A stretch of 64,000 nt of DNA from Chthoniobacteraceae bacterium. Lineage in GTDB: Bacteria; Verrucomicrobiota; Verrucomicrobiia; Chthoniobacterales; Chthoniobacteraceae. The DNA lies in assembly GCA_028293625.1 (NCBI GenBank), contig JAQGOL010000028.1, positions 1 to 64,000 of the forward strand, in the 5' to 3' direction. The translations under genes were made by a program, and so were the position numbers. Below are positions 1 to 64,000 of the stretch, piece by piece (position 1 is the first letter of the stretch; each line of letters starts with the position of its first letter). The notes below the pieces were generated by a model. It made no database searches. It saw only the letters and a list, made by a program, of their open reading frames with translations, and was not told where the DNA came from.

Positions 1-2
1 CG

Positions 3-491
3 ATCCGGGCCGGAATAGTAAAGGATCCAAAGGAGTATCGCTGGTGCGGTTACGCGCAGGCGGTGCAGGGCCGCAAGCGTGCCCGGGAAGGATTGCGCAT
101 CGCCATCCAGGCGCGTTTTGGTCAGGAAGTTCCCATGTGGAAAGTGATGGCTTTTTATCGGAAGTATCTTTTTGAAGAAGGCGTGGAGCGGTTGGCCGGG
201 GAGGATGGCACGTCAGCGCGCCGTGGCTTTAGCGAAGCGGCGGTGGAAGAAGTCCTTAAAGCGGGAGGCAAGCTTGGACTGTACGATGCGTTGCGATGCC
301 GGGTGCGCTATTTTTGTGACGGGATGGTTTTGGGCAGCAAAGCGTTTGTGGAGGAATTCTTCAGATCCAACCGCGCTCGATTTAGTGTGCGGCGTGAGAG
401 CGGAGCGCGGCCCCTGAAGAGGCTTGATATGCCCGGCCTTTATACGGTCCGCGATTTGCGAAGCGGCGTAATCACGCCCTCCAAAGCCTGA
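3..491 (+). CDS. RAYT/Y1-type transposase, 3' fragment (5' end outside window)
   Basis: The reading frame is open from base 3 and continues to a TGA at 489-491, so this is the C-terminal part of a gene that starts before the window. The first residues (IRAGIVKDPKEYRWCGYAQA) match the conserved 'NPVRAGLV.DP..Y.WSSY' segment that follows the catalytic region in REP-associated tyrosine transposases, which act on single-stranded hairpin DNA. The tail has the LYTVRDLR-type ending common in Verrucomicrobiota members. The catalytic HUH and Tyr motifs would lie upstream and cannot be seen. An internal GTG at 63 is an unlikely start. Family assignment is from motif recognition only. Confidence 0.72.
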   Translation: MRAGIVKDPKEYRWCGYAQAVQGRKRAREGLRIAIQARFGQEVPMWKVMAFYRKYLFEEGVERLAGEDGTSARRGFSEAAVEEVLKAGGKLGLYDALRCRVRYFCDGMVLGSKAFVEEFFRSNRARFSVRRESGARPLKRLDMPGLYTVRDLRSGVITPSKA

Positions 492-922
492 TGCCAAGGG
501 GTGCCGCCAAGCGTTTCCAGCGGGTGGCCGGTTTCGTGATCGGCAAGCGGAATTGACTTGTTAAGTTCCCCTCGTGCACCGGTCCCGCCAGACAACCGCC
601 CTTATTTCATGGGCGGCGTTTTTCTTGAGTAACCTTTCATTGTGGATTGGAACATTGGCAGGGCGCTGCGGGGATGTCTTTAGAGCAGAGTTACTGCACG
701 ACAATGGCAAATCTGCCGAGGATAGAACGGCTTCATTCGCGGCCACGCTCAGCAGATCAAACTCAGGTAACTACAAACTGTCCGGCTGGGGCGTTATTAC
801 AATAAGGTCCCTGTGCCTGTCGTCCTTCCCCATTTCCGAGACCTAACTTTTTCGACACCGTTCGCTGCGCATCAGAGAGACATGGCACATTGACTCTTAG
901 CGGTGGCTTCGTAGGCACGGGT
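492..922. other. Intergenic region without recognisable gene
   Basis: About 430 bases separate the transposase fragment from the UbiA-like gene on the opposite strand. Short open frames exist in several phases but none resembles a protein or has a believable start. The only structure I see is a small hairpin with a T tract at 596-623, listed separately. Confidence 0.5.
596..623 (+). terminator. Possible weak rho-independent terminator
   Basis: A 6-bp perfect stem (CCGCCC at 596-601, GGGCGG at 611-616) with a 9-base loop is followed after CG by five T. It lies about 105 bases downstream of the transposase fragment. The stem is short, so function is uncertain. Confidence 0.35.
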
Positions 923-1813
923 TCAGTAACGCATGGCGACGATGTCAATCACCGCCTTTGCCAGCATAAGGCCATCGATTGCGGCGAGGTAGTACAAGAT
1001 CGTCCTCGTTCGTGTAAGCGAGAAGATGCCAGCCACCAGCAGGAGGAATGGAGTCAATACTAGCACTACACGCGGAATCGTGAGGTGCTGCATGGTGGCA
1101 TACGAGAGAAATGTCGCGATGCCAAGCATCGTGAGCGGAAGCGACACCTGAAACAGCGTGCGTTCGAGTCCGACGAGCGTCACGACTGTCGAAAGGCCGG
1201 TGCGCCGATCGTCCTCTCGATCCTTGATGTCGAAGAGGATCGCCAAGACCGCAATAAACATTAGGCTCTTCACGAATAGTAGACACGAGAACAATGTGAA
1301 TGGTGTGTATTGCCCGTATTGCAAGCGAGCGAACAGAACCGGATAGGCGACCACTACACCCGCCCACACGAAGCCGATGACGAACGGTTTGAGCCAACCA
1401 ATCCGCCGCAGAGTGATGACACGTCCCCCCGGAGACTTGTAGTAGAAGCCGGCGACTCCAGGGACGGCAAGCAGTACGATCCACTCAAGGATGGTCATGC
1501 GTCGAATCGCCGCGTTGTGGCGAATTACCACCCAGACGACCAGAGCCAATAGAGCCAGAAGTCCCCAGCCTTGGAGCTGCTGCACGACATCCAGATGTCG
1601 GCGATACCACACGACGCGAGGATCGGTACTACTGGCAGTCTGACGGGTATACGGGTAGCTGTAGAACACGACGGTGCCAATGAATGACACCACGATGAGC
1701 CATCCGTTGACTGGCAACCCAAGCTGCACTGAAGTTTCGATCACTTGCGCGGCGGCACACACTCCGTAAAAGAGATGGCCGTAGAAACACGCTTCGACAA
1801 CGGCGCGCCACAT
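923..1813 (-). CDS. UbiA-like prenyltransferase family membrane protein, first Asp motif missing
   Basis: A 296-residue polytopic membrane protein with about eight hydrophobic segments. The second Asp-rich motif of the UbiA superfamily is recognisable (DIKDREDDRRTG near residue 195, followed by TVVTLVGLERT). The first motif, normally NDxxDxxxD with a basic R-P-L-x-x-G segment, is absent: the matching stretch after the second membrane segment reads SYPYTRQTASSTDP. Related UbiA-like proteins of unknown function lack this motif, so prenyl transfer is doubtful. The ATG at 1813 gives the whole membrane topology. It sits alone between mobile-element remnants and is not part of the operon that carries the intact UbiA gene at 10823-11728. 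Confidence 0.62.
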   Translation of the reverse strand: MWRAVVEACFYGHLFYGVCAAAQVIETSVQLGLPVNGWLIVVSFIGTVVFYSYPYTRQTASSTDPRVVWYRRHLDVVQQLQGWGLLALLALVVWVVIRHNAAIRRMTILEWIVLLAVPGVAGFYYKSPGGRVITLRRIGWLKPFVIGFVWAGVVVAYPVLFARLQYGQYTPFTLFSCLLFVKSLMFIAVLAILFDIKDREDDRRTGLSTVVTLVGLERTLFQVSLPLTMLGIATFLSYATMQHLTIPRVVLVLTPFLLLVAGIFSLTRTRTILYYLAAIDGLMLAKAVIDIVAMRY

Positions 1814-1918
1814 ACATTCAGAAGCCAGCGTTCAGAAGCAAGCTCCTGGTTAGGTTCAGCAGTACAAGAGAGCACAGAATGAGGAGTTTCATAGGGATGA
1901 AATAGATTTTGGCCGAAC

Positions 1919-2634
1919 TTGAATTATCTGACACGTCGTCATATAAGGCGACTTGTTTCAGAAAGCTGGCGACGGCTGCAAACAGGCAACACTCTGAAGA
2001 TTTTCCGGCTCCAATGGCTGCGAGCTCCGGCCGGCCGGGAAATCACCAACCCCCCCAGGGAGAGACACTCTCTCAAAAGAGCTGCGCAAGTCCCGGCCGC
2101 CAAGGGCCATCGCACCCGGCAGATTGTGCTGGCAACAACCCTCTGTGATCACAAGGCAGTAAGTGCTGATGCCCTCTTTGAACTCTACGCGGCGCTGGCA
2201 GACCGAACTCAACTTCGATGACATTAAGACCGCGCTGGCAATGGATCATCTCCACTGCAAGACTCCATCAATGGTCGCATGCGCCATTCTTATCTTCCAG
2301 TGCGCTTATAACACAATCCGCATCCTCATGCTTGAAGCGGCGATCAGCAACGAAGGTCCTTTGCGAAGACCCTCCTTTAAAGGGGAGCGCCAACGCCTTG
2401 GTTAAGTGGATTGCGCCCATAAGCCAGAAGTCCTCTATCAAGCAGCGCGCTCTCATCCGGGAAACGCTAATTTAAATAGTGGCCGAAGACCTGGTTCCCA
2501 AACGACCCATCCTCCGCCAACCGCGCGCCGTGAAGAAACGGCCCACACCTTATCCACTCCTAACGGCACCAAGAAGAAAGTATAAAGAAATCCCTCATCG
2601 CAATAATTACTCTGCGAAGAAAGTTCTTATCTAA
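1919..2634 (+). pseudogene. IS4-family DDE transposase remnant with frameshifts, 5' truncated
   Basis: Three consecutive frames together rebuild the C-terminal half of an IS4-type transposase. Frame one carries RTRQIVLATTLCDHKAVSAD. The next carries WQTELNFDDIKTALAMDHL, with the Y(2)R(3)E(6)K-region Glu, and continues through HCKTPSMVACAI and the AYNTIRILM helix to LRRPSFKGERQRLG. After a further shift near 2400 comes VKWIAPIS. A last piece from 2479, VAEDLVPKRPILRQPRAVKK, ends at a TAA at 2632-2634 and matches the usual RPxRxEPRAxKRRPKxYPLL tail. At least two frameshifts and a stop (2476-2478) break the gene, and the N-terminal DDE domain is missing. It is inactive. No terminal repeats were located. 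Confidence 0.78.
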
Positions 2635-2785
2635 TTGCTCATTTGTCCCTGTCATCCTTCGTATCAAGCCGGCCTTCCAGGCACTTGGAGTTTTCCGTTT
2701 TCATAGCCCGGGAAAATTGCTCAACCTTTTCCCGCCTTCAAGTGGAACCTGACAGAGTATTATTAATACATTCTCAATTATAGAT

Positions 2786-3220
2786 ATGATCGTGATTTAC
2801 GGAGCCCTATTGACAGGATTAATCGCAACTTATCTCAATCGAAAAGAGCTATTACTAGCATGGAAGAGCTGTAAGTGGCCCTCAATTGAGGGACGCGTTT
2901 CAGCTAAGCGCTTTCGCTATGGCTCATCTTTAGGAATCGCCAGTGATGGAACCTACGAGCCAACTGTCAGGCGGTGGAGAGATGTAGAGGTGTTTTTTTC
3001 TTATCGGATAAATGAGGTAACGTATACGTCATCGATACCAGACTTCTCTGGGTTTGGATGGGGTTATGAAAGATACTATAAGGAGGGAGGGCGTGTTACT
3101 GTATGCTATTACCTGGGATGCCCCAGTATCGCAGTAGCGCATCCCGGGACCCGGTTGTCTGTAATTCGTGGTCCAGTTGTTATCTTGTTAAGTGCATTTA
3201 TAATTCTATATTTCCGATAA
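2786..3220 (+). CDS. DUF3592-like small membrane protein
   Basis: A 144-residue protein with an N-terminal membrane segment (residues 2-18), a soluble middle and a C-terminal membrane segment (about 125-143). The middle follows the DUF3592 pattern: a tryptophan-proline 'W..v.G.V' opening (KWPSIEGRVSAKRF), a strand like EVFFSYRINEVTYTS, a glycine turn, then GGRVTVCYYLGCPSIAVAHPG. The function of that family is unknown. The gene and its 150-base upstream flank (2635-2785) are clearly richer in A+T than the neighbours, which suggests recent acquisition. There is no Shine-Dalgarno sequence before the ATG. TATA-like runs at 2761-2785 may hold the promoter. Confidence 0.6.
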   Translation: MIVIYGALLTGLIATYLNRKELLLAWKSCKWPSIEGRVSAKRFRYGSSLGIASDGTYEPTVRRWRDVEVFFSYRINEVTYTSSIPDFSGFGWGYERYYKEGGRVTVCYYLGCPSIAVAHPGTRLSVIRGPVVILLSAFIILYFR

Positions 3221-3420
3221 TGATAATCAATCAATGGCCGCCAATTCATGCACTTGATAAAAAGCCGATTGAAATGCTCTGCCGATTAGATGTAAATTAT
3301 TTGAAAAGGAAAGAGCTGCGTTTTGAAAGCGCTGATTATTGTCTGTAGGCAACAGAGTAAAAAGTATCGATAATTATGCGAACCATGCACGGTTCTGCGC
3401 ATTCCTGAGACAGACCCTCA

Positions 3421-4986
3421 TTAGCTTAAAGACGCTCTCAATTCCTCATACAGCACTTTTGCGTTATGCCTTTTGTCCACGGGAATCGTTTTGACGAATT
3501 TGATTTCGTCCAGCCCGGCCCATGCAAGTGAATCGATGAGCGCACGCTGCTCGACGGCCGAGAGCGCCGGCGCCGATTCCACGACCAGAATACGCTTTCC
3601 ATTCACGCTCAGTGTGGCACACCGGCGCGGATAGACTGAGCTCTGAGCGGCGCATTCCACCGTAAACGGGTATAGAAGGCCTTTTTTATCTTCGATTTTC
3701 GCGGCGCAGCGGCCAAGCAGCCAGAGGCGTCCCTTTTCATCAAAGCGGCCTGCATCCCCGGTTCGATGCCATGTAACGTCTTCGACGCGGATTTTTGTCT
3801 CTTTATTACCGGTGCCGTTAAGATAACCGCCGAGGACATGCGCACCGGACACAACAATTTCACCCCACTCACCAGTCCTGACGCGAGTGGCATCGAAATC
3901 GGTTTTTGAAAAGGGGCCCAATGGAGTTCCCCATCGATCAGGAACGATTCGCACGGCTATTTCAGATACAGGAGTGCCGGCAAGCAATCCGCTCCCATTC
4001 CCGATGGCGTCTAGTTCATCCGTACCGAGATCCCCCCAGGCAGCGTGTGCGATTGGCTCCGCTTCTGTGGAGCCGAATACAGCGACTACTTCCGCGGCCG
4101 GGGCAAGCGTTTGCAGTTGCCTGAGAAGTGGATGGAAAACAGGAGCGCCGCCGGTGAAGATCTTGGTAAAATACCGAAGTGCGCCGGGTTCGGCGCCTTC
4201 TGCGAGTCGGTGAAGAAACGCGGGGGAGGCGGCAGTCCGGGTAGGTTGATGGCGCGCTATTTGAGCAAAGATCGGTTTGGGGTCGACCGCGCCAGGCCTG
4301 CGCAGATCCGCGTCAGGGATAAGGCTTGTGACGCCGGAGCCGAGGTTAGCCAGGACAAAGATCGGGAGTGTGGTCAGATCGATTTCGCCTGGAAGCAGGG
4401 TGATGTTCTTTTCAAGCACCCGATGTTGGGCAAGTAGAAATTCGTGAGTTCTCAGCGCTGCTTTGGGCATCCCGGTGCTGCCACTGGTAAAAGTCACCAA
4501 TGCGGGCGTGCCGGGATCACATGGGGTAATTGGATCAAACGGGAGTTCCTTGCACGCACTACTCCAGGCGATCGCGCCGGGCAATGACCAGCCGATGACA
4601 TACTTGCGTGGAATCTTTCGGATGGCAGCCGATGTCAGCCTAAGCAAATGTGCTTTGGTGGAGGCGATGAAAGCTTTGGGCGGCACCATTTCACAACAGC
4701 GCTCAAGATGCGCGCGCCCGCTGGATGGATCAAGGAAGGTGGCAACTAGTCCCAGTCGAAATATGGCAAGTAAAGCGACATAGAGTTCAATCGACATCGG
4801 TTGGAAGATCAGCACCGCGTCGCCCATGCGCAGGCCCGAGGCTTTTAACAACTGAGCCGCGCGCGCTGAAGCTTCATCCAATTGCGCGAAGGTGATAATT
4901 TGGTCGCGACCATTTTTAGTTTCGATAATGGCGGGCGCGTCCGGGCGCTCTCTTGCCTGACAAAGAAGAACCTCGGTCACGTTCAT
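3421..4986 (-). CDS. AMP-forming acyl-CoA synthetase/ligase (ANL superfamily)
   Basis: A 521-residue adenylate-forming enzyme expected to activate a carboxylic acid with ATP, then pass it to CoA or another acceptor. Visible motifs are the phosphate loop TFTSGSTGMPKA near residue 167, a VFGSTEAEP segment in place of the usual YGxTE adenine-binding motif, HRTGDAGRFDEKGRLWLLGR (TGD and hinge) and a C-terminal lysine region around VDKRHNAKV. The N-terminus (LLCQARERPDAPAII) is typical. It is the last gene of the seven-gene operon, and its ATG overlaps the stop of the GNAT gene by ATGA (4983-4986), so translation is probably coupled. No acyl carrier protein is adjacent. The natural substrate is unknown; a fatty or isoprenoid acid is a guess from context. 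Confidence 0.85.
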   Translation of the reverse strand: MNVTEVLLCQARERPDAPAIIETKNGRDQIITFAQLDEASARAAQLLKASGLRMGDAVLIFQPMSIELYVALLAIFRLGLVATFLDPSSGRAHLERCCEMVPPKAFIASTKAHLLRLTSAAIRKIPRKYVIGWSLPGAIAWSSACKELPFDPITPCDPGTPALVTFTSGSTGMPKAALRTHEFLLAQHRVLEKNITLLPGEIDLTTLPIFVLANLGSGVTSLIPDADLRRPGAVDPKPIFAQIARHQPTRTAASPAFLHRLAEGAEPGALRYFTKIFTGGAPVFHPLLRQLQTLAPAAEVVAVFGSTEAEPIAHAAWGDLGTDELDAIGNGSGLLAGTPVSEIAVRIVPDRWGTPLGPFSKTDFDATRVRTGEWGEIVVSGAHVLGGYLNGTGNKETKIRVEDVTWHRTGDAGRFDEKGRLWLLGRCAAKIEDKKGLLYPFTVECAAQSSVYPRRCATLSVNGKRILVVESAPALSAVEQRALIDSLAWAGLDEIKFVKTIPVDKRHNAKVLYEELRASLS

Positions 4987-5873
4987 GAGAGCGACTTGGA
5001 AAAGAGTGTGTAGCGGCGCATCGTGGCTGCGTAATGGCCGCTCAGATTGCGGGAATTATTACTTTCATGCATGAGCGCATGGATGGCCCGCGTATAACCG
5101 AGCTGAGAAGCCGATTCCTGCATTTCCGCAAGTAGCAGTGTCCCCAGGCCGGCCATCTGTCGGCCAGGAAGGACGGCCAGCGACTTTGCAATCACGGTTT
5201 TTATCGGGAGCCCTGTTTTGGCTTCGGCGAAATCGGGCACGGCAAAGACAAAGCCAACGCATTTGAGTTGATCAAAAGCGAGCAGAACCAACTCGGGAAC
5301 AATTGCCTGCCGCACTGGCAGGTAAAGTGATTCAAACTCGGCGTAATCAATCGGGCTATAAAGGAAGTTTTTGTGAAAGCTTCCTATTGAGACCTCGTAA
5401 ATGTGGCGGAGTTCGTGCGCAAACTCAGCGAGTCGGATCGGCCGTATAATAATACCCGCCGATGCTATCCGATGACGCACTTTTTCAATGCGCGGATCCA
5501 TGTAGCCAAGATCGGGATTCAAAGCCGATGTATAGTTTGCGAGTGCGGAGAAGCCCGATGCCACAAAGTATCCGGGCCACTCAGGCGGATTGGTTGGCTC
5601 AAGAAAAAAAGGAGGTTCACTGCCGGCATCGGTAACCAGCCGATAGCTCTTCCATGTGCTGCCGTCCATGGGTCCGATGGCAATCGAGCAACCGTGCGCG
5701 GACAAATGGCGGCATGCTTCGCTCAAAAGGATTGAGGCTGATTCCGGATCGGTTGCGTGGAACTTGCCAATCAATCCGACTTGTTCGCCGGGCATGGATG
5801 GAGAGTTTGTCCACCATAGCGAGCAGTGCGCGCCGTTTGTTTCAGTTAGCACCAGATCCGGGGCTGCGCTCAT
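4983..5873 (-). CDS. GNAT-like N-acyltransferase
   Basis: Starting at the ATG at 5873 gives 296 residues. This start forms an ATGA overlap with the upstream kinase-like gene, so I prefer it to the start at 5939, which would add 22 residues inside that gene. The C-terminal half resembles the GNAT fold: a beta-4 like strand ELVLLAFDQLKCVGFVFAVP, a loop LPGRQMAGLGTLLLAEM in the acyl-CoA-binding motif A position, and a final helix-strand segment. The N-terminal half (GLIGKFHATDPESASILLSE, and AIGPMDGSTWKSYR) is like the large N-acyltransferase proteins that sit next to acyl-CoA ligases. The pairing suggests that the ligase activates an acid and this protein transfers the acyl group. The acceptor is unknown. 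Confidence 0.68.
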   Translation of the reverse strand: MSAAPDLVLTETNGAHCSLWWTNSPSMPGEQVGLIGKFHATDPESASILLSEACRHLSAHGCSIAIGPMDGSTWKSYRLVTDAGSEPPFFLEPTNPPEWPGYFVASGFSALANYTSALNPDLGYMDPRIEKVRHRIASAGIIIRPIRLAEFAHELRHIYEVSIGSFHKNFLYSPIDYAEFESLYLPVRQAIVPELVLLAFDQLKCVGFVFAVPDFAEAKTGLPIKTVIAKSLAVLPGRQMAGLGTLLLAEMQESASQLGYTRAIHALMHESNNSRNLSGHYAATMRRYTLFSKSLS

Positions 5874-7165
5874 AGAAGAAAATGGGGAATAAGACCTAAA
5901 GTGGAAACCACCGGGATACAGAGATTTTCGCGCAACCATTGTGCAAGCCCGGGGCTGGTGTCAGTCGTGCAAGGAAGAGAGGCGTTGTGCGCAAGTCCCG
6001 CAACGAGAATGATGATCGGTGCAGCGAGTGCCTCGATCACGGTGCGTGCCGTTATTGTGTCGATTAAGAGATAGGGGATAAAGAGGATCAACCATCCGCC
6101 AATCACACATTCCAATAAGGGGCGCCTTTGGAGGCTCGAGTTTGTGGCGAGCGCCCGCCGGGTAATACAGATTCCAGCCAGTTGGGCGCCAAGGGTAAGA
6201 TAGAAAAGATAGATGAGTTCCGGTCGTTTGAATTCAAGGGAGATCCCAAGCCAGAAAAGGGGTCCCGCCATGACACGGATGACGGTGTGGACGTTGCTTT
6301 CCCTTTTAATCTCGGGATGTAATGGGCTCAGTGACGGAAATGCCGCGAGGCCGATCAAGGGCGCCAGAAGCCATGGCAGGCCGCCCAGAGCCCAGGCAAC
6401 GTAACAAAGCATGCCTGCGCAGAGTGCGGCGCTGCCATTGAGCGTGGACCGGCGCCGTAGTGGAATGAGAAAAGCGGTAAGCAACACCATCACAACAAGG
6501 CGGACTGCCAGTTCAGTGACACTGAGCGTGACATATATCCGCAGCAGCAAATAGCTCGTTAGAGGAATAAAAAGGTTGTCGAGTCCGCCCCAGGCGATTG
6601 CTTCCATCAACATCACCAGAAAGCCGAGCGCGATACTAATCAGCAGGATTTCGGCCCGGCCAATAGTAGTAAAAAGAAGGAGCGGAATATGTGTGCTGAA
6701 AAAAGCGATTAAAAAAAAGGCCAATGAGCCTTCAACCGACTTTTCGCCTTCATTTGTCCGGTACTTGGAGAGCCCGTATCGGAGTCCGATAAGCGCGCAG
6801 ACGGCGTCAGCGAGGGAAAGGATCAGGATAGGGATGCAGAAAAGGAGCTTATCGCCACGGGCAAGCCAAAATACAATGGCCACGGCAATAGGGAAGTAGA
6901 GTTCGCCCAGCGAGAAGCGTTTTACGCCTCCGAGTACGTTTCCAAGTTGCGCTTTGATCGGGCTTAAAAGCCGCACGGCAAGCAAGGCGACAACGGCCAG
7001 AACAGCCAATAAGGTAACAGGCCAGCTTTCCTGGAAGACCCACGGAAACGTGAGCGTGACCAGACCCATGCCAACGTGCATACCTTTGCGCACCAGTTCA
7101 GGGTGCGGCGACATTCGGCGTTGGATCAGAGCCATGCCACCCATCAGGGAGCCAAGGAGAGCCAT
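5870..7165 (-). CDS. Dolichol/phytol kinase-like polytopic membrane protein with C-terminal extension
   Basis: A 431-residue protein that is almost entirely membrane helices. The first half resembles the SEC59/VTE5/DGK1 family of CTP-dependent lipid alcohol kinases, itself related to CDP-diglyceride synthases: HPELVRKGMHVGMGLVTLTF at residue 21 matches the family's 'R.xxH' opening, and LADAVCALIGLRYGLSKY followed by GEKSVEGSLAFF near residue 125-150 is the CTP-binding 'DaxaaxxGxxxGk...gKTxeGs' motif. The remaining 200 residues add about six more helices that I cannot assign. The start at 7165 lies 26 bases after the BtaA-like gene. In context it could phosphorylate a prenol or diacylglycerol. 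The substrate is inferred, not shown. Confidence 0.68.
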   Translation of the reverse strand: MALLGSLMGGMALIQRRMSPHPELVRKGMHVGMGLVTLTFPWVFQESWPVTLLAVLAVVALLAVRLLSPIKAQLGNVLGGVKRFSLGELYFPIAVAIVFWLARGDKLLFCIPILILSLADAVCALIGLRYGLSKYRTNEGEKSVEGSLAFFLIAFFSTHIPLLLFTTIGRAEILLISIALGFLVMLMEAIAWGGLDNLFIPLTSYLLLRIYVTLSVTELAVRLVVMVLLTAFLIPLRRRSTLNGSAALCAGMLCYVAWALGGLPWLLAPLIGLAAFPSLSPLHPEIKRESNVHTVIRVMAGPLFWLGISLEFKRPELIYLFYLTLGAQLAGICITRRALATNSSLQRRPLLECVIGGWLILFIPYLLIDTITARTVIEALAAPIIILVAGLAHNASLPCTTDTSPGLAQWLRENLCIPVVSTLGLIPHFLL

Positions 7166-7191
7166 GACTCCCAGAATGCCGACAGCGGGAT

Positions 7192-8289
7192 TCAGATAAC
7201 CTCCTCCACCACAAACGCGCTGTAGAAAAATGCACGATCCCGGCCGTGCAACTCTTTACCTAGAAGCTCGTGGGAACGCAGTTTTTGGGACATGGATTCA
7301 GGCCGGCGCCGTGGAGCCAGCATGTTCCAATAAGCAAGCCGCGCGCCCGGTTTTGCGGCGGTTACCAGTTTCTCGAGGAAAAGCCGGGAATTTTCCTCCG
7401 ACATGTATTCAAATATATCGCTAAGATTGAAGCGATCGATTGAGTTGGGGCCATTTTCCTCGAGAAGTTGCTCGGCAGGCTGGCAGCGCCATTCAAGGCG
7501 ATCGAGGTTTGCGCGAATAAGATCGAAGTTTTCCGGCCGCAGCGCGCACGGCAACGCTGTCGTGTGGGTGCCTGTTAAAATCCACTGGAGATAGGGATTG
7601 TCAGCAGGGTTCAACTCGGTGAGCGCGTAGCTGGTTCGCGCAAGAATCCGATCACCGACGCTTCCCTCCACATACCGGAAGAAACTCGGATCGCGTCCCA
7701 TGTGGCCCATGACAAAGCGCGAGAAAAAGAGTTTAAAAAGAATCCGCCATCGCCAGGTATCCCAGTTCTCGTCGTAAAAACTTTGGCGTTGAAGCGCGCT
7801 TCCTCCTTTGAGCAGTTGCTCGATTCGGCTTCGAGAATGGATCCAAGGCAGGACTTTTTCGCGGAACAAGGCGAAGTAGCGCTCAAACTTCCCTGCGCTG
7901 CCTATCCCATTTATAATTGCCTGCTGGTTGTGGTCCCAGAAGTCGCGAACGCCGCTGGCTAAAAGGGGGCGGCACTTGAGATAATGGTCGACGCGGTGGC
8001 TACTCTGTTTGGAGCCGATTAATTCAAGCAGTTGTGGATGGCTAAGTGCGCGGTACGCGGCGACCCTTAGTTCAAGACAGGCTAGCTGCGAGGGATTGAG
8101 ATCAATGGCGATGACCCGGGCGGGGGAGCGCGTTAGGAGCGCAAGTGCGTTGTCCCCGGCGGACGCGATGGAAAGGCAGGTGTCGCCGGGTTGGATATCG
8201 AGCGCGTCGAGAAGGATATCGGCATCTTCCCAGACCTGCGCATAACGGATCTGGGTGAAATCGGCGTGGTGTGCAGCTTCGCTATTCAT
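7192..8289 (-). CDS. BtaA-like (DUF3419) S-adenosylmethionine 3-amino-3-carboxypropyl transferase
   Basis: A 365-residue protein of the DUF3419 family, whose characterised member BtaA moves the aminocarboxypropyl group of S-adenosylmethionine to diacylglycerol to give the homoserine lipid precursor of betaine lipids. The N-terminal signature YAQVWEDADILLDALDI is followed by the nucleotide-binding loop LSIASAGDNALALL (residues 39-52) and AIDLNPSQ. The central GKFERYFALFREKVLPWIHS and the late LSDIFEYMSEENSR are also family hallmarks. Its start overlaps the end of the PEP-utilising gene by 8 bases. No BtaB-type N-methyltransferase is in the operon, so the product may stay unmethylated or the acceptor may not be diacylglycerol. 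Confidence 0.8.
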   Translation of the reverse strand: MNSEAAHHADFTQIRYAQVWEDADILLDALDIQPGDTCLSIASAGDNALALLTRSPARVIAIDLNPSQLACLELRVAAYRALSHPQLLELIGSKQSSHRVDHYLKCRPLLASGVRDFWDHNQQAIINGIGSAGKFERYFALFREKVLPWIHSRSRIEQLLKGGSALQRQSFYDENWDTWRWRILFKLFFSRFVMGHMGRDPSFFRYVEGSVGDRILARTSYALTELNPADNPYLQWILTGTHTTALPCALRPENFDLIRANLDRLEWRCQPAEQLLEENGPNSIDRFNLSDIFEYMSEENSRLFLEKLVTAAKPGARLAYWNMLAPRRRPESMSQKLRSHELLGKELHGRDRAFFYSAFVVEEVI

Positions 8290-10816
8290 GTGGGATGCGG
8301 CGAACGAGACCGGTTGAACCGTCTAGTTCGACCATGTCTCCGTCTTGGAGGATAAGCGTTAGGTTGCTAATAGAGACAACGGCCGGGATACCAAGCTCTC
8401 TTGCCACAATGGCGGAGTGCGACAACAGGCTTCCAAACTCAACCAACAGCCCCGCGGCGGACGGGAATAGCATGATCCAGCCAGGATCGGTGCGTTGCGC
8501 CACCAGGATCTCGCCGGGTTTGATTTCAGCTCCCCGTGGCTCAAGGATCACTCGGACGATACCGCGCACGATTCCCGGGCAGCAACCAATACCCTGGAGT
8601 TGTTCAGTCGCTATGAGAGAAGAACTATCCTTTTTTTCAGAAAGATAAGTGTTGCCGCTGTTGACCGTGCCGCGCGTTACAAAACGCTCGGACGGTGCTG
8701 TGCCATTCCTGTGCCCGTCAAATTCCGCCTGTCGCAGGGCGGCAAGTCCGCGCAGGTTCTTCCCGACCGTGGTGCCTTCCACAAACCCGAGCGCTTCCTC
8801 CACCGTGAGATTAAAAATATCCGAAGGATGATCAAGCACGCCGAGTTCGAGATAGCGTTTGCCTAGTTCCAGGAAAATCCGGCGCACGCGTCCGAAAAGA
8901 CGGGTTCTTTCAAAGCGGAGGTTTTCCCGGTCGCGAACCCTGGCGCGTGCATGTTTCAGGATCCAAAAGAAGAAAGTGCCTTTTAAAGGATTGCCGCGCA
9001 AGGCTTCCTTCACGCGCGCCTCTGTTTGGCCGCGGTGGTTATCGGCTGGAATGTGCTCTGCCGGCTTGCGTGCCGCGAGATGGCCAACGGCGCGAAATAA
9101 AGAGAGCGGATCGTCGTGGAGCGTTTTGCTTTCAAGCTTGAGTTCTTCAAGGCAGCGGTCGCCGAACTTCTCAATATAGGCATTGTAAAGGGCATTAAAT
9201 CTAGCGTGCTGGACAAGCTTGGCGTTGATCTCGCGCAGGGAACCGCGGCCTAAAAGATTGGCCAGTTCCGGAGAAAGCGCCGCCACTTCCGCCATCTCCC
9301 GGACACGCCGGGCGGGTTCAGCGCTGATCATTTCGCCTCCGGCGCAAAGCAAATCGTTTTGAAGGCTGCCATTCGCGTCGCCGCACCATTTTTGCGCTAG
9401 CCGTTTGGAGACGCCATAGAAGATCATCGCCAGGAAGTCATTGACCAGTGGCGCGTCCCATCGGGTGAGCAACTGTTTTTCCAGATCGCGATAGGCGCCT
9501 GCCAGCTGGTCCGGCCTCATTTCTTCAAGTGCCGGGCTCGGTTCCTTAAGGGAGTCATTGAGCCGGGCATGGAAACGTTTGATGTTAGCCGGAAGGCGAA
9601 GATGATTTGAAATCAGGCCGATTACCGTGCGGCCAATATCGAGTGCATCCTTTAGCTTTTCGGCTGGAGTAGAAGGGAGCTTGATGGGAAGCGCACCCTC
9701 GGGGAGCCCCTCTTTGACGCCCATCATTTGCTCCATGAACTGGCTGTTAATTTTGTAGCCCGGCAACAACGCCAATACACGATACCAGTTTAGCAGATTG
9801 TAGTAGACGCGTCCGTTGATGAGGCCGAGCATTCGCTGAAAGGTATCCCGGTTATCGGCGATCCTGGAGGTAGGGACACCCATGAGCTTGCAGAACTGCC
9901 GGTAGACCTCCTCATAGATGCCACGCGCAAATGAGAATGTGAGCGGAGTGGTGATGCCGCTGTAGCTTTCGGCAATGTTGCTGTTATCCCAGAGGTTAAA
10001 TGCGCCCGAGGGATCGACCATGTTGCGCAAGGAGGTAATTGGCCGCGATTGGAGAAGGAAAAGTTTGTCATCCTCGCGCGCCCATTCGATATCCTGCGGA
10101 ATGCCAAAGTAACGATTCGCGCGCCGCGCAAGTTCGCGAATTTCCTGTGCCTGCGGCGTCGTTAAAACGGGCGTTTCGGCGCCGTTTGATTGGGAGAGTG
10201 AAACTAGCTTGCCGGTGGAATCGATATGGTAGGTGTCAGCATTCTCCTCGCCGGAAACCAGCTTATCCCCAAGACCGCGCACAGCCGCGATCACTGTCAT
10301 ATCGCGGCGCCCGGTCACGGGGTCGGCGCCGAAAGCGACCCCGGCGCTCCCGGCATTAATCATTCGTTGTATCAGAACAGCCGGGGCACCCGTCCGCGCG
10401 GAAGAAAGGCCTCGTTCTCTTCGATAAGCGAGTACGCGCTCGCTAAATGCCGACCGCCAGACTGCGGCGACTTTGGCGGCTACTTCCGTGGCGGGAACTA
10501 AAAGGTAGCTTTCAAATTGACCGGCAAAGGAATGTTCGCTGCCATCTTCATCGAGCGCGGAGGAGCGGACTGCGAAGGTGGCCGCTTCCGGAATGGCGTT
10601 GCCTAGCGCGGCTTCGATTTCCCTGATGACTCTGGCGCAAGGAAGTGCGGGGAGGGTAGCCGCTCCATTGGCGCTGGCCTCAAAGGAGGCGGGGAGCACA
10701 ACGAACCATTCCGGGACACTAAATCCAGCTTCATGGAGTTGAGCCAGGGCGCGCGCTTTTCCGCCTAGTAATGGCGCCTGGGATGGTTCGAGTGAAAAGG
10801 CAATGAATTCGGACAT
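8282..10816 (-). CDS. PEP-utilising ATP-dependent phosphotransferase, rifampin phosphotransferase (RPH)-like
   Basis: The ATG at 10816 gives 844 residues; a TTG six bases upstream is less likely. Domain order: an ATP-grasp pyruvate-phosphate-dikinase domain (residues 1-265; GGKARALAQLHEAGFSVPEW, FAVRSSALDEDGSEHSFAGQ, IEWAREDDKLFLLQSRP), a long helical middle (about 280-690) of the kind that binds the substrate in RPH, and a C-terminal swivelling domain with the phosphohistidine loop GSLLSHSAIVARELGIPAVV. There is no TIM-barrel PEP-binding domain after the histidine domain, so this is not a PEP synthase or PPDK. RPH enzymes phosphorylate a hydroxyl of a small molecule with ATP, giving AMP and phosphate. 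The substrate is presumably an intermediate of this operon's pathway. Confidence 0.78.
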   Translation of the reverse strand: MSEFIAFSLEPSQAPLLGGKARALAQLHEAGFSVPEWFVVLPASFEASANGAATLPALPCARVIREIEAALGNAIPEAATFAVRSSALDEDGSEHSFAGQFESYLLVPATEVAAKVAAVWRSAFSERVLAYRRERGLSSARTGAPAVLIQRMINAGSAGVAFGADPVTGRRDMTVIAAVRGLGDKLVSGEENADTYHIDSTGKLVSLSQSNGAETPVLTTPQAQEIRELARRANRYFGIPQDIEWAREDDKLFLLQSRPITSLRNMVDPSGAFNLWDNSNIAESYSGITTPLTFSFARGIYEEVYRQFCKLMGVPTSRIADNRDTFQRMLGLINGRVYYNLLNWYRVLALLPGYKINSQFMEQMMGVKEGLPEGALPIKLPSTPAEKLKDALDIGRTVIGLISNHLRLPANIKRFHARLNDSLKEPSPALEEMRPDQLAGAYRDLEKQLLTRWDAPLVNDFLAMIFYGVSKRLAQKWCGDANGSLQNDLLCAGGEMISAEPARRVREMAEVAALSPELANLLGRGSLREINAKLVQHARFNALYNAYIEKFGDRCLEELKLESKTLHDDPLSLFRAVGHLAARKPAEHIPADNHRGQTEARVKEALRGNPLKGTFFFWILKHARARVRDRENLRFERTRLFGRVRRIFLELGKRYLELGVLDHPSDIFNLTVEEALGFVEGTTVGKNLRGLAALRQAEFDGHRNGTAPSERFVTRGTVNSGNTYLSEKKDSSSLIATEQLQGIGCCPGIVRGIVRVILEPRGAEIKPGEILVAQRTDPGWIMLFPSAAGLLVEFGSLLSHSAIVARELGIPAVVSISNLTLILQDGDMVELDGSTGLVRRIPHE

Positions 10817-10822
10817 GATCAA

Positions 10823-11728
10823 TTACTGGCAGAGAGTGCGGATGAGCATTGGGACAGCGCCGAGAGCCAGATACATGGTGAGCGTCCAAACTCCGGCGAA
10901 CAGTTCGAAGCGTTTCCCGCTTTTGGGTGACCGCAAAAACGAGAGAGAAATAATCAGCGCCAATCCGACCAGAAGCGTGAGGAGCAGCAAGATGGGCCGG
11001 GCAAAGCTGATATGGGTGGCGGCAATGGAAGCGCTTGCAGCGGTTGCCACCAGGATAAGCAGCCAGGCGCGGATCGACGTGGCGGCGCCCCATTGCGCGC
11101 TGTAGGTTGGCACCCCGGGTTCTTCATCCTGAGGTGCGCGGATTTTGCGTCCGATCTCAATGACGATGCCGTTGAAAAAGCTGACAATTAAAAACCAGAT
11201 CAGCCCGCGTGGCAATGAAGCGCCGGCCACGGTCCAATCGCATGCGGTGGCGTATAGATCGACCAACGGCATGATGAGCATGTGAGTCCAAAGATAGGTG
11301 ACTGGCCGGGCTTTCAGCCAATCGCGCGCAAAGAACTCCTGGGTCATCAAAAAGAGGTAGGCCCACGCGATGGCAAGCACCCAGATCAGCGCCGGTTTAA
11401 GCCAAAGCGCGAGGCCCGCTTGAATCGCCGCCGTGAGCGCCCATAGCCAGCCAAGTTCCCGGAGGCTGATCAGTCCGCGCGGGACGGGCCGGTAAGGGCG
11501 GTAAAGCGAATCCTCTTCGAAATCTTTAAATTCATCGGCAATGCGAAGCTGAAGAAAAAAGAAGAGCGAAGTAATGAAGGCGACCAGGCAGGAGCGCCAA
11601 TCGGGGAAATGAATGCTGCCGCGCAGGAGGGCCGAGAAGCTCACGGCGGATAAGCTGAACGCGGCTATGAGCGGTCCATGGGCGAGGATTGGGAAACGCT
11701 CGCGTTGATAGATCCACCATTTGTTCAT
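10823..11728 (-). CDS. UbiA superfamily prenyltransferase
   Basis: A 301-residue integral membrane protein with about eight to nine helices. The first Asp-rich motif is intact: LRIADEFKDFEEDSLYRPYR then PVPRGLIS, which holds the Mg-diphosphate Asp residues and the basic loop. The second motif region reads EIGRKIRAPQDEEPGVPTYS, with the acidic cluster and the tyrosine-serine end. This type attaches a prenyl diphosphate to an acceptor in the membrane. The gene follows HMG-CoA reductase with an ATGA overlap (11725-11728) and precedes the phosphotransferase by six bases. The acceptor cannot be read from the sequence; quinone, haem or chlorophyll genes are not adjacent, which argues against a routine role in those pathways. 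Confidence 0.83.
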   Translation of the reverse strand: MNKWWIYQRERFPILAHGPLIAAFSLSAVSFSALLRGSIHFPDWRSCLVAFITSLFFFLQLRIADEFKDFEEDSLYRPYRPVPRGLISLRELGWLWALTAAIQAGLALWLKPALIWVLAIAWAYLFLMTQEFFARDWLKARPVTYLWTHMLIMPLVDLYATACDWTVAGASLPRGLIWFLIVSFFNGIVIEIGRKIRAPQDEEPGVPTYSAQWGAATSIRAWLLILVATAASASIAATHISFARPILLLLTLLVGLALIISLSFLRSPKSGKRFELFAGVWTLTMYLALGAVPMLIRTLCQ

Positions 11729-12999
11729 GGCTGGGTTCCCCGTGCCAGTTTTGCGTGGGCACCTGTGAATTGATGGGCGCTGAGTGCGGCGATGATTGAG
11801 ATTTCACCGGCAAGCGCCAGTGCGGCGGCTACTTCGGCAAAGGCCCGGGCGTGCCCGGTGCCATTCAAACCGAGCAGTTCCAAACAAGCGGATTGACTTG
11901 GCAGCTTGGTACCGCCGCCCACCGTGCCGACAATCAGGTTGGGGAGAGTAACCGCGGCATAGAGACTGTTATCCGGGAGCGCTTCGAACCTTGTAATTCC
12001 AACGGCTGACTCGGAAACGCAGGCGGCATCCTGGCCCGTGGCAATGTAAAGGGCAGCCAGACCGTTTGCGTAATGGCCCTGGACGCCGATGGTGCCGCTA
12101 AGGACGCCGCCAAGCGCCGACATGCGCCAGTAGTTTTCCATGGCACGCGCCGTTGTATGAAGCCGTCGCGCGATCAGTTCGGCTGACAGGTTTACTTCCG
12201 CTGAAATTTTTCGGCCGCGCACCGATTGAAACGATTGGGCGCTGGCTTTCTTGTCGCCGGAGAAGTTGGATTCGACAAAAAAGTAGTCGGGAGTTACGGG
12301 GGTATGCACCTTGATAAAATCGCAGATGGCCTGGGTGGCAATGGTCACCATGTTTTGACCAGCCGCATCCCCTGTAAGAAACTCAAAGTTAAGGTAGACA
12401 TGATTGCCTTCCACGGTCACCCGCATATCGGCAAGCTTGCCGTGCCGGGTAGTCGCTTCGGCTTCTATTTTGAACGCGTCGATTTGGGAAAGCGCCCATG
12501 TAATAAAAACGCCGACGTCAATCAGCGACTTGAATGCAAATCCCGGAGCGCGGCTGACTCCTTCCGCCAACAGTAACGCGGTGCATCCTCCCGACTCGCT
12601 AATGACAATGGCCCCTCTGTGATAGGAGGCAACCAGCGCGGCTTCCGTGGTTGCCAGCGGGAGGTAGTAATCGCCCTGCGCATGAAGTCCGTTGACGCGC
12701 AGCGGCCCGGCGATTCCAACCGGGATTTTTACGGTGCCGATGAAGTTCTCAATGTTGCCACCGTAAGCCGCGTGCCGTTCACGCGTTTTCGGATCAAACA
12801 ATTCATCCCTGCACTGGTTGGAGTTTGGAAGAAGCTTCCATCGGCGCTCGACCGCCTCGGGGTTGCTTAAAGAAGCGCCCGGCACACGCGGCGGCAGCTT
12901 GGTTGTCTTGCTACTAAGAAGATTCCTGAGCGTTTCCTCCGTGGCATCTTCGAACATCCGCTTGAGATGAGCGCCGACACTTTGTGAATTCGTTGGCAT
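11725..12999 (-). CDS. Class I hydroxymethylglutaryl-CoA reductase
   Basis: A catalytic-domain-only HMG-CoA reductase of 424 residues from the ATG at 12999; a GTG at 13020 would add seven residues. It makes mevalonate from HMG-CoA with NADPH. Clear class I signatures are ENFIGTVKIPVGIAGPL, LPLATTEAALVASYHRG (catalytic Glu), TGDAAGQNMVTIAT (NADPH and catalytic Asp), LPNLIVGTVGGGT, and the C-terminal LALAGEISIIAALSAHQF with the late catalytic His. There is no membrane anchor. It is the first gene of the seven-gene operon, with a 210-base leader containing a strong hairpin. No other mevalonate-pathway gene is in the window. Either it feeds a local isoprenoid pathway or it is a second, pathway-dedicated copy. 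Confidence 0.93.
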   Translation of the reverse strand: MPTNSQSVGAHLKRMFEDATEETLRNLLSSKTTKLPPRVPGASLSNPEAVERRWKLLPNSNQCRDELFDPKTRERHAAYGGNIENFIGTVKIPVGIAGPLRVNGLHAQGDYYLPLATTEAALVASYHRGAIVISESGGCTALLLAEGVSRAPGFAFKSLIDVGVFITWALSQIDAFKIEAEATTRHGKLADMRVTVEGNHVYLNFEFLTGDAAGQNMVTIATQAICDFIKVHTPVTPDYFFVESNFSGDKKASAQSFQSVRGRKISAEVNLSAELIARRLHTTARAMENYWRMSALGGVLSGTIGVQGHYANGLAALYIATGQDAACVSESAVGITRFEALPDNSLYAAVTLPNLIVGTVGGGTKLPSQSACLELLGLNGTGHARAFAEVAAALALAGEISIIAALSAHQFTGAHAKLARGTQP

Positions 13000-13107
13000 A
13001 AACTCGGGCGAGCGTAGCACGAAGGAGTTCCATGGCGTTTGCTTTTTTAATGGCTCATAAAAAGGCGCGTAAACAACTGGGGCCGCATGTCCATTTCACA
13101 GCTGGCA

Positions 13108-13144
13108 CATGCCTTGAACGGCGAGTGGCACCGCTCAAGGCATG
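13108..13144. repeat. Perfect 10-bp inverted repeat (hairpin) upstream of the HMG-CoA reductase operon
   Basis: CATGCCTTGA at 13108-13117 and TCAAGGCATG at 13135-13144 are perfect inverse complements, and inside them CGG pairs with CCG after one mismatch. It lies between the end of hflX (13211) and the start of the HMG-CoA reductase operon (12999). There is no T tract on either side, so it is not a standard terminator. It may be an operator, an RNA leader structure or a REP-like element. Confidence 0.6.
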
Positions 13145-13210
13145 GATCGTCATAAGCCACGCATATTCAGGCTATAAACGGCAGCATGAACTTTGAGGCG
13201 CCGCCTGGGA

Positions 13211-14527
13211 TCACTGTTCAAGGGGAGGCTGCTCGCCGACACGCCCGGTTTTGCGGTCGACAATATATTCCGAATAGTCGGCCGCAAGACGCGCGGACAG
13301 GAAAACCACGATACGGACGCCGTCGTCGAGATATTCGGTTTCGAGAATCTTCGCGGCACGATGGAGTCGGGCGACAACGTCGGCGGCGCTGCTTGGCAGA
13401 CGCAACTCATAGACAGCGGAACCGTCGGAAGCATACTCGCTGATCCGTTCCACCAAGGCGTCAATCCCAGTCCCGTTATAGATCGAAATAAACTGCGCAT
13501 CAGGAAAATGGCGGCGCAGATTGGCAATGATGGCTGGATCTTCAACCTTATCGATCTTGTTGAAGACGACGAGCATATGCTTAGGCTCGGCGCCGAGTTC
13601 CTTAAGCACCTTCATGGTCGTGTTATAGAACTCCATGACCTCGGGCTGTGACGCATCGAGAAGGTGAATCAGGAAGTCGGCAATGACGGCTTCCTCCAGG
13701 GTGGCGTTGAACGCTTCAATGAGCCGATGGGGGAGCTTGCGTACAAATCCGACGGTGTCGGTCAACAGGAGCGGCTGATTGTTGGGTAACTCAATTTTGC
13801 GAGTCGTGGTATCGAGCGTGGCAAATAGCTTGTCTTCAATAAAGACATCGGCACCCGTGAGCCGGCGAAGAAGGGATGATTTGCCTGAGTTCGTATAGCC
13901 GACAATCGCGGCATTGGGGACGGGAGTGCGCTGGCGATCTTTTCTTTGGGTGGCACGCGAGGAGCGGACCTCCTTGAGCTCGTCTTTGCAACGCAGGATG
14001 GCATTTCGGATACGGCGTTTATCCTGTTCAAGCTGCGATTCGCCTTCGCCGCGGCCGCCGATTCCGCCGCCTTGCCGAGCCAGATGTCCCCACGCCCTTG
14101 TCAGGCGGGGAAGAGAGTATTCGAGTTTGGCTAGTTCGACCTGGAGCCGGGCTTCGCGGGTCTGGGCGCGTTTGCCAAAGATATCGAGAATAACTTCCTG
14201 CCGATCGATAACGGCGACTCCGGGCGCGATTTTTTCCCAGTTTCGCTGCTGACTGGGAGTCAGATCGTTGTCGAAAATGATGACATCGAGTTTGTGTTCA
14301 AGGGCGTGCGCGGCGATCTCCTCGGCCTTGCCCGAGCCGATGAGAAATTTGGCGTGTTGTTCGCGATGAAACACGAGCATTCGTTCAATGACGGGAATGC
14401 CAAGGGTGTCGACAAGTTCTTCCAATTCCGCGAGCAGGCTTTCGGTTTCCGCCTTGGCGGAGGAATCGATATAGGCGCCGACCAGCAACGCCCGCTGCAC
14501 CATTTTGGTTTCGTGGTTATCTAACAT
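13211..14527 (-). CDS. hflX: GTPase HflX
   Basis: A 438-residue ribosome-associated GTPase that splits stalled or hibernating 70S ribosomes. The N-terminal nucleotide-binding domain contains VIIFDNDLTPSQQRNWEK and VIDRQEVILDIFGKRAQTRE. The glycine-rich linker GGGIGGRGEGESQLEQDKRR is diagnostic. The G domain has a P-loop GYTNSGKSSLLRRL near residue 211, a G3 DTVGFVRKLPHRLIEAF, and a G4 NKID. The C-terminal domain has the normal length. It stands alone on the minus strand between the HMG-CoA reductase operon and the sugar transporter. An internal ATG nine codons in is an alternative start. Confidence 0.95.
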   Translation of the reverse strand: MLDNHETKMVQRALLVGAYIDSSAKAETESLLAELEELVDTLGIPVIERMLVFHREQHAKFLIGSGKAEEIAAHALEHKLDVIIFDNDLTPSQQRNWEKIAPGVAVIDRQEVILDIFGKRAQTREARLQVELAKLEYSLPRLTRAWGHLARQGGGIGGRGEGESQLEQDKRRIRNAILRCKDELKEVRSSRATQRKDRQRTPVPNAAIVGYTNSGKSSLLRRLTGADVFIEDKLFATLDTTTRKIELPNNQPLLLTDTVGFVRKLPHRLIEAFNATLEEAVIADFLIHLLDASQPEVMEFYNTTMKVLKELGAEPKHMLVVFNKIDKVEDPAIIANLRRHFPDAQFISIYNGTGIDALVERISEYASDGSAVYELRLPSSAADVVARLHRAAKILETEYLDDGVRIVVFLSARLAADYSEYIVDRKTGRVGEQPPLEQ

Positions 14528-14578
14528 GTCTTTGGAGCATACGTGACTTGAGGAAAGGCGCTACTAATTGCAACGCAC

Positions 14579-15718
14579 TTATTCGGCGCTTCGCTGGCTC
14601 CTTTGATCCATCCAAACGGCGAGGATCAGCACGAGGCCGCGGGCGATGAATTTCTTTTCGGGTTCGACAGCGAGCAAGGTCATTCCGTTAAGGAGACAGG
14701 CCATGATCAGGGCTCCAAAAAGGACTCCGAGCACACTGCCCCGGCCACCTTTGAGGCTGACTCCTCCGATGACGCACGCCGCCACGGCATCGAGTTCCAT
14801 CAAATCGCCAATCGTGGTAGTTGAAGCGCCGCTATATGCCGTCTGCATCAGGCCGGTGATTGCCACGATGACCCCCATCATGGTGAAAGCGCCGATTGTG
14901 ACTTTTCGCACCGGGATACCCGAGATGATGGCGGCCTCTTCATTTCCTCCAATGGCATAGAGATAGCGTCCAAACGGGGTATGCCTCGTGAGGAGATAAA
15001 CGCAAAAAGCGATGGATCCGAGGATCATGGCCGGCAGCGGAATTCCTCGAAACTGGTTGGTCACAATGACAAACAAAAAGAGGAGTTGCGCGGCCATGAA
15101 GAGCTTCATGAAGCTGAGTTCCGAGTCATCGCCCGGCAGCGCATGGAGACGGCATTGGGCGTTGGCGCGGAGCCGGCTCACGGTCATGGTGGCGGTCAGG
15201 GCCGCCGCGAGCGTATACCCGGCCATCGGCGGCAGGTAATAGGTGGTCAGCAGGGAGTAAAGGTTGGATTGGCCGCCAATGACGATCGGGACCGTGCGGT
15301 TTTGAATAACCAGCCAGAAAAGCCCTTTAAAAACCAGCATGCCACCCAATGTGATGATGAAGGCGGGAATCCGCTGGCGGACAATCAGATTGCCCATCGC
15401 GCACCAAAGCAACAGCGCCACGGCCACTCCGCACGCCATGGCCGCCGGGACCGGCCACCCATGCCTGGCGACGAGCACCGCGGAAATTCCGCCGATCAAC
15501 CCGACCCCGCTTCCCGCGCTCAGGTCGATATGGCCGGGTAAAAGCACCAGAAGCATTCCCACCGCGAGCGTTGCCGTGATGGCAAAGTCGATCATCAGGA
15601 GCGACAGATTGCGCGCGCTGACAAAACCGAGATCGGGCACTTTAAGGGTGAAAAATGCGCAGATGGCAAGGAGCGCGAGGACCAATGCGAAATCGCGCAG
15701 GGAAAGTTTGGAGGTCAC
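14579..15718 (-). CDS. xylH: Sugar ABC transporter permease, xylose type
   Basis: A 379-residue permease of the BPD_transp_2 family with about ten or more hydrophobic helices. Recognisable family segments are GHIDLSAGSGVGLIGGISAV after the third helix, IPAFIITLGGMLVFKGLFW, and the conserved C-terminal cytoplasmic loop ELDAVAACVIGGVSLKGGRG. The length agrees with XylH (about 390) rather than the shorter RbsC (about 320). It is the third gene of a binding protein-ATPase-permease operon, 37 bases after the ATPase gene. Together they would import a pentose, probably xylose, across the inner membrane. No xylose isomerase or kinase is nearby. Confidence 0.87.
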   Translation of the reverse strand: MTSKLSLRDFALVLALLAICAFFTLKVPDLGFVSARNLSLLMIDFAITATLAVGMLLVLLPGHIDLSAGSGVGLIGGISAVLVARHGWPVPAAMACGVAVALLLWCAMGNLIVRQRIPAFIITLGGMLVFKGLFWLVIQNRTVPIVIGGQSNLYSLLTTYYLPPMAGYTLAAALTATMTVSRLRANAQCRLHALPGDDSELSFMKLFMAAQLLFLFVIVTNQFRGIPLPAMILGSIAFCVYLLTRHTPFGRYLYAIGGNEEAAIISGIPVRKVTIGAFTMMGVIVAITGLMQTAYSGASTTTIGDLMELDAVAACVIGGVSLKGGRGSVLGVLFGALIMACLLNGMTLLAVEPEKKFIARGLVLILAVWMDQRSQRSAE

Positions 15719-15755
15719 GGGTTCTGTGGGGCTGGAAAGATGAAGAAGGAGGGAT

Positions 15756-17291
15756 TTAAGGAGCAGCGCTGAGGGCGGCGGTCATAAGGCGTTCCTGGGT
15801 GGCTTCGGCGCGATTAAAAACACCGCCGATCCGGCCTTCCCGGAGCATCAGAATGCGATCGCTCATGCCGATGAGTTCAGGCAACTCGCTTGAAACCAGT
15901 ACGACCGCTTTACCGTCGTCGGTAAGCCGATTGATGAGCTCGTAGATTTCCAGCTTGGCTCCCACATCAATGCCGCGCGTTGGTTCATCCAAAAAAATGA
16001 CCTGCGGCTCGGAGAGGAGTGCTTTTCCCAGCACGACTTTCTGCTGGTTTCCGCCGGAGAGTTTTCCAACGGCGGCTTCCAGATTGGGTGCCTTGATCCG
16101 GAGCGAATCGAAAACCCGCGTATTGGTTTTAAATTCCCGGTTTGAATCAATGAAGCCGGCTATCGAGCCAAGGGAGGAAAGCGAGAGGTTAAAGCCAATG
16201 GATTCCTTGAGGATCAGCCCGTAGCGGCGCCGGTCTTCGCTCACCAATGCAAGCCCGCGATGGATCACCTCGGCGGGAGGCAAAAAGGGCAGTTCGCAAC
16301 CATTGAGGGTAACTTTTCCCGCGCTCCTTTTGCCCCAGGCACCAAAAAGATGCATGAGCAATTCGGTGCGTCCGGCTCCCATCAGCCCGCCGATCCCGAG
16401 CACCTCGCCCCGGCGCAGCGAAAATGAGATGTCATGCAGCGCGGCTTTGCCGGTGCGCGCATCGGTGACATGGAGATTTTCGACCTGCAACGCCATCTTC
16501 TCGGACTGCCTGCCACTTGATCGGCGCGGAAAGAGATCGGTTATTTCGCGTCCCACCATATGCCGGATCACCTCGGCTTTATTGGTGGAAGCCGTATCGA
16601 GCGTCACGACGCTGGAGCCGTCGCGGAGAACCGTGATTCGGTCGGCGATGGCGAAAACCTCCTCCAGCTTATGGGAAATATAAATGCAGGCGATTCCGCG
16701 TTGGCGCAGATCGCGAAGGATGGCGAGAAGCACCTGCACTTCGTGCTCCGCAAGGGCCGCGGTAGGCTCGTCCAGGATCAGGATGCGCGAGTTTTTGCGA
16801 AGCGCTTTGATGATTTCAACCAGCTGCTTCTGACCCACTCCAAGCTGCGTGCATTGCGCTGCGGGATCGATTTTTACATTAAAGCGGTCGATCACTTCCC
16901 GCGCCTCGCGATAAATGCGTGGCCAGTCGATCAAACTGCCCAGCCATCCCTTTTTCCCGCTCTTTGAGGGTTCATCGCCAAGAAAGATATTTTCGGCGAC
17001 CGTCATTCCATCGACCAGCGCGAGTTCCTGATAAATCACCGAAAGCCCGGCGCGTCCGGCATCGGCGATGGATGCAAATTGAACGGGGCGTTCGTCGATT
17101 TTCAATTCGCCGTCATAACTGCCATGCGGATAGATGCCGGAGAGCAGTTTGATCAGAGTCGATTTCCCCGCGCCGTTTTCCCCGCACAAAGCGTGGATTT
17201 CCCCGGGGCGCAGATCAAACGAGACATCCCTGAGCGCCACCACGCCGGGGAAGCGCTTTGTAATGCCGTGCGCGGAAAGAATCGGATTCAT
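15756..17291 (-). CDS. xylG: Sugar ABC transporter ATP-binding protein, xylose type (double ATPase)
   Basis: A 511-residue tandem ATPase typical of the CUT2 carbohydrate importers (XylG, RbsA, MglA). The first cassette has a Walker A GENGAGKSTLIKLLSG at about residue 37, a signature LGVGQKQLVEIIKAL and a Walker B ILILDEPTAAL. The second has a degenerate Walker A GGLMGAGRTELLMHLFG, a signature LSGGNQQKVVLGKAL and a Walker B VIFLDEPTRGIDVGAK. It lies 21 bases after xylF and 37 before xylH. The gene powers import of the sugar delivered by XylF. Confidence 0.9.
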   Translation of the reverse strand: MNPILSAHGITKRFPGVVALRDVSFDLRPGEIHALCGENGAGKSTLIKLLSGIYPHGSYDGELKIDERPVQFASIADAGRAGLSVIYQELALVDGMTVAENIFLGDEPSKSGKKGWLGSLIDWPRIYREAREVIDRFNVKIDPAAQCTQLGVGQKQLVEIIKALRKNSRILILDEPTAALAEHEVQVLLAILRDLRQRGIACIYISHKLEEVFAIADRITVLRDGSSVVTLDTASTNKAEVIRHMVGREITDLFPRRSSGRQSEKMALQVENLHVTDARTGKAALHDISFSLRRGEVLGIGGLMGAGRTELLMHLFGAWGKRSAGKVTLNGCELPFLPPAEVIHRGLALVSEDRRRYGLILKESIGFNLSLSSLGSIAGFIDSNREFKTNTRVFDSLRIKAPNLEAAVGKLSGGNQQKVVLGKALLSEPQVIFLDEPTRGIDVGAKLEIYELINRLTDDGKAVVLVSSELPELIGMSDRILMLREGRIGGVFNRAEATQERLMTAALSAAP

Positions 17292-17312
17292 GTCCGGAGA
17301 AGCGGACCGGTT

Positions 17313-18401
17313 TTAAAGCGAGGTTTGCGCGGCGGGCTGGCCGGCATAGATGGCTTCGCTTTTCTGGAAGCCATCCTTGATGACGGTTTCCCTGAGGTTA
17401 TCCCGTGTGACGGCAATCACATCAAGCAGGACACTGGGAACGTTGGTGAGACCATTGTTAATCTCGGCCTTGGCGAAAATCGGCCGGCGTTTGGCGAGTT
17501 TGATGGCCACTTCGGCCGCCTGCGAAGCAAGCTGCGTGAGCGGTTTGTAAATCGTCATCGCCTGTGTGCCAGCCACGATGCGCTGGCAGGCGGCAAGCTC
17601 AGCATCCTGGCCGGTCACGATGATTTTGCCGGCGAGTCCTTCTTCGGTGAGCGCCTGGATTGCGCCGCCCGCGGTGCCGTCGTTGGAAGCGAGAATCGCA
17701 TCAAACCGGGCTGGTCCGGCCTTGGTCAGAGCGGCGTTGGCGATTTTCTTAGCGTTTTCGGGACGCCAATCCTCAGCCCAATCCTCGTGGATAATTTCGA
17801 TCGCGCCACTTTGAATCAACGGCAGAAGGATATGATCCTGGCCCTCTTTAAAAAGCAGGGCATTATTGTCGGTTTTGGAGCCGTAAATCCGGACCAACCG
17901 TTTTGGAGCCGATCCTGAGGAGGCAAAGCGTTCAGTCAGGTATTTGGCCTGCAGCTCGCCGACTTTAACGTTATCGAACGTCATATAGAGGTCGACATCA
18001 CAGCCCGTGATGAGCCGATCGTAGGAAAGGACAGGAATACCGGCCTGATGCGCCATCTCGACCGCCTTGGCCATGGCGGCTCCGTTGTGGGCGACGATCA
18101 CAAGCACATCGACCTTGCTGGTAATGAGTGCCTGCACGTCGCTGATCTGCCGGGTGTCGTCGCTGTTGGCCGATTGCACGGTTATATCGGCACCGAGCTC
18201 AGTGGCCCGTTTGACGATCATGTCCCGGTCGCCCTGCCAGCGTTCTTCTTTCAGCGTATCAAGCGAGAGCCCAATGAGGGGACGCTGCCGGCTGAGGATT
18301 TCCCTGCCCGGTCCGTCCTTTTTGCCACTTCGCGCGATGGAGAGCCCGATCAGGATGCTGAGAATACAGGAGACGACAACGAGCGAGATGCGGAGCCTCA
18401 T
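17313..18401 (-). CDS. xylF: D-xylose-type ABC transporter substrate-binding protein
   Basis: A 362-residue periplasmic binding protein with an N-terminal hydrophobic segment (residues 5-24) that serves as signal peptide or anchor. The mature protein opens with IGLSLDTLKEERWQGDRDM, the XylF signature where related ribose proteins have a different sequence. It continues with VDVLVIVAHNGAAMAKAVEM, IPVLSYDRLITGCDVDLYMT and the hinge strand IIVTGQDAELAACQRIVAGT. It is the first gene of xylFGH. The ligand is assigned from family resemblance and could be another pentose. No strong Shine-Dalgarno sequence precedes the ATG. Confidence 0.87.
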   Translation of the reverse strand: MRLRISLVVVSCILSILIGLSIARSGKKDGPGREILSRQRPLIGLSLDTLKEERWQGDRDMIVKRATELGADITVQSANSDDTRQISDVQALITSKVDVLVIVAHNGAAMAKAVEMAHQAGIPVLSYDRLITGCDVDLYMTFDNVKVGELQAKYLTERFASSGSAPKRLVRIYGSKTDNNALLFKEGQDHILLPLIQSGAIEIIHEDWAEDWRPENAKKIANAALTKAGPARFDAILASNDGTAGGAIQALTEEGLAGKIIVTGQDAELAACQRIVAGTQAMTIYKPLTQLASQAAEVAIKLAKRRPIFAKAEINNGLTNVPSVLLDVIAVTRDNLRETVIKDGFQKSEAIYAGQPAAQTSL

Positions 18402-18584
18402 GGGGGGAGTGCAGGGGTGCGGAATTCGAGATGCAAAGGAGGATTCCGCGAATGGTGTGCCGGCACGGCGAAATTTGGAAGCCAGGAATGCGCGAGGTGA
18501 GCGCGTTCGGTTCCATTTTGTTTTGAAACGACCGGATTACGGCGTATCGGCTTTATCGGGATTGCACGCAGCGTTCCCCATACT

Positions 18585-18611
18585 GGCTAAAGCCAAGCCC
18601 CAGCTTTAGCC
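18585..18611. repeat. 9-bp inverted repeat downstream of the secreted-protein gene
   Basis: GGCTAAAGC at 18585-18593 and GCTTTAGCC at 18603-18611 form a perfect stem with a 9-base loop. It begins 9 bases past the stop of the minus-strand gene at 18620. No T tract follows on either strand, so terminator function is uncertain. Confidence 0.45.
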
Positions 18612-18619
18612 GGCTCTCC

Positions 18620-19462
18620 TCAAGGAAGTGGAGTGAGCGACTTCTTGGTACTCACCACCTCGGTATTCAAGCGCCGTTGGTTCATGACGAATGTGTTGTT
18701 GTCACCATGAGTTGCCCAGGGGCCGGAGGGGATTTCCTCAAACTCAACAAACTTCCAGTCAGTCACGTCGGTATCGGCCATTCCGAGGAAATCGCGAACC
18801 GCGGGCGAGACATCGAGTCCGGCACCCCGGTTCAGGTTGGGCTTGGGACGCTCGTTGCCGAAGACATACTGCCAGTGATCGGTGCGGAATGGGCCGCAAT
18901 CCTCCCATTGTGCATAACAGACTTTGCCGCGGAAACGGATTGCCAGCCAGCGTCCTTTCAAGACGGTTTTACCTGCGCCTTTAAAAGCCTGTTTAAACCA
19001 CGGGATTACCTGGGCTGCCTCGGCTTTGTGGCCACCTCTTTCAAGGTCGTTGTAAGGCAGGGCGACATAAAACGGATTCTGCTGCGGCACGAAGCTCGCC
19101 GGCATATAGTTGGCGCGATTGCCCTTGTCGGGATCATCGGTGCCGCCGAAGTTTTCCGCCCAGTGCATGTCCCAGGAGCTGACATGATTGGGAGTCGGAT
19201 TGTTCTTGGTCGGCTTTTCGCCAATCCAGAATGTGGTTGTTACGATGCTGTTCTTCCACGGGTATCGATCCGCTCCCGGCGCGGGTGGGGGATCGGTCAC
19301 GCCGGTGCTTTTCGGTAAAGCCATGTCGGTTGGTGCAAGGGCCGATTCACGCAGGCGCTTGGTATATTTCGACGCCTCAGGGCCTTCAGCGTGGCTGTGT
19401 GGAGCCAGGGACGCCAAAGAAGAGGCGAGAATCGCGGACGATCTGATGATGCGTTTTCTCAT
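18620..19462 (-). CDS. Secreted protein with double-psi-beta-barrel-like domain (paralog A)
   Basis: From the ATG at 19462 this gives 280 residues beginning MRKRIIRSSAILASSLASLA, a signal peptide ending near SHA. The longer frame from 19600 is rejected because it buries the signal. The mature protein has a conserved core CYAQWEDCGPFRTDHWQYVF near residue 195, followed by RGAGLDVSPAVRDFLGM and VTDWKFVEFEEIPSGPW. The GLDVSPAVRDFL segment looks like the end of a double-psi beta-barrel as in RlpA and expansin-like proteins, and GPF..D could be a catalytic or ligand Asp site. Its closest visible relative is the gene at 26915-27763. Function unknown; a role at the cell wall is a guess. Confidence 0.68.
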   Translation of the reverse strand: MRKRIIRSSAILASSLASLAPHSHAEGPEASKYTKRLRESALAPTDMALPKSTGVTDPPPAPGADRYPWKNSIVTTTFWIGEKPTKNNPTPNHVSSWDMHWAENFGGTDDPDKGNRANYMPASFVPQQNPFYVALPYNDLERGGHKAEAAQVIPWFKQAFKGAGKTVLKGRWLAIRFRGKVCYAQWEDCGPFRTDHWQYVFGNERPKPNLNRGAGLDVSPAVRDFLGMADTDVTDWKFVEFEEIPSGPWATHGDNNTFVMNQRRLNTEVVSTKKSLTPLP

Positions 19463-19808
19463 AATACAAAGGTGGGTAGCAAAGAACCGGGAGGTCAGCC
19501 GCATCAGGGGGTGGCGCGGCTTTTTCTGGAGGGCGACCTTAAGCGCATTTCTGCGGCTGTCCAAGGCTGGAAATTGAGGGGTGCTCGGGGGAGGATTCAT
19601 CTGGGATGCGCCGAAGGGGCCGGTGCTGATACTAAATCGTGACCGCTCTCCGTGGCCGCCGTATGAGGGGTCAATCTCCCTCGCTCGCCCCAGGCCGGGC
19701 CTGCCTGTTTCCGAAAAAGATTATAAAGCGCGTCCGGCGCAGTATTGGCAGTTGAAACGCAACGGGCAGCTCCATAGAGTCCGCGCGATTTTCAATCCCT
19801 TAAAATCC
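19463..19808. other. Divergent intergenic region, no gene seen
   Basis: This 346-base stretch separates the secreted-protein gene (minus) from livK (plus) and must hold promoters for both. I see no convincing -35/-10 pair; TTATAAAG near 19721 is the best -10-like word for livK. Frames crossing it are only upstream extensions of the two genes. Confidence 0.5.
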
Positions 19809-20930
19809 ATGCTTCCCTCCACCTTCCTAAAAACGTCCATCGCATTACTGGCAGCGGGCACCCTCGCGCTGGCTCAAGACGAAATTCCAGTCGGTGAATT
19901 TGCCTCGCTCACGGGCGGGAGCGCCAGTTTCGGGCAGTCGTCGCACAAAGGCACGGCGCTGGCGATTGACGAGATCAACGCCGGGGGCGGCGTGCTTGGC
20001 AAGAAGCTGAAATTAATTTTCGAGGATGATCAATCGCTCGCGGGCCAGCCGGCCACGATCGTGCGCAAGCTCATTTCCCAGGATAAAGTGGTTGCCGTGC
20101 TCGGTGAAGTGGCCTCCTCCAAGTCGCTCGAAGCGGCGCCGATCTGCCAGCAGAACAAGGTGCCGATGATTTCCCCCGCGTCGACAAACCCGAAGGTGAC
20201 TGAGGTGGGCGACTACATTTTCCGGGTCTGTTTTATCGATCCGTTCCAGGGAACGGTGATGTCGAAGTTTGCGCTCTCCAAGGGATGGAAAAAAGTCGCG
20301 ATTCTTACCGATGTGAAGCAGGACTATTCGGTGGGGCTTGCTGAGTTTTTCGTCAAACACTTCAATGCCAATGGCGGACAAGTGGTTAAGGAGCAGAAGT
20401 ATTCAACCGGCGACAAAGATTTCAAAGCGCAGCTCACCTCGATCAAGGTTACGAAGCCCGATGCGATCTTTATTCCGGGCTATTATGCCGAAGTCTCGCT
20501 GATTGCGCGTCAGGCCAAACTCCTTGGAATCAAGGTGCCTCTTCTGGGTGGCGATGGATGGGTTGGGGATTCGCTTTTGAAAGTCGCCGGGACCGCGCTG
20601 GACGGCTCGTTTTTCTCCTGCCATTTCAGCGCCGACGACAAGTCGCCAAGCACCCAGGGCTTTGTAGACAAATATAAAGCCAAATACGGCGCCGTGCCGG
20701 ATGATATGGCGGCACTTGGTTACGACAGCGCAATGATCCTGGCGGCAGCCATCAAGACGGCCGGCACCACCGAAGGCGACAAATTGCGTGTGGCGATCGG
20801 TGCAACCAAGGCGCACAAAGGGATTACCGGAACCATTACGCTGGACGAGAAGAGGAATGCACAGAAGCCGGCGGTCATTCTTGGAATCGGCAATGGCGCA
20901 TTCCAGTTTGTCGAGACCGTGGCACCTTGA
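19809..20930 (+). CDS. livK: Branched-chain amino acid ABC transporter substrate-binding protein
   Basis: The ATG at 19809 gives 373 residues and places a signal peptide (MLPSTFLKTSIALLAAGTLA, cleavage after LAQ) at the N-terminus; upstream in-frame starts are rejected for that reason. The mature protein is a type I periplasmic binding protein of the Leu/Ile/Val family: IPVGEFASLTGGSASFGQSS, INAGGGVLGKKLKLIFEDDQ, KVPMISPASTNPKVTEVGDY with the amino-acid-binding Ser/Thr, and the late GYDSAMILAAAIKTAG. It heads a five-gene liv operon. Substrate could be branched-chain or another amino acid or amide. Confidence 0.92.
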   Translation: MLPSTFLKTSIALLAAGTLALAQDEIPVGEFASLTGGSASFGQSSHKGTALAIDEINAGGGVLGKKLKLIFEDDQSLAGQPATIVRKLISQDKVVAVLGEVASSKSLEAAPICQQNKVPMISPASTNPKVTEVGDYIFRVCFIDPFQGTVMSKFALSKGWKKVAILTDVKQDYSVGLAEFFVKHFNANGGQVVKEQKYSTGDKDFKAQLTSIKVTKPDAIFIPGYYAEVSLIARQAKLLGIKVPLLGGDGWVGDSLLKVAGTALDGSFFSCHFSADDKSPSTQGFVDKYKAKYGAVPDDMAALGYDSAMILAAAIKTAGTTEGDKLRVAIGATKAHKGITGTITLDEKRNAQKPAVILGIGNGAFQFVETVAP

Positions 20931-21063
20931 TGCGCGCCGCCTGATTGTTTTGTCGCAAAATTCGTCCAGCTTCAGTCCGCCAAACGCCACTGATATCGAT
21001 GCCCGCAAGACTTGGTAAAAACCTGCTGAGCCCGTCCCTGCCGGCTTCTCCAAAAGCTCACTG

Positions 21064-21990
21064 ATGATTGAATTCCTCCAGCAACTCATCGATGGCTTTT
21101 CCCAAGGGGCAATCTACGCGCTGATCGCCCTGGGCTACACGATGGTATTTGGGGTGCTTCGGTTCATCAATTTTGCCCACGGCGATGTTTTCATGCTCGG
21201 GGCGTTTGCCGGGCTTTATCTCGGACCACGGACACTGAAACTTTTCGGCGCGGGTCCGTCTTATATCGGAGCGGCGGCTGTGATGTTATTGGCGATGCTG
21301 GTCTGCGCGGTGATCGGCATCATTATCGAGCGGCTTTGTTACCGGCCGCTCCGGGAACGGCCAAAGCTCACCGTGCTCATCACGGCAATCGGTGTTTCGC
21401 TTTTTTTGGAAAACTTCGGGCAATTTATTTTCGGCGCGAATCCGAAATCGTTTCCGGAGCTGATCAACAACCGGGCGTTTGAGCTTCCCGAATGGTGGGG
21501 TCAATTTTCCGCGCTGACGATTACGATCAGCCAAGTGCTGGTGGTGGCCGTGACGCTGGTCCTGCTGATCGCGATGCGCCACATCGTGCTTCATACCCGG
21601 ATGGGAATGGCAATGCGCGCCCTTTCGTTTAACCCTGTGGCCGCCTCGCTTATGGGGATCAACACCGATGTAGTGATCTCATTTACGTTCGGACTCGGCT
21701 CGGCGCTGGCAGGGGCGGCCGGCATTCTTATCTCCATCCAGCAACCGTCCATTGATCCTTTGATGGGTGTGAACGCGGGACTCAAAGCGTTCGTGGCCGC
21801 CGTTCTGGGCGGGATCGGCAATCTGCCAGGGGCGGCGTTGGGCGGGATCCTGATCGGTTTGCTTGAATATATCGTGGTCGGTTACGTGAGTCCGACCTAC
21901 CGCGACGCCATTGTTTTCGGCGTGCTCATCCTCATTTTGCTGGTGAAACCGACCGGCCTGCTTGGTTCCTCGGAGCGGGAGAAAGTCTGA
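21064..21990 (+). CDS. livH: Branched-chain amino acid ABC transporter permease LivH
   Basis: A 308-residue inner-membrane permease. The N-terminus LQQLIDGFSQGAIYALIALG then YTMVFGVLRFINFAHGDVFM is the LivH signature. The late AFVAAVLGGIGNLPGAALGG is the conserved loop that contacts the ATPase. About eight helices are predicted by eye. It follows livK after 133 bases, in which I see no terminator, and its TGA overlaps the ATG of livM by one base (TGATG at 21988-21992), showing tight coupling. Together with LivM it forms the channel of the importer. Confidence 0.94.
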   Translation: MIEFLQQLIDGFSQGAIYALIALGYTMVFGVLRFINFAHGDVFMLGAFAGLYLGPRTLKLFGAGPSYIGAAAVMLLAMLVCAVIGIIIERLCYRPLRERPKLTVLITAIGVSLFLENFGQFIFGANPKSFPELINNRAFELPEWWGQFSALTITISQVLVVAVTLVLLIAMRHIVLHTRMGMAMRALSFNPVAASLMGINTDVVISFTFGLGSALAGAAGILISIQQPSIDPLMGVNAGLKAFVAAVLGGIGNLPGAALGGILIGLLEYIVVGYVSPTYRDAIVFGVLILILLVKPTGLLGSSEREKV

Positions 21991-22976
21991 TGGATAAGTG
22001 GCCAAAATCGATTCTTATCGCGGTGCTGCTGGGCTGTCTGATCGGCTCGCCGTTTGTCTTTCAGATTAATCCTTATTATTACGATATCCTTCTTGGGATC
22101 GGGATCAGCATTATCCTCGCGGCGAGTCTGAATCTGGTGAACGGCTACACGGGCCAGTTCTCCCTTGGACATGCCGGTTTCATGGGGATCGGCGCGTATG
22201 CGTCGTCCTGGGTGACGCTCTCGTATGGCTATTGCCTGGGGGCAAACACAACCAGCACCACCACCGTTTTTCTACTCGCGCTGCTCGGCGGAGGGCTGAT
22301 GGCGGGCATTGCGGGGCTCATGGTCGGCGTCCCTTCCCTGCGTTTGAAAGGGGATTACCTGGCCATCGTCACGCTTGCCTTTAACGAGATTATCAAGGGT
22401 GTCATTCAAAATGCGGAGCCGCTCGGGGCCCAGCGCGGTCTTGGCGGCATGGTGCAGCATACCAACTTTTTCTGGACGTTCGGCTTTGCGGCTTTGACGG
22501 TTTACGTGGTGGTTCACCTGGTTAATTCAACCTATGGCCGCGGTTTCCTTGCCGTGCGCGATGACGAGATCGCCGCCGAGGCGATGGGGATCAACACCAC
22601 CAAATACAAAGTCCTCGCCTTTGTCCTGGGCGCGTTTTTTGCCGGAATCGCCGGCGGCCTTTACGCGCATTTTAAGCAATTCATTCACCCGGAAGGATTT
22701 AATTTCCTGCGCTCGGTCGACATCGTGGTGATGGTGATTTTAGGCGGCATGGGCAATACGGCCGGCGTTTGTTTTGCCGCCGTGCTCCTGACAATCCTTC
22801 CTGAGTTTTTGCGTTCGGTCTCCCATTACACATGGCTCCCGCTCTGGCTCCAGCAGATCGCCGAGAACCGGATGATCCTTTATTCGCTGCTCCTGATTGT
22901 CCTGATGCTGACCCGGCCCCAGGGGCTCTTTGGCGGCCTTGGTATGCCACGCAGAAGAAAGGATGTCGAAAAATGA
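21990..22976 (+). CDS. livM: Branched-chain amino acid ABC transporter permease LivM
   Basis: A 328-residue permease partner of LivH. Family marks are ASLNLVNGYTGQFSLGHAGF near residue 47, VPSLRLKGDYLAIVTLAFNE, GRGFLAVRDDEIAAEAMGIN and VVMVILGGMGNTAGVCFAAV. It begins within the livH stop codon and its own TGA overlaps the livG ATG (ATGA at 22973-22976). Length and topology are normal for LivM. Confidence 0.94.
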   Translation: MDKWPKSILIAVLLGCLIGSPFVFQINPYYYDILLGIGISIILAASLNLVNGYTGQFSLGHAGFMGIGAYASSWVTLSYGYCLGANTTSTTTVFLLALLGGGLMAGIAGLMVGVPSLRLKGDYLAIVTLAFNEIIKGVIQNAEPLGAQRGLGGMVQHTNFFWTFGFAALTVYVVVHLVNSTYGRGFLAVRDDEIAAEAMGINTTKYKVLAFVLGAFFAGIAGGLYAHFKQFIHPEGFNFLRSVDIVVMVILGGMGNTAGVCFAAVLLTILPEFLRSVSHYTWLPLWLQQIAENRMILYSLLLIVLMLTRPQGLFGGLGMPRRRKDVEK

Positions 22977-23744
22977 GCGATCCGCTTCTCCAGCTTGAAA
23001 ATGCCACCGTGCAATTCGGCGGATTAAAAGCCGTCGCGGATCTTTCGTTCCAGATCGATGCCGGTGAACTCGTCGGATTGATCGGCCCGAATGGCGCCGG
23101 TAAAACCACGGTTTTTAATCTGATTACCGGCGTTTATCAGACGACGTCGGGCCAGATTTTTTTTGATAAGAAATCGGTCGTCGGCCGGCGGCCTTACAAG
23201 ATCACCGCTCGCGGCATTGCACGCACATTCCAAAACATCCGGCTTTTTGCGTCGCTGAGTGTTTTTGACAATGTGCGGTGCGCCTGCAACATGCACCTGG
23301 CCCATGGCATCTCGCATTCGCTCTGGCGCGGCGCGGGTTTTTCAAAAGAGGAAGCGCAGGTTGAAAAAGACGTCATGGAGTTGCTCGAGATCTTCGGGCT
23401 CGATGGCGAACGCGACATGATGTGCCGCAGCCTGCCGTATGGCGACCAGCGGCGGCTGGAGATTGTGCGCGCCCTTGCCACCCGGCCAAAGCTGCTGCTT
23501 CTGGATGAACCGGCGGCGGGGATGAATCCGACTGAGAAAGTTGAGTTGATGAAACTGATCCGTTTCACGCAGAAGAAGTTCAAGCTCGCCGTCCTGCTGG
23601 TTGAACACGACATGAAAGTCGTCATGGGAATTTGTGAGCGGATCGTGGTGCTTGATTACGGGCAGAAGATCGCTGAAGGCACACCGGCGCAGATCCGAAG
23701 CGACTCGAAAGTCATCGCCGCCTATTTGGGAAAGGAGACCGTCG

Positions 23745-23752
<8 letters not shown>
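22973..23752 (+). CDS. livG: Branched-chain amino acid ABC transporter ATP-binding protein LivG
   Basis: The ATG at 22973, in ATGA overlap with livM, gives 259 residues; a frame-open extension upstream lies inside livM and is rejected. Walker A is GPNGAGKTTVFNLITG, followed by ITARGIARTFQNIRLFASLS (the Q-loop in LivG style), signature SLPYGDQRRLEIVRAL, Walker B LLLLDEPAAGMNP and switch His VEHDMKVVM. The C-terminal GTPAQIRSDSKVIAAYLG is the standard LivG tail. It overlaps livF by 8 bases. Confidence 0.95.
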
Positions 23753-24455
<703 letters not shown>

Positions 24456-24545
24456 CGAGCTCGATGAAGTTTTACTGAAAAAATTCTTGGCAGCCCCGAG
24501 GCAACGTGGCAGCTTCGCGCTCCCTTTTTTGGGACCCCTTTTTTT

Positions 24546-24857
24546 ATGGCATACGCAATTTTCAAAACCGGCGGCAAACAATACAAGGTCGCCGCGGGCG
24601 ACGTGATTGAAGTTGAGAAGCTCGATATCGAAGCCGGCACGGTGCATAGTTTTTCGGAAGTGCTCCTGGTTTCCAATGGCGACGACATCAAGCTTGCCGA
24701 TGCCCTGGTTGGCGGCGAAGTGGTGGCGGAAGTCGTTGCGCAGATTAAAGCCGACAAAGTCCTTGCTTACCGTTACAAGCGCCGGAAGGGGTATCATCGC
24801 ACCGTTGGCCATCGTCGCAAACTCACCCAGCTCAAGATCACGAGCATCCCGGCCTAA
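24546..24857 (+). CDS. rplU: 50S ribosomal protein L21
   Basis: A 103-residue ribosomal protein L21. It begins MAYAIFKTGGKQYKVAAGDV and ends with the RNA-binding segment VLAYRYKRRKGYHRTVGHRR, both diagnostic. It binds 23S rRNA in the large subunit. rpmA follows after 35 bases, the standard bacterial order. A run of seven T directly precedes the ATG, with no Shine-Dalgarno sequence, consistent with leader-independent initiation preferences in this genome. Confidence 0.97.
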   Translation: MAYAIFKTGGKQYKVAAGDVIEVEKLDIEAGTVHSFSEVLLVSNGDDIKLADALVGGEVVAEVVAQIKADKVLAYRYKRRKGYHRTVGHRRKLTQLKITSIPA

Positions 24858-24892
24858 ACCACAGTTTCATTTTTCAACTCTCATAATCTCGT

Positions 24893-25165
24893 ATGGCTCA
24901 TAAGAAAGGTCAGGGAAGCGTTAAGAACGGTCGCGATAGCGTCAGCAAGCGACTCGGCGTCAAGAAATTCGGCAGTCAGACCGTCATTGCCGGCAATATC
25001 ATCATCCGCCAGCGCGGAACGAAATATTTGCCCGGTAAAAATGTCGGTCTTGGCCGCGATTACACCATTTTTGCCCTGGTTGACGGCATCGTCCGTTTCG
25101 ACCGCGAAGGCCGCCGTGTGAATGTTGATCCTTCCATCACCGCGGAAGTCGCCTCGCTTAACTAG
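24893..25165 (+). CDS. rpmA: 50S ribosomal protein L27
   Basis: A 90-residue L27 whose N-terminus begins [20 protein letters not shown], the mature form that reaches the peptidyl transferase centre; there is no Firmicutes-type cleavable extension. [20 protein letters not shown] and [15 protein letters not shown] are typical. A strong terminator follows 15 bases after the stop, ending the rplU-rpmA unit. The usual downstream partner obgE is not here. Confidence 0.97.
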
Positions 25166-25180
25166 CTGATTTAATTTTAA

Positions 25181-25220
25181 AAAAGCGCTCCAGCTCTCAC
25201 GGGCTGGAGCGCTTTTTTTT
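25181..25220 (+). terminator. Strong rho-independent terminator after rpmA
   Basis: A perfect 14-bp stem, AAAAGCGCTCCAGC at 25181-25194 and GCTGGAGCGCTTTT at 25203-25216, with an 8-base loop, runs into eight T (25213-25220). It ends the rplU-rpmA transcript. Confidence 0.93.
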
Positions 25221-25317
25221 GCCTTGAACGATCGATCTCCGAAAAACGAAAGATTTGCGGGTCTTTGACATCTCTCTGACACGCCGTTCTCCGACATGGC
25301 TACGGTCTGTTTTTCCG

Positions 25318-25848
25318 ATGAAAAACCAAGCCTTCAGATCCACGGTACTAATTTGTTCATGCGCATCGCTTCTCTCAGCCGCTGAGCCGGTCTCCGTGAC
25401 CAAAGAGACGGCGTTTACGTTTTATGGCGGATTTAAGCGGCTGACGACGCAGCCGTATAGAGTGGCGCCCCTGACCGCCAGATTATGCGCCATGCCGAGC
25501 CCTGAGCTCGTGGAGCGGGAAAAACGGGCCACCGGGCCTCACTACAAGGTCAGGATCCATCTTTACGCCAATGCCGTGGCTGACGATGCCATGATTCGGA
25601 AACTCGACACGTTCCCAACGGGATCAATCATCGTAAAAGAGAAACTCGCCGCCGATGACTCCGTCGCCGGCGTTGGTGGAATGATTAAGCGTGCCCCAGG
25701 ATACGACGCAGCGAACGGGGATTGGGACTATTTTTACTCCGACAAGGGAGGCGCCTTTTTCGCGGGACGCTTGCAGAATTGCGCGGATTGCCACGCCAGC
25801 GCCAAAGCGTCCGACTATGTCTTTAGCGCCCGGAAACATTTCGAGTAA
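25318..25848 (+). CDS. Cytochrome P460-domain protein (periplasmic, single haem c site)
   Basis: The ATG at 25318 gives 176 residues starting MKNQAFRSTVLICSCASLLS, a signal peptide ending near SAA; the upstream ATG at 25255 hides this signal. The mature part fits the cytochrome P460 family: a long beta-rich stretch with VRIHLYANAVADDAMIRKLD and TFPTGSIIVKEKL, then the haem motif CADCHASAKASDYVF at the end. P460 proteins have an unusual cross-linked haem c and oxidise hydroxylamine or detoxify NO in some bacteria. Substrate here is not known. It follows the rpmA terminator and is likely monocistronic. Confidence 0.8.
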   Translation: MKNQAFRSTVLICSCASLLSAAEPVSVTKETAFTFYGGFKRLTTQPYRVAPLTARLCAMPSPELVEREKRATGPHYKVRIHLYANAVADDAMIRKLDTFPTGSIIVKEKLAADDSVAGVGGMIKRAPGYDAANGDWDYFYSDKGGAFFAGRLQNCADCHASAKASDYVFSARKHFE

Positions 25849-25864
25849 CCAGCCGCTGCGTTTG

Positions 25865-26845
25865 TCAGCTTTTGCCAGGGGCTTCGAACGCGTCGAGAAA
25901 ACCAATCTCGATTGCAAGTTGCTCCTGGATGTTGCGTCCGAGATTTTGACGCATCTTTTCCAGGGCACTGATTTTTTTGAGGATTTCGGCGGGCGAAAAA
26001 CGGGTGGCAAGGGCGGCTGTTGCCTTTTCGAACTCAGGCTGATCCAGCTCGGGAGTCGAGCCGGGGCAGGCATTCTGCCGAAGCACATCGGCCCACCATT
26101 GTTCCAGAATGGCCAGCAGCCGGGACCGTTCGCCTATGTAGCGGCTTTCGGTAAGCGCCTTGAAATAATCCTCCCGTTCCTCCAGAGCATCCTTGTTGGG
26201 TGCGTATTTATAAAGCGGCTCCTCTTTTTTAAGGGCCTTTTCATTTTCCTCCTGGATGGCCTGGCGCGCTTTTCCCAGGAGTTCCTGGAAACGGCGCACG
26301 AGGAGAAAGACTTGCGAGAGGTCCGGCCGCGGCTGTTGGGAGAATTCGCTCAGTTGGTTGAGCAGTTCGGTTTCCAACGGGGTTGCAGCGAGGCGTTCAG
26401 GCAGCTGGATGGAGACCTCAATGCAACGTGAGAGGATCGTCTCCAGGAGCTGATCCGGCAGTGAGCTGACTAAAAAAAGATGCGAATGCGCCGGTGGTTC
26501 TTCCAACGTTTTGAGAAAAGCGTTGGCGGCCTGTTCCTGGAGCCGATCGGCATCAAAAAGAATCCCGACCTTTTTACCGCCCCGGCTTGAGCGCATCTGA
26601 AGTTCGCGTTCAAGTTCGCGGATTGATTCAACGCGAATCCGCCGGCTGCGGGATTCGGGCTCGAGGATATGAGCGTCCGGGTGCTTGAGCGGCTCAGGGG
26701 TGCCGAGAATGAGCGCGGCGAGATCGGTGGCGAGCTGCCGTTTGCCGCTGCCTTGAGGGCCAGTGATCAGGTAGGCATGCGCAAGCCGGTCCTGGGCGTG
26801 GGCGCGGCTGAGAAGTTCAAGAGCGTCCGCGGCGAAAAGAGCCAT
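25865..26845 (-). CDS. holB: DNA polymerase III subunit delta'
   Basis: A 326-residue AAA+ clamp-loader subunit. The N-terminal AAA domain shows AHAYLITGPQGSGKRQLATD (P-loop), RIRVESIRELERELQMRSSR, KVGILFDADRLQEQAANAFL, KTLEEPPAHSHLFLVS and the SRC motif in LETILSRCIEV. The C-terminal half is the poorly conserved collar domain. The zinc-binding cysteines typical of DnaX are absent, which separates it from gamma/tau. It converges on the P460 gene with only 16 bases between. Confidence 0.88.
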   Translation of the reverse strand: MALFAADALELLSRAHAQDRLAHAYLITGPQGSGKRQLATDLAALILGTPEPLKHPDAHILEPESRSRRIRVESIRELERELQMRSSRGGKKVGILFDADRLQEQAANAFLKTLEEPPAHSHLFLVSSLPDQLLETILSRCIEVSIQLPERLAATPLETELLNQLSEFSQQPRPDLSQVFLLVRRFQELLGKARQAIQEENEKALKKEEPLYKYAPNKDALEEREDYFKALTESRYIGERSRLLAILEQWWADVLRQNACPGSTPELDQPEFEKATAALATRFSPAEILKKISALEKMRQNLGRNIQEQLAIEIGFLDAFEAPGKS

Positions 26846-26914
26846 CTTTGGAGAGCGAAATGGCCGGCAGCTGAATGAGCGCCGGCCAAAGGAGATTTTT
26901 CGCTTTTAAGAAAA

Positions 26915-27763
26915 TCAGCGTGTGAGAATCGTCGGGCTTTTGCCGTTGGAATTCGCGTTGACAACCCGTTCAGAGGAACGGCGGCTGAGCTGTACGAAAG
27001 TATTGTTATCGCCAAACTTGGACCATGGACCGGCCGGAATTTCGCGAAACTCGACAAATTTCCAATCAGTCACGTCTTTGGAGGCAAGCCCGAGGTAATC
27101 GCGAACGGCTGGGCTGACATCGAGGCCCGCGCCTTGGTTAAGGTTCGGCTTGGGTCTCTCATTGCCGAAGACGTATTGCCAGTGATCGGTTCGGAATGGG
27201 CCGCAGTCGCTCCACTGGGCGTAGGCGACTTTTCCAACACTATTGCGGATCGCAACCCAACGGTCGCGGCAAACGCTTTTGCCTTCACGCTCAAAGGTTT
27301 GGCGAAACCACGGGATCACCTGGCGCGACTCGGGTTTGGTGGTGCCACGGGTGACGTCGTTATAAGGGAGCGCGACGTAAAACGGATTCTGGCGCGGCTG
27401 GAACTTGATCGGGATAAAGTTGGCGCGCGCGGCCGGATCCGGATTGTCGAAACCGCCGAAACTCGTGGACCAGGTCAGATCCCAGGAGCTCGAATGGTTA
27501 TGCACGGGATTGTTCGTGCTCGCATTTTCGCCCACCCAGAAAATGGTGGTGACAATGCCCGTCTTCCAAGGGTATTTGCTGCCAAAAAGGCCGCTGTGGG
27601 AAGTGGTGGGAACAACAACCTTCGGTTCAATCTGCAGGATGGCGTTTTCGCGCAGTTTCATCGCATAACGCGCGAAATCTTCGCTGCTGCGATAAGGGGA
27701 TTGAGCGTGGGCCGCGCCGGTGGCGAGGATGATTCCTAGAAGATATGGGAGAAACCTTTTCAT
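26915..27763 (-). CDS. Secreted protein with double-psi-beta-barrel-like domain (paralog B)
   Basis: From the ATG at 27763 this gives 282 residues with a signal peptide MKRFLPYLLGIILATGAAHA. It is a clear paralog of the gene at 18620-19462: both share KYPWK/RYPWK, NPFYVALPYND, QVIPWF, CGPFRTDHWQYVFGNERPKP, GAGLDVSPAVRDYLGL, VTDWKFVEFREIPAGPW and GDNNTFV in the same order and spacing. The C-terminal tails differ. The paired Cys in the first core (CYAQWEDCGPF) is not kept here (AYAQWSDCGPF), so no conserved disulfide there. Function unknown; same strand as paralog A, 7.4 kb away. Confidence 0.68.
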   Translation of the reverse strand: MKRFLPYLLGIILATGAAHAQSPYRSSEDFARYAMKLRENAILQIEPKVVVPTTSHSGLFGSKYPWKTGIVTTIFWVGENASTNNPVHNHSSSWDLTWSTSFGGFDNPDPAARANFIPIKFQPRQNPFYVALPYNDVTRGTTKPESRQVIPWFRQTFEREGKSVCRDRWVAIRNSVGKVAYAQWSDCGPFRTDHWQYVFGNERPKPNLNQGAGLDVSPAVRDYLGLASKDVTDWKFVEFREIPAGPWSKFGDNNTFVQLSRRSSERVVNANSNGKSPTILTR

Positions 27764-27923
27764 AGTCAGGAACGGCAATGGGCGGGGTATATAGGGGCCG
27801 AATGGGTGCCGGTAAAGCCGATTCTGCCCATTGAGAGGGCACATGACGTGCCACGTCCGCCTGATTTCGCTCTTCATACTCCTGCGGGACGCTTATTGCC
27901 CGCAGACCATTGGCAAAGCGCGG

Positions 27924-29528
27924 TCAGTTCAATTGCACGATGGTGTTCCGGCGAAACCGCTCGTTTGTGCCCGGGTAATCAAGGGTAAAATGGAGGCCGC
28001 GGCTCTCTTTTCGCAATAATGCGCAGTCGACGATCAATCCTGCCACCGTTGCGAGATTCCTGAGCTCAAGGAGGTCGGTCGTGATCTTAAAGTTCCAGTA
28101 AAACTCCTGGATTTCGCTTTGCAGATTGCGCAACCGGGTGGCGGCGCGTTGAAGCCGTTTGGTGGTGCGCACAATTCCCACGTAATCCCACATCAGGCGG
28201 CGGATCTCGTCCCAGTTATGGTAGATGACGACAAGCTCATCGACGTCGTGCATCTCGCTGCTGACCCATTCAGGGAGCTCCACCGGCCATGCGCTCTCGC
28301 TTGGCACGGATTGCGCCGCCAATATCTCGCAGCAACGGTGCGCAAGGACAACGGCCTCAAGAAGCGAGTTGCTCGCCAGCCGGTTGGCGCCGTGAAGCCC
28401 CGTGCATGCGACTTCACCAATCGCGGAAAGGCCCGCCAGGCTGCTCGATCCGTTCGCGTCAGTGAGCACACCGCCACATTGATAATGGGCCGCCGGCACC
28501 ACCGGGATCGGGTCGCGTGTAATGTCGATTCCGTATTTCAAACAGGTCTCGTAAATATTCGGAAAACGAGAGCGGACAAATTCAGCCGGCTTGTGGCTGA
28601 TATCGAGATAAACACATTTGGCGCCGGTCCGCTTCATTTCGGCGTCGATGGCACGCGCCACGATGTCGCGCGGGGCGAGTTCGAGACGAGGATCATATTT
28701 AGCCATGAACTGCAGGCCTTTGGCGTCAATCAGCCGGGCGCCCTCGCCGCGCACCGCTTCAGAGACAAGAAACGAGCCGGCATCGGGATGATAAAGGCAG
28801 GTGGGATGGAACTGGATGAACTCCATGTTCGCGATCCTGGCTCCCGCGCGCCAGGCCATCGCCAGCCCGTCTCCCGTGGCGACGGCCGGGTTGGTGGTAT
28901 AAAGGTAAACTTTGCCGCAGCCACCCGACGCAAGCACGATGCGGTCGCTGCGCAGGGTGAGCACATTTCCGCTTGCTTCATCGAGCACATAGACGCCAAG
29001 GCAGCGGTCTGCGCTGACATGACCAAGTTTTCGCAAGGTAATCAGGTCGATGGCGATGTGGTTTTCGAGCATCACAATCTCGGGGTTGACGCCCACGGCC
29101 CGTAAAAGCGCCTCCTCAATTTCGCGTCCCGTGACGTCGCGGGAATGGAGAATGCGTCGGCGCGAATGGCCGCCTTCACGGCCAAGATCGAGTTCGGCCA
29201 CGCTGGCGCCTTGCTCTAATTCGCGCTCGTCAAAATGAACGCCGGCTTCGATGAGTTCCCGGATGCGCGCCGGACCGTCGGTAACAATGGAGCGGACCAC
29301 GTCTTCATCGCAAAGCCCCGCGCCGGCATCGAGCGTGTCGGCGACGTGGAGTTCAAACGAGTCTTCGGCGCTGGTAACACAGGCAATCCCGCCCTGGGCG
29401 TAACGGGTGTTGGATTCGGCCCGGGCTCCCTTTGTGACAATCGCCACGGTGCCATGCCGCGCCGCCTTGAGGGCAAGGCTTAGTCCCGCGATGCCGCTGC
29501 CGATGATGACAAAATCAAACCGTTTCAT
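27924..29528 (-). CDS. nadB: L-aspartate oxidase
   Basis: The ATG at 29528 gives 534 residues and forms an ATGA overlap with panC; the upstream start would add residues inside panC. It oxidises L-aspartate to iminoaspartate for NAD synthesis with FAD. Motifs are FVIIGSGIAGLSLALKAARH (FAD Rossmann), NTRYAQGGIACV, the active-site block MEFIQFHPTCLYHP and EAVRGEGARLIDAKG, and the FAD tail GLHGANRLASNSLLEAVV. The C-terminal helical domain is present. nadA and nadC are not adjacent. Confidence 0.95.
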   Translation of the reverse strand: MKRFDFVIIGSGIAGLSLALKAARHGTVAIVTKGARAESNTRYAQGGIACVTSAEDSFELHVADTLDAGAGLCDEDVVRSIVTDGPARIRELIEAGVHFDERELEQGASVAELDLGREGGHSRRRILHSRDVTGREIEEALLRAVGVNPEIVMLENHIAIDLITLRKLGHVSADRCLGVYVLDEASGNVLTLRSDRIVLASGGCGKVYLYTTNPAVATGDGLAMAWRAGARIANMEFIQFHPTCLYHPDAGSFLVSEAVRGEGARLIDAKGLQFMAKYDPRLELAPRDIVARAIDAEMKRTGAKCVYLDISHKPAEFVRSRFPNIYETCLKYGIDITRDPIPVVPAAHYQCGGVLTDANGSSSLAGLSAIGEVACTGLHGANRLASNSLLEAVVLAHRCCEILAAQSVPSESAWPVELPEWVSSEMHDVDELVVIYHNWDEIRRLMWDYVGIVRTTKRLQRAATRLRNLQSEIQEFYWNFKITTDLLELRNLATVAGLIVDCALLRKESRGLHFTLDYPGTNERFRRNTIVQLN

Positions 29529-30367
29529 TGAATCCAAAGGTTGTCGATCAGCCGGGTCTGGCCAAAAAAGACGGCCAGCGCGATCACGCAATCCGCGCCG
29601 GCTGTATGAATGGGTTGGAGCGTGGTGGCATCGGCAATTTCCACGTAATCAACACGGGCCAGGGGCGCCTTGGAGATTTCAGTCAAAAGAAGCGTCCTGA
29701 GCTGAGCGGCATCCGTTTGCCCGGCCCTGATCGCCTCGGCGGCTTTGAGAAGCGCGCGCCGAAGCAACGGCGCCTGGGCTCGCTCGGTGGAGGAGAGAAA
29801 TTGGTTGCGGGAACTGAGGGCAAGTCCATCGGGCTCCCGAACGGTCTCAACCGGAACGATTTGCACCGGCATATTGAGATCGCGTGTCATTTGGCGGATC
29901 ACCATGCACTGTTGAAAATCCTTGAGGCCAAAGAGAGCCAAGTCGGGCTGAAGGATATTAAACAGCTTGGCCACCACGGTGCAGACCCCTTTGTAATGGC
30001 CTGGACGCGAGGCGCCGCAGAGCGTTCGGCTGACGCTCTCTTCATTGATAAAAGTGGAGTGTCCGGCCGGATACATCGCGTCCGCATCGGGATGAAAAAG
30101 AAGATCGACGCCGTGCGATTCGCAAAGGGCCATGTCGGTTTCAAACGGCCGCGGGTAACGGGTGAAGTCTTCGCTTGGGCCGAACTGCGTGGGATTGACA
30201 AAGAGGCTCACGGCCACCGTACCGCCCGGACCGACCAGCTCGCGGGCGCGGTCAATCAGAGTGGTATGGCCCCGGTGCAAAGCGCCCATGGTCGGGACCA
30301 GAGCCAAAGGGTGCGATGCCTTCTGGCACCATTGAGTGGCGGCGGAGATGGATTCGGTGACTTTCAA
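29525..30367 (-). CDS. panC: Pantothenate synthetase
   Basis: Joins pantoate and beta-alanine with ATP to make pantothenate for CoA. Motifs are LVPTMGALHRGHTTLIDRAR (HIGH-type ATP site), VSLFVNPTQFGPSEDFTRYP, FGLKDFQQCMVIRQMTRDLN, and VETVREPDGLALSSRNQFLS (KMSKS-like region). No ATG lies in frame near the expected start. I use TTG at 30367, which gives a normal 280 residues beginning with K-V-T-E-S-I; a TTG at 30406 would add 13. The stop overlaps the nadB start, so both cofactor genes are co-translated. Confidence 0.93.
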   Translation of the reverse strand: MKVTESISAATQWCQKASHPLALVPTMGALHRGHTTLIDRARELVGPGGTVAVSLFVNPTQFGPSEDFTRYPRPFETDMALCESHGVDLLFHPDADAMYPAGHSTFINEESVSRTLCGASRPGHYKGVCTVVAKLFNILQPDLALFGLKDFQQCMVIRQMTRDLNMPVQIVPVETVREPDGLALSSRNQFLSSTERAQAPLLRRALLKAAEAIRAGQTDAAQLRTLLLTEISKAPLARVDYVEIADATTLQPIHTAGADCVIALAVFFGQTRLIDNLWIQ

Positions 30368-30551
30368 ATCACCAGCGGGATTATCGGTTAAGCGTCTGGA
30401 GGGCAAGCGCTTCGCATGTGCGGTGCTCCGAGGACGGAAATTTTTTTGGTTTTACCGGCGATTATCAATGAAGCGGGAAAGACGTTTGCAGGAAACGCTT
30501 CTCAGCGAATGGCACAAGCGGTGCTTAAAGGACGAGAATCGTCAGCCATTT

Positions 30552-30953
30552 ATGAGGACCGCAATTTATTTAAACCGCCGCGCTTTTACCTTGGTGGAAA
30601 TTATGGTCGTCGTGGCCATCATCGCCATGCTGGCCTCGATCAGCATTCCGAATTATCTGCGGATGCGCAAACGCTCGCAGGCAAGCCGGATTCTAAGTGA
30701 CCTGCAGAAAGTCGACTCCGCGATCGATCTCTACGCTATTGAAAACAAAAAGGGCGAGGGAACGGTGGTGACCTGGAGCGATATCCGCAATTATATCAAA
30801 ACGGATTCCGTTCTTTATGTCTCCGGAGGGGTCGACTTGCTGGGTCACCCTTTTGAAGGTTTTACAGTCGATTCACCGCCCCTTTTATCGACGGCGTCGT
30901 TTGATTCACTTTCCGATGTTGCCCCCTTGGAATTCTGGTCGCCTTATCGGTGA
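30552..30953 (+). CDS. Type IV prepilin-like / pseudopilin protein
   Basis: A 133-residue protein with a class III signal: a short basic leader MRTAIYLNRRA followed by FTLVEIMVVVAIIAMLASIS, the prepilin peptidase site and hydrophobic stalk. The usual Gly at -1 is replaced by Ala, which prepilin peptidases tolerate, and the +5 Glu is present. The globular part (SRILSDLQKVDSAIDLYAIE) resembles short major-pseudopilin or Verrucomicrobiota prepilin-like proteins. It may be a substrate for the PilB/GspE machinery at 46452-48161. In-frame upstream starts are rejected as they add a long non-leader peptide. The next gene follows directly. Confidence 0.82.
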   Translation: MRTAIYLNRRAFTLVEIMVVVAIIAMLASISIPNYLRMRKRSQASRILSDLQKVDSAIDLYAIENKKGEGTVVTWSDIRNYIKTDSVLYVSGGVDLLGHPFEGFTVDSPPLLSTASFDSLSDVAPLEFWSPYR

Positions 30954-31012
30954 ACGCCAAAGGCGCGTTCTGGACAGATTGCAGAAGCGCTCTACGTTCT
31001 TCGCGCCCACCC

Positions 31013-31828
31013 ATGCCCAGAATTTTCCCCCTTTGTTTCACCCTGCTGCTCAGCATTTTTGTTACCGCCTCCGCCCGCGCCATTGAGGTCCGGATCGGCT
31101 CAAAAGGCATTAATGCGGTCGTGCTCGAGGCAATCAAAGCGATGCCTCTTGAAGGCACCTACGCGGCGACGTCAGTGGCCCAGCAGGCGCTTGCCGGCGC
31201 GATTACACGGATCCCTGGCGGACTCGCAATCAATGGGCAGAGCGCGTGCCCAAGTTTCTGTTCGAGTGCAACATATTTGGTTTTTGTGCGAACGCTTCAG
31301 GAACTCGTCGCCGATGGAGCGCTTCAACTCGATAATAAAACGCTCGATGCCCTGCTGGTTCATGGCCAGCGCGATGGCGAGGGGGCATGGGGCCGTTGGA
31401 ATGCCAACGGCCCCGGTACAGCCCGGCTGTTTTCGGAACTTGATCTAGGTCCCAATTTTACCAGCTTTGACCAGGCGCTCCCGGGCGATTTCATGAAGAT
31501 CTTTTGGACCTCGGAAATCGGCGCGCGTGAACGCGGTCATTCGGTGATTTATCTCGGAACCGAAACGGTGGCAGGGGTGGAGCAAATCCGCTTTTGGTCG
31601 AGTAATCAGCCGCGGGGCTACGGCATCAAAAACGTGCCGCGATCCAAAATCGTCCGCGCGATTTTTTCGCGCCTGGAAAGGCCGGCCAACCTTTCACGGC
31701 TGGGGGTGATTCCTTCAACCGATGCATATCTGGCCAGTCTCTTAAAAGTGCGCTCAACTCCGCTGCAAATGGGAGAAAAGTGTAATCTTTCAGAGGAACG
31801 GGTCAAAATCGGCCCAGGCTCGCGATAA
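31013..31828 (+). CDS. Secreted protein, possible NlpC/P60- or CHAP-like cysteine peptidase
   Basis: The ATG at 31013 gives 271 residues starting with a signal peptide (PRIFPLCFTLLLSIFVTASA, cleavage near ARA). A GTG at 30950 overlapping the prepilin stop (GTGA) is possible but puts 21 residues before the signal. I see NGQSACPSFCSSATYLVF followed 80-100 residues later by PGDFMKIFWTS and GHSVIYLGTE, an arrangement like the Cys helix and the D-G-H strand of NlpC/P60 or CHAP amidases. That would make it a wall hydrolase. The match is only by eye. The C-terminal 60 residues are variable. Confidence 0.55.
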   Translation: MPRIFPLCFTLLLSIFVTASARAIEVRIGSKGINAVVLEAIKAMPLEGTYAATSVAQQALAGAITRIPGGLAINGQSACPSFCSSATYLVFVRTLQELVADGALQLDNKTLDALLVHGQRDGEGAWGRWNANGPGTARLFSELDLGPNFTSFDQALPGDFMKIFWTSEIGARERGHSVIYLGTETVAGVEQIRFWSSNQPRGYGIKNVPRSKIVRAIFSRLERPANLSRLGVIPSTDAYLASLLKVRSTPLQMGEKCNLSEERVKIGPGSR

Positions 31829-31870
31829 TCGAACCTGAAATGCGTGATTAACCCGCTTTTAAGCGGTTGG

Positions 31871-32068
31871 CTATTTGCGGGCCTTGGCGGAAGCCTTGGC
31901 CGGTTCGGCCGCTTCCTTTTGTCCAGCGTCCGCGAGAACCATGTCGCTCACATCTTTTTCAATGAGAGTGATGATGTAGTTGCTTAGCGAACGGCGGTCT
32001 TTTTTTGCCTTAACTTTGGCAAGCTCAAGGAGATCTTCAGGGCAACGGAATGCTGTGTATTTGCTCAT
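31871..32068 (-). CDS. Small ribbon-helix-helix-like protein
   Basis: The ATG at 32068 gives 65 residues. MSKYTAFRCPEDLLELAKVK then KDRRSLSNYIITLIEKDV has the pattern of an Arc/MetJ-type ribbon-helix-helix: one short strand, a helix, a turn with arginines, and a second helix. The tail is rich in Ala, Lys and Glu. It probably binds DNA as a dimer. No toxin gene is adjacent, so an antitoxin role is unsupported. It converges on the preceding plus-strand gene across a 42-base gap holding a small imperfect hairpin. Confidence 0.65.
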   Translation of the reverse strand: MSKYTAFRCPEDLLELAKVKAKKDRRSLSNYIITLIEKDVSDMVLADAGQKEAAEPAKASAKARK

Positions 32069-32259
32069 AATTGGGTTACGCGTTGGGTTTAGGACGAACC
32101 ATGTCCGGTATATGGACACGTTTAGGCCTTTTGTAAGCGCAGCAAACAGAAACCTAAACACTTCCGAGAGCGTTCGATTACGTACCCGGAGCTACTCCAT
32201 GTTCGAAGCCGTCACGGAAGTTGGACGTGACGGGGCTCCTATTTGTGCGCTTATACCGA

Positions 32260-33363
32260 CTATTCCTCACGAACCGTGTAATTTGCAACAAATTCATTGC
32301 GAAATTGGTCGAATTTGCCTGCCTCAATTTCCCGGCGCGCCTTTTCCATCAGGTTGAGATAAAAATGGAGGTTATGGAGACTGATCAAACGCAGCCCGAG
32401 AATCTCCTCCGCCTTCACCAAATGGCGCAGGTACCCACGGCTGAACTGGATACATGCGGGGCAGGTGCACCCTTCTTCAATCGGACCTTTATCAAAAATG
32501 TATGGAGCGTTTTTTAAGTTGATGGTACCCGCCGCTGTGAACGCCGTACCGTTGCGCGCCAGCCGGGTAGGCAGCACTACGTCAAACATGTCAACCCCAC
32601 GCGCTACCATTTCGAGCATTTGCGGCGGGGTGCCAAGGCCCATAGCGTATCGCGGTTTGTCAGCAGGTAGAAACGGTTCGCTCGACTCGATGGCCGCGAT
32701 CATTTCCGTCTCGGGTTCGCCCACACTGACTCCGCCAATCGCATAACCGTCGAAGCCGATGGCTACGAGCGCCTCCGCGCTTTGCCTGCGAAGTTCGGGA
32801 AATGTGGCGCCCTGCACGATGCCGAATTTCATGCCGGGCGTTTCGACTTCTTTGCACGCGGCGGCCCATGCCAGGGTGCGATCGAGGCTGCGCGCCGCGT
32901 AATCGTGTTCGCACGGATAGGGCGGGCATTCATCAAACACCATCGCGATGTCGCTGCCGAGTGCCGCCTGAATTTCCATCGCCTCGCGCGGTCCAAGAAA
33001 GCAGGGCGCACCATCAAGGTGATTCTGAAAATGGACGCCCGCGTCGGTGATCTTCCTCAGCTTCGCGAGGGAAAAAACCTGGAATCCACCCGAATCGGTA
33101 AGGATCGGTCCGTCCCAACCCATGAAAGCGTGAAGGCCGCCAAAATGGCGCATGACATCCATCCCGGGCCTCACGAAGAGATGATAAGTGTTGCCGAGAA
33201 TGACCTGGGCTTTGAGGGTCCTGAGTTCGGCGGGTGAAATGGCCTTGACGGTACCTTGCGTTCCCACCGGCATAAAGATGGGAGTCTCGATAACGCCGTG
33301 GGCAGTGGTGAGCCGGCCTCGTCGTGCTTTTGTGCCGGGATCCGTTGAGAGAAGTTCAAACAT
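32260..33363 (-). CDS. tgt: tRNA-guanine(34) transglycosylase
   Basis: A 367-residue enzyme that swaps guanine for preQ1 in the wobble position of tRNAs with GUN anticodons. Motifs: TPIFMPVGTQGTVKAISPAE, GPILTDSGGFQVFSLAKLR (catalytic Asp region), DIAMVFDECPPYP, YAIGGVSVGEP, DMFDVVLPTRLARNGTAF (nucleophile Asp), and the zinc site CTCPACIQFSRGYLRH with the downstream HNLHFYLNLM. The length is normal. It is flanked by unrelated genes; queA is not adjacent. Confidence 0.96.
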   Translation of the reverse strand: MFELLSTDPGTKARRGRLTTAHGVIETPIFMPVGTQGTVKAISPAELRTLKAQVILGNTYHLFVRPGMDVMRHFGGLHAFMGWDGPILTDSGGFQVFSLAKLRKITDAGVHFQNHLDGAPCFLGPREAMEIQAALGSDIAMVFDECPPYPCEHDYAARSLDRTLAWAAACKEVETPGMKFGIVQGATFPELRRQSAEALVAIGFDGYAIGGVSVGEPETEMIAAIESSEPFLPADKPRYAMGLGTPPQMLEMVARGVDMFDVVLPTRLARNGTAFTAAGTINLKNAPYIFDKGPIEEGCTCPACIQFSRGYLRHLVKAEEILGLRLISLHNLHFYLNLMEKARREIEAGKFDQFRNEFVANYTVREE

Positions 33364-33446
33364 GGGGCGCGGACATTAGCGGACCATGCCCAACGCGCAA
33401 ACTTCCAGATGAGGCCCTCGTGCGCGCCTGACTGCTTCCGACCGCT

Positions 33447-34205
33447 TCAAGGCTGCAGAAGCGCTTGTTTTTCCCGGATGGCTTCCTCTTCGTCAATAAG
33501 AGCGAGGAAAACGTCTTCCAGCGCTCCCGCCCCGTGGCTTTGTGCGCGCAGCTGGTCGACAGTGCCAAGGGCGATCAATTTTCCGCGATGCATGATCCCG
33601 ATGCGGTCGGCCATCTCTTCCGCCACGCTAAGCTGATGGGTGGAAAGAAAGATGGTCATCCCGCGCTGGGCGCACGCCTTGAATTCATCTTTGACGATTC
33701 GGGCATGGCGCGGATCAAGGCCGACCATCGGTTCATCGATCACCAGCACTTTCGGTTCATGCAAAAGCGCCGAAGCAATCACAAGCCGCTGCCTGGTGCC
33801 GTGGCTGAGATTTTCGGTCAGTTCGTGCGCGTAATCGCCAAGATGGAATTTCTCAAAAAGCTCACCGGTAAAATGATGGATGCGCTTTTTCTCAATTCGA
33901 AAAATATCGCCGACAAACTGCATGAATTCAAAGCAGGTCAGCTTGTCGTAAAGAAAAGGAAAATCAGGGACATACGCCAGCTGCGCCTTGGCAAGTTCGG
34001 GCGTTTTTTGAATATCGTATCCGTTGACGATCACCGTGCCGGCGGTCGGCTTAAGAAGGCCGGCGATCATTTTGATGGTCGTCGTTTTGCCGGCCGCGTT
34101 CGGACCGAGGCACGCAAAAAATTCTCCCTGGGCAATTTCAAGGTCGAGTCCGGCGACGGCGCGTAGCGAACCAAACTGCTTTTCGAGTGAGTGGATCTGG
34201 ATCAA
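33447..34205 (-). CDS. ABC transporter ATP-binding protein, ABC-2 type
   Basis: A 252-residue single ATPase: Walker A GPNAAGKTTTIKMIAGLLKP, Q-loop YVPDFPFLYDKLTCFEFM, signature LSHGTRQRLVIASAL, Walker B KVLVIDEPMVGLDPR and switch STHQLSVAEEM. The style (GYDIQKTPELAKAQLAYVPD, GLDPRHARIVKD) is that of ABC-2 exporters and gliding/NatA-like ATPases. No permease lies beside it; the upstream gene at 34301 has a single membrane helix and is not a permease, so the partner must be elsewhere. Confidence 0.85.
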   Translation of the reverse strand: MIQIHSLEKQFGSLRAVAGLDLEIAQGEFFACLGPNAAGKTTTIKMIAGLLKPTAGTVIVNGYDIQKTPELAKAQLAYVPDFPFLYDKLTCFEFMQFVGDIFRIEKKRIHHFTGELFEKFHLGDYAHELTENLSHGTRQRLVIASALLHEPKVLVIDEPMVGLDPRHARIVKDEFKACAQRGMTIFLSTHQLSVAEEMADRIGIMHRGKLIALGTVDQLRAQSHGAGALEDVFLALIDEEEAIREKQALLQP

Positions 34206-34300
34206 GGACGGAAAGATTGAGGGGTTGAGGGGGCGTTATAATATCGGATGCCGCAGCGCGGGAGCGGCATTTCCAGCCGCCGCGTCCTGGGCTCGCGCTT

Positions 34301-35113
34301 TTACGGAGTCAGATCGTCGGGTGCGAGAGTGTATCCGAAAAAGGTTTTAACCAGGAGGATCTTGCCGAGCTGGTCGACGTGCGCTTCTAACAGCGTCTGT
34401 CCGCTTTGGGAAACGTTGATTAAATACGTATCGGCCCGTTCCCCGTGGATCTGAAGGGACGATTGGCGGGCCGTGATTTCCGGGCGTCCGGCGTTTTTGG
34501 TGCCAATCGTGCGCATCATCCCGGGATCAACTCCAAGATCTTTGATCAACTCGGCTGCGCCGGCCTCGTTCAAATGGTAACTGTGGCCTTCGGGAAGGGC
34601 CTTTTCGCCGTCTCGCGTAGTGAAATGGACCATCTTTTCAAGTGCCTCGACCCGCACCTGCACCTGATAAAAATTGGCGTCCTTAATGACGACTTCCAAG
34701 GTAAAGCGTTCGAAGTTCAGGGCGGAATCCATTTCAAATCGGCCTGAGGCATGCACGCGCTGCCGGACCGTTGGCTGAAGACGCAGGCTGAAGGTTGCAT
34801 TGATGTTAAGCAGGCGGCGTTGGGTTTCAGCTTCAGTCGAGGGTGTAACCTGCAGATGGCCGGCCGGGACGCCCTCGGAGGTCACGATCAAATCGGAGGT
34901 TTGTTCATGAAGAAAAAGCAGCCTTGCAACATGGGTGAGCGGCACGGCGCGCAAACGCGAGCTGGCCGGGCTTACCTCGGTGCTGATGAGCAGCCCCATC
35001 ATCGTGAGCCAGAAAATCACGATGGCGGTTCCTAGGAGGCGGTAGAGCATGCGCCACCGTAGAGCTTCCCGCCTGGAAGCGCTCTCCCAGAATTCGCAAA
35101 ATTTGGCGATCAT
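34301..35113 (-). CDS. Hypothetical single-pass membrane protein
   Basis: From the ATG at 35113 this gives 270 residues; an ATG at 35176 would add 21. After a short basic N-terminus a single membrane helix (LLGTAIVIFWLTMMGLLIS, about residues 24-42) anchors a beta-rich soluble part with SLRLQPTVRQRVHASGRFEM and QLGKILLVKTFFGYTL near the end. I do not recognise the family. It lies 95 bases upstream of the ABC ATPase on the same strand, so the two could be one transcript and it might be an accessory of that exporter. This is inference from position. Confidence 0.6.
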   Translation of the reverse strand: MIAKFCEFWESASRREALRWRMLYRLLGTAIVIFWLTMMGLLISTEVSPASSRLRAVPLTHVARLLFLHEQTSDLIVTSEGVPAGHLQVTPSTEAETQRRLLNINATFSLRLQPTVRQRVHASGRFEMDSALNFERFTLEVVIKDANFYQVQVRVEALEKMVHFTTRDGEKALPEGHSYHLNEAGAAELIKDLGVDPGMMRTIGTKNAGRPEITARQSSLQIHGERADTYLINVSQSGQTLLEAHVDQLGKILLVKTFFGYTLAPDDLTP

Positions 35114-35207
35114 GCGGACCCCGAGGGCTATTCCTGTAAATGACTTGGCTTCAAGGTGCCGGCTCTGTAGGGACATTCGCGCTTTTTTTTCCCCTTAATT
35201 TTCCTCG

Positions 35208-36002
35208 ATGCGCGAATACCTCGATCTCCTGCGGCTTGTTAAAGAGCGTGGCACATTCAAATCCGATCGGACCGGCACCGGCACGCAATCGGTTTTCGGC
35301 GCACAAGCCCGATTTGATCTCAGCCGCGGGTTCCCGCTTCTAACCACGAAAAAGGTTCACCTGCGCTCGATCATTTTCGAACTGCTTTGGTTTCTGCGCG
35401 GAGAGACCAATGTGAAGTTTTTGCGCGAGAACGGGGTGACGATCTGGGATGAATGGGCTGATGGAGAAGGGGAGCTGGGCCGTGTTTATGGTGCCCAATG
35501 GACCGATTGGCGCACCGCGGATGGACGTTCCATCAACCAAATTGACCAAGTCATCGCGCAGATTAAGTCGAATCCGCACAGCCGCCGGCTCATTGTCAGT
35601 GCATGGAACGTCGGCGAGGTCGATCAGATGGCGCTTCCACCGTGCCACGCCTTTTTCCAGTTTTACGTCGCGGATGGACGGCTCAGTTGCCAGCTTTATC
35701 AGAGAAGCGCAGACCTCTTTTTGGGTGTGCCGTTTAATATCGCCAGTTACGCGTTGCTGACTCTCATGGTCGCCCAGGTGTGCGACCTCGAGCCGGGCGA
35801 TTTTATCCACACTTTTGGCGATCTGCATCTTTACTCAAATCACTTTGAGCAAGCCGCGCTTCAGCTGGCCCGTGAGCCGCGGGCCTTGCCTGTGATGACG
35901 CTCAATCCGAAGGTACGCGACATCCACGCGTTTCAATTTGAAGACTTTAACCTGAGTGGCTACGACCCGCATCCCGGAATCAAGGCGCCGATCGCCGTAT
36001 GA
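35208..36002 (+). CDS. thyA: Thymidylate synthase
   Basis: A 264-residue ThyA that methylates dUMP with methylene-tetrahydrofolate. Visible signatures are [20 protein letters not shown] at the N-terminus, [20 protein letters not shown], the active site [12 protein letters not shown] with the nucleophile Cys, and [20 protein letters not shown]. It overlaps folA by ATGA (35999-36002); the pair regenerates tetrahydrofolate from the dihydrofolate that ThyA produces. Confidence 0.97.
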
Positions 36003-36460
36003 AAGCGATCGCGGCCATGTCGCTCAACCGGGTGATCGGAAACACGGGCCGGATGCCGTGGCATTTACCCGAGGACTTTAAATGGTTTAAGAAAACGACA
36101 CTGGGCCACGTGGTGCTCATGGGCCGCAAAACCTTTGAATCCCTTGGGAAAGCGCTGCCCAATCGCATCAATCTGGTTGCCACTCGTGATCAGGGAACTT
36201 TCCCGGACGCGATTGCGATCCCGGACCTTGAAGAAAGCCTCCGTTCTTTTGGGAATGAGATCTTCGTCATCGGCGGGGCGGAAATTTACGCGCAACTGCT
36301 TCCCCGCTGCACCGATCTTTATCTGAGCGTGGTGCAACGGGAGGTGGAAGGAGATGCCTTTTTCCCGCCTTTTGAGGATCGTTTTGAACTAGTCGAAACG
36401 ATTTTGGAATATCCCGATTTCAAGGTGCTCCACTATCGGAACCGGGACGTAAAGGTATAG
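35999..36460 (+). CDS. folA: Dihydrofolate reductase
   Basis: A 153-residue DHFR starting [20 protein letters not shown], with [20 protein letters not shown] (substrate Asp/Glu and helix), [16 protein letters not shown] (NADPH) and [20 protein letters not shown]. Length is typical. Translation is coupled to thyA. It converges on guaB with one base between the two stop codons. Confidence 0.96.
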
Positions 36461-36461
36461 T

Positions 36462-38027
36462 TCAGCCGCCGGTTTTCACTTCCACGATGTCGTGGGGAGC
36501 GCTCTCGCGTTGCCCGGCAGGGGTGACCCGAACGTAACGCGCTTTTCTCCTGAGTTCCTCCAAAGTGGAGGCGCCATGGTAGCCCATGCCGCTTTGCAAA
36601 CCGCCAGCGAGCTGAGTGAGCACGGTGTCGAGCGGCGGATTGACTTCCTTGAGCGCTTCGACTCCTTCGGCCGCAACCTTGCGCACGTTATCCTTCGTGT
36701 TGTGGCCGTAACGGGCGGCGCTTCCGGCCTGCATGGCTGATAAACTGCCCATGCCGCGGTATTGTTTATAAAGCTTCCCGTTGATCTCGATAATCTGACC
36801 GGGCGATTCCGGGCAGCCGGCCAGCAATCCGCCGCAAATGACTCCGTGGGCCAGGGTGAGCGCTTTGACAATGTCGCCTGATTTGGTGATTCCGCCGTCG
36901 GCGACGATCTTGACGCCCGCCTTTTCCGCGGCCTTTGAAGCGACATAGAGGGCGGTCAGCTGTGGAATACCTACGCCGGCCACCACACGGGTGGTGCAGA
37001 TGGAGCCGGGACCCTGGCCGATTTTAATGATGTTGGCACCGTTCTCGGCCAGGTAAGTGACGCCCTCGGCGCTTGTGACGTTTCCGGCGATGATCGGGAG
37101 ATCGGGAAATGCCTCCCGAATCAAACGGACCGTGTCGCCAACCCCTTTGCTGAAGCCGTGCGCCGTGGAAACGGCCACTACGTCGACTCCGCGCTCCACG
37201 AGCGCGCCGGCGTGTGCCAGAATCCGGTCCCGATCAAGTTCCCCGGTCGAACTGCGTGTGGCTGTGACCGCCGCTCCGCAAAGCAGCCGGAAACTGGAGT
37301 CCCGTGCCGGCTTTAATGGAGAAAGCCGCTCATGCAGGATTCGTTCAATGTCGCTGGCGGTAAAAAGGCCGCGTAAATGATCATCATCATCGACGACAAG
37401 CAGCTTGTGGATGCCGATGTGATCGGTGAAAAAACGGTCGGCCCTGGCGATCGGGTTGGTGGCGATTTCCCGCTCGTTGACGGTGTGAACTTGTGCGCGG
37501 GGTGTCATTGCCTGGTGCACACTGATGGCAGCGTAACGCGGCCGCACCACGTGGCCGGGAAGCAACCCGAGAAGCCGGCCTTTTTCATCCACCACAGGAA
37601 AAGTCCGGAAGCCGAACCCTTTTTCCTCAATAAAAGCGATCACATCGCCAATAACCTGGCTGGGCGAGACCTGAATCGGGTCCGGGATGAGTCCATGAAC
37701 GTTGTTTTTGACCCGGCTTACTTCACTCAATTGCTGCCGCTCAGACATGTTGCAATGAATGAGTCCAAGTCCGCCCGCCAACGCCATCGCAATGGCCATC
37801 GGCGATTCGGTCACGGTGTCCATGTCGGCGGAAATGATCGGCAAACGCAGCGGTAGCCGTTCATGAAGGATGCTCTCCAACACGGCGTCCCGCGGCAGGA
37901 TGTCCGAGTAAAGAGTCGCCAGGGTGACGTCGTCGTAGGTGAGTGCGATGCCGCTGTGATCGCGAAAAAATGCGTCCGCGGGCTTGTAGAAAGCGCTGTC
38001 GATTGAGTCCGAGAATTCTGCTGCCAT
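36462..38027 (-). CDS. guaB: Inosine-5'-monophosphate dehydrogenase
   Basis: A 521-residue IMPDH for the first committed step of GMP synthesis. The catalytic barrel starts [20 protein letters not shown] and has [20 protein letters not shown] with the nucleophile Cys, VIADGGI-like [18 protein letters not shown], and [20 protein letters not shown]. Two CBS domains are inserted (about residues 105-225, including [20 protein letters not shown]). The flap segment [20 protein letters not shown] is present. Length is slightly above the usual 490 because of the N-terminus. Confidence 0.96.
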
Positions 38028-38108
38028 GAGATGACATACAGGCGAGGAGCCGGGCGAGTGAAGCGAGAAACGCCGGTTGGTGCGCTGAAATGCGAAAAAG
38101 CGGCCCGT

Positions 38109-38348
38109 TTAGAGTTGCGAGGCGCGCCTGCGTTCATTGAGAGCGGCGCAACGCGGGCAGACCGCCAGCGGGGTTTGCGCCGCATCTTCAAACTCAAAGG
38201 CGCACATCGAGCATCGAATAAGGTGGCGAAATGCCTGCCGCTTTCGGCTGCGCCTGCTCCAGGTGGAAACCAGCCACGCGCTAAAAATCAACCCGAGCAT
38301 GAGCGCAAGGTAGATAAAAATAAGGGCGTTGAGACTAACCGGGATCAT
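38109..38348 (-). CDS. Small membrane protein with C-terminal zinc ribbon
   Basis: A 79-residue protein: one N-terminal membrane helix (LNALIFIYLALMLGLIFSAW), a basic stretch, then IRCSMCAFEFEDAAQTPLAV and CPRCAALNERR, a four-Cys zinc ribbon (CxxC...CxxC). Its ATG overlaps the stop of the tonB-like gene by ATGA (38345-38348), so it is a real gene and the last of the exbB-exbD-tonB-like operon. Function unknown; in context it may attach to the energy-transducing complex. Confidence 0.75.
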   Translation of the reverse strand: MIPVSLNALIFIYLALMLGLIFSAWLVSTWSRRSRKRQAFRHLIRCSMCAFEFEDAAQTPLAVCPRCAALNERRRASQL

Positions 38349-39121
38349 CGGGAAGAGGCGCTTTGCGTGCCCGCTTGTTTTGCTGAATCCGCCGTTTCGT
38401 AGACGTCACTGCCCCAGTCGAAAGTCGCAAATCCCCAGGTCAGCGGTGGCTCGGCTGGAACAAATGAGAGGTTTTTGAGATGCACTTCAGCCTCGGCGTC
38501 CAGTTTTTTGCTGCCTGAAGAGTTTTGCACAAAACTAAAGCGCACTTCGCCTCGATCAGTGACGCCGATAAGAAAGCGGATTCGATCAAGCGGTTCGCTT
38601 GATTTTGAAAATGAAAGGATAGGCGGTTTGGCCAGCTCGCGGGAACTCAGGCCGCCGGAAAACGAAAGCGAGGTTGGTTGCGATTTGGAGGGGAGGGGGG
38701 CACGGACCGCGTTTTTTTCCGAACTGCGGATAATGGAAAGCGGATCTTTCGCATAAGGCATCTGATCGCCAGCAATGCTTTCGGCCACCGTGCGCGGAGT
38801 GGTCCTGATCACCTGATAGGAGGGGCGATACTCGGCTTTAAGCAGGTTGGGCGGTTCAACCTGGGGCGCCATGGCGATCAGCGCCGGGTTCTCCGCTTCA
38901 ATCCATTGGAGCAACGCCTGGTTTTCCGGAGTTGAATCGTCGAGGATCGTGATCGGCGGCGGGGGGGCGGGGAGTGTTGCCCGCTCCGGGTAAACGACAT
39001 TGAAAAGAAAAAAAGTGGCCGTGTGTGCCACAAGCGAGACGAGGATAAACCCCGGCATCCATGGAAAAATGGCGCGCGATTTTTTCCTTTCAAAAAGAGC
39101 GGCTTCCTCAGCCCGCTTCAT
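38345..39121 (-). CDS. TonB-like energy transducer protein
   Basis: A 258-residue protein with an N-terminal membrane anchor (FPWMPGFILVSLVAHTATFF, residues 19-38), a short proline run (TLPAPPPP) and a C-terminal beta/alpha domain (LDRIRFLIGVTDRGEVRFSF then SGSKKLDAEAEVHLKNLSF) that fits a diverged TonB/TolA C-terminal fold. The long Pro-Glu/Pro-Lys spacer of classical TonB is absent. It overlaps exbD by ATGA (39118-39121), which supports a role in using proton motive force at the outer membrane. Confidence 0.68.
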   Translation of the reverse strand: MKRAEEAALFERKKSRAIFPWMPGFILVSLVAHTATFFLFNVVYPERATLPAPPPPITILDDSTPENQALLQWIEAENPALIAMAPQVEPPNLLKAEYRPSYQVIRTTPRTVAESIAGDQMPYAKDPLSIIRSSEKNAVRAPLPSKSQPTSLSFSGGLSSRELAKPPILSFSKSSEPLDRIRFLIGVTDRGEVRFSFVQNSSGSKKLDAEAEVHLKNLSFVPAEPPLTWGFATFDWGSDVYETADSAKQAGTQSASSR

Positions 39122-39522
39122 TGCGATTTGGGGCTGGTGGCAAGGACGATTGAAAAACCGTGTTGAAGGCCTTGGTTCATGACCTGCACGATAAAATCGT
39201 ACGAAGTGCCGCGATCCGCCCGGATAACCAAGGCGCGCTCTTTAATATGAGGGTCGCGCAACCGTTCGCCCAATTCGGCCAGGGTGACTTTCTGGTTGCG
39301 ATGATAGATGGCCGGGCTCGGAGTCGAAAGGATGCTGACCAGCTGTGCGTTGTGCTGAGGGCCCAGGGTGAATGAAGAGCTGGGAAGCGTCACCGCGAGC
39401 CCCGGTTGAAGCACAAAGCGGGAGCTCATCGCGAAGAAGATCACCACCAGGAAGAGCACGTTCACCAGCGGGATCACGCTCATAAGCGCCGGACTGAACT
39501 TGAGATTGCGCGTGAGCTTCAC
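39118..39522 (-). CDS. exbD: ExbD/TolR biopolymer transport protein
   Basis: A 134-residue ExbD/TolR-type protein. One membrane helix (LMSVIPLVNVLFLVVIFFAM) follows a short cytoplasmic N-terminus; the usual membrane Asp appears replaced (PLVNVLFLVVIFF has Asn), so proton coupling could differ. The periplasmic domain has VTLAELGERLRDPHIKERAL and VIRADRGTSYDFIVQVMNQG, the ExbD fold core. It follows exbB by 27 bases. Confidence 0.85.
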   Translation of the reverse strand: MKLTRNLKFSPALMSVIPLVNVLFLVVIFFAMSSRFVLQPGLAVTLPSSSFTLGPQHNAQLVSILSTPSPAIYHRNQKVTLAELGERLRDPHIKERALVIRADRGTSYDFIVQVMNQGLQHGFSIVLATSPKSQ

Positions 39523-39549
39523 TTCGGCAGAGCTTCAGGACAAACAGGC

Positions 39550-40221
39550 TTATTCCACCCGATGACGCGCCAACGCGGTTGGGGCGGGCGGAAATCCGAT
39601 GATGCCGGAGCTTTTGCGCTGATCGCAGAGCAGATTGACAATCTCAATCCCGGCGCGCTCCAGGTCATGCATCAGCGAATTTACGCGCGAAGAGAGATAT
39701 CCGTAGCCAACCGCGCATGGGATCGCCACCACCAGGCCCGCGGCCGTGGTTAAAAGGCTTTGGTAAATCCCGCTGGCAATGTCGGTTGAACTCGCAAACC
39801 CGCTCTGGCTCGAAATATTGACAAACGCTTCAATGAGCCCGGTGACGGTCCCCAGCAATCCAATAAGGGGCGCGACAAATGAGATGGTGACAATAATGCC
39901 CAGGCGTCGTTCCAGCCGGGGGACTTCCAACTGGCCCGCTTCCTGGACCACTTCCTTTAATTCCTGGCGTGGCGCGTCGTGCCGTAGAATGGCGGCGTGA
40001 ATGACACGCGCGGCCGGTCCCGGCGTGCCGGCGCATTCGTGGAGCGCCTCTGCGAAGCTGCGGCGTTGCACCAGATTGGAGAGTCCGCGCATAAACTCGC
40101 CCACGCGAATCGTCGCTCGATGAAAATACGTGACCCGTTCCAAAAACACCGCCCCCGCGAGCACGCTACAGAACAAGAGAAGCCACATCAGCGGCCCGCC
40201 TTTTTGCATGTAGTCGATCAT
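39550..40221 (-). CDS. exbB: ExbB/TolQ/MotA-family proton channel protein
   Basis: The ATG at 40221 gives 223 residues beginning MIDYMQKGGPLMWLLLFCSV; the longer frame from 40332 adds an unlikely N-terminus. It has three membrane helices with the family block LERRLGIIVTISFVAPLIGL, LGTVTGLIEAFVN and ASGIYQSLLTTAAGLVVAIP. It makes the stator channel together with ExbD and drives the TonB-like protein. First gene of a four-gene operon (exbB, exbD, tonB-like, zinc ribbon). Confidence 0.9.
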   Translation of the reverse strand: MIDYMQKGGPLMWLLLFCSVLAGAVFLERVTYFHRATIRVGEFMRGLSNLVQRRSFAEALHECAGTPGPAARVIHAAILRHDAPRQELKEVVQEAGQLEVPRLERRLGIIVTISFVAPLIGLLGTVTGLIEAFVNISSQSGFASSTDIASGIYQSLLTTAAGLVVAIPCAVGYGYLSSRVNSLMHDLERAGIEIVNLLCDQRKSSGIIGFPPAPTALARHRVE

Positions 40222-40378
40222 TAGTAGCGGGTTATAGGGCAGCAAGGCGGGCGTGGCAAGAATGGGGATGCGGCGCTCCGGACGCGGAAAAAAACGCGAT
40301 AACGACCGCGAAACTCCGAAACGCCCTTTCACAACGCCGCTCTGAGGTGTAAGAGAAAAGGAAAGAGGAGACGCGGTG

Positions 40379-41263
40379 ATGGGTGAGATAAGGTTCTCAT
40401 GTGAACGGTGTGGTCAGCAGATTGTAGCGGACGCTTCGGCGGCGGGACTCAATGCCGAATGTCCGAGTTGCCATCTGGCCTTGATTATCCCAGAGCCGGA
40501 TTTTGACGAAGAAAGCGAGGGCGCGGTGGTTTCCCAGAGCGAGCATGCTGACACGCAACTGGCCCTGGCGTATGTCTGTGAACAATTGGAGGCGGCCAAG
40601 GAGCAATGCGCACATTTGAGCGCGAACACGGCGCGAATTCAGGCCGAACTCCACTCGCTTCTGGCCGAGCAACGCGTGCATCTGACGTTGCTATGGGATT
40701 ACAGGCGCCGCCTCAGGATTGCCGAAGATCAGATTGTGGGCGATGCCACGGCGTCCGCGAACGGCATTGGCAGCGTGGCGGGCAAAGATGGCGTCGCTTT
40801 GTTGGAGGCGCCAACTTCCAAATCTCCCCAAACCACCGCACATCTCGGGAGCGAAAAGACTGCCAACATGGAAAATCGTTCAGAGCACCTCGAAGCGGAA
40901 CTCATTGAAGCCCGGTCCCGGCTTGAAGAAGCGGATAAAGCGAGCCGCATGCTGGCTGGCTCGTGCGACGAACTCAGACGTGAAAATGCTGCTTTGATTC
41001 GAGCGCTTCAATCGGCAAACGGCGCCGGTGAACAGATGCTCGAAAACCCGAATCAAGCCCATGTGGAACGGATTCACGAGGACAATGGATTGTTGCGCGG
41101 CATTGTTTCAAGGCAGAATGTTTTGCTTGAGCAATGGTATGCGGAATTGACCGGCCTCAAGCGGGCGCGCCTGATGTTGCGGATCCTTTATGCGCTTTTC
41201 GCCCTTTGCCTGATTATTTTAGCGATCATTGCCATTGATAACTGGCCGCTTTTGAAGATCTGA
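40379..41263 (+). CDS. Zinc-ribbon, coiled-coil, single-pass membrane protein
   Basis: The ATG at 40379 is preceded at 8-13 bases by GGAG in GAAAGAGGAGACGC, a good ribosome-binding site and unusual for this window. The 294-residue product starts with a four-Cys zinc ribbon (FSCERCGQQIVADA...AECPSCHLAL), then a long charged helical, probably coiled-coil, region (residues 60-250) and ends with a membrane helix (ILYALFALCLIILAIIAIDN) near the C-terminus. Such tail-anchored zinc-ribbon coiled-coil proteins occur in Verrucomicrobiota and Planctomycetes but I know of no function. Confidence 0.7.
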   Translation: MGEIRFSCERCGQQIVADASAAGLNAECPSCHLALIIPEPDFDEESEGAVVSQSEHADTQLALAYVCEQLEAAKEQCAHLSANTARIQAELHSLLAEQRVHLTLLWDYRRRLRIAEDQIVGDATASANGIGSVAGKDGVALLEAPTSKSPQTTAHLGSEKTANMENRSEHLEAELIEARSRLEEADKASRMLAGSCDELRRENAALIRALQSANGAGEQMLENPNQAHVERIHEDNGLLRGIVSRQNVLLEQWYAELTGLKRARLMLRILYALFALCLIILAIIAIDNWPLLKI

Positions 41264-41330
41264 AGCAGCCTGCGATGTAGTGGGGCCGCTCTTGCGTCGC
41301 GCCTGCGGGCTCCTTAGGCTTTGGGCGATA

Positions 41331-41834
41331 ATGCGCATCCTAGCCATTGATCCATCCCTGCGCTGCACTGGCTTTGCCATTCTTGAGAAAACCGGAGGTG
41401 CCTTGCGTGCCATTACCTATGGCACAATTAAAAATCACGCGAAGCTTTTGCCCTCGGGCTGTCTGGTGGCGATTCATGAGCGGGTCGTTGAATTGATTGC
41501 CGATCATCTGCCGGAATGCGCTGTGGTTGAATCGGTGATTTACGTGCAGAGTTTTCGCACCGCCATCACGCTTGGCAGTGCACGCGGCGCCGCACTTCTG
41601 GCTGCCGCCGCCCGCGGCTTGCCGATCTACGAATACGCGCCGCGCCGGGTCAAACAATCGGTGGTGGGCCGCGGCGGCGCCGACAAAAGCCAGGTTGCCT
41701 TCATGGTTCGCGCGTTACTGGGACTGACTGAGACGCCCGGAGCGGATGCCGCCGATGCCCTGGCAATCGGGCTCACCCATTTTCAAAATGCCGCTACCGC
41801 CAGCCTCGGCGCCACCACTCTTCAGCAGATATGA
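41331..41834 (+). CDS. ruvC: Holliday junction resolvase RuvC
   Basis: The ATG at 41331 gives 167 residues and places the first catalytic Asp at MRILAIDPSLRCTGFA. The second acidic residue is in CAVVESVIYVQSFRTAITLG and the last pair in TPGADAADALAIGLTHFQ, the RuvC active-site triad. KQSVVGRGGADKSQV is the DNA-binding loop. It nicks four-way junctions with RuvAB. It overlaps lipB by ATGA (41831-41834). ruvA and ruvB are not in the window. Confidence 0.93.
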   Translation: MRILAIDPSLRCTGFAILEKTGGALRAITYGTIKNHAKLLPSGCLVAIHERVVELIADHLPECAVVESVIYVQSFRTAITLGSARGAALLAAAARGLPIYEYAPRRVKQSVVGRGGADKSQVAFMVRALLGLTETPGADAADALAIGLTHFQNAATASLGATTLQQI

Positions 41835-42493
41835 ATGACGATTTGCGCGCCAGCAATGCCACGACTCCCGGCAAACCGATTCAGATCCGATGGTTTGGAC
41901 GGGTCGGCTACGAGCAGGCGCTTCAATTACAGGAAGAACTTGTGGCAGGCCGCATCGACGGGTCATCGGATCAGGACGCGTTGCTCCTGCTGGAGCACGA
42001 TCCGGTTTACACCATTGGCCGGACACCGGACCAATCAAGCCTGCGCAAGCCTGAAGAGTTGCCGTATCCCCTGGTGCAGATCAGCCGCGGAGGACAAGCC
42101 ACTTACCACGGGCCCGGGCAATTGGTTGGTTATCCGATCCTCGATTTGCGACCACGCGGCCAGGATCTGCATCGGTATATGCGAGCGCTGGAGGAGACAC
42201 TCATTGAGACGCTGCATTCATTTGAGATTGCCGGGATCCGGCGTGAAGGACTGACCGGCGTCTGGGTTGGCGCGCGAAAGATTGCGTCGATCGGGGTTGG
42301 CGTGCGGCGCTGGATCAGCCTGCATGGGTTTGCATTGAACGTATGCGGCGACCTGGCACCGTTTACCCATATTACTCCGTGCGGTATCGCAGGCGTGGAG
42401 ATGACCAACATGGAGATTGAAAGCGGCCGGGATATCGGCGTGGAGGAAGTCGCGCACCGAGCCGGGGAGTTTTTCCGGGCGCGGTTTGAGTGA
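41831..42493 (+). CDS. lipB: Octanoyl-[acyl carrier protein]-protein N-octanoyltransferase
   Basis: A 220-residue LipB that moves octanoate from ACP to lipoyl domains. Motifs: LLLLEHDPVYTIGRTPDQ, QISRGGQATYHGPGQLVGYP (substrate loop), GVWVGARKIASIGVGVRRW (catalytic Lys in ARKIAS) and HITPCGIAGVEMTNM (nucleophile Cys). It is co-translated with ruvC. lipA is not adjacent. Confidence 0.95.
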   Translation: MNDDLRASNATTPGKPIQIRWFGRVGYEQALQLQEELVAGRIDGSSDQDALLLLEHDPVYTIGRTPDQSSLRKPEELPYPLVQISRGGQATYHGPGQLVGYPILDLRPRGQDLHRYMRALEETLIETLHSFEIAGIRREGLTGVWVGARKIASIGVGVRRWISLHGFALNVCGDLAPFTHITPCGIAGVEMTNMEIESGRDIGVEEVAHRAGEFFRARFE

Positions 42494-42498
42494 ACCTC

Positions 42499-43062
42499 TT
42501 AGAGGGAAAGAAAGTTTTTCAGCAGTTTTTTGCCTTCAATCGTCAGAATCGATTCGGGATGAAACTGCACGCCGTGAATGGGAAGGGTTTTGTGGCGTAA
42601 TCCCATGATCTCTTTTTCGATCGTCTCGGCCGTAATCTCGAGGCAATCGGGCAGCGTCTCCCGTTTAACCAGGAGCGAATGGTAACGGGTCGCTTCAAAT
42701 GGATTGGGTAATCCGGCAAACACGCCTTGGCCATCGTGCAGAATTGGCGAGGTTTTTCCATGCATCAGACGGCCCGCGCGAACGACATCGCCGCCGAAAA
42801 CCTGCCCGATGCATTGGTGCCCGAGACAGACCCCCAGAATCGGAGTGGCCGCGCCAAATGTGCGGATCACATCGTTGCTGATTCCTGCTTCGTTGGGCGT
42901 GCATGGACCGGGTGAAATGACGATCCGTTCAGGCCCAAGTGCTTGGATCTCCTCAATGCTGATCTCGTCATTGCGCTTGATGAGCATATCCGCGCCGAGC
43001 TCTCCAAAATACTGGACGAGATTGTAGGTGAACGAATCGTAGTTATCTAAAACAAGAAGCAT
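42499..43062 (-). CDS. trpG: Anthranilate synthase glutamine amidotransferase component
   Basis: A 187-residue class I amidotransferase: [20 protein letters not shown] at the start, oxyanion and Cys loop [20 protein letters not shown], and the His-Glu pair in [16 protein letters not shown]. It supplies ammonia to TrpE and may also serve PabB for folate synthesis. It sits 21 bases after trpE; the gene converges on lipB with a 5-base gap. Confidence 0.93.
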
Positions 43063-43083
43063 AAAAGGTCACCGGTTGGAGGT

Positions 43084-44601
43084 TTACGGAGTGCCGGTTG
43101 AAATGCCGGCTTTGGCTCGCGCGATCGCGGCCATCATTCCCATCGCCTTATTAACACACTCCTGATGCTCGGATTCGGGCGAGGAATCAGCCACCACGCC
43201 GGCGCCGGCCTGCACAAATGCTTTGCCCTCTTTCAAAACGACCGTGCGCAGGGCGATGCAGGAATCGTGGTTCCCATCAAAACCGAAGTAACCGACCGCG
43301 CCGGCGTAAACGCCCCGTTTGCTTTTTTCCAGGCTGTTGATGACCTGCATGGCGCGCACCTTGGGCGAACCGCTCACAGTACCGGCAGGGAACGTCGCCC
43401 GCATGACGTCATAGGCGGTTTTGTCGCTTCGCAACTCGCCGATCACGTTGGAGACAATATGCATCACGTGACTGTATTTCTCGATCGTGAAGGCTTCCGT
43501 GACTTGAACGGTGCCAAAGTTGGAAACCCGCCCGACATCGTTCCTCGCCAGATCAATCAGCATCAGGTGCTCGGCGCGCTCCTTGGGATCGCTTAACAAG
43601 GCGGCTGCATTGGCGTCGTCTTCGGTTTCATTTGCACCGCGCCGTTTGGTGCCCGCAATGGGCCGAATTTCCACATGCCCATTCATGGCACGGACCTGCA
43701 GCTCGGGCGAACTGCCGATCAACGCAAACCGGCCCCCGAACTTGATGCAGAACATGTAAGGCGACGGATTCACAAAACGAAGCGCCCGGTAGAGCGAAAT
43801 CGGGTCGCCGCTGTAATCGGTTTCAAACCGTTGCGAGGGGACAAACTGGAACACATCGCCGGCACGGATATATTCGAGTCCATCGCGAACCATCGCCACG
43901 TATTCCTCGGGAAGCGTGTTGCAGGTGGGCGTGATCGGGTCTGCCTTGAGATCCACAAAAAGGGGCGGCATCTGCGAGGGAACGTCCAGCCGCATGGCGA
44001 TCCGTTTAATCGCGGCGCACGCGGTCTCATACGCCTCATCAACCTTGCCTTCTTCGATAAAGGCGTTGCTGACAATGCGAAGGCGGCGGCTGCGATGATC
44101 AAAAATCAGGAGCGTTTCCGTGATGAGAAAAAACATCTCAGGCAACCCGAGTTGATCCGTGGGAGGCGGCGGAATGGTCGGCTCAAAAAAGCGGACCATG
44201 TCGTAGCTCAAATAACCAACGGCGCCTCCTGAAAAACGCGACTCGCCGGCTGCCGGGGAGGCGACAAAACGATACCTTCCCATGAGTGCCTCAAGCTCGT
44301 GCAATGGGTCGCGCTCGGTTTCAAACTCCCGGACCTGCCCATTTTCAGAAATCCGGATTTTTCTTCCACGACTCTCAAAAGTGATTCGCGGATTGCTTCC
44401 GACAAACGAATATCGGCCCGCCTGATCGCTTTTCTCAGCGGACTCGAGGAGAAAACAATAATCGCCATCATCGATTTTTTGGAACGCGGAGACGGGTGTT
44501 TCGGCATCGGCGATCAGTTCGGTGCAGATGGGAACGAGATTGCCCTGGGTGGCGAGTTCACGGAACTCGGCAAGGCTGGGTTTGATCGGAATGGAAGTCA
44601 T
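43084..44601 (-). CDS. trpE: Anthranilate synthase component I
   Basis: A 505-residue chorismate-utilising enzyme that makes anthranilate in tryptophan synthesis. The N-terminal feedback domain has LVPICTELIADAETPVSAFQ and FLLESAEKSDQAGRYSFVGS, including the LLES motif linked to tryptophan inhibition, which supports TrpE over PabB. The catalytic domain has AGDVFQFVPSQRFETDYSGD, RPIAGTKRRGANETEDDANA, MLIDLARNDVGRVSNFGTVQ and FPAGTVSGSPKVRAMQVIN. It lies between hisI and trpG. The leader carries a T run (44617-44634 region) but no clear attenuator. Confidence 0.93.
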   Translation of the reverse strand: MTSIPIKPSLAEFRELATQGNLVPICTELIADAETPVSAFQKIDDGDYCFLLESAEKSDQAGRYSFVGSNPRITFESRGRKIRISENGQVREFETERDPLHELEALMGRYRFVASPAAGESRFSGGAVGYLSYDMVRFFEPTIPPPPTDQLGLPEMFFLITETLLIFDHRSRRLRIVSNAFIEEGKVDEAYETACAAIKRIAMRLDVPSQMPPLFVDLKADPITPTCNTLPEEYVAMVRDGLEYIRAGDVFQFVPSQRFETDYSGDPISLYRALRFVNPSPYMFCIKFGGRFALIGSSPELQVRAMNGHVEIRPIAGTKRRGANETEDDANAAALLSDPKERAEHLMLIDLARNDVGRVSNFGTVQVTEAFTIEKYSHVMHIVSNVIGELRSDKTAYDVMRATFPAGTVSGSPKVRAMQVINSLEKSKRGVYAGAVGYFGFDGNHDSCIALRTVVLKEGKAFVQAGAGVVADSSPESEHQECVNKAMGMMAAIARAKAGISTGTP

Positions 44602-44672
44602 GGTGAGATTCGCGTGCGAAAAACCGAAAAAAAAAGCGGGTCGCGCATGGAGGCAACCGGGAGCGGAGAAAG

Positions 44673-45053
44673 TTAGGCGGAGTATGTCTCCTTGGGATCG
44701 AAGACTTTTTGTTCGTCGATAGGGAGCGGCGTGCCGTCAGGCGAGAAGGCCTGGAAAAAACAGCTCTGGTAGCCGGTATGGCAAGCGCCGCCGACTTGTT
44801 CCACTTCAAAAAGAAGGGTATCGGCATCGCAATCAATCGACCAGCGAAGCACCCGTTGGGTGTGGCCGCTGGTCTCCCCTTTAAGCCAATACTTCTGCCG
44901 TGAGCGGCTCCAGTAATGCATCAGGCCGCTTTTGAGCGTGCTCGCAATTGAGCTCTCATTCATCCAGGCCATCATCAGCACCCGGCGGGTGGATGCATCC
45001 TGGACGATGGCGGGGATCAAGCCATCGGCGTTGTATTTCAATTTTTGAATCAT
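44673..45053 (-). CDS. hisI: Phosphoribosyl-AMP cyclohydrolase
   Basis: The ATG at 45053 gives 126 residues, the size of a monofunctional His[57 protein letters not shown] and the zinc-Mg site block [13 protein letters not shown] are present. It opens the ring of phosphoribosyl-AMP in histidine synthesis. Other his genes are absent here; it lies 71 bases before trpE on the same strand, just after a terminator at 45067-45105. Confidence 0.94.
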
Positions 45054-45066
45054 AGGAATCGGGGAA

Positions 45067-45105
45067 AACAAAAAGCCCGATGTTCCAGCTTCGGAATCAT
45101 CGGGC
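45067..45105 (-). terminator. Rho-independent terminator on the minus strand, just upstream of hisI
   Basis: Read on the minus strand, GCCCGATGATTCC pairs with GGAACATCGGGC (one bulge, about 12 bp) and is followed by TTTTTGTTTTCC. It starts one base after a minus-strand stop codon at 45107-45109 and ends 13 bases before the hisI ATG. It must stop a transcript coming from 45.1-45.3 kb or act as an attenuator for hisI. Confidence 0.75.
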
Positions 45106-45106
45106 A

Positions 45107-45313
45107 TTAATTCGGCGCGCGAATGGCGGCGACCTGGCCGGCTCCCAGGAGCATGGCCAACAGCCCGTTTATATATGCCACCACCAATGCGCAAAGTTCA
45201 CCGGGCCGGTATATGCAACGCTCCGGCACGGCGCAAATGTTTTCTTGAGTCCGGTTTTGATCGTGAGCACGCCCGGTTTTATTCGAAAGCCGCCGAGGCG
45301 GGCTTTGAAACAC
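45107..45313 (-). CDS. Small hypothetical protein (68 residues) in front of a terminator
   Basis: A minus-strand frame whose TAA is separated by one base from a good terminator, the best hint that it is translated. The C-terminal part [20 protein letters not shown] is hydrophobic and could cross the membrane; the N-terminal part is basic. No family is recognised. The alternative is that the region is an untranslated hisI leader. The 418-base stretch 45054-45471 holds nothing else that I can support. Confidence 0.3.
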
Positions 45314-45471
45314 TCAGGGTAAAGGCGAGAGAATGCCTAGGGGAGGCGCCTTAGGGAGCTTGGCCCATGAAGAGCGGTTGCGGCCCGGATTCTCCAGCTC
45401 TATACGTGGGCACGCAAATCCGCAATCGGGCTAACGACGGCACGATTCCGGCTAAACGTAATTTCTTCTCT

Positions 45472-46455
45472 ATGCACCAGATCCCTCCTATCGCCTCACC
45501 GGAAGATCAGGATCAAATTGTCCAGACCATTGAGATGTTTGAGGTGATCGTCGAAGCCAATCCACGGGATTGCCAGTCGATGGAGATCCTTAAGGAAGCC
45601 TATCAGCGCATTGGGCTGCGGGCTGAGACATTGCGCATGTCCCGCAAGCTGGCGGAGACATATGTCGACCTTGGCCAGCTTTCGTCGGCCTTGTTGGAAT
45701 ACGAAGGAATTCTTCAGCTCGACCACGGCAATCCTGAGATCATCCTGGCACTGGGGGAAGTTGAGGAGCGCATGCATCAGTCCGGATTGGTGCCGCAGTT
45801 TTCCAATCCTTCCTCGACGCCGATCAACCTCGATTTTCAAGCCGCGGTCATGGAGTCGAGCGGACTGATGGCCACCACGAGCACCGTGACGCCCTCGACG
45901 GCACGATTTGTCACCAGCGGTTCGCGTGGCGAGGATCTGATTGCATCGTTGACCGATGACGGGAACGATCCGCTGGCCAGATTCCTCGTGCAGCATCGGC
46001 TCGTCAGTGAGGACATTGTCTCATCGGCGCTGCAAATGGTGCAGAAAAAAAACAGGGATCGTCCTCCCACCGGCGTTGCTCTTTCGCTCCTTGGGGAAAT
46101 TTTTCGGCGTGAGGCGGGAGATCCCGAGACAATCCTCTGCAGCATCCTGGACCGCTCGAAGTTTGCCTATATCCCGCTCGAATATTACGACGTGGATCGG
46201 CAGATCGTCAAAATGCTGCCCGAGTCGCTCACCCTTGGCCGGCTGATGGTTCCCTTTGATCTTATCAGCCGCACAATCATGATCGCGACGGTGAATCCGT
46301 TCGATTCGCGCGGCCGGGAAGCCGTACAGCACATGCTCGATTTTAATATTCAATGGCACCTGGCGTCCCCGGCGGCCCTCCTCAAAGTGCTTAGTGAAAC
46401 GTATCGTATTTCTGCCGCAGCCGGTAAAGACGGTGGAATGCGCCTTGCCTCATGA
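45472..46455 (+). CDS. TPR-like and MshEN (GspE N-terminal) domain protein
   Basis: The ATG at 45472 gives 327 residues; a longer frame from 45367 adds an unlikely start. Residues 15-100 form two TPR-like helical pairs (FEVIVEANPRDCQSMEILKE, LSSALLEYEGILQLDHGNPE). Residues 200-320 look like a GspE/PilB N-terminal MshEN domain: FLVQHRLVSEDIVSSALQMV, FAYIPLEYYDVDRQIVKMLP, SLTLGRLMVPFDLISRTIMI. There is no ATPase domain. It overlaps the PilB-type gene by ATGA (46452-46455), so it is probably an accessory or regulatory subunit of that secretion or pilus ATPase, perhaps sensing c-di-GMP as some MshEN domains do. Confidence 0.75.
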   Translation: MHQIPPIASPEDQDQIVQTIEMFEVIVEANPRDCQSMEILKEAYQRIGLRAETLRMSRKLAETYVDLGQLSSALLEYEGILQLDHGNPEIILALGEVEERMHQSGLVPQFSNPSSTPINLDFQAAVMESSGLMATTSTVTPSTARFVTSGSRGEDLIASLTDDGNDPLARFLVQHRLVSEDIVSSALQMVQKKNRDRPPTGVALSLLGEIFRREAGDPETILCSILDRSKFAYIPLEYYDVDRQIVKMLPESLTLGRLMVPFDLISRTIMIATVNPFDSRGREAVQHMLDFNIQWHLASPAALLKVLSETYRISAAAGKDGGMRLAS

Positions 46456-48161
46456 GTGTCAAATCTTTCGGTGAACGCATCGCTGATGTCCTGATCGAGG
46501 ACGGGATCCTGCTGCCAAGCCAGTTGGCAGAGGTGGTCGAGATTCAAAAACAACAGGGCGGCCGGTTGCTTAAACTGCTCACCGACAAAAACTTTGTCAC
46601 CGAGCAGGACATGGTGATTTCCATGGGCCGCTGCCTTGATACACCGCCGGTCAACTTATCCAAGCTCCGGATTCCTGAGGAGGTGCTGGCGCTTGTGCCC
46701 AAGGAAATGGCGCGCGCCTACAAGCTCACACCGGTCTGCAAGCTTGGGAACAAGCTCTTTGTGGCGATGGTTGATCCGCTCAACGTGATCGCGCTGGACG
46801 ATGTGCGGCAGCGCACAAAGCTTGAGATCGTCCCGATGATCACCACCGAGCGCTCGATCACCGAGGCGCTCAGCGGGGTCGGTTCGGCCAGCGCGGCCAT
46901 GGATCAGGTCATCAAGGACGCCACCCAGGCCGATACCGTTGAGGAGGTTAAACAAAAACGCGAGGATATCGACCTTGATCAGCTTGCCGCCGATGGAGAA
47001 GACGCGCCGGTGGTCAAGATCGTCAACCTGATCCTGGTTCAGGCGTTGCGTGAAAAAGCGTCCGATATCCATATCGAGCCGTTCGAGAAAATCCTCAAGC
47101 TGCGGTACCGCGTTGACGGAAACCTCATTGAAGCGAGCTCACCGCCCAAGGCGCTCCAGCTCCCGATCGCCTCGCGTATCAAAATTCTCGCCGGTCTCGA
47201 CATTTCCGAACGCCGGCTGCCGCAGGATGGCCGGTTCCGGATTCGTGTTTCGGGCAAGGAAGTCGATTTGCGTATCTCGATTCTGCCGACGGTTTACGGG
47301 GAAAAAATCGTCATTCGTCTGCTCGATAAAGGCGCGTTAAGCGGCAGCATCGAGCAGCTTGGGATGGACGAATACACGCAGGCCATCTTCAAAAAAGCGG
47401 TCGACGCTCCGCATGGGATGATCCTCGTCACGGGCCCGACCGGTTCGGGAAAAACGACCACGCTTTATTCGGTGCTCAGCGAACTTAATAATCCCGAATA
47501 CAACATCGTCACAGTCGAAGACCCGATCGAGTATCAGCTCTCCGGTATCAATCAGGTGGCTGTGAAATCCGAGATCGGACTCGGATTTGCCGAGGCGCTC
47601 CGTTCCATTCTGCGTCAGGATCCGGATATTGTCATGATCGGTGAGATTCGCGATAACGAGACGGCCGACATCGCGGTCAAAGCGGCGTTGACGGGTCATC
47701 AGGTGCTTTCCACGCTTCACACCAACGATGCCGCGGGCGCCATCACCCGTCTCGATGATATGGGCATCGAGCCGTTTTTGATCTCATCCTCCATCCTGCT
47801 CACCTGCGCCCAACGGCTTGTCCGGCGCGTCTGCCAGAATTGCCGCGAGGAATTCTCCCCCGAGCCCGAGCTTTTTATTAAGCTCGGAATGGAGCCCGAG
47901 GAAGGGACGACGTTTTATCACGGGGCCGGTTGCGACCGCTGCAAACGGCGCGGTTACATGGGCCGTGCGGCAATCATTGAAGTATTGCCCGTGTCCGAAG
48001 CGATCCGGCGTCTGATCGTCAAGCGCGCTTCCGCCGCAGTGATCAAAGCCCAGGCGCTTACCGAAGGAATGCGTTCACTGCGCATGGTGGGAATCGCCAA
48101 GGCGCGCGAAGGAATCACCACTTTGGAAGAGGTTCTTGCCGTGACGGCCGAGGATCATTGA
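46452..48161 (+). CDS. pilB: Type II secretion / type IV pilus assembly ATPase (GspE/PilB family)
   Basis: A 569-residue secretion ATPase with an N-terminal MshEN domain (FGERIADVLIEDGILLPSQL, PVNLSKLRIPEEVLALVPKE) and a C-terminal AAA-like motor: KASDIHIEPFEKILKLRYRV, Walker A LVTGPTGSGKTTTLYSVLSE, Asp box YNIVTVEDPIEYQLSGINQV, Walker B ILRQDPDIVMIGEIRDNETA, and His box TGHQVLSTLHTNDAAGAITR. Four cysteines near CQNC...CDRCKRRGYMGR form the zinc-binding C-domain. It drives pilus assembly or type II secretion. The rest of the machine is not in the window; the prepilin at 30552 may be a substrate. Confidence 0.93.
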   Translation: MSVKSFGERIADVLIEDGILLPSQLAEVVEIQKQQGGRLLKLLTDKNFVTEQDMVISMGRCLDTPPVNLSKLRIPEEVLALVPKEMARAYKLTPVCKLGNKLFVAMVDPLNVIALDDVRQRTKLEIVPMITTERSITEALSGVGSASAAMDQVIKDATQADTVEEVKQKREDIDLDQLAADGEDAPVVKIVNLILVQALREKASDIHIEPFEKILKLRYRVDGNLIEASSPPKALQLPIASRIKILAGLDISERRLPQDGRFRIRVSGKEVDLRISILPTVYGEKIVIRLLDKGALSGSIEQLGMDEYTQAIFKKAVDAPHGMILVTGPTGSGKTTTLYSVLSELNNPEYNIVTVEDPIEYQLSGINQVAVKSEIGLGFAEALRSILRQDPDIVMIGEIRDNETADIAVKAALTGHQVLSTLHTNDAAGAITRLDDMGIEPFLISSSILLTCAQRLVRRVCQNCREEFSPEPELFIKLGMEPEEGTTFYHGAGCDRCKRRGYMGRAAIIEVLPVSEAIRRLIVKRASAAVIKAQALTEGMRSLRMVGIAKAREGITTLEEVLAVTAEDH

Positions 48162-48197
48162 AGAATTTTCAGTGCCCTCATAAGGCAATGGCAGCCG

Positions 48198-48779
48198 TTA
48201 CGCGAAAAAGTGCTTCCAGTCTTTCACGTCATGGTGGTTGCGGATCAGCACGCTGGCAGGCACCACGCGTGGAGTAAAAGGTTGCCTGCGCAGTCGCAGA
48301 CCAGCTTCGTGCGGGAGACGGTCGGCTTTGCGCGAGTTTACTTCGCGGTGCGCCAGCACGCAGTTCTCCCATGAAGACTTGCCGCCGCGGGAGCGCGGAA
48401 TGACGTGATCGATGTTGCCTTCCTTGGGTGAGAGCGTGCGGCCCGTGTATTGGCAGACCCCGCCGTCTCGCTCCCAAATGCCACGCGCCCCAAAGCACGG
48501 GCGGCGGAGCGGGATCTTGGCGTAACGGGCCGCGACTACGACCGTCGGCACTCGCACGGCACCGCGAGGCGTGTTCACGGCATTATCCTGCTCACGCAGA
48601 GGCAACCTGATCCAATCGTCCCAGCGCACCGGGATGATGTATTCATTGCTCCGCACATCCAGCGCGGTGGCAGCGCCGGCGACCAACATGCAAAACGCTT
48701 CCGCGGGTGTCTTTACATGGATCGCCTGCCAATGCCGGTTCAGCACAAGCACGGTTGATTTGTGGAGGATCTCATTCAT
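48198..48779 (-). CDS. HNH endonuclease family protein
   Basis: The ATG at 48779 gives 193 residues beginning MNEILHKSTVLVLNRHWQAI. A GTG at 48878 would extend it by 33 residues encoded by tRNA-like sequence, which is unlikely. The N-terminal part resembles the common stand-alone HNH proteins (VRWDDWIRLP, RVPTVVVAARYAKIPLR). The nuclease core is CQYTGRTLSPKEGNIDHVIP, RSRGGKSSWENCVLAHREVN, NSRKADRLPHEAGLRLRR, with the H in DHV, N in ENC and H in AHR. Such proteins occur widely; DNA nicking is expected, role unknown. Confidence 0.85.
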   Translation of the reverse strand: MNEILHKSTVLVLNRHWQAIHVKTPAEAFCMLVAGAATALDVRSNEYIIPVRWDDWIRLPLREQDNAVNTPRGAVRVPTVVVAARYAKIPLRRPCFGARGIWERDGGVCQYTGRTLSPKEGNIDHVIPRSRGGKSSWENCVLAHREVNSRKADRLPHEAGLRLRRQPFTPRVVPASVLIRNHHDVKDWKHFFA

Positions 48780-48830
48780 TGGAAGTGGATTGTCGTTGCG
48801 GACGTCAGCCCGAAATGAGCACGCGCCCCG

Positions 48831-48878
48831 GATCTTCTGGTTCACAGCCAGAGACTCTAACTCTTGAGCTACGGCCAC
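48831..48878 (-). pseudogene. 5' two-thirds of a tRNA-His (GTG anticodon), truncated
   Basis: Read on the minus strand from 48878: GTGGCCG acceptor 5' strand, TA, D arm GCTC-AAGAGTTA-GAGT, then a perfect 5-bp anticodon stem TCTGG/CCAGA around loop CTGTGAA, which contains anticodon GTG for histidine, then AGATC. The T arm and acceptor 3' strand (expected CGGCCAC) are missing; the sequence runs into CGGGGCGCGTGC without pairing. It reads in frame into the HNH gene. It is either a tRNA pseudogene, an integration scar, or a tRNA-like leader. Confidence 0.55.
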
Positions 48879-48950
48879 AGCTTCTCCTTACTCGGAAATT
48901 CCGGCCTCTTGCGGCCTTGTACAGTTAACGGGTCCGTTCTGAATTACTCG

Positions 48951-49002
48951 TAATCTTAATCTCCTCATGCGCGCAGGATTGCGGTTAAGATTAAGATTAA
49001 GA
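48951..49002. repeat. TAATCTTAATC palindromic repeat, copy 1
   Basis: TAATCTTAATC at 48951-48961 and GTTAAGATTAAGATTAAGA at 48984-49002 are inverse complements around a 22-base loop. Three similar elements lie at 49703-49736, 57845-57875 and 60769-60830. Confidence 0.6.
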
Positions 49003-49070
49003 GTAAGAAACAAGAATGGAGAAATCAGGCAATGCAGGGCCGTTAGCTAGTCATCAAAAGATCGACTCGC

Positions 49071-49199
49071 TTGACAGTTACTCCGGGAGTTGTAACCGTT
49101 ATTGCCGGTCGCTAACTCACAGGCGTCTCCGCTAGGGACTTATCTGGATTGGTGATCGATTCCGCCCCGTCGTCAGTTGGCGCTGACGGCGGGGTTTTT
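49071..49199 (+). ncRNA. Candidate small RNA with its own promoter-like box and terminator
   Basis: TTGACA at 49071-49076 matches a -35 box exactly; the -10 16-17 bases on (TAACCG/AACCGT) is poor. GTTAC and GTAAC at 49077-49095 form a small inverted repeat. About 95 bases later a terminator follows (49165-49199). No open frame fits. The RNA is a proposal from these landmarks only. Confidence 0.3.
49165..49199 (+). terminator. Rho-independent terminator
   Basis: CCCCGTCGTCAG (49165-49176) pairs with CTGACGGCGGGG (49183-49194) over 12 bp with one G-T wobble and a 6-base loop, followed by TTTTT. No protein gene precedes it on this strand within 1 kb, so it terminates either an RNA gene or transcripts from pilB. 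Confidence 0.75.
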
Positions 49200-49702
49200 A
49201 TCGTCCGCGTGGTGGCTTAAATTGGAGATTTTATGTTTGGTTGGTTGCGGCAGCCACCAGGGCTGCGGGTTGGAAAGAAACGAGCGCATCACCCGAAAAC
49301 GAAGAACCCCGCTTGCTTTGGAGGCGAGCAGGGTTCTCGAAAAATCGATGATCTATATAAGATCCTGAACTACCTACCTGCCTCCCTGGTAAAATCGTGT
49401 CGTGTAAAACTCGGTATCCGATTAATCGATTCCGCTCCGGGAACGAGCTTGTTACTGAACCGCAATAGCTCCCCGCAATGCAACCGTGCGGTCGCTAACG
49501 GATAGTTTGAATATGTGCGGGATGATTTCATCGGCGGCGGATCTATTGCTTGATATTCCCATGGTATTGAATGGTCAACTATCAAGTTGGAATTGTTTCG
49601 TGATAGTTATTCCCGCGAACTAGACAGAGCATATCTCAGGCTTCTACTGTCAATTCGATGTATGCCGCGCCAAATATGGGAGCCACCTTCCGCTCCCCCT
49701 CG

Positions 49703-49736
49703 TAATCTTAATCCTCCGGTCACAGGAGAATTAAAA
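49703..49736. repeat. TAATCTTAATC palindromic repeat, copy 2
   Basis: TAATCTTAATCCTCC followed by GGAGAATTAAA forms an imperfect inverted repeat related to the copy at 48951. It lies about 235 bases before the RCC1 gene start. Confidence 0.5.
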
Positions 49737-49970
49737 GCGCGCTTTCAAAGTACTTCCGCCTGGCCTCCTTTTCCATTTAACGGTGATACGTTCCAAACGC
49801 CAAGTCGTGCATCTGATTACTCATGGACGACGGCACACCAACAGGTTAACAGACAATCTACCCACGCCCACCGAAATGAGCTTCTGCTTCCCTCTGTATT
49901 TCACGTTGCAATGATTATCCCACACCCGGCTCGCGCGGCGTGCCAGCCGCCGCACGGCGCCTCCGCATCT

Positions 49971-52900
49971 ATGGAGCGGCGCCTTTTTCTGATTGGACGC
50001 ATCCTTCTGCTCTTTGCGCTTGCATTCCTATGGGTGCGGCCCTGTCAGGCCGATCTCACAGCGACTTTTAATTCGGCAACCGATGTGCCCATCACGGCGG
50101 GAAGTTTTTCGGCGGCGGGCGCGATCTTCAACGCCAGCCTCGATTTCGCCCCGCCGACCGGCACGACTTTAATGGTGGTGAAGAACACCGGGCTGGGTTT
50201 CATCAACGGCACGTTTACGAATCTGGCGCAGGGGCAGGCGGTAACGCTGGGCTACGACGGGATCAATTACCGGTTCATCGCGAATTACTACGGCGGCTCA
50301 GGCAACGATCTGGTGCTCCAATGGGCCAAAACCAAGCCGATTGCGTGGGGTTATAACAACAAGGGCCAACTCGGCGATAACAGCACGACAGACCGGTTCA
50401 TTCCGGTGGATGTGATTTCGACCGGAGTGCTCGCAGGCAAGTCAATCGTTGCGATGGCTGCAGGCGGAACCCATAGTCTTGCATTGTGCTCCGACAGCAC
50501 GCTGGCGGGTTGGGGTGACAATTCTTACGGTCAGTTGGGCAACGACAGCACGACACCAAGCAGTGCACCGGTGCTGGTAAACATGGCCGGGGTGCTTGCT
50601 GGTAAGAGCGTGGTGGCTATCGCTTCGAGTGGGGGTCACAACCTGGTATTGTGCTCCGACGGGACACTGGCAGCCTGGGGCGCCAACGACTCGGGGCAGC
50701 TGGGTAACAACGACACGATAGTCAGACTGCTCCCAACGGCCGTGGAAACCTCAGGCGTGCTTGCAGGCAAAACAATCATTGCCGTGGCCGCGGGTGGCTC
50801 TCACAACCTGGCACTCTGTTCAGATGGCACAGTTGCGGCCTGGGGAGAAAATTTTGCCGGTCAGCTGGGAAATAACAGCACGGTGAGCAGTCCGGTGCCG
50901 GTTGCGGTGAACGTCGCAGGCTTGCTCGCCGGCAAGAAGGTTGTCGCGATCTCGGCCGGCATTTTTCACAGTCTGGCGCTCTGTTCCGATGGCACCCTTG
51001 CGACGTGGGGAAGCAACAGCGACGGCCAATTGGGCGACGGCAATTCCTTCAACAGATCCACGCCGGTCGAGGTGATTAACGCTGGCGCGCTTCGAGGCAA
51101 GACGGTTGTGGCCATGGCGGCTGGTGGTTTTCACAGCCTGGCATTGTGCTCGGATGGCACGCTGGCTGCCTGGGGACGAAACAGCGACGGCCAATTAGGA
51201 AACAGAAACGTCACGCAATCCAATGTTGCAGTGGAGGTCTATTCGGCCGGCTTGCTCGCGGGCAAAACGATTGTTTCCCTGGTTCCGGGCGTGAATCACA
51301 ATCTGGTGCGCTGTTCAGACGGCACGGTCGCGGCCTGGGGCGACAATTCCTTGGGAGAATTGGGCAACAACAACGTGCCCTGGAGCTTGGAACCGGTAGC
51401 GGTGAGCAGCACCCCTTTACGCAGCGGCGAACAGTATGCGGCTGTTTTCGGCGGCTACGCTCATTCCCTCGGCCTGGTGACGTTGCCGCTTGCGCTGGCG
51501 GTCACGACCCTTGATGCAACGGCTATTATGAAAACAGGCGCCACTTTGCATGGTGCCGTTAATCCGGAAGGCCGCACTGCCACCGCGCGCCTCGAGTACG
51601 GCACCGATACCAGCTACGGCAGCAGTGTCAGCGTCACCTTTTCTCCTGTCGACGGTTTTGATGCACAGAACGTGAGTGCCACTTTGAGCGGCCTTGCGCC
51701 CGGAACCACTTATCACTATCGGATTCGGGCCACGAACGCAGTTACCACCGTCACCGGTACGGACCGCATCTTCACCACCGATGCCACTGTCACCGATGTC
51801 GCCGGGACCTTTCATTCCGCGGCTGATGTGCTGGTCACGGCGGGCAGTTTTTCAGCTGCTGGAGCGGCGTTTAACGTGACATTGAATTTCGCGCCGCCAC
51901 CGGGAACAAATCTGATGGTAATAAGGAGCACCGGACCACGTTTCATCGATGGGACGTTCGCCAATCTGGCACAGGGGCAGGTGATTACGCTGGTGTACGG
52001 CGGGATCAACTATCAATTCATCGCCAATTACTACGGAGGCTCGGGCAACGATCTCGTTCTCCAATGGGCCAAAACAAGGCCGGTTGCGTGGGGATACAAT
52101 GGCAACGGCCAGGTCGGCGACAACAGCACGACAGACCGGTTGATCCCGGTCAATATACTTGCGAGCGGTGTTCTCTCGGACAAAACCGTTGTCACGATGG
52201 CCGCCGGGGCGGATCACAGTCTGGCATTATGCTCCGACGGCACGCTCGCGGCGTGGGGCAGCAATTCCTGGGGACAATTGGGCGACAAGGCCCCACCCGC
52301 GTCGAAGAGGGTGCCGGTCGCGGTGAACACTTCCGGAGTTCTTTCAGGCAAGACGATCATCGCGGTGGCGGCAGGCAGTTTTTACAGTCTGGCTCTATGC
52401 TCCGACGGCACGGTGGCGGCCTGGGGGATCAACAATAATGGCCAGCTTGGTAACAACACCACGAGTGGTAGCGTCGTGCCGGTGGCGGTGAATACCGAGG
52501 GCGCGCTCGCAGGCAAGACCGTTGTGGCGATCGCGGCCGGAAATGATTTCAGCCTGGCACTCTGTTCCGACGGTACGGTGGTGGCTTGGGGAGATAATGG
52601 CAGTGGTGAGCTTGGCAACAACAACGGGATTGATAGCTTGGTGCCGGTGGCGGTGAACACTGCTGGCGCACTTGCCGGCAAGGTGGTTGTGGCCATCTCC
52701 GCAGGTTATCAGCAGAGTCTGGCTCTCTGCTCAGACGGCACGGTGGCGGGTTGGGGAAAATTTCTTGGCTCATACAATCTGGTGCCTGTGGTGATTAATA
52801 CCGCAGGTGTTTTTGCAGAAAAATCAGTTGCCGCGTTGGTGGCTGGCTATGGCCATAATATCGCGCTTTGTTCCGATGGGGCGCTGGCGGCTTGGGGAAA

Positions 52901-55900
52901 CAACGGGAGCGGTCAGTTGGGCGACAATACTTTGACCGACAAGGGCGTGCCGGTTGCGGTTAATACAGCTGGCGTACTCGCGGACCGGAGGGTTGTGGCG
53001 GTGGCGGCAGGTTCTTATCACAGTCTGGCCCTTTGTTTCGACGGCACGCTGGCGGGATGGGGTTCAAATGAGTATGGGCAACTGGGCAAAGACGGCACGA
53101 CCCGCACTTCCGCTCCGGTCGAAATAAGCCGCATTCCTTCGGAAAACAGGGAGCGATACGCAGCCGTTTTCAGCGGCTCCACTGCTCGTCACAGCCTTGG
53201 CCTGATTGCTTCGCATGCGCCCTGTGTGCTCACCAATCTCGCGGTGACAAATTATTTTCCAACCGGCGTTACTTTGAACGGAACGGTTAAACCGGATGGC
53301 AGCCCCACGACCGCACAGTTTGAATATGGCACCACCCCTAGCTACGGCAGCAACGCCAGCGTGACACTCTCACCCAATAACGGACTGAGCGTTCAAAACG
53401 TGAGCGCAAGCCTGAGCGGCCTCATGCCCGGCACAATCTATCATTACAGGCTGACTGCCACGAGTGCCCTTGGCGCGGTCATCGGCACGGCGGATGGCAC
53501 CTTCACCACTTCCCGCGATGTAGCCGGGACTTATCATTCGGCGGCCGATCTGCCCGCCACGTTCGAGAGTTTTTCCGCCGGAGGAGCAATGCTCAGCATC
53601 AGCCTCAATTTTGCTCCGCCCGTTGGCACAAATCTGATGGTGGTAAAGAATACCGGACTTGGCTTCATCGGTGGCACATTCACCAACCTCGCGCAGGGGC
53701 AGGTGGTGACGCTGAGCTATAACAGGGTCGACTACCGGTTCATCGCAAATTACTTTGGAGGCTCGGGCAACGACCTCGTGCTTCAATGGGCTGCCGCCAG
53801 GCTGGTTGCCTGGGGAGATGACTCGGCCGGACAACTTGGCGATTTCAGCACATCTAGACCGTATGCGCCTGTCGACGTTTTCTCCACCGGTGCGCTTGCG
53901 GGCCGGACTGTGATCTCGGTATCTGCGGGCGGCGCCCACACGCTTGCATTGTGCTCGGACGGCGCCCTCTTTGCGTGGGGTAATAACAGCGGCGGCCAGT
54001 TCGGTAATAATAGCATCGCAAGCAAATCGGAGCCCGTGGCGGTCACTGCCACTGGGGCCCTTGCCGGCAAAACCATTGTCGCCACGACCGCAGGGCAGCG
54101 TCATAGTCTGGCGCTCTGCTCGGATGGCACAGTTGCCGCCTGGGGATTTAATTCTTCCGGCGAACTTGGAAACAACAGTCTAAACCAGAGCTTGGTACCG
54201 GTGCCGGTATTCACGGCCGGTGTGCTGTCAGGCAAAATGATCGTGGCGGTGGCCGCGGGCGATTCCCACAGCCTGGCGTTATGCGCGGATGGCACGGTTG
54301 TTACCTGGGGCGCCAACGGCTTCGGCCAGTTGGGAACGGGGAGTTCCTTTCCATTCAATACCACGACCCCGAGCCAGGTGCCGGTGGAAGTGGTTGCCAG
54401 CGGTGTGCTCTCAGGCAAGAAGGTGGTAGCCATTGCAGCCGGCAGTTTTCACAATCTGGCACTTTGCTCTGATGGCACAGTTGTTGCCTGGGGCGCAAAC
54501 AGCGCGGGTCAGCTTGGCAATGACGTTTTCTCCACCGGCAACGGTTATGTCCCGGTAGAAGTCAATACGACGGGTGTGCTCTTCGGTAAAACAGTTGTCG
54601 CCGTGGCGGCTGGCGGCTCTCACAGTCTCGCGCTCTGTTCCGATGGCACGCTGGCAACGTGGGGCGCCAACAACTATGGCCAGTTAGGAATAGGTAATAA
54701 GGTCCTTTCCCGTGTGCCGATGGCTGTAATTACGAGCGGGGCGCTTGCGGGTAAGACAATTGCAACCATGGCTGCGGGGCTGTCACATAGCCTTGTGCGC
54801 TGTTCGGATGGAACGGTCGTGCTATGGGGCAATAATAAAAATGGTCAATTAAGTAACAGGAACATATCGGAAAGCACGGTGCCTGTGAAGCTCACTGACT
54901 GGCTCGCAGTCCAGGGCGACCGCTACGTTGCACTTTTTACCGGCCCACTCGCTCTTCATAACTTGGGTCTCAATAGTTCATCGCCTATTCCGGAGATCAG
55001 CATGTATTCGCCGACATTTCCTGGCAATGGCAGCGTCACGCTCGTTGGCAGCATCAATCCCAATGGCGGCAGCGTTATCACCGCGTTTGATTACGGTCTT
55101 AACTCGGCCTACGACACGACCGTCTCGGGGGTCCCTGCCACTGTAACCGGTAACACCAGCACTATTGTGAGGGCCAGCCTCCCCGTCCTCCTTCCAAAGA
55201 CCACATACTATTACAGGCTCCGCGCCATTAACTTCGACCGCATCACCATTGGGCAGGAGTTAAGCTTTACCACACCCGCCGACACCTACGGCCCTTTTGC
55301 TGGAACGATGACGCTTACTCCCGGTGCAAGAGTGGACGCGGGTGGCCCCCTCACGCTGGCCTTTGCCGGGTGGACCGACCCAAGCCCGCCGCTTACTTAT
55401 TCAGTGCTCATCGATGATGTTGTAGTATCCGCGCCGGATGCATCCGTTTTTCGCAATCTCAGCGCTCCGGTAAACGCGGGCGCTTACACATTAAAGGGCC
55501 GTGTCTCTGATGCGCTTGGGAATTTTACGGAAGTCATCCGCAATTTCACGGTCAACACCGCACAGGAAAGCTGGCGGACGCTCCACTTCAATACCGCTCA
55601 GGATGCGGGTGCCGCCGCCGACATGGCCGACCCGGATGGGGACGGGACGAACAATCGCCTGGAGTATATCGCGGGGCTGCTGCCAACGAACCCACTCTCG
55701 CATTTCGATGTGCGTGTTGAAACGGTTCCGGGAAAGGGAGACCAGAAGGCGATCATCTTCAGCCCGCTCATCGACGGCCGCACTTACAGCGTCAAATACA
55801 AGGCGAACCTGACCGATGAGACCTGGAGCGCTTTAACCGACATCAAAACGAGCGACAATGGGAGCGAGCGAACCGTCACCGATCTCTCCGCTGGCGCCGG

Positions 55901-55937
55901 GTCGCGTTTGTATATCGTGGAGATCACATTGAAGTAA
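49971..55937 (+). CDS. Giant secreted RCC1-repeat protein, three propeller modules
   Basis: The ATG at 49971 gives 1988 residues with a signal peptide (MERRLFLIGRILLLFALAFL ... CQA); upstream frame extensions lack one. Three homologous modules follow (about residues 26-605, 606-1182, 1183-1770). Each has an 85-residue beta domain (TAGSFSAAGA, GTFTNLAQGQ, YYGGSGNDLVLQW), seven RCC1 repeats of the AWG.N..GQLGDNS / AGVLAGKTVVAVAAG.SHSLALCSDGT type, and a fibronectin-III-like domain (LSGLAPGTTYHYRIRAT). Seven repeats each suggest one closed seven-bladed propeller per module; the fifth repeat of module 2 (AGWGKFLGSYN) is degenerate. The C-terminus carries DMADPDGDGTNNRLEYIAGL. Probably surface or extracellular; function unknown. 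Confidence 0.88.
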   Translation: MERRLFLIGRILLLFALAFLWVRPCQADLTATFNSATDVPITAGSFSAAGAIFNASLDFAPPTGTTLMVVKNTGLGFINGTFTNLAQGQAVTLGYDGINYRFIANYYGGSGNDLVLQWAKTKPIAWGYNNKGQLGDNSTTDRFIPVDVISTGVLAGKSIVAMAAGGTHSLALCSDSTLAGWGDNSYGQLGNDSTTPSSAPVLVNMAGVLAGKSVVAIASSGGHNLVLCSDGTLAAWGANDSGQLGNNDTIVRLLPTAVETSGVLAGKTIIAVAAGGSHNLALCSDGTVAAWGENFAGQLGNNSTVSSPVPVAVNVAGLLAGKKVVAISAGIFHSLALCSDGTLATWGSNSDGQLGDGNSFNRSTPVEVINAGALRGKTVVAMAAGGFHSLALCSDGTLAAWGRNSDGQLGNRNVTQSNVAVEVYSAGLLAGKTIVSLVPGVNHNLVRCSDGTVAAWGDNSLGELGNNNVPWSLEPVAVSSTPLRSGEQYAAVFGGYAHSLGLVTLPLALAVTTLDATAIMKTGATLHGAVNPEGRTATARLEYGTDTSYGSSVSVTFSPVDGFDAQNVSATLSGLAPGTTYHYRIRATNAVTTVTGTDRIFTTDATVTDVAGTFHSAADVLVTAGSFSAAGAAFNVTLNFAPPPGTNLMVIRSTGPRFIDGTFANLAQGQVITLVYGGINYQFIANYYGGSGNDLVLQWAKTRPVAWGYNGNGQVGDNSTTDRLIPVNILASGVLSDKTVVTMAAGADHSLALCSDGTLAAWGSNSWGQLGDKAPPASKRVPVAVNTSGVLSGKTIIAVAAGSFYSLALCSDGTVAAWGINNNGQLGNNTTSGSVVPVAVNTEGALAGKTVVAIAAGNDFSLALCSDGTVVAWGDNGSGELGNNNGIDSLVPVAVNTAGALAGKVVVAISAGYQQSLALCSDGTVAGWGKFLGSYNLVPVVINTAGVFAEKSVAALVAGYGHNIALCSDGALAAWGNNGSGQLGDNTLTDKGVPVAVNTAGVLADRRVVAVAAGSYHSLALCFDGTLAGWGSNEYGQLGKDGTTRTSAPVEISRIPSENRERYAAVFSGSTARHSLGLIASHAPCVLTNLAVTNYFPTGVTLNGTVKPDGSPTTAQFEYGTTPSYGSNASVTLSPNNGLSVQNVSASLSGLMPGTIYHYRLTATSALGAVIGTADGTFTTSRDVAGTYHSAADLPATFESFSAGGAMLSISLNFAPPVGTNLMVVKNTGLGFIGGTFTNLAQGQVVTLSYNRVDYRFIANYFGGSGNDLVLQWAAARLVAWGDDSAGQLGDFSTSRPYAPVDVFSTGALAGRTVISVSAGGAHTLALCSDGALFAWGNNSGGQFGNNSIASKSEPVAVTATGALAGKTIVATTAGQRHSLALCSDGTVAAWGFNSSGELGNNSLNQSLVPVPVFTAGVLSGKMIVAVAAGDSHSLALCADGTVVTWGANGFGQLGTGSSFPFNTTTPSQVPVEVVASGVLSGKKVVAIAAGSFHNLALCSDGTVVAWGANSAGQLGNDVFSTGNGYVPVEVNTTGVLFGKTVVAVAAGGSHSLALCSDGTLATWGANNYGQLGIGNKVLSRVPMAVITSGALAGKTIATMAAGLSHSLVRCSDGTVVLWGNNKNGQLSNRNISESTVPVKLTDWLAVQGDRYVALFTGPLALHNLGLNSSSPIPEISMYSPTFPGNGSVTLVGSINPNGGSVITAFDYGLNSAYDTTVSGVPATVTGNTSTIVRASLPVLLPKTTYYYRLRAINFDRITIGQELSFTTPADTYGPFAGTMTLTPGARVDAGGPLTLAFAGWTDPSPPLTYSVLIDDVVVSAPDASVFRNLSAPVNAGAYTLKGRVSDALGNFTEVIRNFTVNTAQESWRTLHFNTAQDAGAAADMADPDGDGTNNRLEYIAGLLPTNPLSHFDVRVETVPGKGDQKAIIFSPLIDGRTYSVKYKANLTDETWSALTDIKTSDNGSERTVTDLSAGAGSRLYIVEITLK

Positions 55938-55968
55938 AAAGGCCGCCGGCCGCATCGGTTTTTCTGAT

Positions 55969-55980
55969 AAACCGCGGTTT
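55969..55980. repeat. 12-bp perfect palindrome upstream of ilvD
   Basis: AAACCGCGGTTT is self-complementary. It lies 60-71 bases before the ilvD ATG, next to an imperfect hairpin (TTCCGC...GCGGAA, 55985-56010). A dimeric regulator could bind, but there is no direct evidence. Confidence 0.35.
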
Positions 55981-56039
55981 ATTCTTCCGCGCCTTGCAAA
56001 GAGGCGGAAAGTGCCGCTAGGCTCATTCCCCTTTTCCAT

Positions 56040-57824
56040 ATGAGCACCACCACCCCACGCACCGGCGCCAAGAAGGCTTCCGCCAAACCCCAGGACGCCA
56101 CGCTCCATCGCGAACATTCTTCGCTCGTAGTCGATGGATACGAGCGCGCGGCGAGCCGCGCCATGCTTTATGCCGTCGGGTTTACGCGTGAGGACTTTAA
56201 AAAATCGCAGATCGGCATCGCTTCGACCTGGAGCATGGTGACCCCTTGCAACATGCATATCGACCAATTGGCACGCCAGGCTGAGGCCGGCGTCAATGGC
56301 GATGGCGGCAAAGGGGTGATCTTCGGCACGATCACCATTTCAGACGGGATTTCGATGGGGACCGAGGGGATGAAATACTCGCTTGTTTCGCGCGAGGTGA
56401 TCGCCGATTCGATCGAGACCGTGATGGGATGCGAAGGGTTCGACGGGCTGGTCGCCATCGGCGGATGTGACAAGAACATGCCGGGCTGCCTGATTGCCAT
56501 CGCGCGGCTGAACCGGCCCGCGGTGTTTGTGTATGGCGGCACCATTATGCCGGGCTGCATCACGGGGGTGCTTGCTGAAAAACGGTTGCGAAAAGAGCGG
56601 CGCGACCTGTTTGCGGGCCGCAATCTCGATGTGGTTTCGTGCTTTGAAGCGGTCGGGCAGTTTGCCAATCAGCAGATTGACGAGCGCGAATTGGCGCTGG
56701 TGGAAGAACAGGCGATTCCCGGCGCGGGTTCCTGCGGTGGAATGTATACCGCCAATACCATGGCCAGTGCCATTGAAGCGCTTGGCATGAGCCTTCCAAA
56801 CAGCTCCGCCCAAAACGCTCTTTCACCTGCCAAAGCCCAGGACGCACGGGCCGCCGGCGCCGCGGTGCTTGAGTTGATCAAACGCGGCATTCGTCCGCTC
56901 GACATCATGACCAAGGAGGCGTTTGAAAATGCCATCACGGTGGTGATCGCGCTGGGTGGTTCAACCAATGCGGTGCTCCATCTTCTGGCCATGGCGCATG
57001 CGGCCAACGTGAAGATTAACCTGGATGACTTCACCCGGATCGGCAAACGCGTCCCGGTGCTCGCTGATCTCAAACCAAGCGGGCGTTACCTGATGAGCGA
57101 GCTTGTGGCCATCGGCGGCCAAACCCCGCTCATGAAAATGCTTTTGGCTGAAGGCCTTCTCCATGGCGATTGCATGACGGTGACCGGCAAGACGATGGCT
57201 GAAAATCTGCGCCGCGTGAAAGCGTATCCGAAAGGCCAGGACATCATTCGCCCCTTCAATAATCCGATCAAATCGGACAGCCACCTGGTGATTCTGTATG
57301 GCAACCTCGCCCCGGGCGGCGCGGTGGCAAAGATCAGCGGCAAGGAAGGACTCAATTTCTCAGGCAAAGCGATCGTGTTTGAAAACGAACAGGATGCGCT
57401 TGCCGCGGTTCTCGATGGGCGGGTAAAAAAAGGGCACGTGATTGTGATCCGGCACGAAGGTCCGGTCGGCGGACCCGGGATGCGTGAAATGCTTTCGCCC
57501 ACCAGCGCGGTCATGGGCAAGGGGCTTGGCAAAGACGTGGCGCTGATTACCGATGGCCGTTTCAGCGGTGGCTCCCACGGATTTGTGGTCGGCCACATCA
57601 CGCCGGAGGCGGCATTGGGGGGACCGTTGGCGATCATCAAAAATGGCGACACGATCACGATCGACGCGACCGCGCGGACATTGTCTTTGGACGTGCCTCA
57701 GGCCGAGATCGAGAAACGTCTTGCCAAGTGGAAAGCGCCAAAGCCGGTTTACACCCGCGGTGTGCTTGCCAAGTATGCGCGCAACGTGACCAGCGCCAGC
57801 CAGGGCGCGGTGACAGACCTGTAA
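56040..57824 (+). CDS. ilvD: Dihydroxy-acid dehydratase
   Basis: A 594-residue enzyme of valine, isoleucine and pantothenate synthesis that dehydrates dihydroxy acids with an iron-sulfur cluster. Cluster cysteines are seen in TPCNMHIDQLA, GGCDKNMPGCLIAIAR and PGAGSCGGMYTANTM; GFVVGHITPEAALGGPLAII and LITDGRFSGGSHG are typical of the C-terminal domain. The N-terminal 35 residues are longer than in the E. coli enzyme. It stands alone; ilvB, ilvC and leu genes are not near. Confidence 0.96.
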   Translation: MSTTTPRTGAKKASAKPQDATLHREHSSLVVDGYERAASRAMLYAVGFTREDFKKSQIGIASTWSMVTPCNMHIDQLARQAEAGVNGDGGKGVIFGTITISDGISMGTEGMKYSLVSREVIADSIETVMGCEGFDGLVAIGGCDKNMPGCLIAIARLNRPAVFVYGGTIMPGCITGVLAEKRLRKERRDLFAGRNLDVVSCFEAVGQFANQQIDERELALVEEQAIPGAGSCGGMYTANTMASAIEALGMSLPNSSAQNALSPAKAQDARAAGAAVLELIKRGIRPLDIMTKEAFENAITVVIALGGSTNAVLHLLAMAHAANVKINLDDFTRIGKRVPVLADLKPSGRYLMSELVAIGGQTPLMKMLLAEGLLHGDCMTVTGKTMAENLRRVKAYPKGQDIIRPFNNPIKSDSHLVILYGNLAPGGAVAKISGKEGLNFSGKAIVFENEQDALAAVLDGRVKKGHVIVIRHEGPVGGPGMREMLSPTSAVMGKGLGKDVALITDGRFSGGSHGFVVGHITPEAALGGPLAIIKNGDTITIDATARTLSLDVPQAEIEKRLAKWKAPKPVYTRGVLAKYARNVTSASQGAVTDL

Positions 57825-57844
57825 AAGGGGCGGAGACGATTAGG

Positions 57845-57875
57845 GTTAAGATTACGAGCAGGACTAAGATTAAGA
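57845..57875. repeat. TTAAGATTA palindromic repeat, copy 3
   Basis: TTAAGATTACGAGCAGGACTAAGATTAAGAG lies in the 119-base gap between ilvD and hemX. It has the same GATTAAGA core as the copies at 48951, 49703 and 60769 but only weak inverted symmetry. Confidence 0.45.
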
Positions 57876-57943
57876 GAGGGCCGGGCGGGATTGCATCAAC
57901 CATTTGCATTTCCCGACTCGATACGTAATCTCCCCGCCCCGCG

Positions 57944-58741
57944 ATGGATCGTCTCCTGCTGGTCATCTCCACCTTCTGTTTCCTGTTTGGGTTTGCCTAC
58001 ACCATGCATGCCCTGGGTGCACGGGTGTACCGGCATGCGTCGCTCAATTTCTACGCGATCCTCACCGGGTTTTGTTTTCAGACCGCGTTTCTTTATGTGC
58101 GCGGCTCGCAGCTGGGGCGCTGCCCATTGACCAATCTGTTTGAGGTGCTCATTTTTCTGAGCTGGTCGATGGTGCTTTTTTATCTGCTGATCGGACCGGC
58201 TTACCGGCTCTCGCTTTTGGGCGCGTTCACGTCGCCGCTGGTCTTTCTTTTTCAGATCGGCGCATTACTCTCACCGGGACTCGATGTGGTGACAAAACTA
58301 AAGAGCGCTCCGAACCCGTGGCTGGAACTTCACGCCGCCGTTTCGGTCGTGGCGTATGGCGCGTTTGCCTTGGCGTGTGTTGCCGGGGTCATGTATCTGG
58401 CTCAGGAGCGCCAGCTCAAAACCCATCATATTCATTCCATTTTTTATCATCTGCCGCCCATTCACGATCTTGGGATCGCCAATCGGCGGCTTGTGCTGAC
58501 AGGCTTTTCGCTCCTGAGCCTCGGACTTTTTGCCGGATTCGCCATGGGAAATGTCCAAGCGCACCTGGTTAAGATTGCGTGGTCAACGGGGGTTTGGCTG
58601 CTCTACGCCTTCGTGCTTCTGGCCATCCTGCGGCATCGTTTAAGCGGACGCAATGTGGCCTGGTTTTCCGTTGTGGCTTTTACTGTGGTCTTATGCACGC
58701 TTTGGGGCCTGACTTTCATCCCTGAATCCACCCCCCTTTAA
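57944..58741 (+). CDS. hemX: HemX/CcsA-type cytochrome c assembly membrane protein
   Basis: A 265-residue protein with about eight membrane helices. The C-terminal block WLELHAAVSVVAYGAFALAC followed by VMYLAQERQLKTHH is the CcsA/CcmC family signature, and the central FEVLIFLSWSMVLFYLLIGP keeps the helix pattern, although the full tryptophan-rich WWD haem loop is not apparent. Position directly before hemA and hemC (3-base gap) matches HemX of Bacillus, which affects the level of glutamyl-tRNA reductase. Haem handling is likely; the exact role is inferred from context. Confidence 0.82.
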   Translation: MDRLLLVISTFCFLFGFAYTMHALGARVYRHASLNFYAILTGFCFQTAFLYVRGSQLGRCPLTNLFEVLIFLSWSMVLFYLLIGPAYRLSLLGAFTSPLVFLFQIGALLSPGLDVVTKLKSAPNPWLELHAAVSVVAYGAFALACVAGVMYLAQERQLKTHHIHSIFYHLPPIHDLGIANRRLVLTGFSLLSLGLFAGFAMGNVQAHLVKIAWSTGVWLLYAFVLLAILRHRLSGRNVAWFSVVAFTVVLCTLWGLTFIPESTPL

Positions 58742-58744
58742 GCG

Positions 58745-59836
58745 ATGCAAATTCTTTGCCTTGGGCTCAGCCATCACACCGCCCCAATTGAATTGCGCGA
58801 GAAATTTGCCTTCACTGAAGGCGAACTCGGCGCGGCGGCGTTGCAATTGGCCAAGGCTCCCGGGGTTGGCGAAGCGGTGATCGTCTCCACGTGCAACCGG
58901 GTGGAGCTCTACGTGGCCGTTGAGGAATCGACACGCGGATTTGCCGCCATTGACGACTTTATCGCCTCCCGGGTCGGCTCGTTCACTTCGTCGGCTCCTG
59001 TTGCTTTGGCATCCGCTTTTACACGGCTGCCGACCTCGCAAAGCCTGCGGCACCTTTTCCGCGTGGTGAGCGGCTTGGAGTCGATGGTGCTGGGCGAAAC
59101 CGAGATTCTCGGACAGGTGAAAAAAGCGTATCAGGCCGCGCAGCTTGGAGGCGCCACCGGCCGGCATTTGAATAAATTTTTTCAGCGCGCTTTTAATGTC
59201 GCCAAGGAAGTCCGCACAAACACCAACATCACCCGCGGATCGGTTTCGGTCGGTTCGGTGGCGGTTGATCTGGCGGAAAAGCTTTTCGGGAAACTGGCGG
59301 AATGCCACGTCATGATTCTGGGGGCAGGGGAGATGAGTGAGTTGACTGCCGGGGCGCTCAGGGCGCGCGGGGTCAAAAGCATTTTTGTGGCAAACCGTTC
59401 CTTTGATCGAGCCGCCGCCCTGGCGCTTTCCATGGGCGGCAAAGCGGTTCATTTTGACCAGTGGCAGAACGAATTTCACGATGTCGATATTCTGATCGGC
59501 TCGACGGCGGCCCCGCATCATGTGCTCACGGCCGAAAAACTGGCGCCCATCATGAGGACCCGGCGTGACCGCCCGCTTTTTTGCATCGACCTGGCCGTGC
59601 CGCGCGACATCGAGCCCGCGGTGAACGACATCGATGGGGTTTACCTTTATGACATCGATCGGTTGCAGGAGATTGCCTCGCATTCGATGAATATCCGCAG
59701 GCAGGAACTGACCATCTGCGAGGAGATGATTGAGCGCCACGTCGTGGAGTTTGGCGACTGGCTCAATGGACCTTCGGGCGAATCGGCCCTTCGCTACCAG
59801 GCCGCGGTCAGCGCGCCGCAAGGAGTTAAATCGTGA
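58745..59836 (+). CDS. hemA: Glutamyl-tRNA reductase
   Basis: A 363-residue enzyme for the first step of tetrapyrrole synthesis by the C5 route. LGLSHHTAPIELREKFAFTE and VIVSTCNRVELYVAV (nucleophile Cys) define the catalytic domain, and FRVVSGLESMVLGETEILGQ the specificity helix. NADPH-binding follows in HVMILGAGEMSELTAGALRA. The C-terminal dimerisation helix seems shorter than usual (about 420 residues are normal). It overlaps hemC by GTGA (59833-59836). Confidence 0.95.
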   Translation: MQILCLGLSHHTAPIELREKFAFTEGELGAAALQLAKAPGVGEAVIVSTCNRVELYVAVEESTRGFAAIDDFIASRVGSFTSSAPVALASAFTRLPTSQSLRHLFRVVSGLESMVLGETEILGQVKKAYQAAQLGGATGRHLNKFFQRAFNVAKEVRTNTNITRGSVSVGSVAVDLAEKLFGKLAECHVMILGAGEMSELTAGALRARGVKSIFVANRSFDRAAALALSMGGKAVHFDQWQNEFHDVDILIGSTAAPHHVLTAEKLAPIMRTRRDRPLFCIDLAVPRDIEPAVNDIDGVYLYDIDRLQEIASHSMNIRRQELTICEEMIERHVVEFGDWLNGPSGESALRYQAAVSAPQGVKS

Positions 59837-60771
59837 AAGAATTTGTTATTGGCACCCGCGGTTCACCCCTCGCTTTGGCGCAGTCGGATCTCACCCGCGC
59901 CGCCCTTTCCAAGGCGTTTCCAGATCTGCGCGTGGAAGTCAAAACCTTCACCACGCGCGGCGATCAGAAGCTCGACCTTAATCTTTTAAAGAAGAATGAG
60001 GCGGGAGGGAAAGGTCTCTTTACCAAGGAACTTGAAGACGCGCTGCTCAATGGAAGCATCGACGTGGCGGTTCATAGCCTCAAGGATTTGCCCGGGCACA
60101 ATCCAGCCGGCCTCCAGCTCGCCGCGGTGCTTGAGCGCGCTCCGACCGCCGATGTTTTGATCACCCGGGAGGCCGCTGATTTTAACGCACTCCCCCAAGG
60201 CGCCCGTATCGGGACCAGCAGTATCCGGCGTGCCAGGCAGATCAGCTGGCTGCGGCCGGACCTGATCATCGGTGAATGGCGCGGCAATGTGCAGACGCGA
60301 TTGCGAAAACTGGGAGCCTCGGAGGAAACCGCCGGGATTATTCTGGCGGAAGCGGGGCTGGTGCGGCTCGGTTTTGATTTATCGGACGGAATCCTGGAAT
60401 TTGAACAATGGCGTTTCCGGGTGAGTTCTTTGGAAGCGCATCTTTTGCCGGCGATCGGGCAGGGGGCCATTGCACTTCAAAGTTGCGTGGGCCGTGATGA
60501 TGTAACGCTGATTTTGCGGGCGCTTAATCATGAGCCGACGTTGGTTTGCATCCGGGCTGAACGCGAATTGCAGCGTTTGCTTTCGGGCGATTGTTCATTG
60601 CCGGTTGGGGTGCGAACTCGGTTGCACGACGGGATCCTTGAAATGCGCGGAATCCTTTTTGGCGTGGAGGGCACCCCGCCAATTGAAGCGCAGGCGGCCG
60701 GTACAAACCCGGAAGAGGTCGCCGCCCTCCTTTTTGCTGGTTTAGAGGCGGGCGCCTCCTCCGGCTCTTAA
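59833..60771 (+). CDS. hemC: Hydroxymethylbilane synthase (porphobilinogen deaminase)
   Basis: A 312-residue enzyme that links four porphobilinogens. It starts at GTG in the hemA stop. Motifs: FVIGTRGSPLALAQSDLTRA, KGLFTKELEDALLNGSIDVA, VHSLKDLPGHNPAGLQL (catalytic Asp), RIGTSSIRRARQISWLRPDL, and the cofactor Cys in LLSGDCSLPVGVRT. hemD and hemB do not follow. A palindromic repeat begins at its stop codon. Confidence 0.96.
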   Translation: MKEFVIGTRGSPLALAQSDLTRAALSKAFPDLRVEVKTFTTRGDQKLDLNLLKKNEAGGKGLFTKELEDALLNGSIDVAVHSLKDLPGHNPAGLQLAAVLERAPTADVLITREAADFNALPQGARIGTSSIRRARQISWLRPDLIIGEWRGNVQTRLRKLGASEETAGIILAEAGLVRLGFDLSDGILEFEQWRFRVSSLEAHLLPAIGQGAIALQSCVGRDDVTLILRALNHEPTLVCIRAERELQRLLSGDCSLPVGVRTRLHDGILEMRGILFGVEGTPPIEAQAAGTNPEEVAALLFAGLEAGASSGS

Positions 60772-60830
60772 TCATAATCATAATCTCCCTCTGCTCTGCC
60801 GAATCCGGAGGGGATTAAGATTAAGAGGGG
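60769..60830. repeat. TAATCATAATC...GATTAAGATTA palindromic repeat, copy 4
   Basis: TAATCATAATCATAATCTCCCTC overlaps the hemC stop; the inverse GAGGGGATTAAGATTAAGAGG lies at 60808-60828. It sits between hemC and a glycosyltransferase gene and might act as a weak terminator or as a mobile palindrome. Confidence 0.55.
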
Positions 60831-60883
60831 AAGGGATTCGCCCCTCGACAAGGAGGCGCTCCTTTCAAGAGATTGGCGCGCTC

Positions 60884-62071
60884 ATGTCGAATCTCGAGGG
60901 AGCATCTGAAGCCAAACCGGTCGTTGCCAGTTACTGCACAACATTTCTCAAGCCCGAAATGCGGCATATCTACCGGCAGGTGACCGGCTTGCAGCGTTAC
61001 GACACCTTTGTGCTGACCCGGGAGCGAAAGTGCGTGGAGCAATTTCCATTTGAAAACATCGAACTCATCCCGCGGGCCCGAAAGAACTTTTTAAAACGGT
61101 TCTGGCTTAAATACATCCTGCAAAAGGCACCTGTCTATTACAGGGGCGAACTGCAGGTGCTCATCAAGATGCTCAAACGGAGACCGGCCGACCTGATGCA
61201 TATCTATTTTGGCCATACCGGCGTGCATCTGCTTCCCTTGATCAAAGAATGGAAGCGACCTTCTCTGGTTTCATTTCATGGAATGGATATACAGTCGCGG
61301 CCACGGCAGGAAGGCTACGACGCTCAGATGCAGGAGTTGCTTCAAACCGTGCCGCTCGTGCTGGCGCGCTCCAAATCGCTCATGGATCGACTCGAAGCAC
61401 TTGGATGCCCAAAAGAAAAGCTCCGGATCAATCGCACCGGGATCCCGCTTGATGATTTCCCTTTCACTGAGCGCCCGCTGCCCGGCGACGGCGCCTGGCG
61501 TTTCGTTCAGGCGTGCCGCTTGATTTCTAAAAAGGGTTTGAAAACCGCGCTTCTCGCTTTTGCAAAGTTCCACGCGGAGAATCCCCGGGCGCATTTCACG
61601 ATCGCGGGCGACGGACCGATGAAGACCGAGATCGCCGCATTTTCCGCTGAACTCGGGATTGCCGACTCTGTGGAGTTGCGCGGGTTTCTTTCCCAACGCG
61701 AATTGGCCGAGCTCTACGCGCGCTCCCATGTTTTTGTTCATCCCAGTGAAATGCCACCGGACCAAAACCAGGAGGGCGTGCCCAACTCGATGCTTGAAGC
61801 AATGGCCAGCGGTCTGCCGGTGCTGGCGACCCATCACGGCGGAATTCCGGAAGCGGTAAAAGACGGGGAGAACGGCTTGCTGGTGGCGGAGCGCGACGAT
61901 GAGGCATTGTTCCAATCGATGCGCGAGATCACCAGCCAGCCCGGGATGCTGCACCGCTTCGGCGCTGCGGCGTCGCGATCGGTGCGGGAGGAGTTTGAGC
62001 AGAAAAAGGCGATTGAAAAACTTGAGCTTCTTTACGATGAAGCGCGCTCTTTGGTGCCCGTCCCTTTGTAA
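60884..62071 (+). CDS. Glycosyltransferase family 4-like (GT-B, retaining)
   Basis: A 395-residue GT-B enzyme. The C-terminal nucleotide-sugar domain has FVQACRLISKKGLKTALLAF, FTIAGDGPMKTEIAAFSAEL, HPSEMPPDQNQEGVPNSMLE (family Glu) and AMASGLPVLATHHGGIPEAV. The N-terminal acceptor domain has LMHIYFGHTGVHLLPLIKEW and PSLVSFHGMDIQSRP with the His of the acceptor site. It resembles polysaccharide biosynthesis enzymes. The next gene is a second, different GT, so the pair likely builds one glycan. Confidence 0.9.
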   Translation: MSNLEGASEAKPVVASYCTTFLKPEMRHIYRQVTGLQRYDTFVLTRERKCVEQFPFENIELIPRARKNFLKRFWLKYILQKAPVYYRGELQVLIKMLKRRPADLMHIYFGHTGVHLLPLIKEWKRPSLVSFHGMDIQSRPRQEGYDAQMQELLQTVPLVLARSKSLMDRLEALGCPKEKLRINRTGIPLDDFPFTERPLPGDGAWRFVQACRLISKKGLKTALLAFAKFHAENPRAHFTIAGDGPMKTEIAAFSAELGIADSVELRGFLSQRELAELYARSHVFVHPSEMPPDQNQEGVPNSMLEAMASGLPVLATHHGGIPEAVKDGENGLLVAERDDEALFQSMREITSQPGMLHRFGAAASRSVREEFEQKKAIEKLELLYDEARSLVPVPL

Positions 62072-62134
62072 GAATTAATCAGCCGCGGCGATTTTCTCAT
62101 TGGGCTTTTGGCGCGGCTCATTACTCATTCGGCC

Positions 62135-63418
62135 ATGAGTTCCTTTGCCTATCTCTACGAACGTTTTCCGTCGTTTGTGCAGACTTTTGTCTATCGTGAG
62201 GCGATGGAAATGCTCCGTCAGGGAATGGCCCCCCGGCTGATCTCCTTGCGGCGGCCCGAAGATTCCGCGCAGGTGGCTGAAAATGTCGAGGCCGACGTCT
62301 GGTATCTTCCCGAGCCGGATGAAATGCGGTCGGAAGCCGATCGTCTCCGGGAAGCGCGCCAATTACCGGGCACCATTCATAACGCCATCCGCGAAGCGCG
62401 GAAAAAGCACGACTCCAATCGTATTTTCGAAGCGGTCTGGCTCGGGCCGCGACTGCGGCGGGAAGGAATCGGGCATGTGCATGCTCATTTTGGCGGAATG
62501 GCGGCGCGGACGGCGTGGTGGCTGCGGCGCCTTTACGGCATCACCTTCAGTTTTACCGGACACGCCAATGACATCTTTTGCGCCACTGATTTTCCCATCT
62601 CCAATGCCGACTTGGTGCGCGACGCCAAATTTGTCGTCACAGAGACCGATTACGCCCGGCAATGGATGGAAAAAAATCAGCATTGCGCCAAAGGAAAAGT
62701 CTTTCGTGTCTACAACGGCATCGACCGTGATTTTCCCCCCTGCAAACCGGCCGTTGAGCCGTTTCAAATCCTTTCCGTAGGCCGGTATGTCGAGAAAAAA
62801 GGATTTCGCGATCTCATCGAAGCCTGTCGTTTATTGCGCGATAAAGGGGAGCGATTTGAATGTAAAATCGTGGGCGATGGCCCGCTGAAAACCACTTTGG
62901 ATTCGCAAATCGATCGCGCCGGCCTGCGCGATACGGTTCAGCTTCTGGGGCCGCGTTCGCAAGTTGAAGTCCGCCAATTACTCTCGGAATCGCATCTTTT
63001 CGTGCTCGCATGCGTGCGTGAACCAAATGGCGGCAGCGACAACCTCCCCACCGTGATCATGGAAGCGATGATGTGCGGCGTGCCGGTCATTTCCACCGCC
63101 ATCGCCGGCGTTCCCGAAATGATCGTCAACGGCGAGACTGGAATTCTCGTCGCGCCAAATGCCCCGCCTCACCTTGCCGAGGCTGTTGGGCAACTGATGC
63201 GCGATCCGGCACTTGCAAAACGGTTTTCGACCTCCGGCCGCGAACATGCCGTCGCGAATTTCTCCATTGAGAATACCACCCGTTCTCTGAAGCATCTTCT
63301 GGTCAAACATGCGGCCGTCAAAGCGCCTCCGGCAGCTTCCCACCTTGATCCGGCTCTGCCTCGCGGATGGCTAAGCCGCTGGTTTGGCGGAAAAAAGACG
63401 GAAGCTTATTCAGGTTAA
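62135..63418 (+). CDS. Glycosyltransferase family 4-like (GT-B)
   Basis: The ATG at 62135 gives 427 residues; a TTG at 62108 is an alternative. The start SSFAYLYERFPSFVQTFVYR is the common 'YL...FP..S.TFV.REI' opening of this GT group. Acceptor part: HVHAHFGGMAARTAWWLRRL and FSFTGHANDIFCATDFPISN. Donor part: SVGRYVEKKGFRDLIEACRL, CKIVGDGPLKTTLDSQIDRA, LPTVIMEAMMCGVPVISTAI and AGVPEMIVNGETGILVAPN. It follows the first GT by 63 bases on the same strand. Products are likely surface or exopolysaccharide. Confidence 0.9.
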   Translation: MSSFAYLYERFPSFVQTFVYREAMEMLRQGMAPRLISLRRPEDSAQVAENVEADVWYLPEPDEMRSEADRLREARQLPGTIHNAIREARKKHDSNRIFEAVWLGPRLRREGIGHVHAHFGGMAARTAWWLRRLYGITFSFTGHANDIFCATDFPISNADLVRDAKFVVTETDYARQWMEKNQHCAKGKVFRVYNGIDRDFPPCKPAVEPFQILSVGRYVEKKGFRDLIEACRLLRDKGERFECKIVGDGPLKTTLDSQIDRAGLRDTVQLLGPRSQVEVRQLLSESHLFVLACVREPNGGSDNLPTVIMEAMMCGVPVISTAIAGVPEMIVNGETGILVAPNAPPHLAEAVGQLMRDPALAKRFSTSGREHAVANFSIENTTRSLKHLLVKHAAVKAPPAASHLDPALPRGWLSRWFGGKKTEAYSG

Positions 63419-63442
63419 AGGAAGCGCTTTGATCTCCCTGAC

Positions 63443-63466
63443 CGGCGTCTTGCCGACTCTTTTTTG
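63443..63466 (+). terminator. Possible short terminator after the glycosyltransferases
   Basis: CGGC-GTCTT-GCCG hairpin (about 63443-63455) followed by ACTCTTTTTT. The stem is only 4 bp with an adjacent C-G rich flank, so it is weak. Confidence 0.35.
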
Positions 63467-63496
63467 GGGGCCTTACTCAGGTGCGGCGCCGCCTAC

Positions 63497-63516
63497 TTTG
63501 TGAAAAATTTCACAAA
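63497..63516. promoter_or_regulatory. CRP/FNR-type operator upstream of atpB
   Basis: TTTGTGAAA and TTTCACAAA form 9-bp inverse arms around AA. Inside is TGTGA-AAAATT-TCACA, a perfect match to the CRP half-site consensus and close to FNR sites. It lies 154-173 bases before the atpB ATG in a 251-base intergenic region. Regulation of the ATP synthase operon by a CRP/FNR family protein is inferred. Confidence 0.55.
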
Positions 63517-63669
63517 CTTTCTCACATACTGCTTGCAGCCTCCCCCCAATCCAGTTTTTTATCGGCCCCGCAACAGCCGAGATTTTAAGAGTTCAAGCGT
63601 TCTTCCCCACGCTCCACGCGGCCATTAGCCGCCTCGCAAAATCTCCAAAGCGTTGCCCCTAAAAAGGAC

Positions 63670-64000
63670 ATGAGTAACTCCGTCTTCCCATCCAAGTCTC
63701 CGATTTTTGTTTCCGCGCTGTTTCGATCGCTTTTGTTATTCATTGCGGTCGCGATTATGTGTGGTTTTTCAATGAAAGCGTTTGCGCAGGAAGCGCATGC
63801 GCCAGAAGGGCTGAATGTCCATGCTCCCACGCATGAAGCCGCGGCGCATGACACTAAAGCGCATGCCGGACTGACGCAGGAAGCGGTTCGTTTTTATCCG
63901 TTTGGCGAGCCCGGGTTTGCCATCACCAATTCCATGGTTGTCACATGGATCGCGGCGCTGGGAATCATTCTGTTTGCCCGCCATGCAACCAAGCAGATCC
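63670..64000 (+). CDS. atpB: F0F1 ATP synthase subunit a, 5' part (runs off the window)
   Basis: From the ATG at 63670 the frame stays open to the end of the window (110 residues seen). After an N-terminal hydrophobic segment (LFRSLLLFIAVAIMCGFSMK) and a His/Ala-rich stretch comes FYPFGEPGFAITNSMVVTWI and AALGIILFARHATKQI, which is the start of subunit a, where 'ItNSmv..wi...li' is conserved. It forms the proton half-channel. The long periplasmic-like leader is longer than in E. coli but common in related phyla. The identification is by this segment alone, since the key Arg helix lies outside. Confidence 0.82.
   Translation, partial: MSNSVFPSKSPIFVSALFRSLLLFIAVAIMCGFSMKAFAQEAHAPEGLNVHAPTHEAAAHDTKAHAGLTQEAVRFYPFGEPGFAITNSMVVTWIAALGIILFARHATKQI

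Follow-up and report, generated by a model that had tools for sequence, protein, structure and literature searches.

The window analysed here is a stretch of 64,000 nucleotides, and its minus strand carries all seven open frames of the operon at the places that the first-pass annotation had given. The seven genes are as follows:

11725..12999, minus strand: predicted FcrA-type fatty acyl-CoA reductase (HMGR-like; HMG-CoA reductase superfamily, class I; PF00368, 372 bits, and residue signature)
10823..11728, minus strand: membrane protein of the UbiA superfamily whose second motif is altered (PF01040, 55.3 bits, cut-off 34.2)
8282..10816, minus strand: PEP-synthase/Rph/PigC-like (PPS-like) phosphotransferase with ATP-grasp and swivelling His domains (PPDK_N, 161 bits; PEP-utilizers, 84 bits)
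7192..8289, minus strand: DUF3419 (BtaA-like) protein resembling SAM-dependent aminocarboxypropyl transferases (PF11899, 240.9 bits, cut-off 28.2)
5870..7165, minus strand: membrane protein of several helices and candidate CTP-dependent alcohol kinase, of the type of phytol/dolichol kinases and DUF92 proteins (weak homologue matches and structure model)
4983..5939, minus strand: tandem GNAT N-acyltransferase (structure model and structural matches; start at 5939 or 5873)
3421..4986, minus strand: AMP-forming fatty acid ligase of the ANL family (PF00501, 173.9 bits)

The HMGR-like and UbiA genes share an ATGA overlap at 11725-11728, the PPS-like and DUF3419 genes overlap by 8 bases (8282-8289), and the GNAT and ligase genes overlap by 4 bases (4983-4986). 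The kinase/GNAT overlap is also 4 bases if translation of the GNAT protein begins at a Met inside the frame, at 5873; at its longest, this frame reaches 5939. A gap of 6 bases separates the UbiA and PPS-like genes, given a PPS-like start at the Met codon at 10816 (the frame is readable from a TTG at 10822), and 26 bases (7166-7191) lie between the DUF3419 and kinase genes. These open frames confirmed the co-directional, overlapping arrangement claimed earlier. The longest HMGR-like frame starts at a GTG at 13020; an ATG is present at 12999, and residue 8 is an almost invariant Met in an alignment of 50 sequences, so that ATG 12999 is most likely the start. The family assignments also held, with HMG-CoA_red, UbiA, PPDK_N, PEP-utilizers, DUF3419, AMP-binding, and a GNAT domain all exceeding the Pfam cut-offs.

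The conservation of the gene set was analyzed in two samples. Retrieval by DUF3419 alone yielded 80 loci, and the complete seven-gene set was found in 41 of them, 31 in the order of the window and 10 with the GNAT-ligase pair shifted to the front. Where the sequence extended 6 kb or more upstream and 5 kb or more downstream of the DUF3419 gene, 32 of 42 loci had all seven genes, and the record titles of full or same-order loci name many phyla. In the second sample, 288 genomes of the phylum were covered by reciprocal searches with single genes. A close DUF3419 gene was present in 18 genomes and the kinase gene in exactly those 18, while the UbiA gene occurred in 19 (the same 18 plus one), the GNAT gene in 17 (99 bits or more), and the FcrA-type reductase gene in 12 (above 330 bits), all 12 among the DUF3419 carriers. 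The distribution over the 288 genomes was common to DUF3419 and four other genes (p 6e-29 to 3e-17, uncorrected for relatedness). Because the same genes and order recur under the titles of many phyla and the distribution is shared, the seven-gene association is more than chance. Related species were generally free of the scattering into unrelated neighborhoods that would speak against an operon, although some genomes have the genes apart; in genome G189, the DUF3419, FcrA, GNAT, UbiA, kinase, and PPS genes are spread over six contigs, and all are retained. These results support the earlier proposal of one pathway, probably for a lipid, in which acid activation and acyl transfer are combined with a protein resembling aminocarboxypropyl transferases. 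We regard the operon as a horizontally spread pathway module. The literature searched gave no description of the seven-gene set and no named product, in agreement with the previous statement that no described pathway with this set was known to its author.

The HMGR-like protein was compared across 54 operon-type and 22 canonical sequences. In a tree holding only these two groups, the operon-type clade and the phylum's canonical HMGRs were split with a support of 100/100. Catalytic Glu559, Lys691, Asp767, and His866 (human numbering) and the equivalents of Arg590 and Lys692 were retained in all 54 operon-type proteins. Three other positions separated the groups completely: HMG-binding Ser684 was Ser in 22/22 canonical HMGRs and Glu in 54/54 operon-type proteins, Leu862 was Leu in 22/22 and Phe (Phe418) in 54/54, and the HMG-pocket Lys was present in 22/22 and lost in 54/54. 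This pocket position, Lys735, is presumably the residue printed as Lys795 in the description of FcrA. An Arg stands one position ahead of the lost Lys in 39 of the 54 proteins, beside a one-residue alignment gap. According to PMC11948995, FcrA is recognized by replacement of Ser684 by Glu, of Leu862 by a bulky residue, and of the pocket Lys (Lys795), and the characterized enzyme reduces fatty acyl-CoA (C14 or longer), not HMG-CoA. The operon-type residue at the pocket position is Met in 39/54, whereas the same text describes generally small residues.

The genomic background was consistent with this residue pattern. HMG-CoA synthase (PF08540) gave no match in the genome that the window comes from (96.4% complete) and none in 17 of 21 carriers, and the four carriers with a match also have a canonical HMGR. 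DXR of the MEP pathway was found in 17 of 22 carriers, and the five carriers without it hold a second, canonical HMGR. Mevalonate kinase was absent among Pfam matches of the seven proteins. The mevalonate production proposed by the first-pass annotation was not borne out by the residue signature, the clade split, and the distribution of HMG-CoA synthase and DXR. A mevalonate-forming HMG-CoA reductase was rejected as the identity of this gene on the lost Ser684 and pocket Lys and the missing synthase in 17/21 carriers. From the signature and the clade, we infer an FcrA-type fatty acyl-CoA reductase making a fatty alcohol.

UbiA prenyltransferases carry a first Asp-rich motif and a second one, DxxxD. 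In the UbiA-like proteins, R62, D65, E66, K68, and D69 of the first motif, and also R80, were present in 72/72 aligned sequences, and in the second loop E191 (71/72), R194, K195, and E202 (72/72) replace DxxxD. With the second Asp-rich motif missing, the prenylated product suggested earlier is unproven. Of the 80 loci, 61 had the UbiA and PPS-like genes side by side, the median overlap being 4 bases. In the PPS-like protein, the catalytic His802 and Q243, D244, E246, and Q258 were found in 77/77 aligned sequences. Its scores lay below the cut-off of every NCBIfam model listed, namely the PEP-synthase-named PRK06241.2-2 (741.7 bits, cut-off 883), RedH (296.8, cut-off 1350), PigC (287.6, cut-off 1300), and Rph (257.1, cut-off 999).

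The window kinase protein had no Pfam match. Among 55 kinase homologues, seven weakly matched DUF92 (best E 0.0022), the family of plant phytyl-phosphate kinase, six matched DUF2339 (best E 2.3e-5), and one matched TIGR00297. The structure model (pLDDT 92.5) aligned to CdsA 4q2e (Z 8.1, rmsd 4.8, 161 aligned) in a tie with membrane pyrophosphatase 8b24 (Z 8.1), and Foldseek returned no match at E 0.001 or better. The CTP-dependent alcohol kinase is thus a putative identity drawn from motifs and these weak matches. The GNAT model (pLDDT 91.9) showed two GNAT folds in one chain, matching the tandem GNAT 7q3a (Z 20.3, rmsd 3.7, 265 aligned) and mycothiol synthase 2c27 (Z 18.3, rmsd 3.2, 244 aligned); 5 of 54 GNAT homologues matched N-myristoyltransferase (best E 8.5e-6). 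The ligase scored 356.8 bits against NCBIfam PRK09274 (cut-off 478) and about 207 against olefin beta-lactone synthetases, and its C-terminal R506, H507, and K510 were conserved in 64/64 aligned ligases. At least 458 DUF3419 relatives were found in genome contigs.

Variant loci and flanking genes were also analyzed. The FcrA-type reductase was absent in 6 of the 18 phylum carriers, two of which (G004 and G275) are draft assemblies whose DUF3419 gene lies close to the end of a contig, and in 13 genomes picked for an HMGR-less locus, an HMGR-like gene was found elsewhere in just 3. The alcohol step therefore appears to be often dispensable or supplied otherwise. A candidate substitute was seen only in loci L061, L066, and L067. 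L061 and L066 have no FcrA or kinase gene at the locus; in the place expected for these genes, they carry a PigE/CrmG-like aminotransferase fused to a long-chain acyl-ACP reductase-like domain (6jzq, E 5.6e-12; L061 tested) and a second PPS gene. L067 holds the end of this variant set and L068 its PPS and SnoaL genes, and the genomes of L061, L066, and L067 lack any HMGR-family gene genome-wide. The recurrent flank families identified, which are part of all recurrent ones, were P450, ABC ATPase, MMPL, and SnoaL. A cytochrome P450 family stands beside the operon in six loci, in five of them inside it or within 120 bases (two members scanned, both P450), and an MMPL-type exporter family lies in or beside it in five (three members scanned, all MMPL-type). 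The exporter family, the two membrane enzymes, and the N-myristoyltransferase matches of the GNAT homologues form a lipid setting.

On balance, we favor an undescribed pathway to a fatty-alcohol-derived, probably homoserine-bearing, N-acylated lipid, of which we infer every reaction and the product; observed directly are the gene set with its order and common distribution, the signature residues of FcrA, and the split from canonical HMGR. The ligase would convert a fatty acid into acyl-CoA, and the FcrA-type reductase would use NADPH to reduce acyl-CoA to a fatty alcohol, as its residues and clade suggest and as shown elsewhere for FcrA. The kinase may phosphorylate a long-chain alcohol, most simply this fatty alcohol. 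The DUF3419 protein could move the 3-amino-3-carboxypropyl moiety from SAM onto a lipid acceptor and so form a homoserine head, and the tandem GNAT protein could acylate the amine with ligase-derived acyl-CoA, the simplest product being an N-acyl O-alkyl homoserine lipid. So plain a lipid leaves UbiA and PPS without a role, and the true product is therefore probably larger; this adjacent, often overlapping pair might add a further group or carry out alkyl transfer. The roles of UbiA, PPS, and the kinase are the least certain part.

In plants, phytol is converted to phytyl phosphate and then to phytyl diphosphate, which is used by UbiA enzymes. A fatty-alcohol analogue of phytol salvage would have the kinase and PPS turn the alcohol into its phosphate and diphosphate, with the UbiA-like protein alkylating an aminocarboxypropyl- and acyl-bearing acceptor through an ether or C-alkyl bond. 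The plant order of two phosphorylations followed by UbiA, the weak DUF92 matches, and the UbiA-PPS pairing agree with this scheme, and the altered second UbiA motif would fit an unusual donor. However, a saturated alkyl diphosphate ionizes poorly, unlike allylic donors, UbiA enzymes are not known to use a donor of this kind, and L061 and L066 retain UbiA and PPS without the kinase; we consider the scheme unlikely. A bolder proposal, which we hold to be speculative, is a new class of bacterial membrane lipids, in which UbiA-type transfer of a kinase/PPS-activated saturated fatty-alkyl group to SAM-derived homoserine is followed by tandem-GNAT acylation, so that one module would make glycerol-free ether aminolipids across distant phyla.

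It is also rather improbable that the operon makes a small secreted natural product, such as an alkylated amino acid or a pigment-like compound, with PPS as a PigC/RedH-type ligase. PPS does score higher to RedH and PigC than to rifamycin phosphotransferase, P450 genes flank six loci, and one variant carries a PigE-like aminotransferase, but the PEP-synthase-named model scores far higher, and pyrrole or peptide synthesis genes are absent among the flank families identified. A mevalonate-derived prenylated aminolipid, with HMGR supplying a dedicated isoprenoid that UbiA attaches, is very improbable, since the intact catalytic residues and first UbiA motif are outweighed by the replaced HMG-binding Ser and Lys, the pattern of HMG-CoA synthase, DXR, and mevalonate kinase, and the inactivity on HMG-CoA of FcrA, which has the same Glu and lost Lys (PMC11948995).

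A multi-gene pathway that stays together under record titles of many phyla and has no named product in the literature searched is rare. For the FcrA family, which according to a 2025 report (PMC11948995) often occurs apart from wax ester synthase, the operon provides a concrete second context besides that enzyme. The fatty-alcohol reading suggests a reason for the "HMG-CoA reductase" of bacteria without a mevalonate pathway; if it is true, the mevalonate-gene annotation of operon genes is misleading. All or most of the genes occur in bacteria that are in culture (Methylomonas, Alkalilimnicola, Desulfobulbus, and Microcoleus), and the lipid can therefore be sought directly.

Compared with FcrA of Halobacteriales and Ca. 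Promineifilum breve, as described in PMC11948995, the operon protein shares the class I HMGR family, the catalytic Glu/Lys/Asp/His, the Glu at Ser684, the lost HMG-binding Lys, a bulky residue at Leu862, and occurrence in genomes without the mevalonate pathway. It differs in having Phe rather than Trp at Leu862 and mostly Met at the pocket Lys; at 431 aa, the window protein is too short to include the Lad domain that the tested FcrA enzymes have at the N terminus, and its gene lies in a seven-gene operon without wax ester synthase. The main text of PMC11948995 makes no mention of UbiA, a gene cluster, or phosphoenolpyruvate. The DUF3419 family (PF11899 over cut-off) is common to the operon and the BtaA/BtaB betaine lipid pathway, but the operon protein belongs to a separate subfamily with about 21-27% identity to distant DUF3419 proteins of the phylum, and no BtaB-like methyltransferase was found among the seven proteins or three scanned neighbors in the window. 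Like rifamycin phosphotransferase Rph, prodigiosin ligase PigC, and PEP synthase, PPS has ATP-grasp and phospho-His domains, but its scores below the listed cut-offs and its conserved middle region set it apart from them. Phytol salvage (VTE5, VTE6, ChlG/VTE2) has an alcohol kinase, a second phosphorylation, and UbiA transfer in common with the operon, where the second phosphorylation would fall to a PPS-like enzyme, the chain would be a fatty alcohol, and the second UbiA motif is altered. In the OlsB/OlsA route to ornithine and related N-acyl amino-acid lipids, the amino-acid head is N-acylated by an acyltransferase, an analogous step; the operon would instead use a tandem GNAT protein, an amino acid derived from SAM, and an alkyl chain derived from a fatty alcohol, if our reading is right.

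The seven genes lie on one strand, and their overlaps and gaps are as the first-pass annotation had them. The likeliest start of the HMGR-like gene is the ATG at 12999.

3421-13020, minus strand: seven-gene operon, in the order HMGR-like, UbiA-like, PPS (PEP-synthase/Rph/PigC-like phosphotransferase), DUF3419, kinase-like membrane protein, GNAT, AMP ligase
13211-14527: hflX, upstream of the operon
923-1813, the operon's strand: weakly UbiA-like frame (27.6 bits; cut-off, 34.2), downstream of the operon past one small frame

Relatives of the UbiA-like protein of 923-1813 were not found in the DUF3419 loci examined, at the E-values applied. Short frames at 1919-2500 resemble transposon remnants. 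A promoter and terminator scan gave no match at the upstream end of the operon; at the downstream end, it gave five promoter-like matches and one terminator-like match, with no terminator match on the operon's strand.

A DUF3419 search of 288 genomes of the phylum gave a match in 29 and a close relative in 18; close relatives scored at least 256 bits and were clearly separated from all other matches (at most 73 bits). A wider scan of a named genome collection, in which an alignment built from 18 such proteins served as the query, yielded at least 458 DUF3419 relatives, of which the best 80 were taken as loci. The record titles of these 80 include Verrucomicrobia, Planctomycetota, Cyanobacteria, Gammaproteobacteria, Rhodothermales, Desulfobulbus, Anaerolineales, Acidobacteria, Gemmatimonadetes, Trueperaceae, Nitrospirae, Armatimonadota, Brevibacillus, and others; the records are mostly MAGs, whose titles may err and whose bins may be mixed. 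Records not titled as MAGs include those of Methylomonas sp. SURF-1 (L072), Alkalilimnicola ehrlichii (L086), Desulfobulbus rhabdoformis DSM 8777 (L088), Microcoleus sp. FACHB-1515 (L071), and Brevibacillus laterosporus (L117).

All seven genes were present in 41 of these 80 loci (the best 80 of at least 458 relatives). Presence was scored from the best tblastn match, wherever it lay in the locus, at E 1e-6; genes truncated at contig ends and distant paralogues may therefore be counted. The gene order of the window was kept in 31 of the 41 complete loci, and the remaining 10 had the GNAT-ligase pair at the front; some members of the window's phylum (L039, L040) showed a third order, HMGR-DUF3419-kinase-GNAT-ligase-UbiA-PPS. 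Among the 42 loci of the best-80 set in which DUF3419 was flanked by at least 6 kb on its upstream side and at least 5 kb on its downstream side, 32 had seven genes, two had six, and eight had five or fewer. Overlapping or touching genes were common in the best-80 loci: PPS-DUF3419 (53/75), UbiA-PPS (41/61), GNAT-ligase (38/54), and HMGR-UbiA (30/50). A partial set is annotated, in operon order, on a plasmid whose neighbouring annotation has no HMGR-like gene. A scan of viral contigs gave no match.

L176:523-8507 (NZ_CP121116.1), Roseinatronobacter sp. S2 plasmid, 137 kb: annotated UbiA-PPS-DUF3419-hypothetical-hypothetical-AMP-binding

Because the loci had been found by DUF3419, the 288 genomes were also searched separately with the kinase, UbiA, GNAT, and HMGR-like proteins, as a linkage test independent of those loci. 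The kinase matched in exactly the 18 genomes with a close DUF3419 and in no other. UbiA relatives of at least 76 bits were found in the same 18 genomes and in G157, and GNAT relatives of at least 99 bits in 17 of the 18, the exception being G056. Of the 18, 12 had the operon-type HMGR (above 330 bits), which was absent from the rest of the 288; 46 further genomes of the sample had only canonical HMGR. The hypergeometric p values, in which shared ancestry is ignored, were 6e-29 (kinase), 1e-27 (UbiA), 2e-26 (GNAT), and 3e-17 (HMGR). The linkage claimed in the first-pass annotation holds and is firmer than first put.

The genes may also occur apart. In genome G189, they are dispersed over six contigs (DUF3419 on C52, HMGR-like on C63, GNAT on C4, UbiA on C21, kinase on C80, and PPS on C49). 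Two cyanobacterial loci (L070 and L055) contain DUF3419 alone, with a close PPS (953 and 962 bits) and an operon-type-scoring HMGR (383 and 381 bits) elsewhere in the genome. The UbiA relative of G157 (G157:C42:47157-48017, 133 bits) is the only one at operon level outside the 18 carriers; that genome had no close DUF3419 and no kinase, and its best PPS piece reached only 88 bits. By best tblastn segment, the DUF3419 of the window shared 54-66% identity with its counterparts in nine records with cyanobacterial or Melainabacteria titles (seven at 62-66%) and 39-58% with those in 17 loci of its own phylum sample. This identity is out of step with taxonomy, which points to horizontal transfer.

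To characterize the HMGR-like protein, 54 operon-type sequences (a 50-sequence alignment, three more, and L157) were aligned with 22 canonical HMGRs. All 76 sequences share the catalytic Glu, Lys, Asp, and His. The position of human Ser684 was Glu in 54/54 operon-type sequences and Ser in 22/22 canonical ones, that of Leu862 was Phe in 54/54 and Leu in 22/22, and the conserved Lys of the HMG pocket was absent from 54/54 and present in 22/22. In a midpoint-rooted tree, the two types were split with 100/100 support. We take the Lys795 printed in the FcrA study to be the position of Lys735. FcrA is a fatty acyl-CoA reductase of the HMGR superfamily without HMG-CoA reduction, and that study (PMC11948995, 2025) names three positions that could account for this: Ser684 is changed to Glu, Lys795 gives way to residues that are generally small, and Leu862 is replaced by a bulky residue.

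The first-pass annotation had the HMGR-like enzyme making mevalonate. Genome-wide family searches for HMG-CoA synthase, HMGR, and PPS excluded L088, and that for HMG-CoA synthase also excluded G189. HMG-CoA synthase had no match in 17 of 21 carriers, and DXR was present in 17 of 22; the five carriers without DXR (G012, G015, G056, G159, and G189) all had a second, canonical HMGR. The mevalonate kinase model matched in 20/22, above its cut-off in 2, and is unspecific, so that it has little weight alone. Mevalonate supply was rejected after these searches: the Ser, Lys, and Leu changes and, in most carriers, the missing HMG-CoA synthase and the presence of DXR argue against it, and the operon's HMGR-like protein is probably no mevalonate enzyme.

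In two loci, L061 and L066, the FcrA and kinase genes were not found, and other genes lie between PPS and DUF3419.

L061:4637-9920: fusion protein, second PPS, SnoaL-like protein
L066:4659-9928: the same variant set

The first half of the L061 fusion is a class III aminotransferase (CrmG/PigE-like), and the second half resembles a long-chain acyl-ACP reductase (6jzq, E 5.6e-12). Of this set, L067 shows the later portion, and the second PPS and the SnoaL gene are present in L068; no HMGR-family gene was found anywhere in the draft genomes of L061, L066, and L067. It seems that a different fatty-acyl reductase has taken the place of the usual one, yielding an amine where the other would yield an alcohol; this is the outcome to expect from an operon whose reductase acts on a fatty chain. 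Against this reading, other carriers without the HMGR-like gene show no such substitute. Among 13 genomes chosen for a locus without it, three had one elsewhere and 10 had none, and four carriers of the phylum likewise lacked it.

For the other proteins, residues were counted in length-filtered, stop-free rows including the window (UbiA, 72; PPS, 77; ligase, 64; DUF3419, 94); L033, apparently the L128 contig again (both of length 108,411), was excluded from the alignments. The first UbiA motif was invariant (R62, D65, E66, K68, and D69 in 72/72) and the second was altered to E..RK......E, which puts the donor of UbiA in question. The ATP-grasp residues and the phospho-carrier His of PPS were kept in 77/77; on this basis, PPS is likely to be functional, as an ATP-dependent phosphotransferase or ligase. 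S43, G45, and N47 of DUF3419 were invariant (94/94), in a stretch that we take to be SAM-binding.

The confident kinase model (pLDDT 92.5) resembled CdsA (Z 8.1, rmsd 4.8, 161 aligned) in a tie with membrane pyrophosphatase, which is indecisive for a helical protein. No solved structure was matched by its alignment profile at E 1 or by Foldseek at E 0.001. Of 55 relatives, 7 gave weak DUF92 matches and 6 gave DUF2339 matches. The GNAT protein is a tandem GNAT (7q3a: Z 20.3, rmsd 3.7, 265 aligned); fold comparison found relatives, and its profile gave no convincing solved relative by sequence. N-myristoyltransferase was matched by 5 of 54 GNAT relatives, in keeping with an acyl donor of long chain length.

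With no BtaB-like protein among the seven operon proteins, a betaine-lipid (BtaAB) interpretation was dropped. The window's genome has a second, distant DUF3419 (23% identity, L050:9166-10269, on G000:C43). This protein was considered as BtaA and not so named, given its nearest Pfam-matching neighbours, a GTPase, a multi-PAS histidine kinase, and a DUF4142 protein.

Eight flank families were present in at least three loci, and members of four were identified. Two of these each formed one cluster.

L117:15031-16380, L107:15001-16365, L084:18356-19630, L124:12452-14191, L038:14498-15868, L059:2433-3728: P450 family (six loci), beside the operon; cytochrome P450 by Pfam in both members scanned (L117, L107)
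L081:7857-10004, L094:12509-14785, L102:3729-5996, L129:2607-7276 (two copies), L130:7215-9539: MMPL family (five loci), inside or adjoining the operon; MMPL-type exporter in all three members scanned (L081, L094, L130)

Starting from the signature of the first gene, the families, and the linkage, we infer the pathway from family knowledge. The ligase would convert a fatty acid to acyl-CoA, which FcrA would reduce to a fatty alcohol; the kinase would phosphorylate a long-chain alcohol, DUF3419 would supply a homoserine head from SAM, GNAT would perform N-acylation, and UbiA and PPS would make one further transfer. At its simplest, this route would yield an N-acyl O-alkyl homoserine lipid. As this leaves two or three enzymes unused, the actual product is probably more elaborate. 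In the reading of the operon, the mevalonate step is to be replaced by fatty-alcohol formation.

The seven-gene operon is real and conserved and is without description in the literature searched. No paper uniting these families in one pathway was found in that search, which lay outside most subscription papers and preprints, and none of the papers mentioning DUF3419 was, judged by title, on such an operon. The lipocone paper (PMC12419801) describes operons other than this set. In PMC11948995, UbiA, gene cluster, and phosphoenolpyruvate are all absent from the main text, and the reported link of fcrA with wax ester synthase is weaker than that of another reductase. Compared with FcrA as given there, where the Lys is replaced by generally small residues, the operon-type proteins depart in having Met at this position in 39/54, and Arg immediately precedes the position in 39/54.

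Follow-up and report, generated by a model that had tools for sequence, protein, structure and literature searches.

In rifampin phosphotransferase (RPH) and in HpeHI, the β-phosphate of ATP passes to a histidine and from there to a second substrate, leaving AMP and Pi. The structurally defined RPH-Lm (5hv1/5fbs; equivalog model NF041857) is built from an ATP-grasp domain, a middle domain and a swivel domain; the roles of its catalytic residues, glutamine pair and rifampin contacts are used here as given in PMC4844700, in which clade A RPHs have >42% identity to RPH-Lm. This build is not reserved for drugs: HpeHI phosphorylates hydroxyacetophenones (PMC12167813), and the prodiginine ligase PigC has the same layout. 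The premise of our first-pass annotation, that the architecture otherwise acts on a drug, therefore finds no support, and domain order alone gives no hint of an antibiotic ancestor, because non-drug enzymes such as HpeHI share it.

A single-chain dikinase within a seven-gene operon

The window analysed here is a 64,000-nucleotide stretch from a Chthoniobacteraceae bacterium. Its dikinase ORF spans 8282–10822 on the minus strand, with an ATG at 10816; residue numbers are counted from the upstream TTG at 10822 and equal the ATG numbering plus two. ORF and Pfam analyses uphold the gene coordinates (8282–10816) and three-domain description first assigned to it. Seven minus-strand genes, overlapping or almost touching, follow one another in the order HMGR-like, UbiA, dikinase, DUF3419, prenol-kinase-like, GNAT and AMP-ligase:

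11725–13020, minus strand: class-I HMGR homologue with FcrA-type substitutions (S684E, K735 lost, L862F), a predicted fatty acyl-CoA reductase
10823–11728, minus strand: UbiA-family membrane transferase, DEFKD motif retained, second Asp motif changed to EIGRKIRAPxDEE
8282–10816, minus strand: three-domain ATP-dependent dikinase of small-molecule type, 844 residues from the ATG at 10816
7192–8289, minus strand: DUF3419, BtaA-like 3-amino-3-carboxypropyl transferase (PF11899, 240.9 bits, gathering cut-off 28.2)
5870–7165, minus strand: polytopic membrane protein with a prenol/dolichol-kinase-like motif (RK..H, D..A..G, KS.EG)
4983–5939, minus strand: GNAT acyltransferase
3421–4986, minus strand: AMP-forming acyl ligase, PRK09274/OleC-like

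Assignment of the 5870–7165 protein as a membrane kinase is weak, drawing on these motifs and on weak DUF92 hits, which 9 of 34 orthologues give; its model has no match in the PDB. Promoter and terminator scans gave results for the real sequence no better than for shuffles.

The dikinase is differentiated into three domains:

10010–10816, minus strand: ATP-grasp domain; K22, R86, S105, E246, Q258 and R260 correspond to RPH K22, R117, T136, E297, Q309 and R311
8618–10015, minus strand: middle, substrate-side helical domain; A284/E285 replace RPH Q336/Q337, and R632/E633 correspond to RPH R666/E667
8297–8614, minus strand: swivel phosphohistidine domain; catalytic His802, codon 8417–8419

Pfam matches comprise PPDK_N (residues 66–266, 161 bits) and PEP-utilizers (767–838, 84 bits), with no match to a PEP/pyruvate barrel anywhere in the protein. 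Comparison of an AF2 model (pLDDT 88.4, pTM 0.84) with RPH structures, a check proposed at the first pass, gave RPH-Lm (5hv1) as the top PDB match, aligning 741 residues with Z 29.1 and 24% identity; the RMSD is large (10.1 Å), perhaps because the domains are arranged differently. Structures of PEP synthase and PPDK match chiefly at the ATP-grasp and swivel domains. Both Pfam and the model bear out the predicted succession of ATP-grasp, helical middle and C-terminal phosphohistidine, lacking a PEP barrel.

Forty-seven orthologues from many phyla can be aligned end to end with catalytic residues retained, demonstrating that the frame is a real gene. All orthologues with sequence at the positions concerned retain the catalytic histidine and the ATP-site residues (the RPH Thr136 position being Ser or Thr), and R632/E633 is invariant (47/47). 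By sequence, we place the protein in a broad family of ATP-dependent small-molecule dikinases, which join an ATP-grasp domain and phosphohistidine swivel to a non-pyruvate substrate domain.

Relationship to RPH and other dikinases

The dikinase is RPH-like in build but is not a member of the RPH family. The two match along the whole chain, with domains in identical order, RPH His825 being equivalent to H802, the ATP residues K22, R117 and T136 to K22, R86 and S105 (a conservative T-to-S change) and the phosphotransfer pair Arg666/Glu667 to R632/E633. Against this, identity to RPH-Lm is 24.9%, below the clade A value, and the RPH equivalog scores the protein at 257 bits (cut-off 999), whereas control RPHs score 1448 and 1605 bits (and PigC 1565 with its own model). 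K670 has become Arg in all 47 orthologues, and the Q336/Q337 pair has become Ala or Val at 284 and Glu at 285, again in 47/47. The rifampin contacts Y351, V368, L478, F479 and M673 align with A, Y, R, W and R, at ~25% identity. The presence of Y341, R454, W455 and R639 in place of rifampin-contact hydrophobics suggests a more polar pocket, as judged from a middle-domain alignment at that same ~25% identity. The genomic setting, a biosynthetic operon, also differs. Of the original 'RPH-type' label, domain order and fold stand, whereas strict RPH membership does not, given the bit scores and the separate clade described below.

The best NCBIfam match is NF004881 (PRK06241.2-2 'PEP synthase' group), nearly full length at 742 bits (cut-off 883); its name, 'phosphoenolpyruvate synthase', fits badly with a protein that has no PEP barrel. 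PEP synthase and PPDK themselves were rejected on the missing barrel and a TIGR01418 score of 199.9 bits (cut-off 739.75), in line with the first-pass exclusion of PEP synthase.

PigC and RedH, the prodiginine ligases, score slightly above RPH (NF052631, 287.6 bits, cut-off 1300; NF052632, 296.8 bits, cut-off 1350). Their domain layout is common to the dikinase; PigC additionally places a Glu at the RPH Q337 site (GE, compared with A284/E285) and shares the R/E pair and the K-to-R change. Yet identity to PigC is 28.4%, the curated cut-offs are far off and the operon has no pyrrole pathway genes. The phenol dikinases HpeHI, CreHI and PpsAB have the same catalytic modules and an AMP-forming chemistry on small molecules (PMC12167813) that is predicted for the window protein; they differ in using two polypeptides, in being catabolic and in taking phenolic substrates, whereas the window dikinase is single-chain. 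Closest among the references in a quick tree are two Streptomyces AfsA-linked PEP/pyruvate-binding proteins (L026 and L027, 32–33% identity), which adjoin AfsA-type genes in another operon. The operon dikinases fall into a single group of this tree with support 94. Nearest to it branch the Streptomyces relatives; RPH and PigC lie apart together, on long branches that make the deep joins unsure.

The operon HMGR homologue is FcrA-like in sequence

In HMGR, Lys735 forms a salt bridge with the HMG carboxylate (PMC9500038). FcrA instead reduces long-chain acyl-CoA, not HMG-CoA, and ether lipid synthesis is one pathway that it is proposed to supply; according to Grossi et al. (PMC11948995), changes at S684, K735 (printed as Lys795) and L862 discriminate FcrA from HMGR. 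The catalytic residues E559, K691, D767 and H866 are retained in 37/37 operon copies, R590 is likewise conserved alongside E559, and all three discriminating positions are FcrA-like: S684 is Glu and L862 is Phe in every one of the 37, and none has a Lys at K735 (a small residue occupies the site, its exact aligned partner depending on one gap). We had seen S684E and the loss of K735 in the operon copies before comparing them with the FcrA paper.

All seven canonical HMGRs that could be read in the same phylum have S, K and L at these sites. Operon-type copies recovered by the phylum search have the Glu/small/Phe signature, nearly all of them (not L131) with further operon genes in a short stretch. 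The contexts published for FcrA differ, comprising genes for wax esters or, possibly, for ether lipids, and the operon is absent from the main text of PMC11948995. We thus predict that the homologue is an FcrA-like fatty acyl-CoA reductase.

Among 28 operon-bearing genomes, Dxr of the MEP pathway is found in 24, whereas none has an HMG-CoA synthase or a mevalonate kinase that passes the cut-off. Together with the FcrA signature, these two zero counts make it very likely that the pathway starts from a fatty alcohol, not mevalonate. A mevalonate reading of the operon is very unlikely, and the prenol and mevalonate substrates put forward at the first pass are contradicted by the same data.

Conservation and spread of the operon

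Scanning genome contigs with the dikinase middle domain gave at least 80 loci, to which a Roseinatronobacter plasmid (L025) was added. Operon genes were counted by tblastn, since naive ORF picking undercounted them, at 42 loci (among the matches listed) with at least 6 kb on each side of the dikinase. At these, UbiA is present in 41, DUF3419 and GNAT in 39 each, the AMP-ligase in 37, the prenol-kinase-like gene in 32 and the FcrA-like gene in 27; the complete seven are found at 27, confirming the placement of the dikinase inside a lipid-type gene cluster. Gene strand and order are preserved in most loci listed.

Complete sets occur in at least 12 phyla among the matches listed, with hosts in Verrucomicrobiota, Lentisphaerota, Planctomycetota, Alpha- and Gammaproteobacteria, Acidobacteriota, Thermodesulfobacteriota, Nitrospirota, Bacteroidota/Rhodothermota, Chloroflexota, Deinococcota, Gemmatimonadota and others; single phylum assignments may be wrong, because many carriers are MAGs. 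Within the window's phylum, the dikinase occurs in 18 of 288 genomes. This patchiness, and a tree that mixes phyla, make horizontal spread likely.

For most of the operon genes, orthologue distances correlate with one another. Those of the dikinase correlate with the distances of GNAT (rho 0.87), AMP-ligase (0.85), UbiA (0.81) and the HMGR homologue (0.56), none of 200 permutations reaching values as high; HMGR homologue and UbiA distances are uncorrelated (0.10). No HMGR-gene homologue was found in six genomes that have the operon core, five of them cyanobacterial and the sixth a Blastocatellia MAG, so the FcrA product is not obligatory for the dikinase. Where the FcrA-like and prenol-kinase-like genes are both missing, the dikinase is retained, almost always adjoining UbiA. 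Most cyanobacterial versions are without the kinase-like gene, and three other genes stand ahead of UbiA in them, coding for a radical SAM-SPASM protein, an 8-TM protein and a small membrane protein; thiolase, HMG-CoA synthase and DUF35 were considered as the replacement genes here and ruled out. MMPL exporter genes lie within or near several operon versions, compatible with a lipid that is moved across a membrane. No description of the operon was found in the papers searched, a set covering few subscription journals or preprints.

Predicted role of the dikinase

That the enzyme phosphorylates a pathway intermediate, as first suggested, is plausible, although co-location with lipid genes is no proof of phosphorylation. 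Our leading reading, to which we give a probability of roughly 45%, is a single-chain small-molecule dikinase dedicated to the seven-gene lipid pathway and acting on a polar head-group intermediate. By analogy with RPH and HpeHI, the ATP-grasp domain would hand the β-phosphate of ATP to His802, yielding AMP and Pi; the swivel domain would ferry the phosphate ~50 Å to the middle domain, where R632/E633 would assist its transfer onto a hydroxyl (or enol) of the head group. UbiA is the nearest and most constant partner, so the dikinase step would stand next to that of the transferase, both substrate and step order being inferred. A polar head group is a likelier substrate than a fatty alcohol for two reasons: the dikinase is retained where the FcrA-like and kinase-like genes are missing, and charged and aromatic side chains stand in place of rifampin-contact hydrophobics.

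Ranked close behind head-group phosphorylation, and possible without being probable, is a ligase akin to PigC/RedH, in which transient phosphorylation of a carbonyl or hydroxyl drives the condensation of two lipid blocks, giving a phosphate-free product. A condensing role fits the sequence equally well, since the PigC and RedH models (288 and 297 bits) slightly exceed that of RPH. The Glu at the A284/E285 site, the R/E pair, the K-to-R change and the common domain order agree with it, as does the presence of another candidate kinase in the operon. Set against these are scores far under the PigC/RedH cut-offs, the separate clade of the operon dikinases (with PigC a long branch beside RPH in the quick tree) and the fact that the shared residues are traits of the wider family, found also in the Streptomyces AfsA-linked relatives.

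More doubtful is an ether-lipid pathway in which the FcrA-made alcohol is phosphorylated first by the dikinase and again by the membrane kinase, and UbiA makes an alkyl ether. The FcrA-like gene does head the operon, UbiA does adjoin the dikinase and a supply of ether lipid synthesis is a role proposed for FcrA (PMC11948995), but the dikinase is retained in genomes where no FcrA homologue was found and its pocket is polar by alignment. Moreover, the usual UbiA reaction is the ionisation of an allylic diphosphate, which a saturated alkyl diphosphate would not allow.

We consider a true RPH conferring drug resistance highly improbable: the shared three-domain layout, conserved catalytic residues and best full-length structural match are outweighed by the RPH score, by the loss of both glutamines (Q336/Q337 to A/E) and of the rifampin contacts (V368Y, F479W, M673R, L478R and Y351A), and by the locking of the gene in a conserved biosynthetic operon, all of which agree with the non-drug role proposed at the first pass. 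Equally remote is a role as mevalonate or prenol kinase in an alternative isoprenoid route begun by the operon HMGR, for which the HMGR annotation and the UbiA and prenol-kinase-like neighbours speak, but which is opposed by an HMGR that lacks Ser684 and the salt-bridging Lys735 (PMC9500038) and has the FcrA signature, by the HMG-CoA synthase and Dxr counts and by dikinases that occur with no HMGR gene.

For the operon as a whole, we see about an even chance that it encodes an unrecognised, horizontally spread pathway to a new lipid class, with a fatty alcohol, a group attached by UbiA and an N-acylated aminocarboxypropyl head as building blocks, and that the dikinase performs in it a new head-group phosphorylation or a phosphate-driven bond formation. 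The lipid is probably made from fatty alcohols and so far undescribed. If this holds, a pathway common to at least a dozen phyla has been masked by wrong labels (PEP synthase, HMG-CoA reductase and DUF3419), its first gene makes a fatty alcohol via a recently described enzyme type, and lipids join drugs, phenols and pyrroles as targets of AMP-forming small-molecule dikinases. Among the cultured hosts of the operon are Desulfobulbus rhabdoformis, Natronospirillum operosum, Methylomonas sp. SURF-1 and Alkalilimnicola ehrlichii, with Calothrix and Oscillatoria strains carrying the variant that has neither the FcrA-like nor the kinase-like gene; the product is therefore directly searchable.

Operon variants and related loci

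The cyanobacterial version of the operon, found among the matches listed at ten loci from other genomes (L032, L034, L038, L039, L048, L049, L051, L052, L062 and L071), contains neither the FcrA-like nor the kinase-like gene and carries, ahead of UbiA, genes for a radical SAM-SPASM protein, an 8-TM protein and a small membrane protein. The 8-TM protein, unannotated and built of two similar halves, is reminiscent of CrtYcd-type lycopene cyclases, a putative likeness. Some Verrucomicrobiota loci (L124-L130) have a rearranged gene order, with the DUF3419 gene directly adjoining the FcrA-type gene. MMPL-family exporter genes lie within or adjoin the operon at L081, L082, L083, L084, L086, L090 and L101.

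The HMGR lysine replaced in FcrA is printed as Lys795 (PMC11948995), whereas sequence and other papers give Lys735 as its correct number.

Related dikinases are encoded on Streptomyces plasmids, neighboured by AfsA-like and isoprenylcysteine methyltransferase-like genes:

L026:6733-9423, related dikinase
L027:9578-12421, related dikinase

These gene sets possibly represent a signalling-molecule pathway that likewise uses a dikinase.

Approximately 1.6 kb downstream of the seven-gene operon lies a further membrane protein gene:

window 923-1813 (-), a second membrane protein of the UbiA-like type, more distant; its PF01040 score of 27.6 bits is under the cut-off
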